Shown one piece after another: positions 1 to 64,000 of a DNA stretch of 64,000 nucleotides. Below the pieces are notes generated by a model that was given only the letters and a program-made list of their open reading frames with translations, had not been told where the DNA came from and did no database searches. Source of the DNA: Devosia sp. 67-54. Its GTDB lineage: Bacteria > Pseudomonadota > Alphaproteobacteria > Rhizobiales > Devosiaceae. How positions within the stretch are numbered: the first letter of the stretch is position 1; the number at the start of each line of letters is the position of its first letter. The stretch spans positions 1,139,014 through 1,203,013 of the forward strand of contig NZ_MKVA01000005.1 of NCBI RefSeq assembly GCF_001899075.1, in the 5' to 3' direction. The position numbers and the translations under genes are program-made.

Positions 1-206
1 GCGACGGGCGCGACAACCGGCGCCTTCACCAATGCGTCTTCGGCCGGAGCGGCCGGCGCAAGCGCCGCAGCGAGGCGTTCGGCCGGGATCGCGGGTTGCG
101 CCGGGCGAGCGGCGAGACGGCGGGCGGCGTAGCCGAGCAGCCAGCCGATCGCATAGGCGATGCCCAGCAACGCGGCGACCTCGGCAATGTGGATCAGGGT
201 TCCCAT
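1..206 (-). CDS. hypothetical membrane-anchored protein (3' part cut by window edge)
   Basis: Reading frame MGTLIHIAEVAALLGIAYAIGWLLGYAARRLAARPAQP... starts at 206 on the minus strand and runs off the window; hydrophobic N-terminus. Confidence 0.5.
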   Translation of the reverse strand, partial: MGTLIHIAEVAALLGIAYAIGWLLGYAARRLAARPAQPAIPAERLAAALAPAAPAEDALVKAPVVAPV

Positions 207-225
207 GATGCTTGGAGGATCCGCC

Positions 226-336
226 TTAGCTCTTCGGACGGGCGTAGCTGAACCAGCCCGCGACGAGGCCGACGAGCAGTGCGCCCGCCATATAGGGCCA
301 GTAGATCGGCAGCAGATAGGTCAGGGACGCGAGCAA
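226..336 (-). CDS. small hypothetical membrane protein (TTG start assumed)
   Basis: Short frame LLASLTYLLPIYWPYMAGALLVGLVAGWFSYARPKS between the OmpA-family gene and the upstream ORF; hydrophobic. Confidence 0.3.
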   Translation of the reverse strand: MLASLTYLLPIYWPYMAGALLVGLVAGWFSYARPKS

Positions 337-340
337 GGCG

Positions 341-3300
341 CTATTCCTCGGTGATCTCGAACGCGATTCTACGATTCTTCGCCTTGCCCTCGCGAGTGTC
401 GTTGGAGGCGATCGGATCGGTCTCGCCGAACCCTTCGGCATAGAGGCGCCCCTCGTCGACGCCGCGCTTGACCAGCTCGGACACCACGGCCTCGGCGCGG
501 GCCACCGACAAAGCGAGATTGCTGTCGGCGTCGCCGTCGGAATCGGTGTGGCCCTGCACGTGCACGAACGCCTTGGGACACAGCGCAAGATCGGCCGCGA
601 GCTCGTCGAGAATGGGCGTCGAGCTGTCTTCGAGCGCCGCCGTTCCCGATTTGAAGACGATGGCGTTGCGGGTGCTGAGGCCGTCGATGCGCAGGCGGCA
701 GGCGTCGATCGGCGCCAGCAGGTCGAGCCCCACCGACCAGTCCCGGCCGCCCGGCAGCGCCGCGATGGCGGCGCCGACGGAGTCGATCACCGCCTGCTGC
801 CCGACCTTGCCGCGCAGCCACCATCTGCTGCCGTCGAAGCCGACACGGCCTTCGGCAAGCTGCGCCAGCGCGCTGATGCCGGCGGTGGCGCTTTCGGCGA
901 AGCCCGCGGGCAGGTCGGCCGCCACGGTCAGCTTGTCGGTCCTGGCGCCGGCGAGCGTGCCGAGATCGTCGGCGACCTCCGCGCTCGGCACCACGCCGGT
1001 AAGCGACATCGGGCCGCCGGCGGTGCGGCTGGCCTCGAACAGCAGCGTCTCCGGCATCGGCTGCACGGCGGTGAGCGTGGTGGGCGCGATGGCGCGGGAC
1101 TCCGCCGAGGATGAACTGGCGGGTGCGGACGACGACGGCGCGACCGACGAGGCCTCGGGCGAGGACGACGCGGGCTCCGAGGACGCAGAGCTGCTGGGCT
1201 CTTCCACCGACGCGGACGCCGGTTCTGCCGACGAGGCCGGCAGCTCGCTCGCGGCAGGTTCAGGCTCCGCCGACGAGGCCGGCGGCGCAGACGAGACGGC
1301 GAGCGGCGGCTCGCTCGAGGACGAGGCCGGCGGCAGCGAGGTCACGTCGGGCATCGACGACGCGCTGGGCTCCGCCGAAGCCGCGCTCGACGGCGCCGGC
1401 GGATAGTTGGCCAGTGCCGTGGTCCACAGCGCGCCGCCCTTGCTGCCGGCCTTGAGCGCGGCCAGCGCGGCGTCGCCATCGGCGGCGGTGGCGACAGTGC
1501 CGCTGAGGCGCCAGGCGCTGCCGTCGAACGCCGCCCTGCCCTCGGTCAAATGCGACAGGGCATCGAGCCCGGCCAGCAGATCGTCGGAGAACCCGGCCGG
1601 CTCGCCCGAGGCGATCGCGGTGGCGTCGCGGCTGACGGTGCCGGCGCGCGCGGCGGCAAAGCCTTTCAGCGACTCGCTCGGCAGGTAGCCCGAGAGCTCC
1701 ACCGAACCGTCGGCGGCGCGGGTGGCGCTCCACACATAGGGCGCGGCCACCGGGGCCGAATCCCGCGCCTGGATCGCGACCTGCCAATTGGCCGGATTGA
1801 TGCGGGCCGTCAGGGCCGCCTGGATGCTGTCGCGCGCCTTGGCGTCGGCGACGGATCCGGTTAGCGTCCATTTGCTGCCCGAAAGGCTGAGCGCGCCGTC
1901 GTCCAGCGCCTGCAGCGCATCGAGGCCGGCCGCGACCCCGGTCTCGAAATCGGCTGGCGCGCCGGCACCGAGCGCGGTCGAATCGCTGACGTTGGCGGCG
2001 CGCGTCGCGAGGCTGGCTTTGACATCGTCGCTGGGCACGAAGCCCGAGATGGCGAGACTGCCGTCGGCGGCCTTCTGCGCCCGCCAGACATAGGGAGCGA
2101 TGATGGGCAGCGTGGGCTCGGGGACATGCACCGAATACGACCAGCCCGCCGTGCGCAGACCGGCCACCGAATAGGCGGCATCGGCGGCGAAGCCCTTCTT
2201 GGGGCTGTCGACGGTGCCGTCGATGGACCAGTTGGCGCCGTCGTAGGCCAGCGTGCCGGAATCGAGCAGCGCCAGGATGTCGAGGCCCTTGCCGGCCGAA
2301 AGCACGAAGTTCTGGGGGGCGCCGTCCGCCGGATCGGCCGTGTCGCCGGCGAGCTTTGCGATCTTGGCCTCGAGCGCGGCGCGAGCCGCCTCGTCGGGCA
2401 CGAAGCCGCCGAGGGTGACGGCGCCGCCATCGGCCTTGCGGGCGGAGAAGGTGAACGGCTTGGCGATCGGCGGGTGCAGGTCGGTCGCCGCGAGAGCCAC
2501 CCCCTGCGGCGCGCCCTGCGCCAAAAGGCCGGTGGCGGCCTTGAAATCGGCGATGGTGCCGGCCCGGCCGCTCACGCTCAGGCGCTCGCCGTCCACGCTG
2601 GCCTTGCCGCTGGCCAGATGGCCCAGCAGGTCGAGGCCGAAATCGACCGCGGAGGCGAAGCGCTGCGGTGCGCCGCGGGCCAGCGTCAGGCCGGCGACAT
2701 CGGCGCCCTGCAGGGCAGCAAGCCGATCCTTGGTCGCCTCATCCGGCACCACGCCGGAAAACACCAGGCCCTTGTCGGCCTTGTCGATCACGAGGGCGAA
2801 ATCGGCGACGCGCGGCGGCTCGAGGCTGGCGGTGCCGCCGAGGCCCGCCGCCGCTGCGGTCACCGCGTCGGCGATGGCGGCACTGGCCGGCGCCCCGCTG
2901 AGGGTGATCTTGCCATCATTGATCGATGCCTGGCCCTGTTCGAGCTGCAGCAGAGATTTGAGCAGCGCCAAGGTGTTGGCGGCGAAACCTGCCGGTTCAC
3001 CGGAAGCCAGCGCCAATGTCGTCGACACCGTGATGCCGGCCGGCGCCAGGGCCCGCAGCTTGTCGGCAAGATCCGGGTCCGGCGTGTTTCCCGAGATGGT
3101 GACGGCGGCGCCATCGAACGCCGCGGTCCAGACATAGGGCGAGGCCAGCGGCGGCGTCACCTTCAGAGCGGCAAGCTGCAATCCGGCTGGCGCACTGGCC
3201 TGCAGCGTCTGCAGCGAATCGAAGGCGACCGCGGATTTGGCGCGGCCTTCGACCGACAGCGTCGAATCGGCGAGCTCGACGTGCCCTTCGTCGAGATCGG

Positions 3301-3778
3301 CCAATGCCGCGAGGGCGAATTTCGCGCCGGCGCCGAAATTGTCGGGCGCGCCCGACGCGAGCTTCATCGAATCCGCCGGGGTGCCGGCGGCGCTCAGCAA
3401 CGCCGCATGCAGCGCGTCGTCGGGATATCCCCCGGAGAGCGCGACCTGCCCCGCACTCACGGAGGCGGAGAACACGAACGGACTCATCTTTTCGGCGAGC
3501 GCCACGGCGGAGGTCACGGCGCGGACGCCGCTGACCGCCGCGACCTTCGCCACTGCCTGGTCGATGGCGGCCTGAGTGGTGGCGGTTCCGCTGATGGTTG
3601 CATCACGGCCGTCGACCGACACGTGGGCCCAGGGAAACTGGCCCGGATCGAGGGCAGCGCCAGCCCGCGCGGACAGATCGTCGGAGACCATCGCTCCAGT
3701 CTGCGTCACCGCCAATGCCGTTCCGGCGATCACCGTGATCGCCCCCGGAACGAGCCACTTCCAGACCATGCCCGCCAT
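341..3778 (-). CDS. very large OmpA-family protein with tandem BON-like repeats, Ser/Pro/Glu-rich linker and C-terminal OmpA peptidoglycan-binding domain
   Basis: 1145 aa; N-terminal signal/TM; repeated motif 'PYVWxAxxxADGxxxxSGxxPs... GxPxxFxxxxxxGLDxLxxLxxGxxxxDGxxWxLxGxV'; C-term 'CRLRIDGLSTRNAIVFKSGTAALEDSSTPILDELAADL...VHVQGHTDSDGDADSNLALSVARAEAVVSELVKRGVDEGRLYAEGFGETDPIASNDTREGKAKNRRIAFEI' typical of OmpA. Confidence 0.85.
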   Translation of the reverse strand: MAGMVWKWLVPGAITVIAGTALAVTQTGAMVSDDLSARAGAALDPGQFPWAHVSVDGRDATISGTATTQAAIDQAVAKVAAVSGVRAVTSAVALAEKMSPFVFSASVSAGQVALSGGYPDDALHAALLSAAGTPADSMKLASGAPDNFGAGAKFALAALADLDEGHVELADSTLSVEGRAKSAVAFDSLQTLQASAPAGLQLAALKVTPPLASPYVWTAAFDGAAVTISGNTPDPDLADKLRALAPAGITVSTTLALASGEPAGFAANTLALLKSLLQLEQGQASINDGKITLSGAPASAAIADAVTAAAAGLGGTASLEPPRVADFALVIDKADKGLVFSGVVPDEATKDRLAALQGADVAGLTLARGAPQRFASAVDFGLDLLGHLASGKASVDGERLSVSGRAGTIADFKAATGLLAQGAPQGVALAATDLHPPIAKPFTFSARKADGGAVTLGGFVPDEAARAALEAKIAKLAGDTADPADGAPQNFVLSAGKGLDILALLDSGTLAYDGANWSIDGTVDSPKKGFAADAAYSVAGLRTAGWSYSVHVPEPTLPIIAPYVWRAQKAADGSLAISGFVPSDDVKASLATRAANVSDSTALGAGAPADFETGVAAGLDALQALDDGALSLSGSKWTLTGSVADAKARDSIQAALTARINPANWQVAIQARDSAPVAAPYVWSATRAADGSVELSGYLPSESLKGFAAARAGTVSRDATAIASGEPAGFSDDLLAGLDALSHLTEGRAAFDGSAWRLSGTVATAADGDAALAALKAGSKGGALWTTALANYPPAPSSAASAEPSASSMPDVTSLPPASSSSEPPLAVSSAPPASSAEPEPAASELPASSAEPASASVEEPSSSASSEPASSSPEASSVAPSSSAPASSSSAESRAIAPTTLTAVQPMPETLLFEASRTAGGPMSLTGVVPSAEVADDLGTLAGARTDKLTVAADLPAGFAESATAGISALAQLAEGRVGFDGSRWWLRGKVGQQAVIDSVGAAIAALPGGRDWSVGLDLLAPIDACRLRIDGLSTRNAIVFKSGTAALEDSSTPILDELAADLALCPKAFVHVQGHTDSDGDADSNLALSVARAEAVVSELVKRGVDEGRLYAEGFGETDPIASNDTREGKAKNRRIAFEITEE

Positions 3779-3998
3779 CTTACCCCCGAAACGCCGCCGC
3801 AGCCGCTTCGCGACGCCCGCGATAGCAGACGGCGCAGCTCAAGAACATCGGTCTATCCAATTGCTTATCGGCAATTCTTTGACGCAGTGCTTGATCGCAC
3901 CGTCGAACAGCAAGCCGCATCGCACTTTTCCTGACCGCACTCCGGCGCTTCGGATATCGCGCGCAAGTTGAACGCCGCCTGAACTCCCCGAAAAGAGA

Positions 3999-4022
3999 AA
4001 GGCCCGGCTGGGCCGGGCCTTT
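3999..4022 (-). terminator. intrinsic terminator downstream of porin
   Basis: Perfect inverted repeat AAGGCCCGGC-TGG-GCCGGGCCTT followed on the minus strand by a U-rich stretch. Confidence 0.6.
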
Positions 4023-4046
4023 CCGAAATCCACCAGAGTGGAAATC

Positions 4047-5366
4047 TTACTTGATCGACTTGGCAGCCTTGAACACCGCCTTGTAGCCGCCCAGCGAGTT
4101 GACGGTGAGCGCGGTGCTGGAGGTGAAACCACCGCCCGGAGCCCAAGCAACACCCGCCTTGCCGTAGAAGTCGGACGACGGACCACCCAGGGTGCCCACG
4201 GCCGGCGCAGTCGTCGACTCGTAACCGGCAGCAGCGGTGAGCGTGATCGACTCAGTGACCGCGGCCGACAGACCAGCCTCGACGCGCCACAGGTCGTACG
4301 CAGCAGCGCCATCGTTGGTGCTCGCGCCCGGACCGGTATACGTCGTGTGGTGCCAGTAGTTGCCACCCAGGTTGATGGTCACGCCATCGGTCACCTTGGC
4401 GGTGGCCGAACCGCCAACGCCGTAGCCGTCAGAGGCAGTTTCGCCCGAAGCCGCGAGGGTGAACATGTCGAACGTGGCCGCCACAGAGCCGAGGGCGTTA
4501 TAGTAGCCGGTGTTGTCGGTCGCTACCGCGGCCACAACCTTGATCGGATCCCACGCGCCGGTGAAACCGGTGTGGATCTTCCAGCCGCCATTGCCGACAG
4601 CACCGCTGAAGTGCGCCGAAATGCCGTCACCGGCATAGGACATCACGCCAACCGCGGTGAGGTTGCCGAACGTACCGGCAAGACCTTCGAGGCCGCCGCC
4701 GACCGACACGCCATTGCCGAGGTTCGACACGATCTGGATCACGTCGCCACCGGTGGTCGCACCGGAGGTGTGCCAGCTCACGCCGGTGTTCACGGCGTTG
4801 GAGTTGAACAGGCCGAGGTAGTTCAACGGAGCGTCGTCACCCTTGTTGAAGATGGACGACTTGTAGCCGGCCATGATCATGGTGGTGTCGCCGATGCCGA
4901 CCCAAGCCTCGTCGATACCGACGGTCTGGTCAGCATTCGAGGGGAAGCCGTTCTTGCCCGTGTTACCAGCCTTGTCGCCGGTACCATTCTCAGAGATCAG
5001 CTTGATCACCGCCTGGGCCGGACCGAAGTCGGAATCGGCGGTGGCGACGAACTTCAGCCAGGTGTCAACGTCGCCCTGGTTGCTGTCGAGCGGCGAAGCC
5101 GGGTTCAGAACGTTGTAGTTGTTGTCGTTCGAAACGCTGGCGAAGTCGCCATAGACGCGGCCCGGGGTGTAGTCGCCCCAGTCGTATTCAAACGCGACGT
5201 TGCCGGTGATGACGAGGCAGTTGTCATCCGACGAGATCGTCAGGCCAGACAGACCGAGCTCGTCGCAGACGTCCAGCGACGTCACGACGCCCAGGTCGGC
5301 GGCGTAGCCGGCGGTCGACAGACCAGCCAGCGCGGCGGAACCGAGAAGCAGGCTCCTGATTTTCAT
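4047..5366 (-). CDS. outer-membrane porin (Hyphomicrobiales porin family)
   Basis: 439 aa; signal peptide MKIRSLLLGSAALAGLSTAGYAADLG; beta-strand-rich porin-like sequence ending VFKAAKSIK. Confidence 0.8.
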   Translation of the reverse strand: MKIRSLLLGSAALAGLSTAGYAADLGVVTSLDVCDELGLSGLTISSDDNCLVITGNVAFEYDWGDYTPGRVYGDFASVSNDNNYNVLNPASPLDSNQGDVDTWLKFVATADSDFGPAQAVIKLISENGTGDKAGNTGKNGFPSNADQTVGIDEAWVGIGDTTMIMAGYKSSIFNKGDDAPLNYLGLFNSNAVNTGVSWHTSGATTGGDVIQIVSNLGNGVSVGGGLEGLAGTFGNLTAVGVMSYAGDGISAHFSGAVGNGGWKIHTGFTGAWDPIKVVAAVATDNTGYYNALGSVAATFDMFTLAASGETASDGYGVGGSATAKVTDGVTINLGGNYWHHTTYTGPGASTNDGAAAYDLWRVEAGLSAAVTESITLTAAAGYESTTAPAVGTLGGPSSDFYGKAGVAWAPGGGFTSSTALTVNSLGGYKAVFKAAKSIK

Positions 5367-5421
5367 TGTTGACCTCCAAAGTCAGTCATTCATTTTGCCG
5401 GGTTACCCCGACGGTTTGCCG

Positions 5422-5462
5422 AAACGCGACCACACTTGCTTGTGTGTGTTGCCGTCGCGTTT
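5422..5462 (-). promoter_or_regulatory. long hairpin in the porin 5' leader
   Basis: AAACGCGAC...GTCGCGTTT (9-bp perfect arms) with nested CACAC-TTGCTT-GTGTG; about 55 nt upstream of the porin ATG. Confidence 0.45.
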
Positions 5463-5741
5463 GCGACCGACAAACGATCCCATGCATGGATTCGCATTAG
5501 CCACATTACCCACGACGGGGAGGGGCGCAATCGCACAAAGGCCAAATTGTGGATGCGCCACCATGGTTGACCCGGCGATGTTGCAGATTCAGCACAGCTT
5601 TGGAAACCTCCTGTTAACGGGCCTGAATCGCGGGTTAATATTGCGCTTCATTGCGGTCCCGGACCCTGCTGGCCGCCGCCAATTGTGGCGGTGAACAGGC
5701 AGTCCCGGGGCGGCCTCCCCTCCCCTATCGACCACAGGAGC

Positions 5742-6488
5742 CTTGGTTTGGATACGCAGCGCAGCATCGTCGTCACCGGCGGAACGTCTGGAATCGGGCG
5801 GGCCGCGGCGCTCGGCTTCGCCGGCGCCGGCTGGCGCGTCGCCACCTGCGGCCGGCGCGCCGACAAGGTCGCGGAATTGCGGGCGGCCGGGGTGGAACTC
5901 GCCGAAACCGCCGACGTGACGCGCCCCGAAGAGGTCGAGCGGCTGTTTTCCGCCGTAACCGAACGATTCGGGCGGATCGACGTGGTTTTCAACAATGCCG
6001 GGGCGTTCGCGCCGGCCGCGGTCGTCGGCGACCTGCCGGTCGACACCTGGCGGCGGATGATCGACGTCAACCTCAACGGCGCCTTCTACGTGGCGCGCGA
6101 GGCGTTCCGGGCCATGCGGGCGCAGTCGCCGCAGGGCGGACGCATCATCAACAACGGCTCGATTTCGGCCTATGCGCCGCGGCCCGGCGCGGCGTCCTAT
6201 ACGGCCAGCAAGCACGCCATCACCGGCCTCACCAAGGCCATCTCGCTGGACGGGCGGCCGTTCAGCATCGCCTGCGGGCAGATCGACATCGGCAACACCG
6301 CGACCGACATGACTGCCGGCATGTCGGCGGGGTCGCTGCAGGCCGACGGCTCGATGCGGCCGGAGCCGACCTTCAACGTGCAGCACGTCGTGGATGCCCT
6401 GCTCTACATGGCCAATCTGCCGCTCGAGGCGAATGTGCAGTTTATGACTGTCATGGCGACGACGATGCCCTATATCGGGCGCGGCTAA
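5742..6488 (+). CDS. SDR family oxidoreductase (TTG start likely; exact start uncertain)
   Basis: [33 protein letters not shown] catalytic motif. Confidence 0.8.
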
Positions 6489-6512
6489 CCTTCCCAACGC
6501 CGGACCTTCGCC

Positions 6513-8177
6513 TTGGCCCTGCCCCTTCCGATCAAGTCAGACCTGTTGAAGCCGCTGTCGGTGCTCGGCAGCGTGCAGCAGGGCGCACGCGCCTACTACA
6601 CCGACCTGCGGCGCAGCAGCGACCCGCATCTCGTCGTCGCCGCCTGGTGCACGCTACTCGACGGCAGGCTGCTCAGCACCACCGACTGGCCGCAATTGCT
6701 GACGCAATGCGGGCATGGCGCCGTGCGCAGCCGCGCCTTCGGCTATTTCCAGGAACTCAAGGAGCACGGGCTCGCCCTGCAGGTGGCGCAAACGCCGTTG
6801 ACACAGTCGGGCGATCTGCAGCAACGCCTGATGGTGGCCGAAGCTCACGACGATGCGGCAGAGATCGCCGAGCTGCACGGGGCGCTCTATCGCGAAACCG
6901 GTGACCTCAAGCATTTGCTGTCGGCTTCCGAACAGGCCGAGCGTGCCGGCGGCTGGCGCCCGTCGCTGCACTGGGCGCTGCGCTTCCTCGCCGCCGCGCC
7001 GCTGAACCCCTCCCCCGTGCAGCGGCTGTATGTCGTGCTCGAAAATTCCGGGCAGCCGCAATTGCTGCAGGAGGTGGCGGAGATCCTGCTGGCGCGCAAC
7101 CTGCACCTGCAGATGTCGCAGGTGTTCCTGGCCAATGCAGCGCAGCTGCGCGGCGAGCCCGAGCGCTGCCTCGAGCGGCTGCGCGGGCTCAGCGATGCCA
7201 AGCTGCTCGCCGATCCGGCCCTCCACAATTACCTGGGGCCGGTGCGGGCGCTGCGCGCCGCCGCCTACGAGAAGCTCGGCCAGTACCGCGAGGCGTACGA
7301 GGCCTATCGCCTGCTGCAGGAAGGCGAGCGCGACAAGACCATCACCCCCGACGACTTCGTCCGCGGCATCCGCATCCGCGCCAAGCTCAACGTCCCCCCG
7401 CTGCCGCCCGACGATTTTCCGGTGGTGACGCAGATGCTGGGCTTTCCGCGCTCGGGCACCACGCTGCTCGAAAACGTGCTCGCCGCCCACCCCAGCATCG
7501 AAACGTTCGAGGAAATCCCTGACCTCAACGTCGCGATCGACCGCATCGAGCGCGTGCTGCTCGGCAAGGTTCCGCCCGAGCCGCCGGAGGCGACGTTCGC
7601 GGCCGCTCGTGCGCGCTATTTCGAGGAGCTGGCGTTCCATCGCCGCAAGCCCGAGGCGACGGTGCTGGTGGACAAGATGCCGATCCGTTCCGCGGATGCG
7701 GCGCTTATCTCCAGGCTGTTTCCGGAATGGCGTTACATCTTCTCCATCCGCCATCCCTACGACGTGGTGCTGAGCTGCTTCAAGCAGCGGTTTTCGCCCA
7801 ACCCGGCGATGGAGAATTTCCGTAGCATCGAGAGCTCGATCCGTCTCTACGACATCGTGATGAGCGAGTGGTTCGCGCATCACACGCTCGACGACGCCAA
7901 CGTCTGCTACGTGCGCTACGACGAGCTGGTCACCGATTTCGAGCCAGTGACGCGGCGGGTGCTGGATTTCCTCGGCGTCGAATGGAGCGAGTCGGTGCGC
8001 GATTTCTCGGCTGCCGCAAGCAACCGCGCCGCCAAGACGCCGAGTTACCAGAAGGTGCGGCAGGGGCTTTCCATCGGCGTGCAGACGCAGTGGCGCAACT
8101 ATGGATTTCTGTTCCAGTCGGACGCTGCGAAGCCGCTGCGCAAATGGGCCGACTTCTTCGGCTATCCGGTCGAGTAG
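6513..8177 (+). CDS. TPR-repeat sulfotransferase family protein
   Basis: 554 aa; PAPS-binding-like 'LGFPRSGTTLLENVLAAHPSIETFEEIPDL' and 'YIFSIRHPYDVVLSCFKQRF'; helical TPR-like N-terminal half. Confidence 0.75.
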   Translation: MALPLPIKSDLLKPLSVLGSVQQGARAYYTDLRRSSDPHLVVAAWCTLLDGRLLSTTDWPQLLTQCGHGAVRSRAFGYFQELKEHGLALQVAQTPLTQSGDLQQRLMVAEAHDDAAEIAELHGALYRETGDLKHLLSASEQAERAGGWRPSLHWALRFLAAAPLNPSPVQRLYVVLENSGQPQLLQEVAEILLARNLHLQMSQVFLANAAQLRGEPERCLERLRGLSDAKLLADPALHNYLGPVRALRAAAYEKLGQYREAYEAYRLLQEGERDKTITPDDFVRGIRIRAKLNVPPLPPDDFPVVTQMLGFPRSGTTLLENVLAAHPSIETFEEIPDLNVAIDRIERVLLGKVPPEPPEATFAAARARYFEELAFHRRKPEATVLVDKMPIRSADAALISRLFPEWRYIFSIRHPYDVVLSCFKQRFSPNPAMENFRSIESSIRLYDIVMSEWFAHHTLDDANVCYVRYDELVTDFEPVTRRVLDFLGVEWSESVRDFSAAASNRAAKTPSYQKVRQGLSIGVQTQWRNYGFLFQSDAAKPLRKWADFFGYPVE

Positions 8178-8198
8178 CGTTCCATTCTTGGTTTGCGG

Positions 8199-8837
8199 CT
8201 ACGCCTTCATCACCGCGATGTTGAAATCGGCGGTGCCGAGCACGCTGTAGAGCCGCACCCACAGCGGCAGGATCTGCTCGGCGGCGCGCGCGCTGGTGAT
8301 GTCGCCGAGATCGATGATGGAATGCCAGCCGAGGCTGCGCAGGAAATCCATCACCCGGCCCTTGGCGGCCTTGTCGTTGCCGGACACGAAGATGGTGTGG
8401 TTGCCCGGCACGCGCCCCGGCTGCATCATCACCTCGGCGTTGACGGTGTTGAGCGACTTGACCACGAAGGTCGCGGGCAGCGCGCGCTGGATCTGCTCGC
8501 CCAGCGAGTCGGTGTTCACCACCGACAGATGCGGCGGATAGCCGTTGGAAAAATCGAGCGGGTTGGCGACGTCGAGCAGCACCTTGCCGCTGAGCTCGTT
8601 GGCGAGCAGCGACAACAGGCCCACCGATTTGTCGCCGCGCGTGCAGTTGAGCACCATCTCGCCATGCCGCGCGGCGTCGGCGAAGGTGCCGGCCTTGCCG
8701 CCGGTGCGCCGGGCGAAGCCGACGACCTTCTCGTTGTCGGCGGCGCGGGCGCCCATCATCACGTCGTGGCCCATGGCGACGAGCCTGGTGCCGATCGTCT
8801 GGCCGGCGGCGCCGGTACCCAACACGCCGATCTTCAT
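8199..8837 (-). CDS. NADP-binding oxidoreductase, F420-dependent NADP reductase-like
   Basis: MKIGVLGTGAAGQTIGTRLVAMGHDVMMGAR Rossmann fold; 'KSLNTVNAEVMMQPGRVPGNHTIFVSGND' typical of this family. Confidence 0.75.
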   Translation of the reverse strand: MKIGVLGTGAAGQTIGTRLVAMGHDVMMGARAADNEKVVGFARRTGGKAGTFADAARHGEMVLNCTRGDKSVGLLSLLANELSGKVLLDVANPLDFSNGYPPHLSVVNTDSLGEQIQRALPATFVVKSLNTVNAEVMMQPGRVPGNHTIFVSGNDKAAKGRVMDFLRSLGWHSIIDLGDITSARAAEQILPLWVRLYSVLGTADFNIAVMKA

Positions 8838-8848
8838 GACCCGGCCTC

Positions 8849-10003
8849 CTATGCCGGCCAGGCCGTCTCGCCGCCGATGATGGTGCGGCGCATGGCAAGA
8901 TCGTCGGACAGATGCACGAGATCGGCGCGCTTGCCCGGCGCCAGCGAGCCGCGCTCGGCCTCGACGCCGATCGCCTCCGCCGGATAGCGGGACGCCATGC
9001 GCAGCGCCTCCTCGAGCGGCAGGCCGAGCGTCTTGTGCACGTAGGTCACGGCGTCGATCATGGTCAGGTCGGCGCCGGCCAGCGTGCCGTCGGCAAGCCG
9101 CAACGCGCCGTCCTTGCGATAGACGGTGCGGCCGGTGAGCTCGAAGCTGGTCGCGTCGGTGCCGGTCGGCGACATCGCGTCGGTGACGAGGAAGATGCGG
9201 CCCGGACCGCGCTTGGCGCGCAGCGCGATGCCGATCGCGGCGGCATCGACGTGGATGCCGTCGGCGATCAACCCCGCCCACAGCGCGCCCAGGTCGAGCG
9301 CCGTGCCGACGACGCCGGGGTCGCGGTTGCCGATCTGGCTCTGCGCGTTGAACAGATGCGTCACCATGCTGGCGCCGGCTCCGGCGGCGGCTCTGGCCAC
9401 CGGGTAGCTGGCGTTGGAGTGGCCGATGCTGACGGTGATGCCCGCTTCGCTGAGCCGGGTGATCTGGTTCGGCGTGACGGTTTCCGCGGCGACGGTGGAG
9501 ATCAGATTGGGCAGGCGCTTGCGCGCCTCGACCAGCGCCACGAGATCGGCCTCATCCATCGGCCGGATCAGCGCCGGATCGTGCGCGCCCTTGCGGGCGA
9601 CGCTCAGATGCGGCCCTTCGAGATGCAGGCCGAGGAAGCCGCGCAAGCCCTTGGCGGCCGCCGCCTCGCCGGCGGCGATGGCCAGTGCGGTCTTCTCGCG
9701 CGTGTCGGTGATGAAGGTCGGCAGGCAGGCCGTGGTGCCGAAGCGAGTGAACGCCGAGCAGATGGTCTCGACGGTGGCCAGGTCCGGCGTCAGGTTGAAC
9801 TGCACGCCACCGCCGCCATTGACCTGCAGGTCGATGAAGCCGGGCGCGAGGATGCCGCCATCGAGCGGCACGCGCTGTGCGTCGGTCGGCGAATCCGCGG
9901 CGATGATGCCTTCGATGCGGTCGCCATTGACGACCAGCGCCGAGCGCTTCCACCACAGCTCGCCATCGAAAATGCGGGCGCCGGTATACGCGATGCGGGT
10001 CAT
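8849..10003 (-). CDS. nagA: N-acetylglucosamine-6-phosphate deacetylase
   Basis: MTRIAYTGARIFDGELWWKRSALVVNGDRIEG...GFIDLQVNGGGGVQFN...LHLEGPHLSVARKGAHDPALI...VTHLFNAQSQ...LVTDAMSPTGTD. Confidence 0.9.
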   Translation of the reverse strand: MTRIAYTGARIFDGELWWKRSALVVNGDRIEGIIAADSPTDAQRVPLDGGILAPGFIDLQVNGGGGVQFNLTPDLATVETICSAFTRFGTTACLPTFITDTREKTALAIAAGEAAAAKGLRGFLGLHLEGPHLSVARKGAHDPALIRPMDEADLVALVEARKRLPNLISTVAAETVTPNQITRLSEAGITVSIGHSNASYPVARAAAGAGASMVTHLFNAQSQIGNRDPGVVGTALDLGALWAGLIADGIHVDAAAIGIALRAKRGPGRIFLVTDAMSPTGTDATSFELTGRTVYRKDGALRLADGTLAGADLTMIDAVTYVHKTLGLPLEEALRMASRYPAEAIGVEAERGSLAPGKRADLVHLSDDLAMRRTIIGGETAWPA

Positions 10004-11031
10004 ACGGTCTCCGTGACCTTCTTGAGGTGAGGCGGGTGGTCGGGATCGAGACCGCGCGCGCGCGACAGCTTTTCGACAAAGCCGTAGAACGACACGATCA
10101 GCGACAGCCCGTCGGTGATGGGGTGGCCGGTGGGGGCGAAGGGCAACTGCCTGGCGGCGGCGACGCGCGTGGTGGTGGCGAACGCGGTGGCGCCCTGCTT
10201 CGCCAGCCGGTCGGCGATCTCGGCGACCGCAGCCTCTGACGCGTCGCGCGCGGCGAGCGCCAGCACCGGGAAGCCGGCCTCGACGATGCGCGCCGGGCCG
10301 TGCAGCACCTCGGCGGCGCTGTAGGCTTCGGCGTGAATGCCGCAGGTTTCCTTGAACTTGAGCGCCGCCTCCTGGGCGATGGCGAAAGCGGGGCCACGGC
10401 CGAGCACATAAAGCGAGTCGCGCGTGCCGAGCGCGTCGAGGAACGGCGTCCAGTCGGCATCGAGCGCCTGCGTGAAGGCGTCGGGCAACTGCTTCAGCGA
10501 GCTGAGCAGCACGGCGTCGCCGGTCCAGTGGCCGAGAATGCCGAGGCCGGCGACCACCGAACTCACGAAGCTCTTGGTGGCGGCGACCGACTGCTCCTTG
10601 CCGGCGCTGAGGTCGACGGTGATGTTGGAGGCGGCAGCGAGCGGCGAATCCGCGGTGTTGGTCAGGGCAATGCCAAGGGCGCCGTTGCGCTTGGCCGACT
10701 CCGCCATGGCGACGATGTCGGGGCTCTTGCCCGATTGCGAGATGGAGATGGCGGCGCAGCCGTCGAGCTGCAGCTCGCGGCCGTAGATCGACATGATCGA
10801 GGGGCCGATCGAGGCCACCGGCACGCCGGCGACGAGCTCGATGGCATATTTGAGGTAGGCGGCAGCGTGGTCGGACGAGCCGCGGGCGATGGTCGCGACC
10901 ATCACCGGCTGCAGATGCTTGAGCGCCGCGCCGGCCTCGGCGAGGCGGGTGCCGGACTGGTCGAGAAGCCGGCGGGTGGCGTCGGGTATCTCCTCGATCT
11001 CGATGCGCATATGGGTCGCGTTGTTTGTCAT
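10000..11031 (-). CDS. SIS-domain aminosugar isomerase/deaminase (GlmS C-terminal-like, NagB-II type)
   Basis: Two SIS domains: 'VMVATIARGSSDHAAAYLKYAIELVAGVPVASIGPSIMSIYG..ISISQSGKSPDIV'; adjacent to nagA. Confidence 0.85.
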   Translation of the reverse strand: MTNNATHMRIEIEEIPDATRRLLDQSGTRLAEAGAALKHLQPVMVATIARGSSDHAAAYLKYAIELVAGVPVASIGPSIMSIYGRELQLDGCAAISISQSGKSPDIVAMAESAKRNGALGIALTNTADSPLAAASNITVDLSAGKEQSVAATKSFVSSVVAGLGILGHWTGDAVLLSSLKQLPDAFTQALDADWTPFLDALGTRDSLYVLGRGPAFAIAQEAALKFKETCGIHAEAYSAAEVLHGPARIVEAGFPVLALAARDASEAAVAEIADRLAKQGATAFATTTRVAAARQLPFAPTGHPITDGLSLIVSFYGFVEKLSRARGLDPDHPPHLKKVTETV

Positions 11032-11804
11032 CAGCGTGCTCGCGGATCGCCGAGGCGGAGCTCGGCCACAAAGTCATAGGTATCGCCACGATAAATCGAG
11101 CGGGTGAATTCGACCACACGTCCCGACGGCAGGTAGGACGTGCGTTCGATGTGCAGGCTCGCCACGCCCGGCGCGACCTCGAGCAGATCCGCATCGTCCT
11201 GGTCGAGGCGGACGGCGCGGATGCGCTGGATGGCACACACGGGCCGGTGGCCGGTGTTTTCGAGATGCGCGTAGAGCGACGTTCCGACTGCTTCGGGATC
11301 GGGCAGGATGTCGGACGACAGCGCCGCGCGCTCGATGGCGAGCGGGGTTTCGCCGGAGAGCCGCAACCGCGCCACGCGCGCCACGCGGTCGCCGGACGAG
11401 AGGCCGAGCGCCACCGTCTCCTCGGGCGACGGCGGGTAGAGGCCGCGCTCCAGCCAGATGGAGCGCACCACCATGCCGCGGCGCGCCATGTCCTCGGTGA
11501 AGGAGGTGAGCTGGCTGAGCGATTGTTCGACGCGGCTCGGCTGCGGCGCAACGTAGGTGCCGGAGCCGTGGCGCTGCACCAGCACGCCATCGCGCACAAG
11601 ATGCTGCACCGCCTTGCGCACGGTGACGCGCGACACCTCCATGCGGGCGGCCATATCGCGCTCGGAGGGCAGCGCATCGCCGCTGCGGATGCGGCCGCCG
11701 GTCACCGCCTCCTCGATCATGCGCTTGAGCTGCAGATAGAGCGGCCCGCCACCCGGAAGCCCGGACGACGTGCCGTCGAACAGCAGATATCCGGGCGAAG
11801 CCAT
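11031..11804 (-). CDS. GntR family (HutC/NagR-type) transcriptional regulator
   Basis: N-terminal wHTH 'LPSERDMAARMEVSRVTVRKAVQHLVRDGVLVQRHGSGTYV' plus UTRA effector domain; operon with nag genes. Confidence 0.88.
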   Translation of the reverse strand: MASPGYLLFDGTSSGLPGGGPLYLQLKRMIEEAVTGGRIRSGDALPSERDMAARMEVSRVTVRKAVQHLVRDGVLVQRHGSGTYVAPQPSRVEQSLSQLTSFTEDMARRGMVVRSIWLERGLYPPSPEETVALGLSSGDRVARVARLRLSGETPLAIERAALSSDILPDPEAVGTSLYAHLENTGHRPVCAIQRIRAVRLDQDDADLLEVAPGVASLHIERTSYLPSGRVVEFTRSIYRGDTYDFVAELRLGDPRAR

Positions 11805-11866
11805 ACCTCTATAATACCAATATCAGACCACTTGCCAAGCCGGATTTTCGACAGGCACGGCCGGGC

Positions 11867-12652
11867 TCAGGCCTTGCCGCGCAGCACGTCATCGACGAAG
11901 CGCATGTTTCCGGCGGTCAGCCCGGCGTCGACCGGCAGCACCGCGCCGGTGATTCCGGCAGCAGCCGGCGACGCGAGGAACAGCACGGCGTTGGCGACGT
12001 CGGCGGGCGACACCAGGTGGCCCAGCGGATAATGCGGCAGCACCCGTTCGAGCAGCGCCGGATCGGCCGCCAGCCGGTGGTCCCAGGCCGGCGTGCGCAC
12101 CGAGCCGGGCGCGACGACATTGGCGCGGATGCCGTCGCGGCCCCGCTCCACCGCCAGCGCCCTGGCATAGGCGATGAGCCCGGCCTTCGCCGCCGAATAG
12201 GCCGGATTGCCGAAATGGGCGAGGCCGTTGACCGACGACACGAAGACGATGCTGCCGGCGCGGCGCGCCGCCATGGCGTCGACGATCGGCCGCAGCAGCG
12301 CGTAGGCGCCGTTGAGGTTGATGTCGACCTCCGAGCGCCAGACGCCGACATCGAGGCTCTCGAAGCTCTCGCCGCGGGTGAAGCCGGCGTTGGAGACGAC
12401 GATGTCGGGGCAGCCCGAGGCGGCAACGAAGCGCGCCGACGCCGCCTCGGTGGCCGGCAGGTCGGCGAGATCGACGGTCAACTGCCCGGCCAGCGCCAGG
12501 TGCGCCATGCCCGCCGCGTCGCGGTCGGCGCCGAACACCCGCGCGCCCGCCGCCATGAAGCGCTCGACCAGCGCCGAGCCGATGCCGCCGCCGGCGCCGG
12601 TGATCAGCACGCTCCGGCCATCGAGACGGAAGGGATCGGGCGCGGTGGCCAT
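11867..12652 (-). CDS. SDR family oxidoreductase
   Basis: SVLITGAGGGIGSALVERFMAAGARVFGADRD...NAG...YSAAKAG. Confidence 0.85.
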   Translation of the reverse strand: MATAPDPFRLDGRSVLITGAGGGIGSALVERFMAAGARVFGADRDAAGMAHLALAGQLTVDLADLPATEAASARFVAASGCPDIVVSNAGFTRGESFESLDVGVWRSEVDINLNGAYALLRPIVDAMAARRAGSIVFVSSVNGLAHFGNPAYSAAKAGLIAYARALAVERGRDGIRANVVAPGSVRTPAWDHRLAADPALLERVLPHYPLGHLVSPADVANAVLFLASPAAAGITGAVLPVDAGLTAGNMRFVDDVLRGKA

Positions 12653-12799
12653 GGCGGGACTCCTCGGTTGGGTGGCGGCGATCCTAGCGGCGCGGGCCGG
12701 GCGGCGGCAGATGCAAATTCTCGCATTTGCCGCATGAATCGCCGCCTCCGCCCGTGCTAGGCAGGGCAGCAGAGTCCTCCCTGTCCACTGGGGTTTCCC

Positions 12800-14257
12800 G
12801 TGCGTATCTTCACAGCGGTGCTGGCCACCGAAACCAACACCTTCGCCCCGATCTGGATCGACCGGCGCGCCTTCGAGGCGTCGCTCTACGCCCCGCCCGG
12901 CCAGCATCCGGCGACGCCGACGCTGTGCAGCGCGCCGATCACGGTGGGGCGCGAGCTGGCGAAGAGCGAGGGGTTCGAGCTGATCGAGGGCACCGCCGCC
13001 TGGGCCGATCCGGCAGGGCCGGTCAACCGGCTGGCCTATGAGGGGCTGCGCGACGAAATCCTCGACCAGTTGCGGGCGGCGCTGCCGGTGGATGCGGTGG
13101 TGCTGGGCCTGCACGGCGCCATGGTGGCCGACGGCTATGACGATTGCGAGGGCGATTTCCTTGCCCGGGTGCGCGAGATCGTGGGGCCGGACGTGCTGGT
13201 CTGCGCCGAGCTCGATCCGCACAGCCATCTCACCGACAAACGGGTCGCGGCGGCCGATTTCTTCACTGTGTTCAAGGAGTTCCCGCATACCGACTTCGTC
13301 GACCGGGCCCGCGATCTGTGGCGGATCGCGCTAAGCACGCTGCGCGGCGAGGTGACGCCGACGATGTCGGTGTTCGATTGCCGGATGATCGACGTTTTTC
13401 CCACGTCGCGCCAGCCGATGCGGGGGTTCGTCGACCGGCTGTTCGCGCTGGAAAAGTCCGAGCCGGAGGTGCTGTCGATTTCGGTGATCCATGGATTTAT
13501 GGCAGGTGATGTCCCGCAGATGGGCACCAGGATGCTGGTCGTCACCGACAATGCGCCCGGCGCCGGCGCGGCGCTGGCCGAAAAGCTCGGGCGCGAGCTG
13601 TTCGCGCTGCGCGGCACCTTCATGGCGCCGCAGGTCGACGAGGCGGCGGCGGTCGACCAGGCGCTGGCCGCGACCGCCTGGCCGGTGGTGATCGCCGATG
13701 TGTGGGACAATCCGGGCGGCGGCACGGCGGGCGACGCGACGGTGCTGCTGGCCGAGCTGATGCGGCGCGGCGCGCGCGACGTCGCCGTCGGCACCATCTG
13801 GGATCCGATCGCGGTGCAGGTCTGCTTCGCCGCCGGCGAAGGCGCCGAGATCCAGTTGCGCTTCGGCGCCAAATCGGCGCCCGACACCGGCGCGCCGATC
13901 GACAGGCGGGTGACCATCCGAAAGCTGGTCAAGAACGCCGAGATGCGGTTCGGCGAGAGCTTCGCGCCGTTCGGCGACGCGGCGTGGATCAGCTTCGACG
14001 GCATCGACGTGATCCTCAATTCGACGCGGGCGCAGAGCTTCGATCCGAGCCTCTATTCGGTGATGGGGATCGACCCGACCTCGCGAAAGATCCTGCTGAT
14101 CAAATCGACCAACCATTTCTACGCGTCGTTCTCGAAGATCGCGGCACAGATCATCTACTGCGCCGCCGGACACCCCTACCCCAATACGCCGGCGACCACG
14201 GCGTATCGCAAGGCGCCAAAGAACATCTGGCCGCGGGTGGAGAACCCGTTCGGCTAG
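12800..14257 (+). CDS. M81 family metallopeptidase (MlrC/microcystinase C-like)
   Basis: MRIFTAVLATETNTFAPIWIDRRAFE; 'LGLHGAMVADGYDDCEGDFLARVREIVGPDVLVCAELDPHSHLT'; 'WDNPGGGTAGD'. Confidence 0.85.
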   Translation: MRIFTAVLATETNTFAPIWIDRRAFEASLYAPPGQHPATPTLCSAPITVGRELAKSEGFELIEGTAAWADPAGPVNRLAYEGLRDEILDQLRAALPVDAVVLGLHGAMVADGYDDCEGDFLARVREIVGPDVLVCAELDPHSHLTDKRVAAADFFTVFKEFPHTDFVDRARDLWRIALSTLRGEVTPTMSVFDCRMIDVFPTSRQPMRGFVDRLFALEKSEPEVLSISVIHGFMAGDVPQMGTRMLVVTDNAPGAGAALAEKLGRELFALRGTFMAPQVDEAAAVDQALAATAWPVVIADVWDNPGGGTAGDATVLLAELMRRGARDVAVGTIWDPIAVQVCFAAGEGAEIQLRFGAKSAPDTGAPIDRRVTIRKLVKNAEMRFGESFAPFGDAAWISFDGIDVILNSTRAQSFDPSLYSVMGIDPTSRKILLIKSTNHFYASFSKIAAQIIYCAAGHPYPNTPATTAYRKAPKNIWPRVENPFG

Positions 14258-14337
14258 AGCCGATTAGAATATCGCTCTGACTCGGCCAACACGCCACCCC
14301 CCACAGGTGTGGGTGGAATTGGCATCTCCCGTATCGG

Positions 14338-16353
14338 TCAGCCCTCGGCCCAATGGCCGTACATGATCGGCATCAGCCCGGCGAAGGCGCGGAAGCGGGG
14401 CCAGGATTTGTTTTCGGGAGTCGTCCAGCCGGTTTCGGCCACCGCCGACAGGCGCGGGAAGACCAGGCGGTCGAAGATGGCGCGGTCGGTCATCGATTCC
14501 GACCAGATGCAGGTCTGGACGCCGAGCAGGTGCTCGAGCTGCGCCGCGCCCATGCCCTCGCGCGGCTCGAACGCATAGGTCTCTTCTGGCCCCGACCAGC
14601 CGGCCCAGCCGGCGCCCGGCTCCGCCCACGAGGGCGAATTGGCCATGTCGAGATAATAGCGCTGGCCGGGCGAGACGACGATGTCGTAGCCGGCCGCCGC
14701 CAGCGCCGCGTTGATCTCGACATTGCGCCAGCCGACGAGGTAGCTCGACGCCTGGTCGAGCACGCCGCCATGCGCCGCCTCCTCCCAGCCGCCGGTGATG
14801 GCGCCGCGCTGCCGGATATGCGCGTGGATGCGGCGGATGAACTCGGCCTGCAGCACCGCAGTGGCCGAGCCTTCGATGGCGTCGGCGCCGTCGTGGTGGC
14901 CGATCCGGTTAAGCTGGGCGCGATGGCGGTCGGCCGGCGCCTTGCCGCCGAGCGCCTCGAGCCGGGCCAGCGCCAGCGGCGAGCCCGACCAGGCGGCGAG
15001 CGGCACTTCGTCGGCGCCGAGGTGGAAGATGCCGGCCGGGAACAGCTCCAGCATCTCGTCGATCACGGTCTCGACAAATTCGTAGGTACGCTCGATCGCG
15101 GGGTTGAGGCAGTTGTTGGGGAAGCCCTGCACCGACTGGTATTCGCCGATCTCGCCGGGGTCGCGCAGCCAGGGCAGCGATTGCAGCACGGCATAGCAAT
15201 GGCCGGGCATGTCGATCTCGGGCACGATGGCGATGCCGAGGCTGTCGCCCAGCGCCACGATGCGGCGGATGGCGGCCTTGCTGTAGTAGCCGCCGGTCGG
15301 CTGCGGACCGCTGCCGAGCAGCGGCGGCAGCGCCTTGCCGTAGCCGCGCCAGGCGCCGATTTCGGTCAGCTCCGGATAGGCGTCGATCTCGACGCGCCAG
15401 GCCTCGTCGTCGCTCAGATGCCAGTGGAAGCGGTTCATCTTGTTCCAGGCGATGAGCTTCAGCAGCCGCTCGACCTCGGCGCTCGCATAGAACTGCCGGG
15501 CCACGTCGAGATGCGTGCCGCGCCAGCGCAGGTCCGGCGCGTCCTCGATGGTGCCGCCGGCAGGAAACACCAGCCGGTCGGGAGCGTGGCGGGCGCCGCG
15601 CAGGATGTGGCCGAGCGTGATCAGGCCGTAGAGCATGCCGGCCCCGGTGCTGGCCGTCACCGTCGCGCCATCGGCGGCAAAGGCGATGACGTAGCCCTCG
15701 GGCGCCAGGCCGGGCTGCGCCGCGATGCGCACCGGCCAGCCGTTTTCAGCCGCCGGGCGCACCAGGCCCTCGACCGGGAACAGGTCCGCCGTCAGCGCCG
15801 CGAAGGCGTCGGCCGCCGCTGCGGCGTCGGCGCCGTGCGGATCGAGCGCGAGGCCGGGCGGCACCGGCACGGCGCCCGTGACCGCCACGTGCCGCGGCCA
15901 TGGAATCACCGAGATCGGCGCCGGCACGGTTGCCGGCATGGGAAAGCGCATGGCGCCCCGCAGCCGCGGCGCGTTGCTGCCGACCAGCGCCGTCGGCTCG
16001 ATGCCGACCGGCACGATGTTGCCGTCGCCGAGGACGACGTAAGCGGTGTTGGCGCCGTCGTTCCAGTGTCGCAGCGGGAACGACAGCTTGCGCACCGTCA
16101 CCTCCCAGGTGCTGCCCGGCTCGAGCACGACACCGGCGGGCGGCGCCAGCAGCGTGTGATTGGAGAGCCGTTCCAGCAGCCGGCCGCCGTCGATTTCGGC
16201 ATGCGCGTCGATGCGGCCGGGACCGTTGATGCCGAGCCGGAAATCGTGCAGCGGCGTCTCGCCGGCATTGCTGAGCGCGATGCGGTAGGTCGCCTCCCTG
16301 CCCTCGGCGGCCGGCGTCCAGGTGGTGGCGAGATGCAATCGTGGCGTGGCCAT
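14338..16353 (-). CDS. beta-N-acetylhexosaminidase, glycoside hydrolase family 20
   Basis: 'RWRGTHLDVARQFYASAEVERLLKLIAWNKMNRFHWHLSDDEAWRVEIDAYPELTEIGAWRG', 'FHLGADEVP' GH20 catalytic D-E motif. Confidence 0.9.
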   Translation of the reverse strand: MATPRLHLATTWTPAAEGREATYRIALSNAGETPLHDFRLGINGPGRIDAHAEIDGGRLLERLSNHTLLAPPAGVVLEPGSTWEVTVRKLSFPLRHWNDGANTAYVVLGDGNIVPVGIEPTALVGSNAPRLRGAMRFPMPATVPAPISVIPWPRHVAVTGAVPVPPGLALDPHGADAAAAADAFAALTADLFPVEGLVRPAAENGWPVRIAAQPGLAPEGYVIAFAADGATVTASTGAGMLYGLITLGHILRGARHAPDRLVFPAGGTIEDAPDLRWRGTHLDVARQFYASAEVERLLKLIAWNKMNRFHWHLSDDEAWRVEIDAYPELTEIGAWRGYGKALPPLLGSGPQPTGGYYSKAAIRRIVALGDSLGIAIVPEIDMPGHCYAVLQSLPWLRDPGEIGEYQSVQGFPNNCLNPAIERTYEFVETVIDEMLELFPAGIFHLGADEVPLAAWSGSPLALARLEALGGKAPADRHRAQLNRIGHHDGADAIEGSATAVLQAEFIRRIHAHIRQRGAITGGWEEAAHGGVLDQASSYLVGWRNVEINAALAAAGYDIVVSPGQRYYLDMANSPSWAEPGAGWAGWSGPEETYAFEPREGMGAAQLEHLLGVQTCIWSESMTDRAIFDRLVFPRLSAVAETGWTTPENKSWPRFRAFAGLMPIMYGHWAEG

Positions 16354-16385
16354 GCTCGGTCCGTGACTATGAGATGGGCGACGGC

Positions 16386-17549
16386 TCAGGCGGCGACCGT
16401 CTTGCCGGCAAGCGCGGCGTCGAACTCCTGCCAGATCGGGCGCATGTCGACGACGGAATTGCTGATCCGGGCCTCGTCCATGCTGAGCGCGAGCAGCCCC
16501 GCCTCGAGAGCGTTGACCACCGAGACGGGCAGCGGCGCGCCATCGGTCAGGTGCCTGAGGATGTCGGCGGCCATCTGCTCGTCGGCACCGTAGTGATCGG
16601 AGAGGTCGGAGAGCTGGTATCTGGTGTCGATCAGCGTCTCGGAGGTGCGCGCCGCGGTGACGGTGAAATAGTTGCGCACGAAATCGCCCTCGGCCATGCC
16701 GTCGACGCCGATCACGGCGAAGCGGCGGAAATCGTGCGGCACGTTGAGGTTGGTGTGGAAGGTCAGCGCCGCGCCGTTCTCGTATTCCACCATCGCGGTC
16801 TGGTAGTCGATGATGTCGCCGTCGCTGTCGAACACCTTGTCGCTGCCCATCCAGCCGCTCGGCTTGCGATGATACACTTCGAGGTCGTTGGCGCCGCCGG
16901 CCCGCGGCGCGTTCTCGGGAATGAAGGTGCGGCGGCCGCCGAAGCTCGACACGTAGCGCGGGCGCACGCCCATGACGCCGTTGTAGAGGTCGAGGTCGTG
17001 GCAGCACTTTTCCAGCATGAAGCCGCCGGTGTAGCGCTCGTAGCGGCGCCAGTCGCGCATGAAGAAGGCGCCGTGATAGGGCGGGATGTGCTCGGACGCC
17101 TCGATGGAGACGACGTCGCCCAGCAGCCCGTCGCGCTGCGCCTTGCGCAGGTCGACGTAGAGCGGCGCATAGCGCAGCACGAGGCCGACCATCACCCTAT
17201 CCTCGCCGTACCGCCCCAGCAGCGCCGCCAGCTCCAGCGTTTCGGCGACGCTGGTGACCACCGGCTTTTCCGAGAACACCTTCAGGCCGCGCTCGAGCCC
17301 GGTGCGGATATGGCCCAGATGCATGTGGTTGGGCGAGCCGACCATCAGCAGGTCGAGCCTGGCCTCGTCGAGCATCTGCTCGAGCGAGGCGTATTGCCGG
17401 CCGACGGACACGCCGTGCTGCTGCGTGTAGGGCAGCCCCGCCGGGGCCGGATCGACATAGCCGACGACCTCGAACTGCTCGCTCGCCAGCGAGAATACCC
17501 GCGCCAGATAGCCCAGGCGAAAACCGAGGCCGACAATTCCTACCCGCAT
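16386..17549 (-). CDS. Gfo/Idh/MocA family oxidoreductase
   Basis: MRVGIVGLGFRLGYLARVFS...EKPVVTSVAETLELAALL...; C-terminal Gfo/Idh domain. Confidence 0.88.
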   Translation of the reverse strand: MRVGIVGLGFRLGYLARVFSLASEQFEVVGYVDPAPAGLPYTQQHGVSVGRQYASLEQMLDEARLDLLMVGSPNHMHLGHIRTGLERGLKVFSEKPVVTSVAETLELAALLGRYGEDRVMVGLVLRYAPLYVDLRKAQRDGLLGDVVSIEASEHIPPYHGAFFMRDWRRYERYTGGFMLEKCCHDLDLYNGVMGVRPRYVSSFGGRRTFIPENAPRAGGANDLEVYHRKPSGWMGSDKVFDSDGDIIDYQTAMVEYENGAALTFHTNLNVPHDFRRFAVIGVDGMAEGDFVRNYFTVTAARTSETLIDTRYQLSDLSDHYGADEQMAADILRHLTDGAPLPVSVVNALEAGLLALSMDEARISNSVVDMRPIWQEFDAALAGKTVAA

Positions 17550-17628
17550 TGCACACATCCCATTCGCTGCCGCCCCGTATTAGTCGCGGCGGCCCGATCT
17601 TGGAAGCGGCTTCCGGTGTTTGCCGGCG

Positions 17629-18360
17629 TCAGGCGGTCCAGCCGCCGTCGATCACATGCACCTGGCCGGTGGTGTAGGTGGCGGTCGCCAGATAGAGGGC
17701 GAGGTCGGCGACCTCCTCCGGCTTGGCGATGCGGCCGATCGGCTGGCGGGCGATGAAGGCCTTGCGCGCCGCCTCGAAATCGCCGGTGGCCGCCCAGCGC
17801 TCGTGCAGCGACGGGCTGTCGACCGTGCCGGGGGCGATGGCGTTCACGCGGATACCCCTGGTGGTGTAGTCGGCGGCCAGCGATTTGGTGAGGCCGATCA
17901 CCGCGGCCTTGCTGATCGAATAGGCGGCGCGGTTGGGCACCGCCTTCCACGACGAGGCGACCGTCGACATGTTGATGATGCAGCCGTCGGCGCGCTCCAG
18001 CATCTGCGGCAGCACCGCCCTGATGGTGCGCACCTGCGCCTTGACGTTGAGGTCGAGGGCGAAATCGAGGTCCTTGTCGGACATTTCGAGGATGGTGCCG
18101 TTGTGCACGACGCCGGCGCAGTTGAACAGGATGTCGATGCGGCCGATCGCGGCCACGGCGGCGTTCACCGCGGCGGTGTCGAGCACGTCGAGCACGCGGG
18201 TGGTGACGTTGGGCAGGGCCGCGAGGTCGGCCAGCTTTTCGGCGTTGATGTCGGTTGCGATCACCGTCGCGCCCTCGCGCGCGAACGCTTCCACCGTCGC
18301 CCGCCCGATCCCCTGCGCTGCCGCGGTGATCAGGCTGACCTTGCCATCCAGTCTACCCAT
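17629..18360 (-). CDS. SDR family oxidoreductase
   Basis: MGRLDGKVSLITAAAQGIGRATVEAFAREGATVIATDIN...YSISKAAVIGLTKSLAADY...TGQVHVIDGGWTA. Confidence 0.88.
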   Translation of the reverse strand: MGRLDGKVSLITAAAQGIGRATVEAFAREGATVIATDINAEKLADLAALPNVTTRVLDVLDTAAVNAAVAAIGRIDILFNCAGVVHNGTILEMSDKDLDFALDLNVKAQVRTIRAVLPQMLERADGCIINMSTVASSWKAVPNRAAYSISKAAVIGLTKSLAADYTTRGIRVNAIAPGTVDSPSLHERWAATGDFEAARKAFIARQPIGRIAKPEEVADLALYLATATYTTGQVHVIDGGWTA

Positions 18361-18459
18361 GAACATGTTCCTTCGCCCGTCGTCGAGTGCGTAGCTAGCG
18401 GCTCGCACCGGCGTCCGCAAGCCATCCGAACGTCCAACGGCAGGCGCGAAGCAGCGCGG

Positions 18460-20211
18460 TCAGCGGCGGGGCGACGCCATGGCGACCCGGCCGCGGCCGG
18501 CGGCCTTGGCCTCGTAGCAGGCCGCATCGGCGGCGGCGAGCGGGTCGCCGCCGGTTTCGCCGGTGATCGGCGCGATGCCGACGGAGGCGCCGATGCGATA
18601 GGCGGCGCCGTTCCAGGCGAAATCGATGCCGCCGACGGCCGCAACCAGCTTGCCGGCGACGCGCCGCGCATTGGCCAGCGTGCAATCGTCGAGCAGCAGC
18701 ACGAATTCGTCGCCGCCCAGCCGGGCGGCAAAGTCGTTGGCGCGGCAGCAGCGCCGGATCGCCTGCGCCACCTTCTGCAGCAGCGCATCGCCCGCGGCGT
18801 GGCCGGCGGTGTCGTTGACCGGCTTGAAGCGGTCGAGGTCGATGAAGCAGAGCGCGGCGGGCTGCCCGTCCGGGCCCGCCTGCCGCATGGCCTCGGCCAG
18901 CCGGCGGGCGAAGGCGGCGCGGTTGGGCAGGCCGGTGAGCGCGTCGTGGTTGGCGGAATGGGCCAGCCGCCGCTGCTGCTCCTGGGTGTCGGTGATGTCC
19001 TTGAACACCAGCACGGCGCCGACGACATGGCCGTTGCCGGTGCGCACCGGCGCCGCGGTGCCGGAGACGCCGCGGCCGGTGCCGTCGCGGGCGGCGAGGA
19101 TCACGTCGTCCTCGATCTCGCCGGCGACCCCCGAGGCGAGGCACGCCTTCACCTGGTCGATGGCCGGCTCGCCGGTGGCCTCGGATTTGGCGACGAACAC
19201 CTGCTGCAGCGGGCGGCCGAGGGCTTCGCCGGCGGTCCAGCCGGTCATCGCCTCGGCGACCGGGTTCATGAAGGTCACGCGTTCGTCGGCATCGGTGGAG
19301 ATGACGCCCTCGCCGATCGATTCGAGGGTGACGCGCAGCCGCTCCTTCTCCTCGGCCAGCTCGGTTTCGGCGGCCTTGAGGCGGGTGATGTCGGTGTCGG
19401 TGCCGATGGTGCGCAGCGCATTGCCCTCGGCGTCCCATTCCACCGGGCGGCCGCGGCTCAGGATCCACATCCAGTGGCCGTCGCGATGGCGCTCGCGGTA
19501 TTCGAGCGTGTCGTAGCCGTCCTCGCCATGGTCCTGCTTCTTGACCGTGGCGAGCACGCGCGGCACGTCGTCCGGGTGCAGGCGGGCGAGCCATTTGTCC
19601 TGCGCCGGATCGACATCTTCGTCGTCCGGGATGCCGCGCATGCGCCGCCACATGCGCGAATAGAACATGTCGTCGCGGCGCACGTCGTGGTCCCACACGC
19701 CCTGCCCGGCCGATTCCAGAGCATGGTTCCAGCGGCTTTCGCTCGCCGCCAGGGCCGCCTCGGCGCGCTTCTGCCGGTCGATGTTGATGATCTGGACGAT
19801 GACGTAAAGCGGCCGGCCGGTACTGTCGGAGCGCAGCAGCGAGGCGGTGATCAGCACCCAGAGCGGCTGGCCGTCCTTGTGGTTCATGCGGCATTCGAGC
19901 CGGAGCTCGGCGCGTTCGCCGCGCACCACCTGCTCGAAATGCAGCATCACGGTGGCGCGGTCGTCGGCGAAGATCGCTTCCTCGGACGGGCGGCCGAGCC
20001 GCTCGTCGGGCGCCAGGCCCAGCATCGTCTCGTAGGCGCGGTTGACGTAGATGGTGCGCCGGTCGATGCCGACCAGCGCCATGCCCACGGCGGCGCTCTC
20101 CATGACCTTGCGCAGCAGCGCGCCGCTCTGATCGAAGCGAAACACTTGCGCGTCGGCGTGCTCACCGGTCTTTTCCGCAGGGTCGGCCATGCCGGCGAGA
20201 CTGGCAGCCAA
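18460..20211 (-). CDS. PAS-domain diguanylate cyclase (GGDEF)
   Basis: Three PAS-like segments and 'DALTGLPNRAAF...DLDRFKPVNDTAGHAAGDALL...CCRANDFAARLGGDEFVLLLDD'; RxxD (RAND) I-site five residues before GGDEF. Confidence 0.9.
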   Translation of the reverse strand: MAASLAGMADPAEKTGEHADAQVFRFDQSGALLRKVMESAAVGMALVGIDRRTIYVNRAYETMLGLAPDERLGRPSEEAIFADDRATVMLHFEQVVRGERAELRLECRMNHKDGQPLWVLITASLLRSDSTGRPLYVIVQIINIDRQKRAEAALAASESRWNHALESAGQGVWDHDVRRDDMFYSRMWRRMRGIPDDEDVDPAQDKWLARLHPDDVPRVLATVKKQDHGEDGYDTLEYRERHRDGHWMWILSRGRPVEWDAEGNALRTIGTDTDITRLKAAETELAEEKERLRVTLESIGEGVISTDADERVTFMNPVAEAMTGWTAGEALGRPLQQVFVAKSEATGEPAIDQVKACLASGVAGEIEDDVILAARDGTGRGVSGTAAPVRTGNGHVVGAVLVFKDITDTQEQQRRLAHSANHDALTGLPNRAAFARRLAEAMRQAGPDGQPAALCFIDLDRFKPVNDTAGHAAGDALLQKVAQAIRRCCRANDFAARLGGDEFVLLLDDCTLANARRVAGKLVAAVGGIDFAWNGAAYRIGASVGIAPITGETGGDPLAAADAACYEAKAAGRGRVAMASPRR

Positions 20212-20385
20212 CCCTTAAGGAGCGGCTTATTTGTCGCCGCCGGCGCCGCAACCGCTGCGGATGATGAAGATTTCACCAAGGCGGACGGCGGCATTTGCCG
20301 CATGCCGCCGGGCCGAAACAACTTCCGTCGCGCAAAACTAGATAAAATCTACGCGGTCTTTGGTCTTCATCAATATTTGCGGCGC

Positions 20386-20568
20386 ATGGTATTGGGCATG
20401 AAAGCCCCGGGGCTAGCGCTGGTCTTGCTTGGAGTGGTTGCTTTTGCACTGCCTCCCTACCGGCAGTTCCTGCCGCATATTCCCCTCAGCGACATGGAGC
20501 TGCACCTGACCGCCGCCGGGATGTTCATCGCCGGAGCCGTGATGCTGCTGCTGGTCAGGAATGCATGA
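20386..20568 (+). CDS. small hypothetical membrane protein (60 aa)
   Basis: MVLGMKAPGLALVLLGVVAFALPPYRQFLPHIPLSDMELHLTAAGMFIAGAVMLLLVRNA; two TM-like segments; ATGATG overlap with next gene. Confidence 0.5.
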   Translation: MVLGMKAPGLALVLLGVVAFALPPYRQFLPHIPLSDMELHLTAAGMFIAGAVMLLLVRNA

Positions 20569-20843
20569 TGGCCCGCGAGGTCGAGCGCTTCATCCGCATC
20601 GAACGCAAACAGGGCGCGGGATGGCACACCATTCCCCTGGGCGACCGCGTCAAGGTCTGGGAAAAGGCGCAGGCGGAGGCCGATGACGGCTCGCTGCGCA
20701 TCCTGTTCCATATCGCCTTTCTCGAGGGCGTCGGCCGCGGCCAGCGCGTCACCTATCTGGGCCAGGCCTTCACGCTGCTCGAAGTCTCGGACTCCAAGCG
20801 CCTCGTCGGCCTCGAACTGCGCTGCGCCGCGATCCCCGGCTGA
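20565..20843 (+). CDS. conserved hypothetical protein (92 aa)
   Basis: ORF MMAREVERFIRIERKQGAGWHTIPLGDRVKVWEKAQAEADDGSLRILFHIAFLEG..., start overlaps upstream stop. Confidence 0.5.
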   Translation: MMAREVERFIRIERKQGAGWHTIPLGDRVKVWEKAQAEADDGSLRILFHIAFLEGVGRGQRVTYLGQAFTLLEVSDSKRLVGLELRCAAIPG

Positions 20844-20876
20844 AGCGGGACCGGCAAATATCGGCCACGGGTGGGC

Positions 20877-20967
20877 TGGCGGAGAGGAAGGGATTCGAAC
20901 CCTCGAGACCCTTTAGAGGTCTGCGCCCTTAGCAGGGGCGTGCCTTCGACCACTCGGCCACCTCTCC
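20877..20967 (-). tRNA. tRNA-Ser (anticodon GCT)
   Basis: Minus strand GGAGAGGTGGCCGAGTGGTCGAAGGCACGCCCCTGCTAAGGGCGCAGACCTCTAAAGGGTCTCGAGGGTTCGAATCCCTTCCTCTCCGCCA; acceptor GGAGAGG/CCTCTCC, long variable arm, encoded CCA. Confidence 0.95.
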
Positions 20968-21053
20968 TACCGACGCGCCTTAAATCCGGTTTGCCCGGGC
21001 AAAGCAAGGCTAGAGATTGCCCAAATCCGCAGGCGAGGCCGGCGCTAGCGCCC

Positions 21054-22118
21054 TCAGCGCCGGCGCAGATTGCCGTCCTGCGAGTAGAGCAGCGCGGTGA
21101 GGCCGGCGAGGACCGAGACGACGGCGGGGCCGGCCATGGCCCAGAGCGGCGGCAGCACGTCGGCATTGCCGGCCCGCACCGCCATCTCGTTGATGGTGAA
21201 CAGCGCAAACCCCATAACGATGCCGAGCAGCACGGTGTTGCCGTACTGCACGTTGCGCCGATAGCCCGAGGCGGTGGCGAAGCCGATCAGCACCGAGCCC
21301 ACCACCATCACCGGCAGGGTGAAGATGCGGTAGAGGCTGGTCAGCGAGATGGCCCGGAACTCGCTGACAGAGAGCGAGGTGGTGGCGGCGGCGACCAGCT
21401 CGGCCAGCGTCAGGTCGCGCACGCCGCTGGCCTGCAAATCGAGATCGCCGGGCGTCGTTTTGGTGGCAATCGCGAAATCGTCGAGGCGCTCGGGCGCCTG
21501 GTCGAAGCGGTAGCGGGTGGCGGTGGGGAAAACCCATTTTCCGGCGTGCAGATTGCCCTCCGCCGCCTCGATGCGGTCGCGGCCTTCGGTGCCGGACAGG
21601 AACACGGTGACGCCGTAGATCGCGGGCGGATTGCCGGTCAGCCGCTCGGCCCTGAGGATGTAGCGCCCGTCGGCGCCGGTCTGTTCCATCCAGGTCGGGC
21701 CGGATTGCTGGTCGACCGGCTGGCCGGGCAGCAGGCGGTTGCCGACGATCAGCACGGTGGCGCCGCCGACCGAGAGCAGCAGCGACAGCACGAACACGGC
21801 AAGGACCGGCGCGCGCAGCACGGTCCAGATCGAGCGGCCGGTCGCCTGGATGATGGTCAGCTCGCGCCGCGCCTGCAGGTCGAGCACGCCGGCGATGGTG
21901 CCGATGAGCACGGTGACCGGCAGCACGCCGATGGACGAGCGCATGGCGCTGAGCAGGATGCCGGCGATCACCAGCGGTGGCCCGCCGATGCCCGCCAGCG
22001 TGCCGATCTTGCTGGTGTTGAGCGATTCGATCAGCGCAAACAGCGCCAGGAAGACGGTCACCGTCAGCAGCACGCGCGCCAGCACGCGCCGCAGCACCAG
22101 CCGGTCGATGCTCGTCAC
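21054..22118 (-). CDS. lptG: LptF/LptG (YjgP/YjgQ) family permease, LptG-like
   Basis: 354 aa; 'DRLVLRRVLARVLLTVTVFLALFALIESL', 'LQARRELTIIQATGRSIWTVLRAPV', C-term 'GNTVLLGIVMGFALFTINEMAVRAGNADVLPPLWAMAGPAVVSVLAGLTALLYSQDG'. Not in the lptF-lptD operon. Confidence 0.75.
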   Translation of the reverse strand: MTSIDRLVLRRVLARVLLTVTVFLALFALIESLNTSKIGTLAGIGGPPLVIAGILLSAMRSSIGVLPVTVLIGTIAGVLDLQARRELTIIQATGRSIWTVLRAPVLAVFVLSLLLSVGGATVLIVGNRLLPGQPVDQQSGPTWMEQTGADGRYILRAERLTGNPPAIYGVTVFLSGTEGRDRIEAAEGNLHAGKWVFPTATRYRFDQAPERLDDFAIATKTTPGDLDLQASGVRDLTLAELVAAATTSLSVSEFRAISLTSLYRIFTLPVMVVGSVLIGFATASGYRRNVQYGNTVLLGIVMGFALFTINEMAVRAGNADVLPPLWAMAGPAVVSVLAGLTALLYSQDGNLRRR

Positions 22119-22128
22119 GCCTGCTTCC

Positions 22129-23610
22129 TCATGGAGCGCGATACCCCTGCCCGAGATAGATGTCGAAGCTCCACACCTGCCGGCCCGCCACCGTCACCGG
22201 CACCTCGGCGAGCTTGCTGACGGCGGCAAAGCGCGGCGCCGCCAGCGAAACCGGATTGCTCGAATCGGCGACGATGATGGCGTCCTGCCCCTGATGGGCG
22301 GCCGGCGACCACCAGAAATCGTATTGCGAGCGCAGCGGGTTGATGGCGGTGACTCCGGCGTCGTGCAGGGCAAACCCCAATTGTGCGGCGTAAGTATAGC
22401 GGGTGGCGGCCAGGAAGGCACCCGGATGGCCGGTTTCGGCCTCGCGCACCGCCGCCGCCACCCTGTCCCAGCCGAAATTGGAGGGGATCGTGGGGTCGCG
22501 GAAGCCCGGCAGGTTCAGCGGCAGGCCGGCATAGCTCGAAATGGCCATCGCCGTCACATAGAGGCCGATCAGCACCTGCGGCCAGAGCAGCCAGCGGCCG
22601 AGCAGCCAGGGGCCGGCCAGCGCCAGCGCCACATAGGCGACGATGTTCCAGTGCAGCAACACGTCGGTGTAGAGCGCCGCCAGCAGCACGACGCCCGTCG
22701 AGCCCACGAACATGGCCGCCGTCACCGGCCGCAGGCGTTGCCCCGCCGGGTCGCGCAGCCATGGATAGCGCAGCGCCGCGAGCAGCAGGACCGGGCCGCA
22801 GGCGGCGAGCGCCTGCAGCAGGAAGCCGAGGCCCTGCCCCAGAGCCGGATGGCCCCAATGGTTCGCCGGCCGCTCGACGAAATGATAGCTGAGCGTGGCA
22901 AAGCCCTCGGTCAGGTTCCACCAGACCACCGGCGCCTGCAGCGCGATGGCGAGCAGCGCCGCGAGCCAGGGGTGCGGCGTGCGCAGGGCGCTCCACAGCG
23001 GCCGGTGGGCGGCGAACAGCGCCACGCTGCCGACCCCCAGCAGTGCGCCATTGTATTTCGACAGCGTGCCGAGCCCGATGGCGAGGCCGGCGAGATAGAG
23101 CCAGCCGGCGCCGCGGCGGGCGCTCTCCCAGGCCTCGTCGAAGCGCCACAGGGCGTAGAGCGCCAGCACCGCGAAGAACACCAGCAGATGGTCGTGGAAG
23201 GCCTCGAAGGTGAACAGCGCCACCACCGGCACGGTCAGCAGGATCGCCGCCATCGGCAGGAAGGCGGCGAGCGGCCGCTCCGGCGCCAGCCGCCCGGCCC
23301 AGGCCCAGAGCACGGCGAGCGTTCCGGCGAGGCTGACCCAGGTGAGCAGCCTGAGACTTACGGTCGACCAGCCGAACAGCGCCGCCACGCCGGCCTGCAG
23401 CCAGGCATCGAGCGGCGGGTGGTCGAAATACGACCAGCCCGGCCGCTGGCCCCACATCCAGTAATAGGCCTCGTCGCCCATCGGCGGCGCGCTGACATCG
23501 TAATAGAGACGCAAGCCGGCGACGCACAGAATCACCGCCGCCAGCAGAACCGTTTCGAGCGTCCAGCGGGGCGAAGGGGCGGCGGCCGGCATGGGAAATC
23601 CTGATTGCAC
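22129..23610 (-). CDS. GT39/ArnT-like membrane glycosyltransferase
   Basis: 'PPMGDEAYYWMWGQRPGWSYFDHPPLDAWLQA' DExxY...DHPP motif typical of PMT_2; many TM segments. Confidence 0.82.
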   Translation of the reverse strand: MQSGFPMPAAAPSPRWTLETVLLAAVILCVAGLRLYYDVSAPPMGDEAYYWMWGQRPGWSYFDHPPLDAWLQAGVAALFGWSTVSLRLLTWVSLAGTLAVLWAWAGRLAPERPLAAFLPMAAILLTVPVVALFTFEAFHDHLLVFFAVLALYALWRFDEAWESARRGAGWLYLAGLAIGLGTLSKYNGALLGVGSVALFAAHRPLWSALRTPHPWLAALLAIALQAPVVWWNLTEGFATLSYHFVERPANHWGHPALGQGLGFLLQALAACGPVLLLAALRYPWLRDPAGQRLRPVTAAMFVGSTGVVLLAALYTDVLLHWNIVAYVALALAGPWLLGRWLLWPQVLIGLYVTAMAISSYAGLPLNLPGFRDPTIPSNFGWDRVAAAVREAETGHPGAFLAATRYTYAAQLGFALHDAGVTAINPLRSQYDFWWSPAAHQGQDAIIVADSSNPVSLAAPRFAAVSKLAEVPVTVAGRQVWSFDIYLGQGYRAP

Positions 23611-23741
23611 GCGCCCGCTTAGCCCAGTCGCGGGCGCAAGGCCAGCGGGCGCGCCGCTCCGGCGGCCCGCCTCACTTCGTGCAAAATCGTGGCGGAAACA
23701 GCGCGCCGGGTGTGCAATACATCCGAAGCGGGGATAACGCC

Positions 23742-24419
23742 GTGAAGATTCTGGTTGCCGAAGACGATCCGCAATCGTCGGAATTCCTGCGCCGCGGGCT
23801 GGTGCAGGAAGGCCATAGCGTCGACTGCGTGGCCGACGGCCGCGACGCGCTGAGCTACTGTTTGTACAACACCTGCGACATGCTGATCCTCGATCGCATG
23901 ATGCCGGGGATGGACGGGCTGACCGTGCTCAAGACGCTGCGCGCGGCGGGGCGGAAGCTGCCGGTGCTGTTCCTCACCTCGATGGGCGACGTCGAGGACC
24001 GGGTCGAGGGCCTGCTCGCCGGCGGCGACGACTATCTGGTGAAGCCGTTCCATTTCTCCGAGCTCATCGCCCGCGTCACCTCCCTCGCCCGCCGCCCCGC
24101 CGGCAGCGAGGCCGTCACCCGACTGGTGGTGCACGACCTCGAGCTCGACCTGTTGAGCCACACCGCCAAGCGCGCCGGCACCAGCATCGACCTGCAGGCC
24201 AAGGAGTTCACGCTGCTCGAGGTGCTGATGCGCAATGCCGGCCGCATCATCACCAAGACCATGCTGCTCGAGCAGGTGTGGGACTTCAACTTCGACCCCA
24301 AGACCACCGTGGTCGAAACCCATATGAGCCGGCTGCGCGCCAAGGTTGACAAGCCGTTCGACGTGCCGCTGATCCATACGACGCGCAATTCCGGCTATTC
24401 CATCCATGCGCCGCGCTAG
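23742..24419 (+). CDS. OmpR-family response regulator (GTG start)
   Basis: KILVAEDDPQSSEFLRRGLVQEGHSVDCVADGRDAL..LDRMMPGMDGL...KPFHFSEL; C-terminal winged helix 'LLEQVWDFNFDPKTTVVETHMSRLRAKVD'. Confidence 0.92.
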   Translation: MKILVAEDDPQSSEFLRRGLVQEGHSVDCVADGRDALSYCLYNTCDMLILDRMMPGMDGLTVLKTLRAAGRKLPVLFLTSMGDVEDRVEGLLAGGDDYLVKPFHFSELIARVTSLARRPAGSEAVTRLVVHDLELDLLSHTAKRAGTSIDLQAKEFTLLEVLMRNAGRIITKTMLLEQVWDFNFDPKTTVVETHMSRLRAKVDKPFDVPLIHTTRNSGYSIHAPR

Positions 24420-25968
24420 GGCGCTGCGGCAAAAGCTGGCCGCGGCCCTCCGCTTCGGCGCCGCTGCGGAAGGTGGACCCGCGAGGCGACCCGCCCACGG
24501 CGCGGGCCGCCGCTTTCCCCGACCGGTGGACCGCGCCAGCGTCTTTTCCGGCGTCGCGTTCCGCTCGGCGCTGCTGTTCCTGCTGGTCTTTGCGGTGGTG
24601 CTGGGGATCGGCGGCTACGCCATCTTCAGGACCACGCAGGCGTCGATGACGGACCAATTGCGCTCCTCGATCACGCAGGATTTCGACCTGTTGCGCGACG
24701 CCAACGTCACCGGCGGCGAGACCGAGCTGATCAAATTCATCCGCGCCGCCGTCGCCACCCGCTCCGACAAGCAGTCGGCGTTCGGGCTGTTCAAGCTCAG
24801 CGGCCGGCGCATCGCCGGCAACATCGTGGCGGCGCCGAAATTCCACGGCTGGGGCACGCTGCCGGCGGAAGGCGCGCAGGCGGCGGTGGATGCGCCATTC
24901 CTCGGCTATGTCGAGATGCTCGACGACAACGTGGTGGTGGCGGCGCGCTCCGAGCGGTTCCTGCTCACCGAGGGCGGCGTCATCCTCAATGCGCTGATCC
25001 TGGTGGGCGTCGTCATCTGCGCCAGCGCGCTGGTGATCGGCTATGTGCTCAGCCACAGCGTTTCGGCCAAGCTCGAAGTGATCGACCGCACGCTCGACCA
25101 GGTGTCGCGCGGCAATTCCGAGATCCGCCTGCCGGTGGGGCGCAGCAACGACCAGATCGACCACGTGTCGCGGCAGATCAACGCGCATCTCGACCGGCTG
25201 AGCGAGTTCATGGCGGGCATGCGCAACACCATCGTCGCCATCGCCCACGACCTCAAATCGCCGCTCAACCGCGCCTATCTGCTGCTGCAGGAGGCGGCGA
25301 CCGAGAGCGAGCCGGCGGCGGCATCGGCCAGGCTGGAGCGGGCACAGGCCGAGATGGAGACGCTGGGCGGCGTGCTCGACACCGTGCTGCGCATCTCGCG
25401 CATCGAGACCTCCGACGACAGCTCGAGCTTCACCGAGTTTTCGGCGGCCGAGCTGGTGCGCGACCTGGCGCAGACGTTCGAGCCGGTGCTGGACGGCAAT
25501 GGCCAGACGCTGCGCTGGAACGAGGTTCCTCCGAGCGGCGCGCCGGTGTTCGGCGACCGCCGGATGGTGCAGCAGATGCTGGTCAACCTGATCGAGAATG
25601 CCGGGCGCTACGCCGGTCCCGAGGCGACGATCTCGCTTGCGGTGCGGACGGTCGACGGACAGGCGGTGATCGTGGTCGCCGACGACGGGCCGGGCATCCC
25701 GGCCGACAAGCGCGACGAGGTGTTCGAGCCCTTCCGCCGCCTCGATGCCGATCGCGGCTCGCCCGGCGCCGGCCTGGGGCTGGCGCTGGTCAAGGCGGTG
25801 GCGGCGCGCCACCACGCCACGATCGTGCTGGGCGACAACGGCCCGGGACTGATTGCCACCATCACCTTCCCGCCGAGCGCCGACTCGCCGCGGCCGGCGG
25901 AGCGTACGCTGCCGGCGCCTGTCGCGCCATCGCCACACGTCGTGCCGGCGGCAGCGCCGCAACCTTAA
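24406..25968 (+). CDS. sensor histidine kinase (HAMP, HisKA, HATPase)
   Basis: 'AIAHDLKSPLNRAYLLLQEA' H-box, 'MLVNLIENAGRYAGPEA', 'VADDGPGIPADKRDEVFEPFRRLDADRGSPGAGLGLALVKAVAARH'; overlaps RR gene by 14 nt. Confidence 0.92.
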   Translation: MRRARALRQKLAAALRFGAAAEGGPARRPAHGAGRRFPRPVDRASVFSGVAFRSALLFLLVFAVVLGIGGYAIFRTTQASMTDQLRSSITQDFDLLRDANVTGGETELIKFIRAAVATRSDKQSAFGLFKLSGRRIAGNIVAAPKFHGWGTLPAEGAQAAVDAPFLGYVEMLDDNVVVAARSERFLLTEGGVILNALILVGVVICASALVIGYVLSHSVSAKLEVIDRTLDQVSRGNSEIRLPVGRSNDQIDHVSRQINAHLDRLSEFMAGMRNTIVAIAHDLKSPLNRAYLLLQEAATESEPAAASARLERAQAEMETLGGVLDTVLRISRIETSDDSSSFTEFSAAELVRDLAQTFEPVLDGNGQTLRWNEVPPSGAPVFGDRRMVQQMLVNLIENAGRYAGPEATISLAVRTVDGQAVIVVADDGPGIPADKRDEVFEPFRRLDADRGSPGAGLGLALVKAVAARHHATIVLGDNGPGLIATITFPPSADSPRPAERTLPAPVAPSPHVVPAAAPQP

Positions 25969-26095
25969 TTCGAAGTATAGTTGGCGACAGAGGGAGGCAA
26001 GGCCGCTCCCTTAGTGCTCTCCCCCGTTGATGCCGGCGCACCTGCCCGGCCCCGCGCCGATGTTTCGGCCGGACGAATCCCCAGAGGAGATTGCC

Positions 26096-26392
26096 ATGCG
26101 CAAACTTGCCCTTCCGATCCTGATCGTCGCCGCTCTCGGCGCCACTTCGGCGATGGCGGCCACCGCCACCACCACGCCGGCCAAGCCCGCCGTCGTCGCC
26201 CCGACCGTCACCAACGGCATGATCAAGGCGCTGAGCGCCAAGGCGTGCACCGTCACGCTCGACAACAAGACCACCTACTACTTCGCCGCCAAGTGCGACT
26301 TCTCCAAGCTCAAGGTGGGCGAAAAGGTGGCGATCACCTGGACCGCCAAGGGCAAGAAGGACATGGCGTCCAAGATCGAAGCGGTGTCCTGA
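26096..26392 (+). CDS. DUF1344-like periplasmic protein
   Basis: Signal peptide MRKLALPILIVAALGATSAMAA; 'TNGMIKALSAKACTVTLDNKTTYYFAAKCDFSKLKVGEKVAITWTAKGKK'. Confidence 0.65.
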   Translation: MRKLALPILIVAALGATSAMAATATTTPAKPAVVAPTVTNGMIKALSAKACTVTLDNKTTYYFAAKCDFSKLKVGEKVAITWTAKGKKDMASKIEAVS

Positions 26393-26426
26393 ACTCCCGC
26401 CTCCTCCGACTTCCCGACGGGAAACT

Positions 26427-26457
26427 GCGGGGGCCTTCGGGCCCCCGTCTTTTTTTG
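26427..26457 (+). terminator. intrinsic terminator
   Basis: GCGGGGGCC-TTC-GGGCCCCCGTCTTTTTTT. Confidence 0.85.
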
Positions 26458-26694
26458 CGCACCTGTCTGACCGGTGCGGCGAGTGATGCAGAACTGCCGC
26501 GGGCGGCGGAGGATCGACCCGGAATGCCCGTGCCGCGATGCGATCTCTCTTGCCTTCGAGGGGAGCGCCGGCCGAACTAGTCGCGTTTCAGGTGCCACAT
26601 ATTCGCGCGAAACGGCGCGCAGCATTTGATCCGCAATTGCAGTGCGGCAGGCCAGTCGGCAAGAGGTGACGTCGTGACGCTTCGCGGTTCCCAC

Positions 26695-27234
26695 ATGCGG
26701 TTGGGCGGTTTGCTGCGCCCGGCGCTGGTCGTTCTCGCCGGCCTCGCGGCTCCGGCGCAGGCAGCTCCGGTGCCGCTGAGCACCCTGATCGGGCCGCCGG
26801 TGGTGGGCACCTGGCGCACGCCGAACGGCACCGAGGTCAGCGTCGCGCCGTGCGGCGACCAGCTCTGCGGCACGCTGAGCTATATCGTCATTCCGAAGAA
26901 GAACGCGGCGCAGTGCAACGCCACCGACCCGCAGACCTTCGCATCGCTGATGTTGGACTACAGCAACCCCGACAAGAGCCTGCAGACGCGGCCGCTGCTC
27001 GGCCTCACCATGCTGTCGATCAAGCCGACGGACGATCCCAACACCTACACGGGCAGCGCCTACAACCCCGAGGACGGCAGCACCAACGACGTGCAGCTGT
27101 TCGTCGTCAATGGCGGGTCGACGCTGCGGCTCGGCGGCGGCTGCTTCGCCGGCATGTGCGCGGTGACGCAGGACTGGCCGCGCGTCCCCGACCGCCCGGA
27201 CGCGCCGACCTTCACCTGCAATGGCGGGCAGTAG
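26695..27234 (+). CDS. DUF2147 domain-containing secreted protein
   Basis: 'VVGTWRTPNGTEVSVAPCGDQLCGTLSYIVIPKKN...LLGLTMLSIKPTDD...GSAYNPEDGSTND'; signal peptide. ATG at 26695 preferred over 26626. Confidence 0.75.
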   Translation: MRLGGLLRPALVVLAGLAAPAQAAPVPLSTLIGPPVVGTWRTPNGTEVSVAPCGDQLCGTLSYIVIPKKNAAQCNATDPQTFASLMLDYSNPDKSLQTRPLLGLTMLSIKPTDDPNTYTGSAYNPEDGSTNDVQLFVVNGGSTLRLGGGCFAGMCAVTQDWPRVPDRPDAPTFTCNGGQ

Positions 27235-27254
27235 CCGGCGCCGGCCGGGCCGCC

Positions 27255-27968
27255 TCAGCGCTGGCCGAACAGCACCTTCTGCGCCGCCTCGTCCTTGGCG
27301 AGATCGACCGGCGTTTCCGGCAGCGTGAAGGCGAGCGCCCTGGCGACGCCTGGCCGCGCCTTCATGCGCGCGCGCCACGCCAGCCAGTTGGGAAACTCCG
27401 CCTCGTCGATGGCGTAGGTGGCGTAGCCGTTGGACCAGTCGAGGATGGCGAAATCGGCGATCGAGACGTCGTCGCCGGCGACATAGAGACGGCCCGCCTG
27501 CGCCTGCTTGCCGAGCTGCGTGTCGAGCACGCGGTAGAGCCGGTGCGTCTCGTTGATATAGCGGTCGATGGCGTAGGGGATCTTTTCCTTGGCGTAGCGG
27601 GCGAAATGGTTGGCCTGCCCCAGCATCGGGCCGAAGCCGCCGACCTGCCAGAACAGCCACTCGTCGATCTCGACGCGCTCGCGCCAGCTCTTGCCGTAGA
27701 ATTTGCCGAACTTCTCGGCGAGGTATCTGAGGATGGCGCCCGATTCGAAGATCGAGATCGGCTGGCCGTCCGGCCCCTCGGGATCGACGATGGCCGGGAT
27801 CTTGTTGTTGGGCGAAATCGCCAGGAATTCCGGCTTGAACTGGTCGCCGCGGGAGATCGAAATCGGGTGCACGCTGTAGGGCACGCCCAGCTCTTCGAGC
27901 ATGATGGTGATCTTCCGGCCGTTGGGCGTGGCGGCGTAGTACAGGTCGATGGGCTTGGTCTGCTGCAT
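27255..27968 (-). CDS. glutathione S-transferase family protein
   Basis: MQQTKPIDLYYAATPNGRKITIMLEELGVPYSVHPISISRGDQFKPEFLAISPNNKIPAIVDPEG...FESGAILRYLAEKFG. Confidence 0.92.
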   Translation of the reverse strand: MQQTKPIDLYYAATPNGRKITIMLEELGVPYSVHPISISRGDQFKPEFLAISPNNKIPAIVDPEGPDGQPISIFESGAILRYLAEKFGKFYGKSWRERVEIDEWLFWQVGGFGPMLGQANHFARYAKEKIPYAIDRYINETHRLYRVLDTQLGKQAQAGRLYVAGDDVSIADFAILDWSNGYATYAIDEAEFPNWLAWRARMKARPGVARALAFTLPETPVDLAKDEAAQKVLFGQR

Positions 27969-27988
27969 TTGCGGGGTCTTTGCGAGAA

Positions 27989-28022
27989 AGACGGCGTGCC
28001 ACCTTGCGAAGTGACACGCCGT
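27989..28022 (-). terminator. strong hairpin/terminator downstream of the 28096..28533 gene
   Basis: GACGGCGTGyCAC...GTGrCACGCCGTC followed on minus strand by TTTCTC. Confidence 0.5.
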
Positions 28023-28095
28023 CGGAGGAGGTCGGTCGACACTCTATCGGCAACAGACGATAGAAGACAACCCGGGCCGGCCGATCACGTTTTCG

Positions 28096-28533
28096 CTATT
28101 CGCGCCGGAGCCGCATATGCGGTTCGCCGTCCGAGGTATGGGCGAGCGAGACGCCGTCGAGGCCGACGGTCGCCGTCACCCGCTGCCGCTCGATCGGCCA
28201 GGAGAATTTGCTGACGTTCACCGGCCTGTCGAACTTCACCGTCACCTCGTAGTGCTGCATGTCGGGCATGAGCTTCATGGCGATGACGAGGCCGCTGAAC
28301 GGCCGGCCGAGATAGGTGCCTTTGGCGCGCTGGCCGACCTGCACCGGAATGGCGATGCGCTCAGGCAGCGTGGCGCTGGCCGTGTTCCAGTCGCGATAGC
28401 CGTGGCGGCGGGCGATCTCCTCCAGCGCCTGGCCGTGGTTGAGCGGCGCGCCGTCGCGGGCGCGCTCCTCGCGCAGGGCCTTGGCCTCGGATTTGAGGGT
28501 CTGGATGGAGGGCGTGTCGAGGGAATAGGGCAT
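28096..28533 (-). CDS. glyoxalase-related/'glyoxalase superfamily' domain protein
   Basis: 'SIQTLKSEAKALREERARDGAPLNHGQALEEIARRHGYRDWNTASA' signature of this domain. Confidence 0.6.
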   Translation of the reverse strand: MPYSLDTPSIQTLKSEAKALREERARDGAPLNHGQALEEIARRHGYRDWNTASATLPERIAIPVQVGQRAKGTYLGRPFSGLVIAMKLMPDMQHYEVTVKFDRPVNVSKFSWPIERQRVTATVGLDGVSLAHTSDGEPHMRLRRE

Positions 28534-28717
28534 CGGTCGATCCTTCGGATCGAGGCATCAACTCATGGGAGCCCGCCTTGCCACGATCGCCTCGAAGAGG
28601 ATGCAACCATGAAATCGACATCCCGCACCATGCGGGGCTGGCTTCACCATCGGGACAACCCCGGCGAGCGGCCGGCGCCAGCAGCCGCCGCGGATATGGG
28701 ATGGCGCCGGGCGTTCG

Positions 28718-29089
28718 TCAAGCCGCCTGCGGCAGCAACGCGATCTCGAACGCCACGCGGTCGAACGGCACCGTCGGCACCAGCCGCCCCTTCGCGTCCT
28801 TTGCCAGACGCACGAGGCCGTAGCGCTCCAGCGTCCTGAGCGTACGCGAGAGATTGGACTTGGCGCGGCCCGACAGCGTCTCCAACTCCGCCAGAGAGCG
28901 CGGCTTCTGCGCCGCGATCAGTTCGAGCAGCAGCTTGTTTCGGTCGGACAGCACCTTGGCGACACTGTCGAGAGAGGTGAACCACACGGTCGGATCGTCT
29001 CGGCCGGGCCGCCGGCGGCCCGCGGCGATGTCCAGCGTCCGCCGCTTCATATCCTCGTAGCTCGCAATGCCGATCCGCAGCGTCTTCAT
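28718..29089 (-). CDS. TumA-like antitoxin (HVO_A0114 family putative DNA-binding protein, wHTH)
   Basis: 'TLRIGIASYEDMKRRTLDIAAGRR...VWFTSLDSVAKVLSDRNKLLLELIAAQKPRSLAELETLSGRAKSNLSRTLRTLERYGLV'; 4-nt ATGA overlap with upstream toxin gene. Confidence 0.75.
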   Translation of the reverse strand: MKTLRIGIASYEDMKRRTLDIAAGRRRPGRDDPTVWFTSLDSVAKVLSDRNKLLLELIAAQKPRSLAELETLSGRAKSNLSRTLRTLERYGLVRLAKDAKGRLVPTVPFDRVAFEIALLPQAA

Positions 29090-29436
29090 TTCACACCCAT
29101 CTGCTTCATCATCATGTCGACCTCGCGCCAGAAGTCGGCCAACAGTTCAGCGGCATCGACATAGCCGTAGGGCCGGATGGTGCGAAACCGATGCCGATGG
29201 TCGCGCGCCGGCGTCTTGCCGCCCCAGGCAGCGTGAGCGTTGTCGAACCCCACGAGCCGTTCATTCCCGGGTCCGTGCAGCGTCAGCGAATAGCGTAGGC
29301 CATGCGGCCGCTCATCACTCGGCTCGACCCGCTTTACCTCGAATTTGACCCATAACCGCGCCTTGTCGTCGACAAAGAAGACCTGCCCATCGAGAGCGAG
29401 CAGGGTGTCGAGCGTGGGATCGGCGCGACGGGCCAT
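29086..29436 (-). CDS. TumE-like toxin (DUF6516)
   Basis: 'ARLWVKFEVKRVEPSDERPHGLRYSLTLHGPGNERLVGFDNAHAAWGGKTPARDHRHRFRTIRPYGYVDAAELLADFWREVD' matches the TumE pattern. Confidence 0.75.
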   Translation of the reverse strand: MARRADPTLDTLLALDGQVFFVDDKARLWVKFEVKRVEPSDERPHGLRYSLTLHGPGNERLVGFDNAHAAWGGKTPARDHRHRFRTIRPYGYVDAAELLADFWREVDMMMKQMGVK

Positions 29437-29444
29437 CTCAGAAT

Positions 29445-29463
29445 GTTATCATGTCATGATAAC
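29445..29463. promoter_or_regulatory. palindromic operator candidate upstream of tumE/tumA
   Basis: GTTATCATG-T-CATGATAAC, 9-bp perfect arms with a 1-nt centre, 8 bp upstream of the toxin start. Confidence 0.7.
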
Positions 29464-29517
29464 GCAAGCAATCTGCGGGTGGTTGCGTCTGCCCGCGCGG
29501 CGCGCTAGCCCCGTGCG

Positions 29518-30285
29518 GTGATCGAACTCCTGCTTTTTGTCGCCGGGCTCATCGGCGGTGCGCTCAATTCGCTGGCCGGCGGCGGCAGCTTCGTGGTGTT
29601 TCCGGCGCTGCTGGCGGCGGGGGTGCCGCCGGTGATCGCCAACGCCTCCAACACCTATGCCGCCCTGCCCGGCTACGTCTCGGGAGCGCTGGGCTTCTGG
29701 TCCGACCTGGTCAAATATCGCGACCGCTTTGTGGTCTATGCGCTCATCGCCGCGATCTTCGGCTATGCCGGCGCCGAGCTGCTGCTGCACGTATCGGACG
29801 CGCAGTTCTCCTACGCCGTACCGTGGCTGATGCTGTTCGCGGTGGGGCTGTTCGCCTTCGGCGGCCGCATCAATGCGCTCGTTGCGGCGCATGCCGGCGC
29901 GGGACGCGGCGCCAGGGCGGCGGGCGCCGTGCTGCTGCTGGCGCTGCTCGCCGCCATCGCCGTCTATGGCGGGTTCTTCAACGCCGGGCTCGGCATCCTG
30001 CTGCTGGCGTTCCTGGTGCTCGCCGGCATCGACAACATCCACGCCGCCAACGGCCTCAAGCTCTTCATCTCGGTGCTGGTGGCGCTGGTGGCGGTGATCC
30101 GCTTCGCCGTCGCCGGCTCGATCGACTGGTACCATGGCAGCATCGCGCTGGTCGGCGTCACCATCGGCAGCTATGCCGCCGCCCGCCTCGCCTACCGCAT
30201 CCCCACCCGGATCATCCGCGCGCTGGTGATCGTCTACGGCGTAGGACTGACGCTCTACTTCTTCTGGACCACCTACCTGGCCTGA
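29518..30285 (+). CDS. TSUP family (TauE/SafE) transporter
   Basis: 'LLFVAGLIGGALNSLAGGGSFVVFPALLAAGVPPVIANASNTYAALPGYVSGALGF'; multi-TM. Confidence 0.9.
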   Translation: MIELLLFVAGLIGGALNSLAGGGSFVVFPALLAAGVPPVIANASNTYAALPGYVSGALGFWSDLVKYRDRFVVYALIAAIFGYAGAELLLHVSDAQFSYAVPWLMLFAVGLFAFGGRINALVAAHAGAGRGARAAGAVLLLALLAAIAVYGGFFNAGLGILLLAFLVLAGIDNIHAANGLKLFISVLVALVAVIRFAVAGSIDWYHGSIALVGVTIGSYAAARLAYRIPTRIIRALVIVYGVGLTLYFFWTTYLA

Positions 30286-32372
30286 AGCGGCCGGATCCAC
30301 ACCGCGGCATCGTGGAACGCGGCGCCGCCGAAGGGCGGCACCTGGTCGGAGCCGATCAGCATGTTGATCCCCTGCCCCGTGCCGTGCGCCTTGTTGGGGT
30401 GGACGCCCTCGGCCACCAACACCCCCTGCTGCATGCCATCGAAGATGCGGGCGGTGAGTTCCACCGTGCCGCGATGATTGCCGAGCGCCACCCGCGCGCC
30501 ATCGGCGATGCCGTTCGCCGCTGCGTCGTCGGCACGGATGAACACCGTCGGCTCGGGCTGCCGCCTGCGGCTGCCGGGCGTCTCCGAGAAGGTCGAATTG
30601 AGGAAGCTGCGCGACGGGCTGGTCGCCAGCCGGAACGGCATTTCGGCGCTGGTCTTTTCGTTGATGTCCCACCAGTCGACCATGCCCGGCGCCGCGGCCG
30701 GATCGATGGTCCATTGATAGCCCTTGCGGTCGGCGGCGCCCTGCCAATTGGGGCGGAAGCGGAATTTCCGGTCGGCCCAGCCGAAGCCGCTGGCGAAGCG
30801 CGCCTCGTCGTCGGGGCGCTCGCGGTCGACGAAAAAGCCGGTCCGTTCCACGTCGTCCAGGCTCGGATAGCGCGAACGGCGGAAGGTCTCGGCCACCATC
30901 TCGCGATCGGTCAGATCGAGCGAGGCGTCCTCGACGCCCAGCCGGCGCAGCAGCTCGCCGACCACCACGAAGTTGGAACGGCATTCTCCCGGCGGCTCGA
31001 CCAGCTTCGGCCCGACCAGCACGCGGGTGTGGCCGCCGCGGGTATAGTAGTCGTTGTGCTCGAGGAACATGGTCGCCGGCAGCACGATGTCGGCCATCTC
31101 GGCCGTCTCGGTCATGAACTGCTCGTGCACCACGGTGAACAGATCCTCGCGGGCGAAGCCGGCCCGCGTCAGGCCCTGTTCGGGCGACACGTTCATCGGA
31201 TTGGTGTTCTGGATGAACAGCGCCTTGACCGGCCCGCCGCCCCTGAGCGCCTTCGCCTCGCCGGTCAGCACCTTGCCGATCTCGCACATGTCGAGCGAGC
31301 GGCCGGCCGGGCCCATCGCGGTGCCGGTGATCAGCGATTTGTCGAGCTTCCAGGTGCCGGAATTGGAGTGAAAGGCGCCGCCGCCGCGATGCCGCCAGGC
31401 GCCGGTGACCGCGGGAATGCAGAGCGCGGCGTGCATGTTGGCGCTGCCGTTGCGCTGCCGGGTGAAGCCGTAGCCGAGGCGGAAATAGGTGCGCGGCGTG
31501 CGCCCGACCAGATGCGCGAAGGCCTCGATCTCGGCCACGCTCAGGCCGGTGATCGCCGCGGCCCATGCCGGCGTGCGCGTCAGCAGGTGCGCCTCGACCT
31601 CGGCGTCGAAATCGGTGAACTGCGCCAGGTATTGCCGGTCGGCGAGATCGTCGCGCAGCAGCACATGCATCACCGCGCAGGCGAAGGCGCCGTCCGAGCC
31701 GGGACGGAGCAGGATCGGCATCTCCGCCTGCTCCATGGTGGCGTTGCGGTAGATGTCGACCACCACCAGCCTGGCGCCGCGCTCCTTGCGGGCGCGGATG
31801 GCGTGCGTCATCACGTTGACCTGGGTCGAGACGGCGTTGGTGCCCCAGATCACGACGCAGTCGGCCTCCGCCATCTGCTCGGGGTTGGGGCCGCCCAGCA
31901 GGCCCGCGCCGGCGATGAAGCCGGGCCACGCGGCGCCGGTGCAGATGGTGTCGTACTGGTCGGAATAGCCGCGGGCGTGGCGCAGCCGGGCGATGCCGTC
32001 GCGCTGCACGTGGCCCATGGTGCCGGCGTAGAAATACGGCCAGATCGCCTCGGGGCCGAACTCGCGCTCGATGTCGAGCCAGCGGCTGACGATCTCGTCG
32101 AACGCTGCGTCCCAGGAGATGCGCTGCCAGCGCCCCTCGCCCTTTCGGCCGGCGCGGCGCAGCGGGTGCGTCAGACGGTCGGGGTGGTGGATGCGCTCGG
32201 CGTAGCGGGCGACCTTCTCGCAGATGACGCCGGCGGTATACGGATCGTCCCTGGCGCCGCGCACGCGGCCGATGGTGTGCGCGTCGACGATCTCGACGTC
32301 GAGCGCGCAGGCCGACGGACAATCATGCGGGCAGACGGACCGGCCGATGCGGGCGGCGACGGGCGTGTTCAT
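30273..32372 (-). CDS. molybdopterin-dependent oxidoreductase
   Basis: 'CPHDCPSACALDVEI...GVICEKVARYAERIHHPDRLTHPLRR'; 'NPMNVSPEQGLTRAGFAREDLFTVVHEQFMTETAEMADIVLPATMFLEHND'. Confidence 0.9.
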   Translation of the reverse strand: MNTPVAARIGRSVCPHDCPSACALDVEIVDAHTIGRVRGARDDPYTAGVICEKVARYAERIHHPDRLTHPLRRAGRKGEGRWQRISWDAAFDEIVSRWLDIEREFGPEAIWPYFYAGTMGHVQRDGIARLRHARGYSDQYDTICTGAAWPGFIAGAGLLGGPNPEQMAEADCVVIWGTNAVSTQVNVMTHAIRARKERGARLVVVDIYRNATMEQAEMPILLRPGSDGAFACAVMHVLLRDDLADRQYLAQFTDFDAEVEAHLLTRTPAWAAAITGLSVAEIEAFAHLVGRTPRTYFRLGYGFTRQRNGSANMHAALCIPAVTGAWRHRGGGAFHSNSGTWKLDKSLITGTAMGPAGRSLDMCEIGKVLTGEAKALRGGGPVKALFIQNTNPMNVSPEQGLTRAGFAREDLFTVVHEQFMTETAEMADIVLPATMFLEHNDYYTRGGHTRVLVGPKLVEPPGECRSNFVVVGELLRRLGVEDASLDLTDREMVAETFRRSRYPSLDDVERTGFFVDRERPDDEARFASGFGWADRKFRFRPNWQGAADRKGYQWTIDPAAAPGMVDWWDINEKTSAEMPFRLATSPSRSFLNSTFSETPGSRRRQPEPTVFIRADDAAANGIADGARVALGNHRGTVELTARIFDGMQQGVLVAEGVHPNKAHGTGQGINMLIGSDQVPPFGGAAFHDAAVWIRPLQAR

Positions 32373-32407
32373 GCGCCACGCCTAGCGCCGCAGCGGGGCG
32401 GCGGCAA

Positions 32408-32599
32408 CTAGTCTTCGGCGCGCAGCCGGGCCAGCTCGAACTGGAAGATGCGCAGCGACAAAAAAATCGCGAAGGCGAAGCAGACGATGCCGGTGACCTG
32501 GGTCAGCGGCAGATCGCCCAGCACGGGTACGTGCTTGCCGATCAGCAGCAGGACGACGAAGGCGAGGACGGAGGCGACTTCGCGGGCGCGAAAGAGCAT
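32408..32599 (-). CDS. small hypothetical membrane protein
   Basis: MLFRAREVASVLAFVVLLLIGKHVPVLGDLPLTQVTGIVCFAFAIFLSLRIFQFELARLRAED; two TM segments. Confidence 0.5.
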   Translation of the reverse strand: MLFRAREVASVLAFVVLLLIGKHVPVLGDLPLTQVTGIVCFAFAIFLSLRIFQFELARLRAED

Positions 32600-32788
32600 G
32601 GTTTGCCTTTTCAACAAACCGCACTGGCCGACGCGTTGCCGATGCGAGGGTTGCATGGCGAAGGCCCAACTCCTCCGCTGCTGCATAGGCTTACGCGAAA
32701 ATCGAAAAGGTTCCATGAATTTTCGTGACCGCCGCGAAAATGTCGCGGCGGCCGTGTCGCGGTCGCAACAAGCACGGGTTTCGCCCGG

Positions 32789-33103
32789 TCAGGCGAAGAG
32801 CTTCAGCCCGGCGATGCCGCAGACGATCAGGCCGATGCAGCCGATGCGGATGGCGGTGGCGGGCTCGTGGAACAGCAGCATGCCCAGGATTGCGGCGCCC
32901 ACGGTGCCGATGCCGGTCCAGACGGCATAGGCGGTGCCGACCGGCAGGGTGCGCAGCGACAGCTCCAGCAGCACGACGCTCACGATCATGCCGACGATGG
33001 CGGCGGCCGACGGCCAGAGCCGGGTGAAGCCATCGGCGTATTTGAGGGCGATGGCCCAGACGATTTCGAACAGGCCGGCGACGGCGAGATAGACCCAAGC
33101 CAT
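32789..33103 (-). CDS. SMR family transporter, SugE/Gdx guanidinium exporter type
   Basis: [32 protein letters not shown]...[31 protein letters not shown]; preceded by a guanidine-II riboswitch-like leader. Confidence 0.88.
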
Positions 33104-33118
33104 GGGATTTCTCCGTGT

Positions 33119-33169
33119 GGCGGGCCGTCCCGACCGAAATTGAGATGCAGCGCGGGGTCGTCCCCGCGC
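33119..33169 (-). promoter_or_regulatory. guanidine-II riboswitch (mini-ykkC) candidate
   Basis: Minus strand: GCGCGGGG-ACGA-CCCCGCGC ... CGGG-ACGG-CCCG, two hairpins with ACGR tetraloops just upstream of the Gdx start. Confidence 0.85.
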
Positions 33170-33206
33170 CCGTCATTTAGGGCATGTCCGCCCCGAGGTG
33201 AAGCCC

Positions 33207-33365
33207 TCAGCCGCGGCGCGACAGATGCCGGAAGCGGCCGTGCTCGATCTCGCGCTGCCGGAGCTCGAGGTCGACCCGCGAGGTCGCCTGGTTGAGATAG
33301 TCGAGCTCCACGTCTTCGCGGCTGCGCCCACGCAGGGCGGCTTTCAAATTGCCGATCAGTCCCAT
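33207..33365 (-). CDS. DUF3563-like small protein (52 aa)
   Basis: MGLIGNLKAALRGRSREDVELDYLNQATSRVDLELRQREIEHGRFRHLSRRG; below the ORF-track length cut-off. Confidence 0.6.
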   Translation of the reverse strand: MGLIGNLKAALRGRSREDVELDYLNQATSRVDLELRQREIEHGRFRHLSRRG

Positions 33366-33484
33366 TTCGGTGCTCCTTTCACGCGCCGAAGATGGGCGCT
33401 TCCGGGAGCCCGGACAACCGCCGGCGGCGCATGGCAGCTTCGCGCCGGCGGCAGCCGCGACGTGATCTGCCGCAAGAGCGGGAG

Positions 33485-33673
33485 CTAGTGCGGCTTGATC
33501 CGCTGCACTTCGCGTTCCAGCGCCTCGCGGGAATTGCCGACGCGCTCGATCATGTCGCGCACCTCGTCGGGCGCAATGCCGTGGCGGCGGGCGAAGTCGC
33601 GCACCTCGTAATCCTCGCCGCCCGCAACGCGCGCGCGATCGGGGTCGCCGACCATGTCCTTGTGGTCCGTCAT
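33485..33673 (-). CDS. DUF3606 domain-containing protein
   Basis: MTDHKDMVGDPDRARVAGGEDYEVRDFARRHGIAPDEVRDMIERVGNSREALEREVQRIKPH. Confidence 0.75.
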   Translation of the reverse strand: MTDHKDMVGDPDRARVAGGEDYEVRDFARRHGIAPDEVRDMIERVGNSREALEREVQRIKPH

Positions 33674-33735
33674 CGGAGCCTCCGTCCTGCGATGGCCGGA
33701 GAACGGGTCAGGAGTCCGAGGGTTCCGCGCCGGGC

Positions 33736-34065
33736 TCAGCCGGCGGACGGCCCCGCCTTCTTGCCGGGCATCTTGGCCGGCGCCTTCTTTGCCGGCGCCT
33801 TCTTGGCCTCGCCCTTCATCCCCGGGACTTTCGGCGGTGCCTTCTTGGCCGGCGCCAGCCTGGCGTCGCCGGCGCTGGCGCGCAACCGGGTGATCGAGGT
33901 GCCGTGATGGCCCCAATTGTCGGTCGGCACCTCGTCGATCACCACGAAGGTCGAGGCCGGGTTCTTGCCCAGTTCCTCGACCAGCACCTGGGTGATGCGC
34001 TCGATGACCCTGAGCTTTTGCCCGGCGGTCACCCCTTCGAGGATGCGCACATTGACGTAAGGCAT
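33736..34065 (-). CDS. tautomerase (4-oxalocrotonate tautomerase-like) with Lys/Ala/Pro-rich C-terminal tail
   Basis: MPYVNVRILEGVTAGQKLRVIERITQVLVEELGKNPASTFVVIDEVPTDNWG then PAKKAPPKVPGMKGEAKKAPAKKAPAKMPGKKAGPSAG. Confidence 0.82.
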   Translation of the reverse strand: MPYVNVRILEGVTAGQKLRVIERITQVLVEELGKNPASTFVVIDEVPTDNWGHHGTSITRLRASAGDARLAPAKKAPPKVPGMKGEAKKAPAKKAPAKMPGKKAGPSAG

Positions 34066-34085
34066 GATCCCTCCCTCAAACGAAA

Positions 34086-34107
34086 GGGCCGGCATCGCTG
34101 CCGGCCC
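34086..34107 (-). terminator. ndk terminator
   Basis: GGGCCGGCA-TCGC-TGCCGGCCC followed by TTTCGTTT on the minus strand. Confidence 0.65.
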
Positions 34108-34114
34108 TGAACAG

Positions 34115-34537
34115 TCAGCCGACGATTTCGACGTCGGAGAAGAAGTACTTGATCTCCTGCGCGGCCGTCTCCGGCGCGTCGGAGCCGTGCACCGAATTCT
34201 CGCCCATGTTGAGGGCGAAGTCCTTGCGGATGGTGCCGGGGGCCGCCTTCTCGGGATTGGTCGCGCCCATCACTTCGCGGTATTTGGCGATGGCGTTGTC
34301 GCCTTCCAGCACCTGCACCACCACGGGGGCGGCGCTCATCTGCTCGACCAGCTCGCCGAAGAACGGCCGCTCCTTGTGCACGGCATAGAAGCCCTCGGCC
34401 TGGGCGCGGGTCATCTTGATGCGCCTGGAGGCGACGACACGCAGCCCCGCCGCCTCGATCTTGGCGATGATCTGGCCGGTCAGATTGCGGCGCGTCGCGT
34501 CGGGTTTGATGATCGAGAAAGTGCGCTCGAGAGCCAT
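34115..34537 (-). CDS. ndk: nucleoside diphosphate kinase
   Basis: [64 protein letters not shown]...[20 protein letters not shown]. Confidence 0.97.
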
Positions 34538-34651
34538 GAGACATCCCTGAATGTGGCTGAAAAGGTCGCGCCTTTTATCGTCGGGTGATGGCGGAGGCAA
34601 GGCCACGCGGCATTGGACTTCGCCGCTGCCCTCGCTATATGCAGCGCCACC

Positions 34652-36535
34652 ATGCTGACCATCACCGACCTTACCTACCGCATCCAGGGGCGGCCTCTGT
34701 TCGAGGGCGCCTCGCTGGTGCTGCCCGACGGGGCCAAGGCCGGGTTCGTGGGCAAGAACGGCTCGGGCAAGACCACGCTGTTCCGGCTGATCCTGGGGCA
34801 AATCAGCGTCGATGCCGGCACCATCGAGGTCAACAAGCGGGCCCGCATCGGCGCGGTGGCGCAGGAGGCGCCGGCGACCGCGCTCAGCGTGCTCGACACG
34901 GTGATGGCGGCCGACAGCGAGCGCGCGCGGCTTCTGGCCGAAGCCGAGACCGCCACCGACGCGCACCGCATCGCCGAGATCCACACCCGGCTCGCCGATA
35001 TCGACGCGCACACCGCCGAAGCGCGCGCCTCGACCATCCTCAAGGGCCTCGGCTTCGAGCAGGACCGCCAGCTGGGCCCGACCAGCGAGCTCAGCGGCGG
35101 CTGGCGCATGCGCGTGGCGCTGGCCGGCGTGCTGTTCAGCCAGCCCGACCTGCTGCTGCTCGACGAGCCGACCAACTATCTAGATCTCGAAGGCACGCTG
35201 TGGCTGGAGAAGTACCTCGCCACCTACCCCTATACCGTGTTCATGATCAGCCACGACCGCGACCTGCTCAACAAGGCGGTGAGCTCGATCGTGCATCTCG
35301 AACGCGGCAAGCTGACGCTCTACTCCGGCGGCTACGACACTTTCGAAGACACACGCCGCATGCAGATGGAGCTCAACAACAAGGCGCGCGAGAAGACGCT
35401 CGAGCAGATCGCGCACATGCAGGCCTATGTCGACCGCTTCCGCTACAAGGCGAGCAAGGCGCGGCAGGCGCAGGCGCGGCTGAAGATGATCGCGAAGCTG
35501 AAGCCGCCGGCGGCTTTGTTCGACGAATACGCCGCGCCCTTCACCTTCCAGAACCCCAAGAAGGCGCTGGCCTCGCCGATGCTGACCTTCGACGACGTGT
35601 CGGTGGGCTATGGCGAGCATGTGGTGCTGCGCCACATCACCAACCGCATCGACCCCGACGACCGCATCGCGCTGGTCGGCGTCAACGGCAACGGCAAGTC
35701 GACCTTCGCCAAGCTGCTGGCCGGCGATTTGAAGCCGATGGGCGGGCAGATGCGCAAGGGCAAGGGGCTGGAGATCGCCTATTTCGCCCAGCACCAGATG
35801 GACAAGCTGAAGCCCGAGCAGACGCCGCTCGAGCACGTCGCGAGCCTGATGCCCTATGACAGCGAAGCCAAGCGCCGCAGCCGTGTGGCGCAGATGGGCC
35901 TCACCACCTCGCGCATGGATACGCTGGTCAAGAATCTGTCCGGTGGCGAGCGGGCGCGGCTGCTGCTCGGCCTCATCACCTTCGCCGGGCCGGGCATGCT
36001 GATCCTCGACGAGCCGACCAACCATCTCGACATCGACAGCCGCGACGCGCTGGTCGAGGCGCTGAACGCATTCACCGGCGCGGTGCTGATCATCAGCCAC
36101 GACCGGCACCTGATCGAGGCCACGGTGGACAAGCTGTGGATCGCGCAGAACGGCACGATCGAGGAGTTCGACGAAGACCTCGATAGCTACCAGCGCCTTT
36201 TGACCAGCGGCAAGGACCGGCCGGTCAAGACCGCGGCGCCGCAGATGGCGGTCGCCGTCGACCGCAAGGCGGCCCGGCAGGACGCGGCGGCGCGGCGCGC
36301 CGAAGTGGCGCCGCTACGCAAATCGATCAAGGAGGCCGAGCAGAAGCTGACGCGGCTGAAGACCGAGCTCGAAAAGGTGGATGCGATCCTCGCCAATCCG
36401 CGCACCTATGACGGCGCGCCCGAGCGCATCGCGCTGCTCGGCAAGGACAAGGCGCGCTTCACTGCCGACATCGCGGCGACCGAGGAGCGCTGGCTGACGC
36501 TGAGCACCGAGCTGGAAGAGGCGGAACGCGCATGA
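34652..36535 (+). CDS. ABC-F family ATP-binding protein
   Basis: Two Walker A ([18 protein letters not shown]) and two signatures ([16 protein letters not shown]), no TM domain, coiled-coil C-terminus. Confidence 0.93.
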
Positions 36536-36930
36536 CGGCCAGCGAGATCATCGCCCTGCTGTATCTGGAACGGCATCCGGAAGGCGGCTGGTACCGGCAG
36601 ACCTTCCGCGACGACGTGCCCGGCGGCCGCGCCCATTCGACGCTGATCTATTACCTGCTCGAAGCCGGCGACCGCTCGGCCTGGCATCGCGTCGACAGCG
36701 CCGAGGTGTGGCACTGGTACGCTGGAGCGCCGCTCCAGCTGCGCGTGGACAAGACCACCCTCACCCTCGGCAACGACCTCGCCGCGGGCCAGCGGCCGCA
36801 GGGCGTCGTGCCGCGCGGCGCCTGGCAATCGGCGCAGTCGCTCGGCGACTGGACGCTGGTCGGCTGCACCGTGGCCCCGGGCTTCGAGTTCAAGCATTTC
36901 GAGCTCGCCCCGCCCGGCTGGGAGCCGTAG
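36532..36930 (+). CDS. cupin domain protein (DUF985)
   Basis: IIALLYLERHPEGGWYRQTFRDD...STLIYYLLEAGDRSAWHRVDSAEVWHWYAGAPLQL. Confidence 0.88.
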   Translation: MTASEIIALLYLERHPEGGWYRQTFRDDVPGGRAHSTLIYYLLEAGDRSAWHRVDSAEVWHWYAGAPLQLRVDKTTLTLGNDLAAGQRPQGVVPRGAWQSAQSLGDWTLVGCTVAPGFEFKHFELAPPGWEP

Positions 36931-36951
36931 CCGGGACAGCCGTCAGGACGA

Positions 36952-37104
36952 CTATTTGTCGACGTGCTTGGTGAACACGATCATGCCCATCGAGACGCGG
37001 CCTTTGCGCGTATGGTCACCGCCCTTGTCCGCCGCATCCGCATAAGCGGCGGCGGTGAAGGCGACGACAAGGGCGAGAGCGAGAGCAACGAGATGGCGGG
37101 TCAT
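36952..37104 (-). CDS. small secreted hypothetical protein
   Basis: MTRHLVALALALVVAFTAAAYADAADKGGDHTRKGRVSMGMIVFTKHVDK; signal peptide. Confidence 0.45.
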   Translation of the reverse strand: MTRHLVALALALVVAFTAAAYADAADKGGDHTRKGRVSMGMIVFTKHVDK

Positions 37105-37194
37105 AGTGGGGTCCTCCGATTTCCTGCCGGACACCATAGCCCGCCGACCTGAGCCGGGACGGAACGGCCCGTTCATCGGGCGGTCAGCCTCGTC

Positions 37195-37641
37195 TCACCC
37201 CTTCTTCACCCAGCGCCCGGCCTCGTCCTGCTGCCAATAGGTGAGGTCGTTGCCGTCGCGCAGGGCCTTCCAGGCGGCGCGGGCTTCGGCGACGGCGTCG
37301 GGGTCGTGGCCGGAGAACATGTAGACGATACGGATGTAGCCCTCGCCCGATTGCGGCACAGCGCGGTCGACGAAGAAGCGCACCTCGGCCGCGTTGGCAT
37401 TGCCGGCGTCGGTGGTGATCAGTACCGGCTGGTCCGGGTCGGTGGGCTCGCCGGCGACGGCGTGCGGCAGGAAGCTGTCGTCGCGCCAGGTCCACAGCAG
37501 GGCGTCGAGCGCCGCGGCGCGCTCGCGGCTCGAGGTTTCCACCACGGCGCGCCAGCCGCGCTCCAGCGAGCGCTCGAGCAGCACCGGAAGGACGCGTTCC
37601 AGCGGCTGCGTCTCGAGATGGTAGAACAGAATTTCACTCAT
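37195..37641 (-). CDS. holC: DNA polymerase III subunit chi
   Basis: [60 protein letters not shown]; next to pepA as expected. Confidence 0.92.
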
Positions 37642-39134
37642 TTCGGCTCGAGCACGTCCCGCACGTAGCGGTCGAGCAGCGCCACGCCGAAGCCCGGCGC
37701 CCAGGAGGCGTTGGTCTCGCTCGCCGGCGGACCCAGGCTCACTCCGGCGATGTCGAGATGCGCCCAGGGCACGTCGCCGACGAAGCGGGCGAGGAACTGC
37801 GCCGCGGTGATGGCGCCCGCTGGCCGGCCGGCCGAATTCTTGATGTCGGCGAAGCGGCTCTCGATGAGCTTGTCGTAGGCCGGCCCCAGCGGCATGCGCC
37901 ACAGCTTTTCGCCGGTCGCGAGCCCTGCCCCCACCAGTTGCGCCGCCAGCTCGTCATTGTTGGCGAACAGCCCGGCATGGTCGCTGCCCAGCGCCACGCC
38001 GATGGCGCCGGTGAGCGTTGCGAGGTCGATGACGGCGCGCGGCTTCAGCTTTTCCTGCACGTACCACAGCGCATCGGCGAGGACGAGCCGGCCCTCGGCG
38101 TCGGTGTTGACGATCTCGATGGTGGTGCCCGAGGCGGCGCGGACGATGTCGCCCGGGCGCATGGCGGTGCCGCTCGGCATGTTCTCGACCAGCCCGATGA
38201 CGCCGACGGCGTTGACCTTCGCCTTGCGCGCCGCCAGCGCCTGCAGCAGCCCGGTGACGGCGGCGGCGCCGCCCATGTCGCCCTTCATGTCCTCCATGCC
38301 GGCGGCCGGCTTGATCGAGATGCCACCCGAATCGAACACCACGCCCTTGCCGACGAACGCCACCGGCGGCGTGCCGGGCGCGCCGTTGCTCCAGCGCATC
38401 ACCACCAGGCGCGGCGGGCGGACCGAGCCCTGCGCCACCGCCAGCAGAGCATGCATGCCGAGGGCGCGCAGCTCGGGCTCGCCCAGCGTCTCGACCGCGA
38501 CGCCCAGCGCCGACAGCTCCGCCGCCCGTGCCGCGAACTCCTCCGTCCCCAGCACGTTGGCCGGCTCGTTCACCAGCTCGCGGGCGAGCAGCGTGCCGTC
38601 CACGGCGGCGAGGCGCGAGGCGATGGCCGCGTCGGCGGCCGCCGGATCGGCGACATGCAGCGTCACCGCCAGCGTCTCGGGCGTCCGGTCGCCGTTCTTG
38701 CGCGTCTTGTACTTGTCGAAGCGGTACTGCCTGAGCTTGAGGCCCGCCGCAAGCGCCGCCACCTGCTCGGGCGTGGCGCCGTCGAGCACCACCGACGCCG
38801 CCTCGGCATTGGCGGCGCCGAGCTTGGCGGCCAGCGAGCCGCCGCGATCGGTCCAGGCGGCGGGAGACGCCGGCCGCTCCGGCTCGGCCTTGCCGGCGCC
38901 CAGCACGAACAGCCGCGTGACGTCGAGGCCGGGCGGCGCGGCGATGTCGAGGAGTTGGCCCTGCTTGCCGCCGAAGCCGGCGGCGCCGGCGACGCGGGCG
39001 AAGTCGAGCCCCGTCGCGCCCCACAGCGCGGCGGCCTGCCCGGAGGGAGCGGCGCCCTCCGCGACATAGAGGACAACGATGCCGGCCGGGCTCACGGAGA
39101 GCGGCGCGGTGCGGAGGGTCAGGCTTTGGGTCAT
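37638..39134 (-). CDS. pepA: leucyl aminopeptidase (M17)
   Basis: '[26 protein letters not shown]', '[14 protein letters not shown]'. Confidence 0.95.
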
Positions 39135-39321
39135 GGTTACCGATACGGAAACGGGCCGGTCTAGGCAACAGCATCACGACGCCGCGTCAATCCCGCAACA
39201 GCCGGCGGCCGAACGTGCCGCCGGGCGCCCTGTCGCCTTGCCTTGGCCGCGGAAGGCCACCAGAGTCCCGGCATAACCACCACAGGGGCAGCGCGATTCT
39301 GGAGTTTACGGACGGCGGCAA

Positions 39322-40410
39322 GTGGCCCGCCTAAGCCGCTATCTGGCAAGGCTTTTCTGGTCCGAGGCGATGGCGCTGTTTGCCGTCGCCGCCTTTCTGC
39401 TGTTCCTGATTCAGTGCCTCAGGCTGTTCGACCTCGTCTCCGACAAGGGCCAGAACGTGCTGACGCTGGTGGGCCAGACGCTGCTGACCATGCCCGGGCT
39501 CGGCGTGGCGTTCCTGTATGTCTGCCTCGGCATCGGCCTCGGCCGGGCGCTGCGCGGGCTGCAGGCCAGCAGCGAGCTGGGCATCATCCATTCCAACGGG
39601 CTGCTGCCGGTGCTGCTGCGGGCCATCGGCCTCTACACCCTCATCGGCACGGTCGCGGTGCTGCTGCTGTCGCATGTCGCCGATCCGCTGGGCTCGCGCG
39701 CCACCAATGACTGGTCGACCAGCATCGCGGCAGACCTGGTGTCGCGCAGCATGATCCCGCACCGCTTCACCTCGCTGGGCGGCGGTGTGTCGATGGTCAT
39801 CGGCGGGCGCGATTCGCGCGGCAACATCAGCGATTTCTTCGCCGACGACCCGCGCGACCCCGATCTGCACCGCACCTATTTCGCCCGTGCCGCCATCATC
39901 ACCCATGACGAGCAGGGCTACGTGCTGCGCATGCACGACGGGGCGGTGCAATACCTCACGGCCGACGGCCGCTTCTCGCAGGTGGCGTTCAAGCAGTACG
40001 ATCTGCCGATGGACCGGCTGGCGGCCGATTCCGGGGCCGCCGACGGCCTGGCGCAGAGCCCGAGCTACGACCTGGTCGCCACGGCGCTCGAAACCGGCCA
40101 TTGGGACCCGGCGGTGGTCAAGACCCTGCTCAAGCGCAGCGGCGAAGGGCTGCGGGTGCTGGCGCTGTGCGCCCTGGTCACGGCGCTGGCGCTGTTCCCC
40201 AGCGGCCGGCGGCGCGGCGACGCGCCGGTCGAGATCGTGGTGCTGGGCGCCGCCTTCATCGAGCGCGCCCTCACCTCCTACGTCGTCGGCCCGGGCATTC
40301 TGGGGGTCGCGTCGGGATCGGTGATCATCCTCGCTGCCGCGTTGGTGCTGCTCGGCGCGCGGCTGCGGGTGTTCCGGCCGGTCCGCTGGCGGCGGAAGGC
40401 GGCGGCATGA
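39322..40410 (+). CDS. lptF: LPS export permease LptF
   Basis: MARLSRYLARLFWSEAMALFAVAAFLLFLIQCLRLFDLVSDKG...; YjgP/YjgQ family; upstream of lptD. Confidence 0.85.
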   Translation: MARLSRYLARLFWSEAMALFAVAAFLLFLIQCLRLFDLVSDKGQNVLTLVGQTLLTMPGLGVAFLYVCLGIGLGRALRGLQASSELGIIHSNGLLPVLLRAIGLYTLIGTVAVLLLSHVADPLGSRATNDWSTSIAADLVSRSMIPHRFTSLGGGVSMVIGGRDSRGNISDFFADDPRDPDLHRTYFARAAIITHDEQGYVLRMHDGAVQYLTADGRFSQVAFKQYDLPMDRLAADSGAADGLAQSPSYDLVATALETGHWDPAVVKTLLKRSGEGLRVLALCALVTALALFPSGRRRGDAPVEIVVLGAAFIERALTSYVVGPGILGVASGSVIILAAALVLLGARLRVFRPVRWRRKAAA

Positions 40411-40679
40411 GCGTGAGGGGCGGCGCGAGGCGGAAATTAACCATCCGGCACGCTGCCGGCCGGCAATTTACGCAGGTTTATCTAACGCCAAATAACCATT
40501 GCGGCGTGGTCCTTTATGGTGTCGTCGCCGGTTTTGTGCTGTATGTAGCTTTCGAGTTGGCGGCCGGGCATCCGGCCGTCGGGGCGTGGGGACCCGCATC
40601 TGCCGCTCTGGGGCCGGCATTTGTGGGCGTTTTTGTTGGGCGCAGGGTGCTGTTCAGACAACCGGACGGGCGAGCATGA
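40407..40679 (+). pseudogene. C-terminal remnant / minimised lptG in the operon slot (90-aa ORF)
   Basis: ATGA overlaps with both lptF stop and lptD start; 'GVVLYGVVAGFVLYVAFELAAGHPAVGAWGPASAALGPAFVGVFVGRRVLFRQPDG' aligns by eye to the C-terminus of the 21054..22118 LptG-like protein; no room for a full gene. Confidence 0.7.
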
Positions 40680-42982
40680 CGATCTTGCCCCGAGGCAGCA
40701 GCAACGGATCTCGGACGCGGCGGGCGATTGCGCGCGTCCTCGCCGGATTCGGCCTGGTGCTGCTCACGGCGCTGCCGGCCCACGCCACGCTGCTGCCCGA
40801 GGGCTTTTTCGACATGGTGCCGTCGCCCGGCGGCAACCCTGCGGCGGTCGAGGCCGACCAGATGTCGTACGAGGGCGGCACCGGCATGATCGCCGCCGAC
40901 GGCAAGGTGGTGATGTCCTACCAGGGCTTCACGCTGACGGCCGACCGCGTCGAATACAACATGCAAAAAGGCTCGGTCATGGCCGTGGGCCACGTGACGC
41001 TGACCAATGGCGGCACGGTGATGCACATGGACTCGATCGAGGTCACGGGCGGCCTCAAGGAGGCGTTCCTCAATTCGCTGACGATCACCACCGGCGAAGG
41101 CGCCAGGATCACCGCCGGCAGCGTGCACTTCCAGTCCGATTTCGAGACCATGCTGACCGATGCGAGCTATTCGCCGTGCGGCCTGTGCATCGACAGCAAG
41201 GGCCGCAAGATCGGCTGGAAGGTGAAGGCCGCCAAGATCCACTACAGCCGCGACCATGCCTCGGTGACGCTGGAGCAGCCCTCGCTCGAACTGCTGGGCA
41301 TTCCGGTGGCCTGGCTGCCGTGGTTCTGGGTTCCCGATCCGACGCAGCCGCGCGCCACGGGCCTGCGCATGCCCAGCGTCGACTACGACGCCAAGCGCGG
41401 CGCCGTCGCCGCAATCCCGTATTTCGTGCCGGTAGGCGAAGACATCGACCTGGTGCTCACGCCGCAATTGATGAGCCGGCAGGGCGTGCTGATGGGCGGC
41501 GCGCTCAAATGGCGCCTGCCGCCCTATGGCGAGGTGTCGATCAAGGCGTCCGGCCTCTACCAGCTCGACAAATCCGCCTTCGCCGGCACGGTCGGCGACC
41601 GGCAGTGGCGCGGCGCCATCCAGACCTCGGGCCGCTTCACCCCGGCCGACCACTGGATCGCCGGCTGGTCGTATTCGACCTTCACCGACCAGGCGTATCT
41701 GGTCGACTACAAATTCACCGACGCCGACAGCTACACCAACCGCGTCTACGGCACCTATCTCAACGAGATGACCTATTTCGATGCGCGCATCGAACGGGGC
41801 AACCTGCTCGGCAACTACGCCACCGACGATCCGGCGCAGGCGACGCTGCTGCCGCAGGTGACGTTCGAGCACGTGCAGGACCTCGCCCCCGGCTTCGGCC
41901 GCGCGCATCTGAGCGGCGAATTGCTGCGCGTCACGCGCCAGGCCGACCAGACCGCGACCTATGGCGGCATCCCCTACGTCACCGGCTACGAGGGCACCAA
42001 GCAGCACCTCGCGCTCGAAGGGGCGTGGGAAGACCAGTTCATCCTGCCCGGCGGGCTGGTGGCGACGCCCTATCTCGGCGCCCGGCTCGACGCCACCTCC
42101 TACGACCGCACGCTGGGGGCCATTCCGTCGCTTCCCGCACCGGCACTTCCCTACCCGACGCAGTTCGACAGTTCGCTGCTCAGCGTCACGCCGATCGCGG
42201 CGATGGACGTGCGCTGGCCGCTGGTGGCCAAATCCGGCTTCGACACGCACCTGGTCGAGCCGGTGGCGCAACTGGTCTATCGCGGCTCGTCGACCACCAA
42301 TGTCGGCATCACCAATGACGACGCGCAGAGCTTCGTGTTCGATACCTCGAACCTGTTCACCTACAACCATTTCTCCGGCATCGACCGGCAGGATACCGGG
42401 CTGCAGGCCAATATCGGCGCGCACTATCTCGGCAATTTCGCCGACGGGAGCTGGATCGACCTCGTCGCCGGCCAGTCCTTCCATCTCGCCGGCGTCAACG
42501 CCTTCGGCGCCAGCGACGCGGCGCAGACCGGCACCAGCACCGGGCTGGGCAGCGCCGAATCGTACCTCGTGGGCAGCGCCCGCGCCGGCTTCGCCAACGG
42601 GCTGACGCTCGCCGGCAAGCTGCAGGTCGATCAATCGACGCCGCGCATCACCCGCGCCGGCGCCGGCGCCAGCTTCACCTTCGCCAACGGCCTGTCGACC
42701 AGCGGCACCTACATCTACATCGCCAAGGACGCGGCGCTCGGCACCACCGTCGACCAGCACGAGATCCAGGGCGCGGTGGGCATTCCCGTCGCCGATTACT
42801 GGCGCCTCAACGGCGACCTGACCTGGAACCTCGCCAGCAATTCCTGGCTGCGCTCCGATGTCGGGGTCACCTATGACGACGGCTATCTGGTGCTGGGGGC
42901 CGGCGCCAATTTCACTCCGACGAGCTGGGGCACCGGCTTTACCTTCAAATTGAAGGGACCCGACGGCCAGGCCGTTTTCTGA
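40676..42982 (+). CDS. lptD: LPS-assembly protein LptD
   Basis: 'VEADQMSYEGGTGMIAADGKVVMSYQGFTLTADRVEYN' OstA-like N-domain, beta-barrel C-domain; operon with surA-pdxA-rsmA. Confidence 0.88.
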   Translation: MTILPRGSSNGSRTRRAIARVLAGFGLVLLTALPAHATLLPEGFFDMVPSPGGNPAAVEADQMSYEGGTGMIAADGKVVMSYQGFTLTADRVEYNMQKGSVMAVGHVTLTNGGTVMHMDSIEVTGGLKEAFLNSLTITTGEGARITAGSVHFQSDFETMLTDASYSPCGLCIDSKGRKIGWKVKAAKIHYSRDHASVTLEQPSLELLGIPVAWLPWFWVPDPTQPRATGLRMPSVDYDAKRGAVAAIPYFVPVGEDIDLVLTPQLMSRQGVLMGGALKWRLPPYGEVSIKASGLYQLDKSAFAGTVGDRQWRGAIQTSGRFTPADHWIAGWSYSTFTDQAYLVDYKFTDADSYTNRVYGTYLNEMTYFDARIERGNLLGNYATDDPAQATLLPQVTFEHVQDLAPGFGRAHLSGELLRVTRQADQTATYGGIPYVTGYEGTKQHLALEGAWEDQFILPGGLVATPYLGARLDATSYDRTLGAIPSLPAPALPYPTQFDSSLLSVTPIAAMDVRWPLVAKSGFDTHLVEPVAQLVYRGSSTTNVGITNDDAQSFVFDTSNLFTYNHFSGIDRQDTGLQANIGAHYLGNFADGSWIDLVAGQSFHLAGVNAFGASDAAQTGTSTGLGSAESYLVGSARAGFANGLTLAGKLQVDQSTPRITRAGAGASFTFANGLSTSGTYIYIAKDAALGTTVDQHEIQGAVGIPVADYWRLNGDLTWNLASNSWLRSDVGVTYDDGYLVLGAGANFTPTSWGTGFTFKLKGPDGQAVF

Positions 42983-43046
42983 CACACCGATTTCAGCCGC
43001 ATTTTTCACCCACACACGCCGCGAGGCACTCTTCAACAGGCACGCT

Positions 43047-43940
43047 ATGAACATGCATCGTGTTATCGGCGCCGCTCTCCTCAGCCTGACGCTGCTCGTG
43101 GCAGCGCCGGCCGGAGCGGCGACGGTCAAGATCACCGTCAACGGCACCCCCATCACCGACGTGCAGATCAGCCAGCGCCTGGCGCTGATGAAGCTCGAGA
43201 ACCGCAGCGGCAGCAAAGCCGCGCAGGACGAGCTGGTCAACGAGGCGCTGGAGGTGCAGGAGGCCAAGCGCCTCGGCTTCGAGATCTCGGAAGCCGACAT
43301 CGACGCGGCGGTGCTGCAACTGGCGCGCAACATGCGCCTGTCGGACACCAACCTCAAAAAGGTGCTGACCGACCGCGGCGTGGCGATCCAGACGCTGCGC
43401 GACCGGCTCAAGGCCAACATCGCCTGGAACAAGATCACCGCCACCGCCGTCAGCTCGCGCGTCACCGTGTCGGAGGCCGAGATCGACAAGGAGGCCAAGG
43501 CCAAGCTGACTGCCGCCAACAGCTTCGACTACATCCTCAAGGAAGTGCTGTTCCTCACCGTCAAGGGCGGCCCCTCGGCGGCGGCGCGGACGGCGCAGGC
43601 CAACAAATACCGCGCCGCGTTCAAGGGCTGCGACAGCGCGGTGCAGGAATCGCTGGCCTACACCGACGCGGCGGTGCGCGACGTGGGACGGCGCCACGCG
43701 ACGCAGCTTCCCGATCCGATCGCCGCCGAGCTCAGCAAGCTCAATGTCGGCGGCATCACCAAGCCGCGGGTGGTCGAGAACGGCGTGTCGATGTTCGCCG
43801 TGTGCAGCAAGGAAACGTCGGACGACACCACCTACCTCGCCGACAGCATCCGCCAGAACCAGGGCAACGGCGCGCTGAAGACGGAAGCCGACAAATACCT
43901 CGCCGAGCTCAAGGCGAAGGCGCAGATCGTCTACAACTGA
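43047..43940 (+). CDS. SurA-like periplasmic chaperone/peptidyl-prolyl isomerase
   Basis: Signal peptide; '[59 protein letters not shown]' SurA N-domain; syntenic position. Confidence 0.82.
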
Positions 43941-43942
43941 TC

Positions 43943-44947
43943 ATGGCCGGGCTCGCTCCCCTCGCGGTCAGCATGGGCGAGCCCGCCGGGATCGGCCCCG
44001 ACCTCATCCTGCAGCTTTATGCGCAACGGGCGGAGTACGAGCTGCCGCCCTTCATCGTCATGGGCAGCATGGCGTTCCTGGCGGCGCGGGCCCGCCGGCT
44101 CGGCCTCAACATCAATTTCGCGCAGACCACGGCGGCCGAAGCGGCCGGGCAGTTCCCCATCGCCCTGCCCGTCAGCCATATCGACGGGCTGGTGCCCGAC
44201 AAGCCGGGCGAGACCAGCCATCTGTCGGGCAAGGTGGTGATCGAGTCGATCGCGCGCGCCGTCAGCGAGACGCTGGGCGGCGCCTGCCGCGGCGTGGTCA
44301 CCGCGCCGATCCACAAGGCGGCGCTCTACACCGCCGGCTTCCGCTATCCCGGCCACACCGAATATCTCGCGGCGCTGTGCGCCAACGGCAAGGGCACGCC
44401 GCAGCCGGTGATGATGCTGGCGCACGAGGATCTGCGCGTGGTGCCGCTCACCATCCACGTGCCGCTGCGCGACGTGGCGGGCCTCGTCACGCAGAAGCTG
44501 ATCCGCGACACGGTGCTGATCCTCGAGCACGATCTGCGCACCCGCTTCGGCATCCTCGACCCCAGGATCGCCGTCACCGGGCTCAATCCGCACGCCGGCG
44601 AGAGCGGCAGCATCGGCACCGAGGACCGCGACATCATCCTGCCGGCCATCACCGACCTGCAGCATTCCGGCTCGCGCGTCGAGGGGCCGTTCCCGGCCGA
44701 CACCATCTTCCACCTGCCCAGCTGGAAGACCTACGACGCGGTGCTGGCCATGTACCACGACCAGGCGCTGATCCCGATCAAGACGGTGGCGTTCGACCAG
44801 GGCGTCAACGTCACGCTGGGCCTGCCCATCGTGCGCACCTCGCCCGACCATGGAACGGCGTTCGCCTTGGCCGGCACCGGACAGGCGTCGGCGGCCAGCA
44901 TGCTCGCCGCCATCCGCCTCGCCGACCGCATGACGAGCGGCGCTTGA
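43943..44947 (+). CDS. pdxA: 4-hydroxythreonine-4-phosphate dehydrogenase
   Basis: [23 protein letters not shown]...[26 protein letters not shown]...[16 protein letters not shown]...[37 protein letters not shown]. Confidence 0.96.
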
Positions 44948-45801
44948 GCCGGATCGACACGCTTCCGCCGCTGCGCGAGGTCATCGCGCGGCACGGCCTC
45001 AGCGCCAAAAAGCAGCTCGGGCAGAACTTCCTGCTCGACCTCAACCTCACCGCCCGCATCGCGCGCGCCGCCGGCAATCTCGCGCAGCACACCGTGATCG
45101 AGGTCGGTCCGGGCCCCGGCGGCCTCACCCGGGCGCTGTTGGCCGAGGGCGCGCGCCGCGTCATCGCCATCGAGCGCGACGAGCGGGCGATCCCGGCGCT
45201 CGAGGAGATCGCGGTGGCCTATCCGGGCCGGCTCAGCATCATTGCCGGCGACGCCATGGCCACCGACTACGCCGCGCTCGCCGACGGGCCGACGCGGATC
45301 GTCGCCAATCTGCCCTACAATATCGGCACCGAGCTGCTCATCGGCTGGCTCACCGCCGAGCCGTGGCCGCCGTTCTACGAGAGCCTGACGCTGATGTTCC
45401 AGCGCGAGGTGGCCGAGCGCATCGTGGCGCGGCCCGGCGACGACGCCTATGGGCGGCTGGCGGTGCTGGCCGGCTGGCGCAGCGAGGCGCGCATCGCCTT
45501 CAACGTGGCGCGCTCGGCCTTCACGCCGCCGCCCAACGTCACCTCGGCGGTGGTGCATCTCGTGCCCAGGCCGGTCGACCCAACGATCCCGGTGCGCAAG
45601 CTCGAAGCCGTCACCCGCGCCGCCTTCGGCCAGCGCCGCAAGATGGTGCGGCAAAGCCTCAAGGCCACCGGCGCCCCGGTCGACACCCTGCTCGCCGCGG
45701 CCGGCCTCAAGGGCGACGAACGCGCCGAAGTGCTGCCGATCGACGCCTTCCTCGCGATGGCGAAAGCTCTTGCTGCGGTGCCCGTGGCCCCAGCCGGCTA
45801 G
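44944..45801 (+). CDS. rsmA: 16S rRNA (adenine1518/1519-N6)-dimethyltransferase (TTG start)
   Basis: '[44 protein letters not shown]...[12 protein letters not shown]'. Confidence 0.95.
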
Positions 45802-46439
45802 ATCGAGTCGATCTGGTCCTGCAGATCCTTGACGAAGCCCTCGAGGTCGCGCAGGCGGTCGCGCCGCAGGCGGGCAGCGGCGAGGATGGTGCGCACCTTC
45901 TGCGTCGAGGCTTCGAGGTCCTCGTTGACCAGCACGTAATCGTACTCGCGATAGTGCGCCATCTCGACCTTGGCGTTCTTCAGCCGCTTGCCGATGGTGC
46001 CGACGGAGTCCTGCGCCCGCCGCTCGAGGCGCGACTTCAGCTCCTTGATCGATGGCGGCAGGATGAACACCGTCACCATGTCGGGGCGGCACCGGTCGTA
46101 GAGCTGCAGCGTGCCCTGATAGTCGATGTCGAATAGAATGTCGTTTCCGGCAGCCAGCTGCTCTTCGACGTGGGCGCGCGGCGTGCCGTAGAAATTGTCG
46201 TGCACCTTGGCCCATTCCAACAGCTCGCCATTGGCGCGCATCTGCTCGAATTGCTGCACGGTGCGGAAGTAATAGTGCTGGCCTTCGACCTCGTCGGTGC
46301 GGCGCGCCCGGGTGGTCACCGAAACCGAGAGGGCGATATTGGGGTCCTGCGCAAACAGCGCGCGGGTGATGGACGACTTGCCGGCCCCCGACGGCGAGGC
46401 CAGAACCAACATCACGCCGCGGCGCGGGAACTCGATCAC
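45798..46439 (-). CDS. gmk: guanylate kinase
   Basis: [48 protein letters not shown]. Confidence 0.96.
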
Positions 46440-46442
46440 CGC

Positions 46443-47351
46443 CTACTCCAGATTCTGCACCTGCTCGCGGAACTGGTCGATCACGGCCTTGAGGTCGAGG
46501 CCGATCGCCGTCAGCTCCACGGCGTTGGACTTGGAGCACAGCGTATTCGCTTCGCGGTTAAATTCCTGTGACAGGAAGTCGAGCTTGCGGCCGGCCGGGC
46601 CGCCCTCGCGCAGCAGCGCCCGCGCCGAGGCGACGTGCGCCGCCAGCCGGTCGAGCTCCTCGCGGATGTCGGCCTTGGTGGCGAGCAGCAACGCCTCCTG
46701 CAGCAGCCGGTCCTCGCTAAGGCCGCTGCCGGCGGCGCTGAGCTCGGCGACCTGCTCGCGGAGCCGGCCGAGGGTCGCCTCGCGGCCGCGGCCGGGATGC
46801 GTCTCGGCCAGGTCGCGCAGCCGGGCGATTTCGTCGATCTGGCGCATGAGGATGGCTTCGAGCGCCCGGCCCTCGGCCTGCCGCGCCGTCCTGAGATCGC
46901 CCAGCGCCGCATCGACCGCCTCGTAGATCGCCGCCTGCAGCCGCTCCTCGGCGTCCGCGTCGAGCGGCGCGTCGTGCTGTTCCAGCACACCCTTGAGCGC
47001 CAGGATGCCGTCGAGCGTCGGCGGCGTGGCGTCGATGCGGGAGGCCACCTCGCGCAGCGCGCCGAGCACCGCATCGAGCGCGGCGTGGTTGATCACCACG
47101 CGCCCGCCCTCGCCTTCGCGCTCGATGTTGAGGTTGACCGTCACCGAGCCGCGGCTCAGCGCCTTGCCGACGCGGCGGCGGATTTCGGGCTCCAGCGCGT
47201 CATAGCCCGGGGTCAGCCGCATGCGCATGTCGAGGCCGCGCGCATTGACCGATTTGATCTCGACCGCAAAGACGATGCCGGGCACGCCGCCCTGGGCGCG
47301 CGCATACCCGGTCATGCTGGCGAGGGGTGAGGCCATCTGAGCCCGATACAC
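46443..47351 (-). CDS. YicC family protein (endoribonuclease-like)
   Basis: MASPLASMTGYARAQGGVPGIVFAVEIKSVNARGLDMRMRLTPGYDALEPEIRR; C-term 'LDFLSQEFNREANTLCSKSNAVELTAIGLDLKAVIDQFREQVQNLE'. Confidence 0.94.
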   Translation of the reverse strand: MYRAQMASPLASMTGYARAQGGVPGIVFAVEIKSVNARGLDMRMRLTPGYDALEPEIRRRVGKALSRGSVTVNLNIEREGEGGRVVINHAALDAVLGALREVASRIDATPPTLDGILALKGVLEQHDAPLDADAEERLQAAIYEAVDAALGDLRTARQAEGRALEAILMRQIDEIARLRDLAETHPGRGREATLGRLREQVAELSAAGSGLSEDRLLQEALLLATKADIREELDRLAAHVASARALLREGGPAGRKLDFLSQEFNREANTLCSKSNAVELTAIGLDLKAVIDQFREQVQNLE

Positions 47352-47354
47352 CGT

Positions 47355-48473
47355 TTATTGCGTGGTGTCTCCGGCGTCCTTGGCCTGTTCCTCCTCCAAT
47401 TGCTCCTTGGCCTGCTCGGCCTCGTCCGAAGCCACCGCCTGGCGGTATTTCAGCACGTTCCGGCGGTGCTCGGCATAGGTCGAGGCGAAGGTGTGCCCGT
47501 CTTTGGGGTCGGGCCCTTTGGCGACGAAATACAGGAACGACGTTTTGGACGGATGCGCCACCGCCTCGAGCGCATCGACGCCCGGATTGGCGATCGGTCC
47601 GGCCGGCAGGCCGTCGATCTGGTAGGTGTTGTAGGGCGTCTTGGAGCCGAGATCCCTGGTGGTCAGCGGCCGGTCGAGCTTCTGCTGGCCCAGCGTGATG
47701 CCGTAGATCACCGAGGGGTCGGTCTGCAGCCGCATGTGCTTGCGCAGCCGGTTGAGGAACACCGAGGCCACGTCCGGCCGCTCGCTGTCGATGCCGGTCT
47801 CCTTCTCGACCAGCGAGGCCATGGTGACGAGGTCGGCGGGCGAGCCGATGACGTCGTCGATCGCCGGGTCGCGCTTGGCCCAGATGTCGGCGACGGTGTC
47901 GGCCATCTTCTTCTGCATGCCGTCGATCACCGATTTGCGGCTGTCGCCGGGGAAGAAATCGTGCCGCACGGCGAGCAGCGAGCCTTCGGGGGGCGGCGTT
48001 ACCGGATCGCCGGTGAGGTTGAGGCCGGGATTGTTGAGCGCCTGCGCCACCTGCCAGGAGGTTTCGCCGGGCACCACGTTGACGAAGAATTCCTGCGGCT
48101 TGGTCTGGGTCACGACGCGCAGCATGTCGTCCATCGAGGCATGCGCGGGCATGATGTACTGGCCGGGCAGCAGCTTCGAACCCTTCAGGTGCAGCAATTC
48201 GATCGCGGCGCGGAACACCAGCGGCTGCAGCGCCCCGTCCTGGGTGAAGCCCTGCGCCACGAGGTCCTGCGTCACGGCGTTGAGGTTGCTGCCGCGCTCC
48301 ACCAGGAACGGCGTATCGGCATCCTTGGGGCCCGGCTCGTAGAACAGGTGCAGGCCGTAGGCCGTCACCCCGCCCAGCACCAGGATGGCGATGATCACGA
48401 GGCCGAACAGCCCGCTCAGCAACACCACCGCGCTCGAGCGCTTCCGCCGCTTCTTCCTGTCGCCCGACGCCAT
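47355..48473 (-). CDS. mltG: endolytic transglycosylase MltG
   Basis: 'FFVNVVPGETSWQVAQAL', 'LVTMASLVEKETGIDSERPDVASVFLNRLRKHMRLQTDPSVIYGI', 'YNTYQIDGLPAGPIANPGVDALEAVAHP'. Confidence 0.95.
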   Translation of the reverse strand: MASGDRKKRRKRSSAVVLLSGLFGLVIIAILVLGGVTAYGLHLFYEPGPKDADTPFLVERGSNLNAVTQDLVAQGFTQDGALQPLVFRAAIELLHLKGSKLLPGQYIMPAHASMDDMLRVVTQTKPQEFFVNVVPGETSWQVAQALNNPGLNLTGDPVTPPPEGSLLAVRHDFFPGDSRKSVIDGMQKKMADTVADIWAKRDPAIDDVIGSPADLVTMASLVEKETGIDSERPDVASVFLNRLRKHMRLQTDPSVIYGITLGQQKLDRPLTTRDLGSKTPYNTYQIDGLPAGPIANPGVDALEAVAHPSKTSFLYFVAKGPDPKDGHTFASTYAEHRRNVLKYRQAVASDEAEQAKEQLEEEQAKDAGDTTQ

Positions 48474-48629
48474 GGCTTCCCCTCTCGACCGCCGCCCGCC
48501 CAGCCATTTGCCTCAACGAAGCGGGCAAAACAAGGACGCAAGTGCAACCGAAGCTTGGGAAAACGTGCCGGGCGGTGGGGGCTGCCTTGCGCCCCCGGCT
48601 GGCGCCCTCGCGCTTTGGCGGATGCGCAT

Positions 48630-48760
48630 CCGGTGGTTGGGGCCCCCACCCTCGGTCCCTCCCCGCAAGGGGGAGGGAGGCGATAGAGCCGCCTGCCCCC
48701 GGCGCCGCAGTCAGGCTCCCCTCCCCCTTGCGGGGAGGGGATGGGGGTGGGGGCCACAGC
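48630..48760. repeat. large imperfect inverted repeat (intergenic palindromic element)
   Basis: Arms GGGCCCCCACCCTCGGTCCCTCCCCGCAAGGGGGAGGGAG and (rc) GGCCCCCACCCCCATCCCCTCCCCGCAAGGGGGAGGGGAG around a ~45-nt spacer, between mltG and fabF. Confidence 0.75.
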
Positions 48761-48811
48761 CACCACAGATCAGCCGCCGCTTCAGATCCGCTGGACTGGA
48801 CATGGGCCGCC

Positions 48812-50080
<1,269 letters not shown>

Positions 50081-50106
50081 CGATGCTGCCGTTCGGCCGG
50101 CTGGGA

Positions 50107-50343
50107 TCAGCCGACCGCCTTGGTAAGATAGCCCACGGCATCGCCGAAGGTCTGGATCGACTCGGCGGCATCATCGGGGATCTCGACCGAGAATTCTTCT
50201 TCGAAGGCCATCACCAGCTCGACCTGGTCGAGGGAATCGGCGCCGAGGTCGTCGATGAAGCTGGCCTTGTCGGTCACCTTCTCGGGATCGACATTGAGGT
50301 GCTCCACAACGATCTTGCGGACGCGGTCAGCGATATCGCTCAT
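50107..50343 (-). CDS. acpP: acyl carrier protein
   Basis: [61 protein letters not shown]. Confidence 0.98.
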
Positions 50344-50551
50344 AGTTTTTGACTTCCCTTTCGATAGTCTTCGTTCGTTCTTGTCGCGCGAGCGCTGCAA
50401 AGACCGGCGCAACTCTAGGCGGGCTTCACGAACCCCGCAAGCCGGGGTCCTGGCCGTTCAACTCAGCGCGGGCAACTAACATACTCGCCGGGCTTTTGCC
50501 ATATTGCAGAAACGGCCGGCCCACAGGGCCATGAAGCCTGTTTTGTTTCGC

Positions 50552-50711
50552 GCTCTGGCCGATCAGTCGCGAGAGCGCCCGATCGGCCAACCGCTGAAAC
50601 TCCTTATTAGCTCTGGCCGATCAGTCGCGAGAGCGCCCGATCGGCCAACCGCTGAAACTCCTTATTAGCTCTGGCCGATCAGTCGCGAGAGCGCCCGATC
50701 GGCCAACCGCT
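50552..50711. repeat. 58-bp tandem repeat, 2.75 copies, each containing a hairpin
   Basis: Units start at 50552, 50610, 50668; unit GCTCTGGCCGATCAGTCGCGAGAGCGCCCGATCGGCCAACCGCTGAAACTCCTTATTA; hairpin arms TGGCCGATC/GATCGGCCA. Confidence 0.97.
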
Positions 50712-51452
50712 CTAGATCATCAGCATTCCACCGTTCACGCTCAAGGTGTGGCCGGTGATATAGGCGGCCGCGTCCGACGCCAGGAACACGGTACAGCCGG
50801 CCACTTCCGCCGCCGTTCCGAGCCGTCCGGCCGGAACCTTCAGCAAGATCGCCTCGCGCTGCTTGTCGTTGAGCTCGTCGGTCATGGCCGAGGCGATGAA
50901 GCCGGGCGCCACGGTGTTGACGGTGATATTGCGCGAGGCAACTTCCTGGGCCAGCGATTTGCTCATGCCGATCAGCCCGGCCTTTGAGGCGGCGTAATTG
51001 CCCTGCCCCGGATTGCCGGCGACGCCCACCACCGAGGTGATCGAGATGATGCGGCCGAAGCGCTGCTTCATCATCCCGCGCAGCACCGAGCGGGTCAGAT
51101 GGAACGCCGCGGTCAGGTTCACGGCGATGACCTCGTCCCACTCCTCGTTCTTCATGCGCATGAACAGGTTGTCGCGCGTCATGCCGGCATTGTTGACCAG
51201 GATGTCGAGCCCGCCCAGCGCGGCCTCGGCGGCCGGCCCGAGCTTGTCCACCGCCTCGGCGTCGGCGAGGTTGCAGGGCAGGATCGGATGGCTGCCACCG
51301 CCCATCTGCGTGGCGGTGTCCTCGAGCGCGGCGACCCGCGTGCCCGACAGCGCCACCGTCGCCCCGGCCGCCGCCAGCGCCTTGGCGATCTCCCGCCCGA
51401 TGCCGCCCGAAGCGCCCGTCACCAGCGCGCGTTTTCCTGTGAGATCAAACAC
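50712..51452 (-). CDS. fabG: 3-oxoacyl-ACP reductase (GTG start)
   Basis: FDLTGKRALVTGASGGIGREIAKALAAAGATVALSGT...YAASKAGLIGMSKSLAQEVASRNITVNTVAPGFI...TGHTLSVNGGMLMI. Confidence 0.96.
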   Translation of the reverse strand: MFDLTGKRALVTGASGGIGREIAKALAAAGATVALSGTRVAALEDTATQMGGGSHPILPCNLADAEAVDKLGPAAEAALGGLDILVNNAGMTRDNLFMRMKNEEWDEVIAVNLTAAFHLTRSVLRGMMKQRFGRIISITSVVGVAGNPGQGNYAASKAGLIGMSKSLAQEVASRNITVNTVAPGFIASAMTDELNDKQREAILLKVPAGRLGTAAEVAGCTVFLASDAAAYITGHTLSVNGGMLMI

Positions 51453-51478
51453 TTGCAGTCTCCGTGGGAGAAAATGAG

Positions 51479-52429
51479 TCAGGCGGAGAGAGCGGCAAGG
51501 GCCGCCTCGATATCCGCCGGCGTGCCCACGGCGCTGGCCGCCGCGTCCGGCGCGATGCGCTTGGCGAGGCCGGTCAGCACCTTGCCGGCGCCGAGCTCGT
51601 AGAACTCGGTCACGCCGCCTTCGCCGGCCAGCCATTGGATGCTTTCGGTCCAGCGCACCATGCCGGTCACCTGCTCGACCAGATGCGCCTTGATCGCCGC
51701 CGGGTCGCTGGTCGGACGCGCCGTGACATTGACCACCACCGGCACCGACGGCGCCTCGAACGCCACCGCCGCCAGCGCATGTTCCATGGCGTCGGCGGCC
51801 GGCCGCATCAGCGCGCAGTGGAAGGGCGCGCTCACCGGCAGCGGCAGCGCCCGCTTGGCCCCCGCCGCCTTCAGCAGCTCGATCGCCCGGGCCACCGCCC
51901 CGGCGTGGCCGGAGATCACCACCTGGCCGGGGGCGTTGTCGTTGGCGACACCGCAGATATCGCCCTGTTCGGCATCGTTGGCGGCGCGCAGCACGGTTTC
52001 GAGGTCCAGCCCGAGGATCGCCGCCATGGCGCCCTGCCCGACCGGCACCGCCTGCTGCATGGCCTCGCCGCGGATGCGCAGCAGTTTTGCCGCGTCGGCC
52101 ACCGAGATCACCCCGGCCGCGCACAGCGCCGAATATTCGCCCAGCGAGTGCCCGGCGACATAGGACGCCGCGTCGGCGATGCGGACGCCCCGGCTCTCCA
52201 GCACCCGCACCACGGCCATGCTGACGGCCATCAGCGCCGGCTGCGCGTTGGCCGTCAGCCGCAGCGTCTCGTCGGGGCCCTCGAACATCACCTGGCTGAG
52301 CTTCTGCCCCAGCGCCGCGTCGACCTCGTCGAACACCGCCTTTGCCGCGGGATAGGCCGCCGCCAGGTCCTTGCCCATGCCGACCGCCTGGCTGCCCTGC
52401 CCCGGAAAGGTGAATGCCCGCTTGGCCAT
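51479..52429 (-). CDS. fabD: malonyl-CoA ACP transacylase
   Basis: MAKRAFTFPGQGSQAVGMGKDLA...YVAGHSLGEYSALCAAG. Confidence 0.97.
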   Translation of the reverse strand: MAKRAFTFPGQGSQAVGMGKDLAAAYPAAKAVFDEVDAALGQKLSQVMFEGPDETLRLTANAQPALMAVSMAVVRVLESRGVRIADAASYVAGHSLGEYSALCAAGVISVADAAKLLRIRGEAMQQAVPVGQGAMAAILGLDLETVLRAANDAEQGDICGVANDNAPGQVVISGHAGAVARAIELLKAAGAKRALPLPVSAPFHCALMRPAADAMEHALAAVAFEAPSVPVVVNVTARPTSDPAAIKAHLVEQVTGMVRWTESIQWLAGEGGVTEFYELGAGKVLTGLAKRIAPDAAASAVGTPADIEAALAALSA

Positions 52430-52580
52430 GGTCCCCGCCTCTTGATGTGCTGAATCAGCCTACGGGCCGCCGCGCCCGGCTTCAAGTTGGCGCGGCGTGT
52501 GCAGGAGCAGCCGGCGCGAGTCAAGGGGCACGCATTGAAATGCGCATCGTCTGATGCTACTTTTGATGCGGAGGACATCC

Positions 52581-52784
52581 ATGCGTACCACGGTCACCGT
52601 CGATGACGAATTGCTGGAAAAAGCGGAGCGCTACACCGGCGTGAAGGAGCGCTCCGCGCTTATTCGTATGGGCCTTGAATCGCTCGTACAACGCGAAGCG
52701 AGTCGTCGCCTGGCCCGTCTGGGCGGAACACAGCCGGATTTCGTTGCCCCTCCTCGCCGCAGGTTTCCCCCCGACGCGGAATGA
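52581..52784 (+). CDS. VapB-type antitoxin
   Basis: MRTTVTVDDELLEKAERYTGVKERSALIRMGLESLVQREASRRLARLGGTQPDF; ribbon-helix-helix VapB pattern; overlaps vapC start. Confidence 0.88.
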   Translation: MRTTVTVDDELLEKAERYTGVKERSALIRMGLESLVQREASRRLARLGGTQPDFVAPPRRRFPPDAE

Positions 52785-53152
52785 TCCTGCTCGATACATC
52801 GGTCTGGGCAGACCATTTGCGGCGTGGCGAAGCCGAGGTCTTCAGACTTCTCGATGCGGGCCAAGTGGTCATGCATCCGTTCGTTCTGGGCGAACTGGCT
52901 CTCGGACATCTGCGACCGCGCCAGGCCATTCTCGCCGACTTGCTCGAACTGCCGTCAATCCACATCGCCGACCCCGAGGAAGTCCTGCTGTTGATCGAAC
53001 GGCAGCAGCTCATTGCGGTCGGCCTCGGCTACATCGATGTTCACCTGATCGCAGCCGCCGTGGCTTCCGACGATTGTCGGCTGTGGACGCGCGACAAGCG
53101 AATGAGCCAGGTTGCGACGCGTCTCGGCGTTTCGTTCGAGTCCATCAATTGA
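52781..53152 (+). CDS. VapC PIN-domain ribonuclease toxin
   Basis: MILLDTSVWADHLRRGEAEVFRLLDAGQVVMHPFVLGELALGHL...YIDVHLIAAAVASDDCRLWTRDKRM. Confidence 0.92.
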   Translation: MILLDTSVWADHLRRGEAEVFRLLDAGQVVMHPFVLGELALGHLRPRQAILADLLELPSIHIADPEEVLLLIERQQLIAVGLGYIDVHLIAAAVASDDCRLWTRDKRMSQVATRLGVSFESIN

Positions 53153-53374
53153 CGTCCGCCTTGCCATCCCGCCGCTTTTCCCCTATCTGACGCCTCGCAT
53201 TCGTTCGGCCGGGGGCTGAACGGAGGGTTTGGCATTGCCCTAGGCAGTGCCGGATAGGGTGAAATTCCCGGCCTCCCGTGTTCCCGCTCTTTAGAAGACT
53301 GCTTTGTCGCCTTTCCGGGCTTCAAAGGGGCTCCGCGCCGGACATGCCGTGTTGAACCAGAAGGAAGGCGCTTC

Positions 53375-53791
53375 ATGCCCCTCTACGAGCATATCTATCT
53401 GGCCCGCCAGGACGTTTCGCCCCAGCAGGTCGAGGAACTGACCAACGCCCTGACCGAAGTCCTCACCCAGGGCGGCGGCAAGGTCACCAAGAACGAGTAC
53501 TGGGGCCTCAAATCCCTCAGCTACCGCATCAAGAAGAACCGCAAGGCCCATTACAGCCTGCTCAACATCGACGCCCCGGCCCCGGCCGTGGCCGAGATGG
53601 AGCGCCAGATGCGCATCAATGAAGACATCCTGCGCTTCATGACGGTGCGCGTCGACGAGCTCGAGGAAGGCCCCTCGGCCATGCTGCAGAAGCGCGACCG
53701 CGACGACGATCGCTCCGACCGTCCGGGCGGACGCCCGGGTGGCGACCGCGGCGGTTTCGACCGCGGCCCCCGTCCTCCCCGTCGCTTCTAA
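53375..53791 (+). CDS. rpsF: 30S ribosomal protein S6
   Basis: [60 protein letters not shown]. Confidence 0.97.
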
Positions 53792-53809
53792 TCCAGGGAA
53801 CGCAGCCAA

Positions 53810-54064
53810 ATGGCCATCAAGGATCTCTCCACTTCGCAGTCGCGCCGTCCGTTCCAGCGCCGGCGCAAGACCTGCCCGTTCTCGGGCCCGAACGCCCCCA
53901 AGATCGACTACAAGGACGTTCGCCTGCTGCAGCGCTACGTGTCCGAGCGCGGCAAGATCGTGCCGTCCCGCATCACCGCGGTGTCGGCCAAGAAGCAGCG
54001 TGTGCTCGCCCAGGCGATCAAGCGCGCCCGCTTCATCGGGCTCATGCCCTACGCCGTCTCGTAA
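53810..54064 (+). CDS. rpsR: 30S ribosomal protein S18
   Basis: [70 protein letters not shown]. Confidence 0.97.
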
Positions 54065-54185
54065 CGAACGGCTCGTGGCGGCCGGCGCCGGAGACGCGCG
54101 CCGGCTCGCTCGTACTCGCTGGGGTGGCGGAATGGTCCGCCGCTCCTAACCGGCCAGCCGGCCGGGACAGCCAAGGAACTCCCCC

Positions 54186-54761
54186 ATGAAAGTTATTCTG
54201 CTCGAGCGCGTCGGCAAGCACGGCCATATCGGCGACGAAGTCACCGTCAAGGACGGCTACGCCCGCAATTTCCTGCTGCCGCAGGGCAAGGCGCTGCGCG
54301 CCACCGAAGCCAACCGCAAGAAGTTCGAGACCGAGCGCGCCTCGATCGAAAAGCGCAACGCCGAGCGCCGCGAAGCCGCCGCCGGCATCGCCGCCGGCCT
54401 CAACGGCAAGACCGTGGTCATCATCCGCCAGGCGGGCGAGACCGGCCAGCTCTACGGCTCGGTCAGCTCGCGCGACATCGCCGAGGCGCTGAGCGCCGAC
54501 GGCTTCACCGTCGCCCGCAGCCAGGTCGACCTCGCCGACCCGATCAAGACGGTCGGCCTGCACAATGTGCCGCTGCACCTGCACGCCGAAGTCGCGGTCA
54601 GCATCAACGTCAACGTCGCCCGCTCGGACGACGAAGCCGAGCGTCAGGCCAAGGGCGAAGACCTCACCGTCGTCACCTTCGACGACGAAGTGGCGGCCGA
54701 ATTCGCCGCCGGCCAGGCCGAAGCCGGCGCCGCCGAAGCCCAGGACGGCGACTACGCCTGA
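54186..54761 (+). CDS. rplI: 50S ribosomal protein L9
   Basis: [50 protein letters not shown]. Confidence 0.97.
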
Positions 54762-54787
54762 TCCCGCGCCGCAGCGCCAAAGGTCAA

Positions 54788-54816
54788 AGGCCGGGAGCAC
54801 TCCCGGCCTTTTTTGT
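54788..54816 (+). terminator. rplI terminator (copy 1 of duplicated sequence)
   Basis: AGGCCGGGAGCACTCCCGGCCTTTTTT. Confidence 0.85.
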
Positions 54817-54859
54817 TTCTTTGCATCCACACATTTTTGTGCGAAACTGCGCCTCAGCC

Positions 54860-55051
54860 ATGAAGCGCGAGCAACTCATCCGGCAGCTCTCCAAAGAGGC
54901 CAGAGCGGCGGGAGGCCAGCTCGGCGTCGACATGGCCCGCGGCAAGGGCGGACACTGTGTCGTGCGCCTTGGCGGCCGCTTTTCAATCATCAAATCCGGG
55001 GAGATCACTCCGCTCATGGAGAAGGTCATCCGGAAGCAACTCGGACTGTGA
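54860..55051 (+). CDS. HicA-like toxin
   Basis: MKREQLIRQLSKEARAAGGQLGVDMARGKGGHCVVRLGGRFSIIKSGEITPLMEKVIRKQLGL; followed by HicB. Confidence 0.75.
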   Translation: MKREQLIRQLSKEARAAGGQLGVDMARGKGGHCVVRLGGRFSIIKSGEITPLMEKVIRKQLGL

Positions 55052-55058
55052 GAGGACG

Positions 55059-55493
55059 ATGGACTCCTATCTCGCGCGCTTCCAGCCGGACGGCGACGGC
55101 TACCTCGTCACCTTCCCCGACATTCCGGAAGCGATCACGGGGGGCAGAACCCTGTCGGAGGCGCTGGCCAATGCCCAGGACGGACTCGAGGTGGCCCTGC
55201 TGACCTATGCCGGAGATGGCAGGCCGCTGCCCACGCCCTCTCCCCGTCCGGCCGAGGGGGGATCGTTCCGGCGCATTTCAGTCCCGGCGGCAATCGTCGC
55301 AAAGCTCGCCTTCATCGACGCCTTCCGCGCGTCGGGCATGACCCAGGTGGCGCTCGCCGCCAAGCTCGGCAAGGGCGAAACCGAAGTGCGGCGAATGCTC
55401 GACCCGTACCACAAGACCAAATTGCCCACGATCGAGGCCGGACTGCGCGCCCTGGGCAAACGCCTCGTCGTCAGGGTCGAAGAGGCCGCTTAG
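55059..55493 (+). CDS. HicB-like antitoxin (RNase H-like fold plus HTH)
   Basis: MDSYLARFQPDGDGYLVTFPDIPEAITGGRTLSEALANAQDGLEVAL...; C-terminal HTH 'GMTQVALAAKLGKGETEVRRMLDPYHKTKLPTIEAGLRALGKRL'. Confidence 0.85.
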   Translation: MDSYLARFQPDGDGYLVTFPDIPEAITGGRTLSEALANAQDGLEVALLTYAGDGRPLPTPSPRPAEGGSFRRISVPAAIVAKLAFIDAFRASGMTQVALAAKLGKGETEVRRMLDPYHKTKLPTIEAGLRALGKRLVVRVEEAA

Positions 55494-55499
55494 AACGGA

Positions 55500-56093
55500 T
55501 CACCGATCCATGGCGGGAGCACTCCCGGCCTTTTTGTCTGCCGGCTCGCCGATGGCGGCGGACAGTTTGCGCAGGCGCGCATCGCGGCTTCCGTGCAGCT
55601 CGATAAGGCGCGGGCCATCTGCGAGCAGTCCCAGCGCGTCGTCGCGCAGGATCGATTTCAGCCGCTGGTCGACGTTCGCCCGCAGGCGCGGAAACTCGAT
55701 CGCCGTCGCGATCTCGTCCGGCTGCGACAGCGGCAGGAACACCACCAGATCGAGCGCCGCCAGCGCCCGCTCGATCCGGCCGAGCAGCTTGCCGGTGGGC
55801 GACCAGTCGATGCCCTCGCCTTCCGCCACGACTTCGAGATAGGCGATCAGGTCGAGGGGACAGCGGTCGAAGATCACCCTGGGATCGCCGGCGCGGGCGA
55901 GGATCATGCCGACGCTCGCCTCGAGCTGCTCCTCGAGGTCCGGCAGCGACACGCCGTCGGCAAACACCACGCCCTGCTGCGCCAGTGCCCAATAGGGTTC
56001 CTGCTCGCGATCGTAGTCCCGGTGCGCGTCGGCGAAATCGTCGATCAGCGTGGTCTTGCCGCTGCCATGCGTGCCGGTCACCGCAAGGCGCAT
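55500..56093 (-). CDS. AAA family ATPase (NadR/AAA_28-like kinase)
   Basis: MRLAVTGTHGSGKTTLIDDFADAHRDYDREQEPYWALAQQGVVFADG...VIFDRCPLDLIAYL. Confidence 0.75.
   Translation of the reverse strand: MRLAVTGTHGSGKTTLIDDFADAHRDYDREQEPYWALAQQGVVFADGVSLPDLEEQLEASVGMILARAGDPRVIFDRCPLDLIAYLEVVAEGEGIDWSPTGKLLGRIERALAALDLVVFLPLSQPDEIATAIEFPRLRANVDQRLKSILRDDALGLLADGPRLIELHGSRDARLRKLSAAIGEPADKKAGSAPAMDR
55514..55537 (+). terminator. hicAB terminator (copy 2 of duplicated sequence), overlapping the 3' end of the convergent AAA gene
   Basis: CGGGAGCACTCCCGGCCTTTTTGT, 22-nt identity with the rplI terminator. Confidence 0.75.
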
Positions 56094-56534
56094 CTACTCC
56101 TCCGCCAGCGCGTCGAGCGCCGCATTGAGCGCGTCGAGGCGGTCCCTGCCGATGCGTCCGGCGTAGGCGTCCTCGATCGCGCGCTTGACCGCGTTTCCCT
56201 CCTCGATGAAGGCGATGCCGCGGGCCGTCAGCCGCACGATCCGGCCGCGCGCGTCCCTGGGATCGACGATACGCTCGACCGCCCCCTCCTCCACCAGTTC
56301 GTCGACGAATTGCTGCACCGCCTGCTTGCTGACGCCGAGCAGGCCGGCGAGCTCTGATTGCGGCCGGCCACCCGGCCGCAGATGGCCGATGACAGCCCCC
56401 CGCGCCTCGGCCACCCACGGGTAGCCGCGCCGCAGCATCTGGGCATCGAACTCTGCCTTCCACTGCCGCGCCAGGCGCCAGAGGCGCCAGCCGACATGGT
56501 CGATCAGCGTCGGAGGTTTTTCGTCAAGTCCCAT
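56094..56534 (-). CDS. MarR family transcriptional regulator
   Basis: 'RPQSELAGLLGVSKQAVQQFVDELVEEGAVERIVDPRDARGRIVRLTARG' MarR wHTH and wing. Confidence 0.85.
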   Translation of the reverse strand: MGLDEKPPTLIDHVGWRLWRLARQWKAEFDAQMLRRGYPWVAEARGAVIGHLRPGGRPQSELAGLLGVSKQAVQQFVDELVEEGAVERIVDPRDARGRIVRLTARGIAFIEEGNAVKRAIEDAYAGRIGRDRLDALNAALDALAEE

Positions 56535-56574
56535 TGACCAATCTCGGCAACCGATATAGTCAAGCTCCATTGAC
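56523..56574. promoter_or_regulatory. two operator-like palindromes between divergent marR and cupin genes
   Basis: GTCAAgtcccaTTGAC at 56523-56538 and GTCAAgctccaTTGAC at 56559-56574. Confidence 0.65.
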
Positions 56575-56600
56575 AATATGCATTCGCAAGGAAGAACACC

Positions 56601-56975
56601 ATGCCCAAGATCGACAATTCACAGCCGGCCGGCTTCGACATTCCGGGCGTCCGGTTCACGCCCATCGCCTCGCCCAGCCGCGGGTCGAGCGAGACCGGCG
56701 TCTGGCGGGCCCGCGTCGAGCCGGGCCACGAGGGCGTGCGGCATCACATGACGCGCGAGGAGATCATCGTCGCCGTCGGCGGCGAAGGCTTCGTGCGCAC
56801 CGAGCGCGGCAGCGAAGCGCTCAAACCGGGCGACGCCTACGCCGTTCCGGCCTTCACCGAGTTCGAGCTGGTGGCGGCGCCGGACGTCGCCTTCGAGGTG
56901 ATGGTGGTGCTGCCGGTCGGCGGCCGCGCCGTGGTCGGGAGCGAGCCGCCCTTCGTTCCGCCGTGGAGCGCCTGA
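56601..56975 (+). CDS. cupin domain-containing protein
   Basis: 'VWRARVEPGHEGVRHHMTREEIIVAVGGEGFVRTERGSEALKPGDAYAVPAFTEFEL'. Confidence 0.85.
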   Translation: MPKIDNSQPAGFDIPGVRFTPIASPSRGSSETGVWRARVEPGHEGVRHHMTREEIIVAVGGEGFVRTERGSEALKPGDAYAVPAFTEFELVAAPDVAFEVMVVLPVGGRAVVGSEPPFVPPWSA

Positions 56976-56990
56976 GCCGGTGGGCGGGTC

Positions 56991-57524
56991 TCAGGCCCGC
57001 CCGACGCCCATGCGGGCCAGCAGCCGGTCCTTGCGGATCAGCTGGTGGTAGAGCGCGGCGCCGACATGCAGCACCAGCAGCAGGAGCAGCAGCTTGCTCA
57101 TGACGCCGTGCGCGAGGCGCGGCACCAGCTCGGAGAAGTCGGGCACCGGGCCGCCGGCGAGCAGCAGCGGCACCGCGCCCGACAGGATCAGCGTCACGAT
57201 GCCGCTCGTCGCCATCAGCACCAGCAGCACATAGAGGCCCAGATGCGTCGCCTGCGCCGCCAGCACCTGCCAGCCCGGCTGGCCGGCGGGGGCGCCCGGG
57301 TGGCGGTCGAGGGCCAGCCACCAGACGATGCGCAGCAGCGTCAGGGCGAAGACGATGAGCCCCAGCGTGATATGGGCGAGGAGAATCCCCGCGCCCTGCC
57401 CGGCCGGCAGCGTCTCGGCCACCACGAAGCCGGCGATCCAGGCGAGGATCACCGCCAGCGCGCTGGTCCAGTGCAGCGCGATCGCCATGCTGCCGTACTG
57501 CGTCGATGTGCTCTTGAGGCTCAT
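56991..57524 (-). CDS. cytochrome b561 family protein
   Basis: 'YGSMAIALHWTSALAVILAWIAGFVVAE...HITLGLIVFALTLLRIVWWL...ATHLGLYVLLVLMATSGI...LAHGVMSKLLLLLLVLHVGAALYHQLIRKDRLLARM'. Confidence 0.92.
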   Translation of the reverse strand: MSLKSTSTQYGSMAIALHWTSALAVILAWIAGFVVAETLPAGQGAGILLAHITLGLIVFALTLLRIVWWLALDRHPGAPAGQPGWQVLAAQATHLGLYVLLVLMATSGIVTLILSGAVPLLLAGGPVPDFSELVPRLAHGVMSKLLLLLLVLHVGAALYHQLIRKDRLLARMGVGRA

Positions 57525-57563
57525 GCGGATGCTCCTTGCCCTGTCGGCCGATGCATGAGATGC

Positions 57564-57595
57564 ATAGCACACTATGGATATCGATAGCAAGCTAT
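57564..57595. promoter_or_regulatory. two operator-like palindromes between divergent cytochrome b561 and marR genes
   Basis: ATAGCACACTAT at 57564-57575 and ATAGCAAGCTAT at 57584-57595, 20 bp apart. Confidence 0.65.
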
Positions 57596-58025
57596 GGATA
57601 TGCGGCGCGATTCGCTTACCTCGATCGGCTACCTGACCAATCTCGCCGGACGCCTGCTGGTCCGAGCGCTGGAACGGCGGCTGGGCAGCGCGGCGGGGCC
57701 GATGCCGGTGTTCCTCGCCCTCGTCGACGGCAAGGCGCTGGCGCAGAAGGACCTGGCGCGGCTCGCCGCGGTCGAGCAGCCGACCATGGCCAACACGCTG
57801 GCGCGCATGGAGCGCGACGGCCTCGTGATCGGCGCGCCCGATCCGGCCGACCGGCGCAGCACGCTGCTGCGCCTCACGCGCATCGGCCAGCAGCGGGCCG
57901 AGAGCGCCCTCGCCGCCGCCGGTGCGGTCAACGTGCTGGCGCTGTCGGCGCTCGAGCCGGCCGAGCGCGCGACCTTCATCGACATGCTGCAACGGGTGAT
58001 TGCCAGGCTCGAGGCCGACGGCTAA
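57594..58025 (+). CDS. MarR family transcriptional regulator
   Basis: 'KALAQKDLARLAAVEQPTMANTLARMERDGLVIGAPDPADRRSTLLRLTRIGQQ'. Confidence 0.9.
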   Translation: MDMRRDSLTSIGYLTNLAGRLLVRALERRLGSAAGPMPVFLALVDGKALAQKDLARLAAVEQPTMANTLARMERDGLVIGAPDPADRRSTLLRLTRIGQQRAESALAAAGAVNVLALSALEPAERATFIDMLQRVIARLEADG

Positions 58026-58292
58026 TCCAGCCCGCAAGCGCGCTTCCGCTTCGGCCGCGCGACAAACAGCAGTGCATGGTGGATCGCCGGTTCCGGGAAT
58101 CGGTGAACCGCTCTAGGAGAATCGACAAGGGCCGGCGCGCCGATGGCAAGCCGCTGTCTCAGATTCCCCCAGTATCAACATTAGTCACATGAGGCCCGGG
58201 TCCGGTTGGTGCAGAGACGACGACGAGCCGCTTCCGGCGGCGGCGTTGCGTGGTTAAAGCAACCTTAACGGCTTGGGGGAGAGTCTTTCGGC

Positions 58293-59783
58293 ATGGTCGA
58301 CTCAAACGTCGCGCGCATCCGTCCTGCGGATGAAAAGAGCTTTCGTCTCGCCCCGCACAACATCGAGGCCGAGCAGGCGCTGCTGGGCGCGATCCTGGTC
58401 AACAACGAAGCCTTCTACCGCGTCTCCGACTTCCTGCTGCCCGAGCATTTCTACGAGCCGGTGCATCGCGAGATCTACGAGGTCGCCGGCAAGATCGTGC
58501 GCGCCGGCAAGGCGGCGACCCCGATCACCGTCAAGACCTACCTGCCCGACCGCCTGGTGGCCGACGTCACCATGCAGCAATATCTGAGCCGCCTCGCGGC
58601 GGAAGCCACCACCGTCATCAACGCCAACGATTACGGGCAGACGGTCTACGACCTCGCCATCCGTAGAACGCTGATCCAGATCGGCGAGGAGATGGTGTCG
58701 ACCGCCTACGACGCCGATGTCGAGATGACGGCGCCCAAGCAGATCGAGGAAGCCGAGAAGTCGCTGTTCGACCTCGCCGAGAAGGGCCGCTACGATGGCG
58801 GCTTCATGGGCTTCAACGAGGCGCTGACCGAAGCCATCAAGATGGCCGGCGAGGCCTACCAGCGCGACGGCCGCCTGTCGGGCATCGCCACCGGCCTCAT
58901 CGACATGGACCGGCAGATGGGCGGACTGCAGAAATCCGACCTCGTGATCATCGCCGGCCGGCCGGGCATGGCCAAGACCTCGCTCGCCACCACCATCGGC
59001 TTTCACGTCGCCAGCCAGTGGCAGGGCGAGATCACGCCCGACGGCCACCGCAAGACCGTGAACGGCGGCCAGGTCGGCTTCTTCTCGCTCGAAATGAGCG
59101 CCGAGCAGCTGGCGACCCGTATCCTGTCGGCGCAGGCGGAAATCTCGTCCGCCGACATCCGCCGTGGCAACATCCACGAGAGCCAGTTCAGCCGCCTCGT
59201 CGACGTCTCCAACATGCTGGCGCAGGTGCCGCTCTACATCGACGACACCGGCGGCCTGTCGGTGGCGCAGCTCGCCGCCCGCGCCCGCCGCCTGAAGCGG
59301 CAGAAGGGGCTCGACCTCATCATCATCGACTACATCCAGCTGCTCTCCGGCTCGTCCAAGCGCGCCAGCGAGAACCGGGTGCAGGAAATCACCGAGATCA
59401 CCACCACGCTCAAGGCGCTGGCCAAGGAGCTCGACGTGCCGATCATCGCGCTCAGCCAGCTCAGCCGCCAGGTCGAAAGCCGCGACGACAAGCGCCCGCA
59501 GCTCTCGGATCTGCGTGAATCGGGCTCGATCGAACAGGACGCCGACGTGGTGCTGTTCATCTATCGCGAGGAGTACTACCTCAAGAACAAGGAGCCGCGC
59601 GAAGGCACGCCGGAGCACATCACCTGGATAGGCGAGATGGAAAAGGTGCACGGCCGCGCCGAGATCATCATCGGCAAGCAGCGCCACGGCCCCACCGGCA
59701 CGGTGCAGCTCAGCTTCGAGGGCCAGTACACGCGCTTCGGCAATCTCGCGCCCGACCAGTATCTGCCGGAAAGATACGAATGA
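58293..59783 (+). CDS. dnaB: replicative DNA helicase
   Basis: 'APHNIEAEQALLGAILVNNEAF', 'LVIIAGRPGMAKTSLATTIGFHVA', 'FFSLEMSAEQLATRILSAQ', 'IIIDYIQLLSG'. Confidence 0.97.
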   Translation: MVDSNVARIRPADEKSFRLAPHNIEAEQALLGAILVNNEAFYRVSDFLLPEHFYEPVHREIYEVAGKIVRAGKAATPITVKTYLPDRLVADVTMQQYLSRLAAEATTVINANDYGQTVYDLAIRRTLIQIGEEMVSTAYDADVEMTAPKQIEEAEKSLFDLAEKGRYDGGFMGFNEALTEAIKMAGEAYQRDGRLSGIATGLIDMDRQMGGLQKSDLVIIAGRPGMAKTSLATTIGFHVASQWQGEITPDGHRKTVNGGQVGFFSLEMSAEQLATRILSAQAEISSADIRRGNIHESQFSRLVDVSNMLAQVPLYIDDTGGLSVAQLAARARRLKRQKGLDLIIIDYIQLLSGSSKRASENRVQEITEITTTLKALAKELDVPIIALSQLSRQVESRDDKRPQLSDLRESGSIEQDADVVLFIYREEYYLKNKEPREGTPEHITWIGEMEKVHGRAEIIIGKQRHGPTGTVQLSFEGQYTRFGNLAPDQYLPERYE

Positions 59784-60925
59784 TGCCCGCCCCCGCCATC
59801 GTCACAGGATACGGCGCCCGGCTGACGGTCGATCTGGGGGCGCTGATCCGCAACTGGCAGGCGCTCGACAAGGTGTCGGGCGGGGCGCTCACCGGCGCCT
59901 GCGTCAAGGCCGACGGCTACGGCCTCGGCATCGTCGCCGCCAGCAAGGCGCTGTACGCCGCCGGCGCCCGCTTCTTCTTCGTCGCCACGCCCGACGAGGG
60001 CCTCGCGGTACGCGCGGCGCTGCCCGACAGCTACATCTTCGTGCTCAACGGCCTCTATCCCGGCGCCGCCCCGCTCTATGTCGGCGAGCGGCTGATGCCG
60101 GTGCTCAACTCGCTGCCGATGCTGGAGGAGTGGCTGGTCGCCTGCCTCGGCCGCAACGAGGCGCTGCCGGCGGCGCTGCATTTCGACACCGGCATGAACC
60201 GGCTCGGCTTCCGCCTCAGCGAAACCTCGGTGGTCAAGCGCATGTGCGACGAGGTCGGCTACGCCCCGCAGATGGTGATGAGCCACCTCGCCTGCGCCGA
60301 CCAGCCGCTGCACGAAAAGAACCGCACGCAGCTGGCGCTGTTCACCTCGGTGATCGCGCAATTCCCCGGCATCCCGGCCTCGCTCGCCAACTCCGCAGCG
60401 ACCATGACCAGCCGCGACATGCATTTCCAGATGGTCAGGCCCGGCATCGCGCTCTATGGCGGCCGCGCCGTCAACGGCCGGCGCAACCCGATGGTGCCGT
60501 CGGTGACGCTGGAGGCGCCGATCCTGATGATCCGCGACGGCAAGACCGGCGAATCCGTCGGCTACGGCGCCACCTACACCCTCACCCGCGACAGCCGCCT
60601 CGCCATCGTGGCGCTCGGCTATGGCGACGGGCTGCTGCGGTCGCTGAGCGCCAGCAACCAGCATGCCGGCGGCCGCGCCTTCGTGCGCGGGCACACCGTG
60701 CCGTTCATCGGCCGCGTCTCGATGGACATGTGCGCCATCGACATCACCGACCTCGGCGACGACATCCCGGTGCCCGGCGAGATGGTCGAACTCCTCGGGC
60801 CACACGTCTCGGTCGACGACCAGGCCGACCCCGCCGGCACCATCGGCTACGAGATCCTCACCGCGCTCAAGGGCCGTTATTCGCGCACCTACGTCGATTC
60901 GAGCGCGCAGCCGGCCGCGAGCTAG
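59780..60925 (+). CDS. alr: alanine racemase
   Basis: 'LTVDLGALIRNWQALDKVSGGALTGACVKADGYGLG', 'VSMDMCAIDITDLGDDIPVPGEMVELLG'. Confidence 0.96.
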   Translation: MMPAPAIVTGYGARLTVDLGALIRNWQALDKVSGGALTGACVKADGYGLGIVAASKALYAAGARFFFVATPDEGLAVRAALPDSYIFVLNGLYPGAAPLYVGERLMPVLNSLPMLEEWLVACLGRNEALPAALHFDTGMNRLGFRLSETSVVKRMCDEVGYAPQMVMSHLACADQPLHEKNRTQLALFTSVIAQFPGIPASLANSAATMTSRDMHFQMVRPGIALYGGRAVNGRRNPMVPSVTLEAPILMIRDGKTGESVGYGATYTLTRDSRLAIVALGYGDGLLRSLSASNQHAGGRAFVRGHTVPFIGRVSMDMCAIDITDLGDDIPVPGEMVELLGPHVSVDDQADPAGTIGYEILTALKGRYSRTYVDSSAQPAAS

Positions 60926-61512
60926 GCGGTCTCGGCCAGCAGCGTGTAGCGGCCCTGCCCGCGGTGGCTGTAAATGAGCGCCGCGCGCTCGATGCGGGTC
61001 CGGACCGGCGGCTCGAGCGCCGTCTCGGGCACCGGCGCGCGGTCGTAGAGCAGCGTCAGATGCGGCACCGCCAGCGGCCGGCCGCGCGGATCGAGGCCGC
61101 GCGCGATCATCGCCTCCGCCAGGCCGCACGACAGGGCGCAGACCGCCGCGCCGCCCTCGGTCGGCCGCAGCACCACCGCCCGCGGCCCCTGCCCGCGACC
61201 GAAGCTCACCATCTTTCCGAAGGCCAGATCGAACGGCGCCACGGCGAAATCGAGCGCCGCCGCCCGCGCCGTCTCGACCTCCTCCGGGTCGAGCGCATCG
61301 GCGAAGCCCACGCCGAGCAGCGACACATGCAGCCGCCGCGGCCCGAACACCGGCGCCCGCACCCCGAACTCGCGCCGCAGCCGCGCCGCCAGTCCCGGCA
61401 TCGCCGCCGCCAGCTGCGGCCCCAGCATCAACGCAAAAAACACCACATCCCGCTCCCGCGGCTGCGGCCGCGCGAACATCGACAACTGCGCCATCGGGTC
61501 CTCCCGGGACAA
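60922..61512 (-). CDS. 2'-5' RNA ligase (2H phosphoesterase) family protein
   Basis: HxS motif 'LHVSLLG' and HxT motif 'PHLTLLYD'. Confidence 0.82.
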   Translation of the reverse strand: MSREDPMAQLSMFARPQPRERDVVFFALMLGPQLAAAMPGLAARLRREFGVRAPVFGPRRLHVSLLGVGFADALDPEEVETARAAALDFAVAPFDLAFGKMVSFGRGQGPRAVVLRPTEGGAAVCALSCGLAEAMIARGLDPRGRPLAVPHLTLLYDRAPVPETALEPPVRTRIERAALIYSHRGQGRYTLLAETA

Positions 61513-62160
61513 AGGCTAGCCCGAGGCAGGGGGATCGTTCAAGAACAAAACATGAACTTTCTTAGGTGGAGCGCACGTGTTCCCGACACCTCTGTCCCCC
61601 ACGTCACCGCCAATTTCCCCTTCCCCCACAAGCCCCTGCAACAAATCCACCGTCCGCCAATCCACCACCCTCCAGCCCGGGTGTACTCTCCACCGCATCC
61701 CCTCGCGATTGCGAGATCATGACGAGTGATTTGCGGGGGGAGATCGGTGTGGGTGGGGTGTCGACTCCATCCGGGCCGGTTCTGCCGGGAACCATGGGTG
61801 AGCCAATCCTGCACCCAGGGTCCGGGGATTGCCCCGAGGGTGTTGCCATCCGAGGAGCTTGGAGCTGTGGGGCCAACTCGGCAAGACCCCGCATCTCGAC
61901 GCGGTCCCTGCGCGCCGCAGTCAAGAGGCTGGTCGAAGGCAGGACCTGGTCATAAACCCCGGTCGCGTGGCGAGGCTCCGGTCTCACTACACGCCGTCTA
62001 CCGGCTCCGGGAGCGGGGCCTCGCCATGCCGCATACAGCATGCGGCGCCGACTGCCGCCGCAACCGGGCCACCGGAGGCGCGCGCTCGCCTTGTTCACTT
62101 TTCGTTCTTTACTGGCTGCTAGCCTTCCCGTACAAGAGCTGCGTCGTTTCCGGAGCCAGC

Positions 62161-63561
62161 ATGGCCAAAGCCAAGAGCGCCTATGTCTGCCAGTCCTGCG
62201 GCACCGCGCATGTGCGCTGGCAGGGCCGCTGCGAGGGCTGCGGCGAGTGGAATTCGGTGGTCGAGGAACTGGTCGATTCGGGCGTCGGCGCCGGCCCGAA
62301 GATGGCGACCGCCGGCGGCCGGCCGGTGGCGCTGGTGCCGCTCTCAGGCGAAACCGAAACCGCCGCCCGGGTCACCACCGGGCTCGGCGAGCTCGACCGG
62401 GTCACCGGCGGCGGCTTCGTCATGGGCTCGGCGGTGCTGGTGGGCGGCGATCCGGGCATCGGCAAATCGACGCTGCTGCTGCAGGCCGCGGCGGCCCTCG
62501 CCAACCAGGGCAAGCGCGTCGTCTACGTCTCGGGCGAGGAGGCGGTGGCGCAGGTGCGGCTCAGGGCGCAGCGGCTCGGCCTGGGCGAGGCCAATGTCCA
62601 GCTCGCGGCCGAAACCAATGTCGAGATCATCCTCGCCACGCTGCAGGCCGGCGCGGCGCCCGACCTTGTGATCATCGATTCCATCCAGACGCTGTGGACC
62701 GACCGGGTCGACAGCGCCCCTGGCACCGTCACCCAGGTGCGCACCTCGGCGCAGGCGCTCACCCGCTTCGCCAAGAAGTCGGGCGCGGCGATCGTGCTGG
62801 TCGGCCACGTCACCAAGGATGGCCAGATCGCCGGCCCCCGCGTGGTCGAGCACATGGTCGACGCGGTGCTGTATTTCGAGGGCGATTCCAGCCACACCTT
62901 CCGCATCCTGCGCGGCGTCAAGAATCGCTATGGCGCGACCGACGAGATCGGCGTGTTCGAGATGACGACGCTGGGCCTCAGCGAAGTCGCCAACCCCTCG
63001 GCGCTGTTCCTCGACCAGCGCGACACCGACGCGGCCGGCTCCGCCGTGTTCGCCGGCATGGAAGGCACCCGCCCGGTGCTGTGCGAGATCCAGGCGCTGG
63101 TCGCCCCCTCGCCGCTCGGCACGCCGCGCCGCGCCGTGGTCGGCTGGGATTCGTCGCGCCTCAGCATGGTGCTGGCGGTGCTCGAGACCCGTTGCGGCGT
63201 GCGCATCGGCGCCAACGACATCTACCTCAACGTCGCCGGCGGGCTGAAGGTCAACGAGCCGGCGGCCGACCTCGCGGTCGCGGCGGCGCTGATCTCCTCG
63301 CTCACCAATTCGCCGCTGCCGCCCGAGACCGTGTTCTTCGGCGAAATCTCGCTGGCCGGCGGCGTCCGCCCGGTGGTGCACGCCGCGCTGCGCCTGCGCG
63401 AGGCGCAGAAGCTCGGCTTCAAATCGGCCGTCACCGGCAAGCTCGGCGCCGGCGACGGCGGCGGCTTCCGGGTCAGCGAATATTCCGAGCTGGCGGAGCT
63501 GATCGGCAAAATCGCCGCCCGGGGCAGGCAATCGGCAACGGGCAGCGGGCAGCCGGATTAG
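62161..63561 (+). CDS. radA: DNA repair protein RadA
   Basis: 'YVCQSCGTAHVRWQGRCEGCGEWNSVVEE' zinc finger; 'GGDPGIGKSTLLLQAAAALA'; KNRYG motif. Confidence 0.97.
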   Translation: MAKAKSAYVCQSCGTAHVRWQGRCEGCGEWNSVVEELVDSGVGAGPKMATAGGRPVALVPLSGETETAARVTTGLGELDRVTGGGFVMGSAVLVGGDPGIGKSTLLLQAAAALANQGKRVVYVSGEEAVAQVRLRAQRLGLGEANVQLAAETNVEIILATLQAGAAPDLVIIDSIQTLWTDRVDSAPGTVTQVRTSAQALTRFAKKSGAAIVLVGHVTKDGQIAGPRVVEHMVDAVLYFEGDSSHTFRILRGVKNRYGATDEIGVFEMTTLGLSEVANPSALFLDQRDTDAAGSAVFAGMEGTRPVLCEIQALVAPSPLGTPRRAVVGWDSSRLSMVLAVLETRCGVRIGANDIYLNVAGGLKVNEPAADLAVAAALISSLTNSPLPPETVFFGEISLAGGVRPVVHAALRLREAQKLGFKSAVTGKLGAGDGGGFRVSEYSELAELIGKIAARGRQSATGSGQPD

Positions 63562-63689
63562 CCAGGATGAATCGACTGCCGTCCTTGCGGCTTTCCGTGC
63601 ACATCGGCGGCCTCCCTGCTTCGCCGCCTTGGCACAGCCCATATTAGCGGCTAAACGGGGCGCCAAAGGGCTCAAGGAACGGATCGAGC

Positions 63690-64000
63690 ATGGTTTTCAC
63701 TGGTGTCGACGTCGGCGTCGCCGTCCTCGTTCTGATTTCGGCGATCCTGGCGACAGCGCGCGGCTTTACCCGCGAAATCCTGTCGCTGGCGACTTGGGCG
63801 GGAGCTGCCGCCATCGCCGCCTACATGTATTTCTACCACAAGGACCTGGCCGAAAAGTACATCGACAACCCGCTGGTCGCGACCGGGGTCACGGTGGTCG
63901 GCACCTTCCTCGTGGCGCTGATCGTGCTCCATCTGCTCACCATGTGGATCGGCGACATGGTGGTCGACAGCCGCATCGGGCCGCTCGACCGCACCCTCGG
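63690..64000 (+). CDS. cvpA: CvpA family protein (truncated by window end)
   Basis: MVFTGVDVGVAVLVLISAILATARGFTREILSLATWAGAAAIAAYMYFYHKDLAEKYIDNPLVATGVTVVGTFLVALIV. Confidence 0.85.
   Translation, partial: MVFTGVDVGVAVLVLISAILATARGFTREILSLATWAGAAAIAAYMYFYHKDLAEKYIDNPLVATGVTVVGTFLVALIVLHLLTMWIGDMVVDSRIGPLDRTL

Follow-up and report, generated by a model that had tools for sequence, protein, structure and literature searches.

An in-frame lptG remnant between lptF and lptD in Devosia sp. 67-54 and its possible role as a translational bridge

The slot between lptF and lptD, two genes of outer-membrane assembly, in Devosia sp. 67-54 is occupied by the last fifth of lptG, truncated yet in a readable frame. 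The feature lies in a window of 64,000 nucleotides, the whole stretch of DNA analysed here, as an ORF of 90 aa at 40407..40679 (+), which comprises a start codon coupled to lptF, about 20 non-LptG residues and then the TM5-TM6 tail of LptG. It is best explained, with moderate confidence, as an internally deleted lptG whose peptide is mostly relaxed and whose open frame is maintained as a translational bridge leading from lptF to lptD. A literature search returned no paper naming lptG together with Devosia, and nothing on a relic of this kind.

The upstream partner, lptF (39322..40410, +), encodes the LPS export permease LptF (Pfam LptF_LptG, E = 3.3e-24; TIGR04407, E = 3.3e-30) and the downstream partner is lptD (40676..42982, +; Pfam LptD, E = 2.2e-45). 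The remnant overlaps both of them. The lptF stop and the remnant start share an ATGA at 40407-40410, and a further ATGA at 40676-40679 joins the remnant to the lptD start; these coordinates confirm the 90-aa ORF with ATGA overlaps at both ends that an earlier note on this DNA had described. The conserved 3' end of the remnant, GACGGGCGAGCATGA at 40660..40679 (+), overlaps lptD and is probably its initiation region. The 90 residues contain two hydrophobic stretches, against the six TM helices and the periplasmic domain of a full-length permease. Because some 280 LptG residues, those of TM1-TM4 and the periplasmic domain, are absent, the slot cannot provide a functional LptG.

The part at 40467..40676 (+) corresponds to the C-terminal ~70 codons of tandem lptG. 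The LptG profile TIGR04408 matches residues 34-82 of the remnant at profile positions 300-348 of 351 (17.8 bits, E = 0.001), and BLASTP against the full LptG encoded at 21054-22118 gives 34% identity over 59 aa (E = 8e-7). The profile score does not reach the curated whole-protein cut-off of 240 bits, an equivalog cut-off that is harsh for this family, as the full LptG of the same genome (128.5 bits) and LptF (105 bits) also fall short of their own equivalog cut-offs. The Pfam LptF_LptG match to the same C-terminal part is weak and under the family cut-off (E = 0.37). The tandem LptG tails of relatives are closer to the remnant, with 36-51% identity in alignments that begin at residue 16-21, and the remnant of genome G004 shares 53% (E = 4e-19), as against just 31% over the same 68 codons for the full LptG of its own genome. 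Identities of 36-53%, E-values down to 4e-19 and the same operon slot show common ancestry with LptG C-termini, and the resemblance that the note had drawn by eye is borne out by both the profile HMM and the pairwise alignment. Its first ~32 aa had been described as lacking LptG resemblance; the N-terminus is indeed unrelated, but only for about 20 aa, as the likeness begins at residue 21 (FTQVYL...) and residues 21-90 represent the LptG C-terminus (TM5-TM6).

As a rule, the other Devosiaceae examined carry lptF and lptG in tandem with lptD behind them, in agreement with the suggestion that the slot ancestrally held full lptG. A family-wide search covered 136 Devosiaceae genomes with a match in 133, of which only three combine an LptG tail in the slot with a full lptG elsewhere. 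These are the window genome (G000) and two MAGs, G004 (SEEL01; L061 10157-10390, ORF of 77 aa) and G005 (JANXSI01; L067 3967-3641, minus strand, ORF of 108 aa), so that the in-frame tails span 77-108 aa. The three tails align without a gap over 68 codons, their homology begins at one codon (the FT of FTSGYRR), and all of them retain the ATGA at lptF and the overlap at lptD. The lptF-lptG junction carries ATGA in all 14 intact operons inspected, and therefore the coupling is the ancestral state. Each remnant is shorter than the intact orthologues at the same locus and has a full copy elsewhere, as in a pseudogene or relic; none contains a stop or frameshift, and a broken frame of the kind that defines pseudogenes is thus not seen. 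Across species the remnant overlaps one neighbour at its start and the other at its stop, as a translational bridge should. Other candidates were discarded, since G049, G061 and G100 hold full-length lptG carrying frameshifts (L141, L142 and L143), which are probably assembly errors, and G134, G109 and G045 represent contig ends. A separate apparent frameshift splits lptD in G018, a D. nanyangense MAG (L068 4331-4335).

An own-genome search identified two full LptF/LptG-family genes, lptF and an lptG of a second type at 21054..22118 (-) (Pfam, E = 3.8e-37; TIGR04408, E = 2.3e-37). This type-2 lptG is the only full lptG of the genome, and we infer that it supplies the working LptG. Directly upstream of it lies a PMT_2/GT39-type glycosyltransferase gene (22129..23610, -). 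G004 and G005 carry this pair as well, so that the full lptG stands directly behind a GT39 gene in all three remnant genomes, with differing flanking genes. For example, the pair of G004 follows an ABC-F gene and lies some 3-4 kb upstream of lptF, and that of the window is located 17-18 kb from the remnant slot, on the opposite strand, adjoining a tRNA-Ser gene. This tRNA-Ser(GCT), at 20877-20967 (-) directly downstream of type-2 lptG, is a possible landing site of the pair in this genome. About six other PMT_2/GT39 paralogues, one with an internal TAG, are arrayed outside the window at G000:C5:220479-229984, and the lptG-linked gene at 22129-23610 belongs to a lineage separate from that array.

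The LptG tree sets the tandem LptG of G006 and G018 (support 98) apart from the GT39-linked LptG of G004, G000 and G005 (98), and the two groups together form one clade (100). Likewise, the GT39 partners of type-2 lptG make up one clade (95), whose sister is the ordinary GT39 of that species group. Because both the LptG types and the GT39 partners form clades, the GT39-lptG pair is a diverged paralogue with a single origin by duplication inside this species group. A source of the full lptG outside this clade, one of the two origins that the earlier note had offered, is rejected, as type 2 and the clade's own tandem LptG are sister groups (support 98-100). The other, a relocated lptG, is not supported in its simple sense either; the full copy is a type-2 paralogue with a GT39 partner and not the same gene moved.

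The three remnant-bearing species do not form a clade. Core genes join G004 with the intact G006 (five-gene set 100, LptF 92, valS 94), the five-gene set places G000 near G018 and G005, and monophyly of the three is rejected (AU p = 4e-5). The polA fragment from G005, at 66-70% identity, is unreliable. The LptG tree in turn rejects the species topology (AU p = 4e-9). Either both lptG copies were present in a common ancestor and were lost differently, or the GT39-lptG pair moved between species. Since the remnant-bearing species are not a clade, at least two truncations are the simplest count under either option; tandem lptG was probably cut down two or more times independently, in frame and to the same codon on every occasion. 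A single truncation, with G006 and G018 later regaining the gene, could also have occurred.

The abundance of A/T-ending codons in the ORF had been taken as exceeding that of the neighbouring genes. Such codons are present (GC3 of 0.60 over 68 codons), but they are not peculiar to the ORF. As the same stretch of the relatives' intact tandem lptG is equally low (0.53-0.69), they are ancestral and no sign of decay. Whole intact tandem lptG genes of relatives show a GC3 of 0.79-0.86, and among 18 intact Devosiaceae operons the GC3 of lptG drops to 0.46 at codons 286-300, from about 0.85 elsewhere. Strong synonymous-site conservation is found at codons 282-306 of intact lptG, where a block TTTACSGCNGGTTATCGAAGR is followed by TATGG (e.g., L064, L068, L073). 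Counting degenerate columns with a conserved amino acid in which a minority codon is retained in at least 80% of the genomes gave 0 of 120 for lptF, 0 of 181 for lptD and 11 of 125 for lptG, seven of the 11 within codons 282-306. The rare CGA and AGR codons of the block are fixed across most of Devosiaceae, and frameshifting at its fixed pair of rare Arg codons is conceivable. Some sublineages lack the block, as does type-2 lptG (3-5 mismatches), and its matches elsewhere in the genome are few and inexact. Within the block, AAGGA-N9-ATG opens a +1-frame mini-ORF of 16-17 codons (MVGRCFMVSSLVSWFMS-like) in 15 intact genes of the first set, and the start is ATG in 17 of the 19 intact genes of that set. 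A conserved RBS with a +1-frame mini-ORF of ~17 codons was rejected, as G008 retains just 2 codons of the frame and neither G005 nor the window has kept the SD-like part. The block marks a function that tandem lptG serves at the nucleotide level and that is given up after the gene is cut down.

The retention of the tail could be explained in several ways. It may be a plain decaying relic, truncated after the type-2 takeover and open merely through short time, with no selection acting on it. The remnants stand at three stages of divergence, with about 91%, 66-71% and 47-50% identity to intact tails, the G004 tail being 91% identical to G006 LptG. Measured against the clade ancestor, w is 0.18 for the G004 remnant, 0.56 for G005 and 0.51 for the window, compared with 0.03-0.13 for intact genes, although the remnant branches mix time before and after truncation. 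The G004 remnant is conserved and those of G005 and the window appear relaxed, the latter two near 0.5 as decay would have it. The chance of encountering no stop under neutral substitution is ~0.67 (G004), 0.5 (G005) and 0.37 (window), and the open frame alone is accordingly a weak argument for a bridge. However, all three remnants run in frame from the lptF ATGA as far as the lptD overlap, their 68-codon tails contain no gap, and probably two or more independent truncations have preserved this layout. The chance of finding all three open and in frame together is roughly 2e-3 to 4e-5, a rough product of estimates in which the frameshift factor comes from assumed ratios of indels to substitutions (1:20 to 1:10). 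Plain decay is therefore regarded as unlikely, if still a serious candidate. A minimised two-helix membrane peptide, kept for itself through, for example, contact with LptF or the transporter, is rather improbable. TM5 of the G004 tail shows 0 nonsynonymous versus 7 synonymous changes, the TM5 hydropathy of the window is unchanged from the ancestor (2.01 vs 1.96), a basic N-terminus precedes the hairpin, and the window's hairpin is on average more hydrophobic than in neutral simulation (p = 0.04), which might reflect a role of the peptide itself and counts against the bridge. Yet the GYRR motif before TM5 is altered in every remnant (TYQR, GYRG, VYLT), the hydropathy of G005 fits neutrality (p = 0.28), w is ~0.5 for both G005 and the window, and the G004 remnant may just be a recent one. 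A slightly less probable variant is that repeated replacement by GT39-linked LptG left, at least twice and independently, a selected two-helix micro-LptG acting on the transporter from its LptF side or on transporter assembly.

The least probable explanation is that the tail was kept for the codon-level conserved cis element of intact lptG, be it a promoter or another lptD signal. It is compatible with the marked synonymous-site conservation in intact genomes and with the homology of all three remnants starting at the first codon of the element, so that their first homologous codons are an eroded copy of TTTACSGCNGGTTATCGAAGR (40467..40487, +, in the window). The core GGTTATCGAAG, exact in 56 of 68 intact genes, has nonetheless changed at 3 of its 11 positions in each remnant, and no sigma-70-like promoter, Rfam match or conserved RNA structure was detected for the block (alifold z no better than -1.9). 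The element was dropped as the reason for the remnant, being largely refuted by this erosion. The relic and the minimised peptide posed by the note are not fully separable, as the amino-acid sequence in the window is close to relaxed (w ~0.5) but still hydrophobic and open; that the old locus survives as a relic of the LptG C-terminus, its frame open and its coupling overlaps in place, is supported.

The bridge is favoured over decay, a selected peptide and a cis element because the relay is ancestral, coupling of overlapping pairs is documented, and an in-frame deletion retains it. We infer this role from the overlaps in all intact operons inspected and all remnants, the ancestry of the tail, the non-monophyly of its bearers, the raised w and the joint in-frame chance. 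The ancestral tandem lptG would have been internally deleted at its slot, with LptG function handed to the diverged type-2 paralogue in the GT39-lptG pair ~18 kb away. The deletion would leave the lptF-coupled start codon and, in the same frame, the last ~70 codons (TM5-TM6) as far as lptD. Amino-acid replacements would now be mostly tolerated, and stops and frameshifts would be selected against because ribosomes leaving lptF must cross this short frame for an efficient lptD start. An in-frame internal deletion would preserve the translational relay, and a stop or frameshift would break it.

The last 70 residues of the remnant lie ungapped on TM5-TM6 of LptG (TIGR04408; Pfam PF03739, LptF_LptG; LptB2FG permease), in the same operon slot, but it lacks ~280 residues and scores far under the family cut-offs. 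Tight translational coupling has been documented, at least for the overlapping gene pairs (4-nt or 1-nt overlaps) treated in PMC10666635. The remnant resembles those pairs in its ATGA at both ends, its short frame and the little other spacing before lptD; it differs from them, as described there, in being a relic-like middle cistron with a largely unconstrained product, and the coupling here is read from sequence. Similarly, it shares with pseudogenes truncated after paralogue replacement a full gene elsewhere, a raised w and a shortened copy at the ancestral locus, whereas its frame and both overlaps are intact in three genomes that form no clade.

The remnant illustrates a route by which a gene of an essential pathway may be lost from a translationally coupled operon: a paralogue takes over elsewhere, and the old lptG copy is shortened in frame and not deleted, probably since the relay through the operon has to be preserved. 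A lead on the control of the LPS-export operon comes from the block of intact Devosiaceae lptG, which disappears wherever the gene is shortened.
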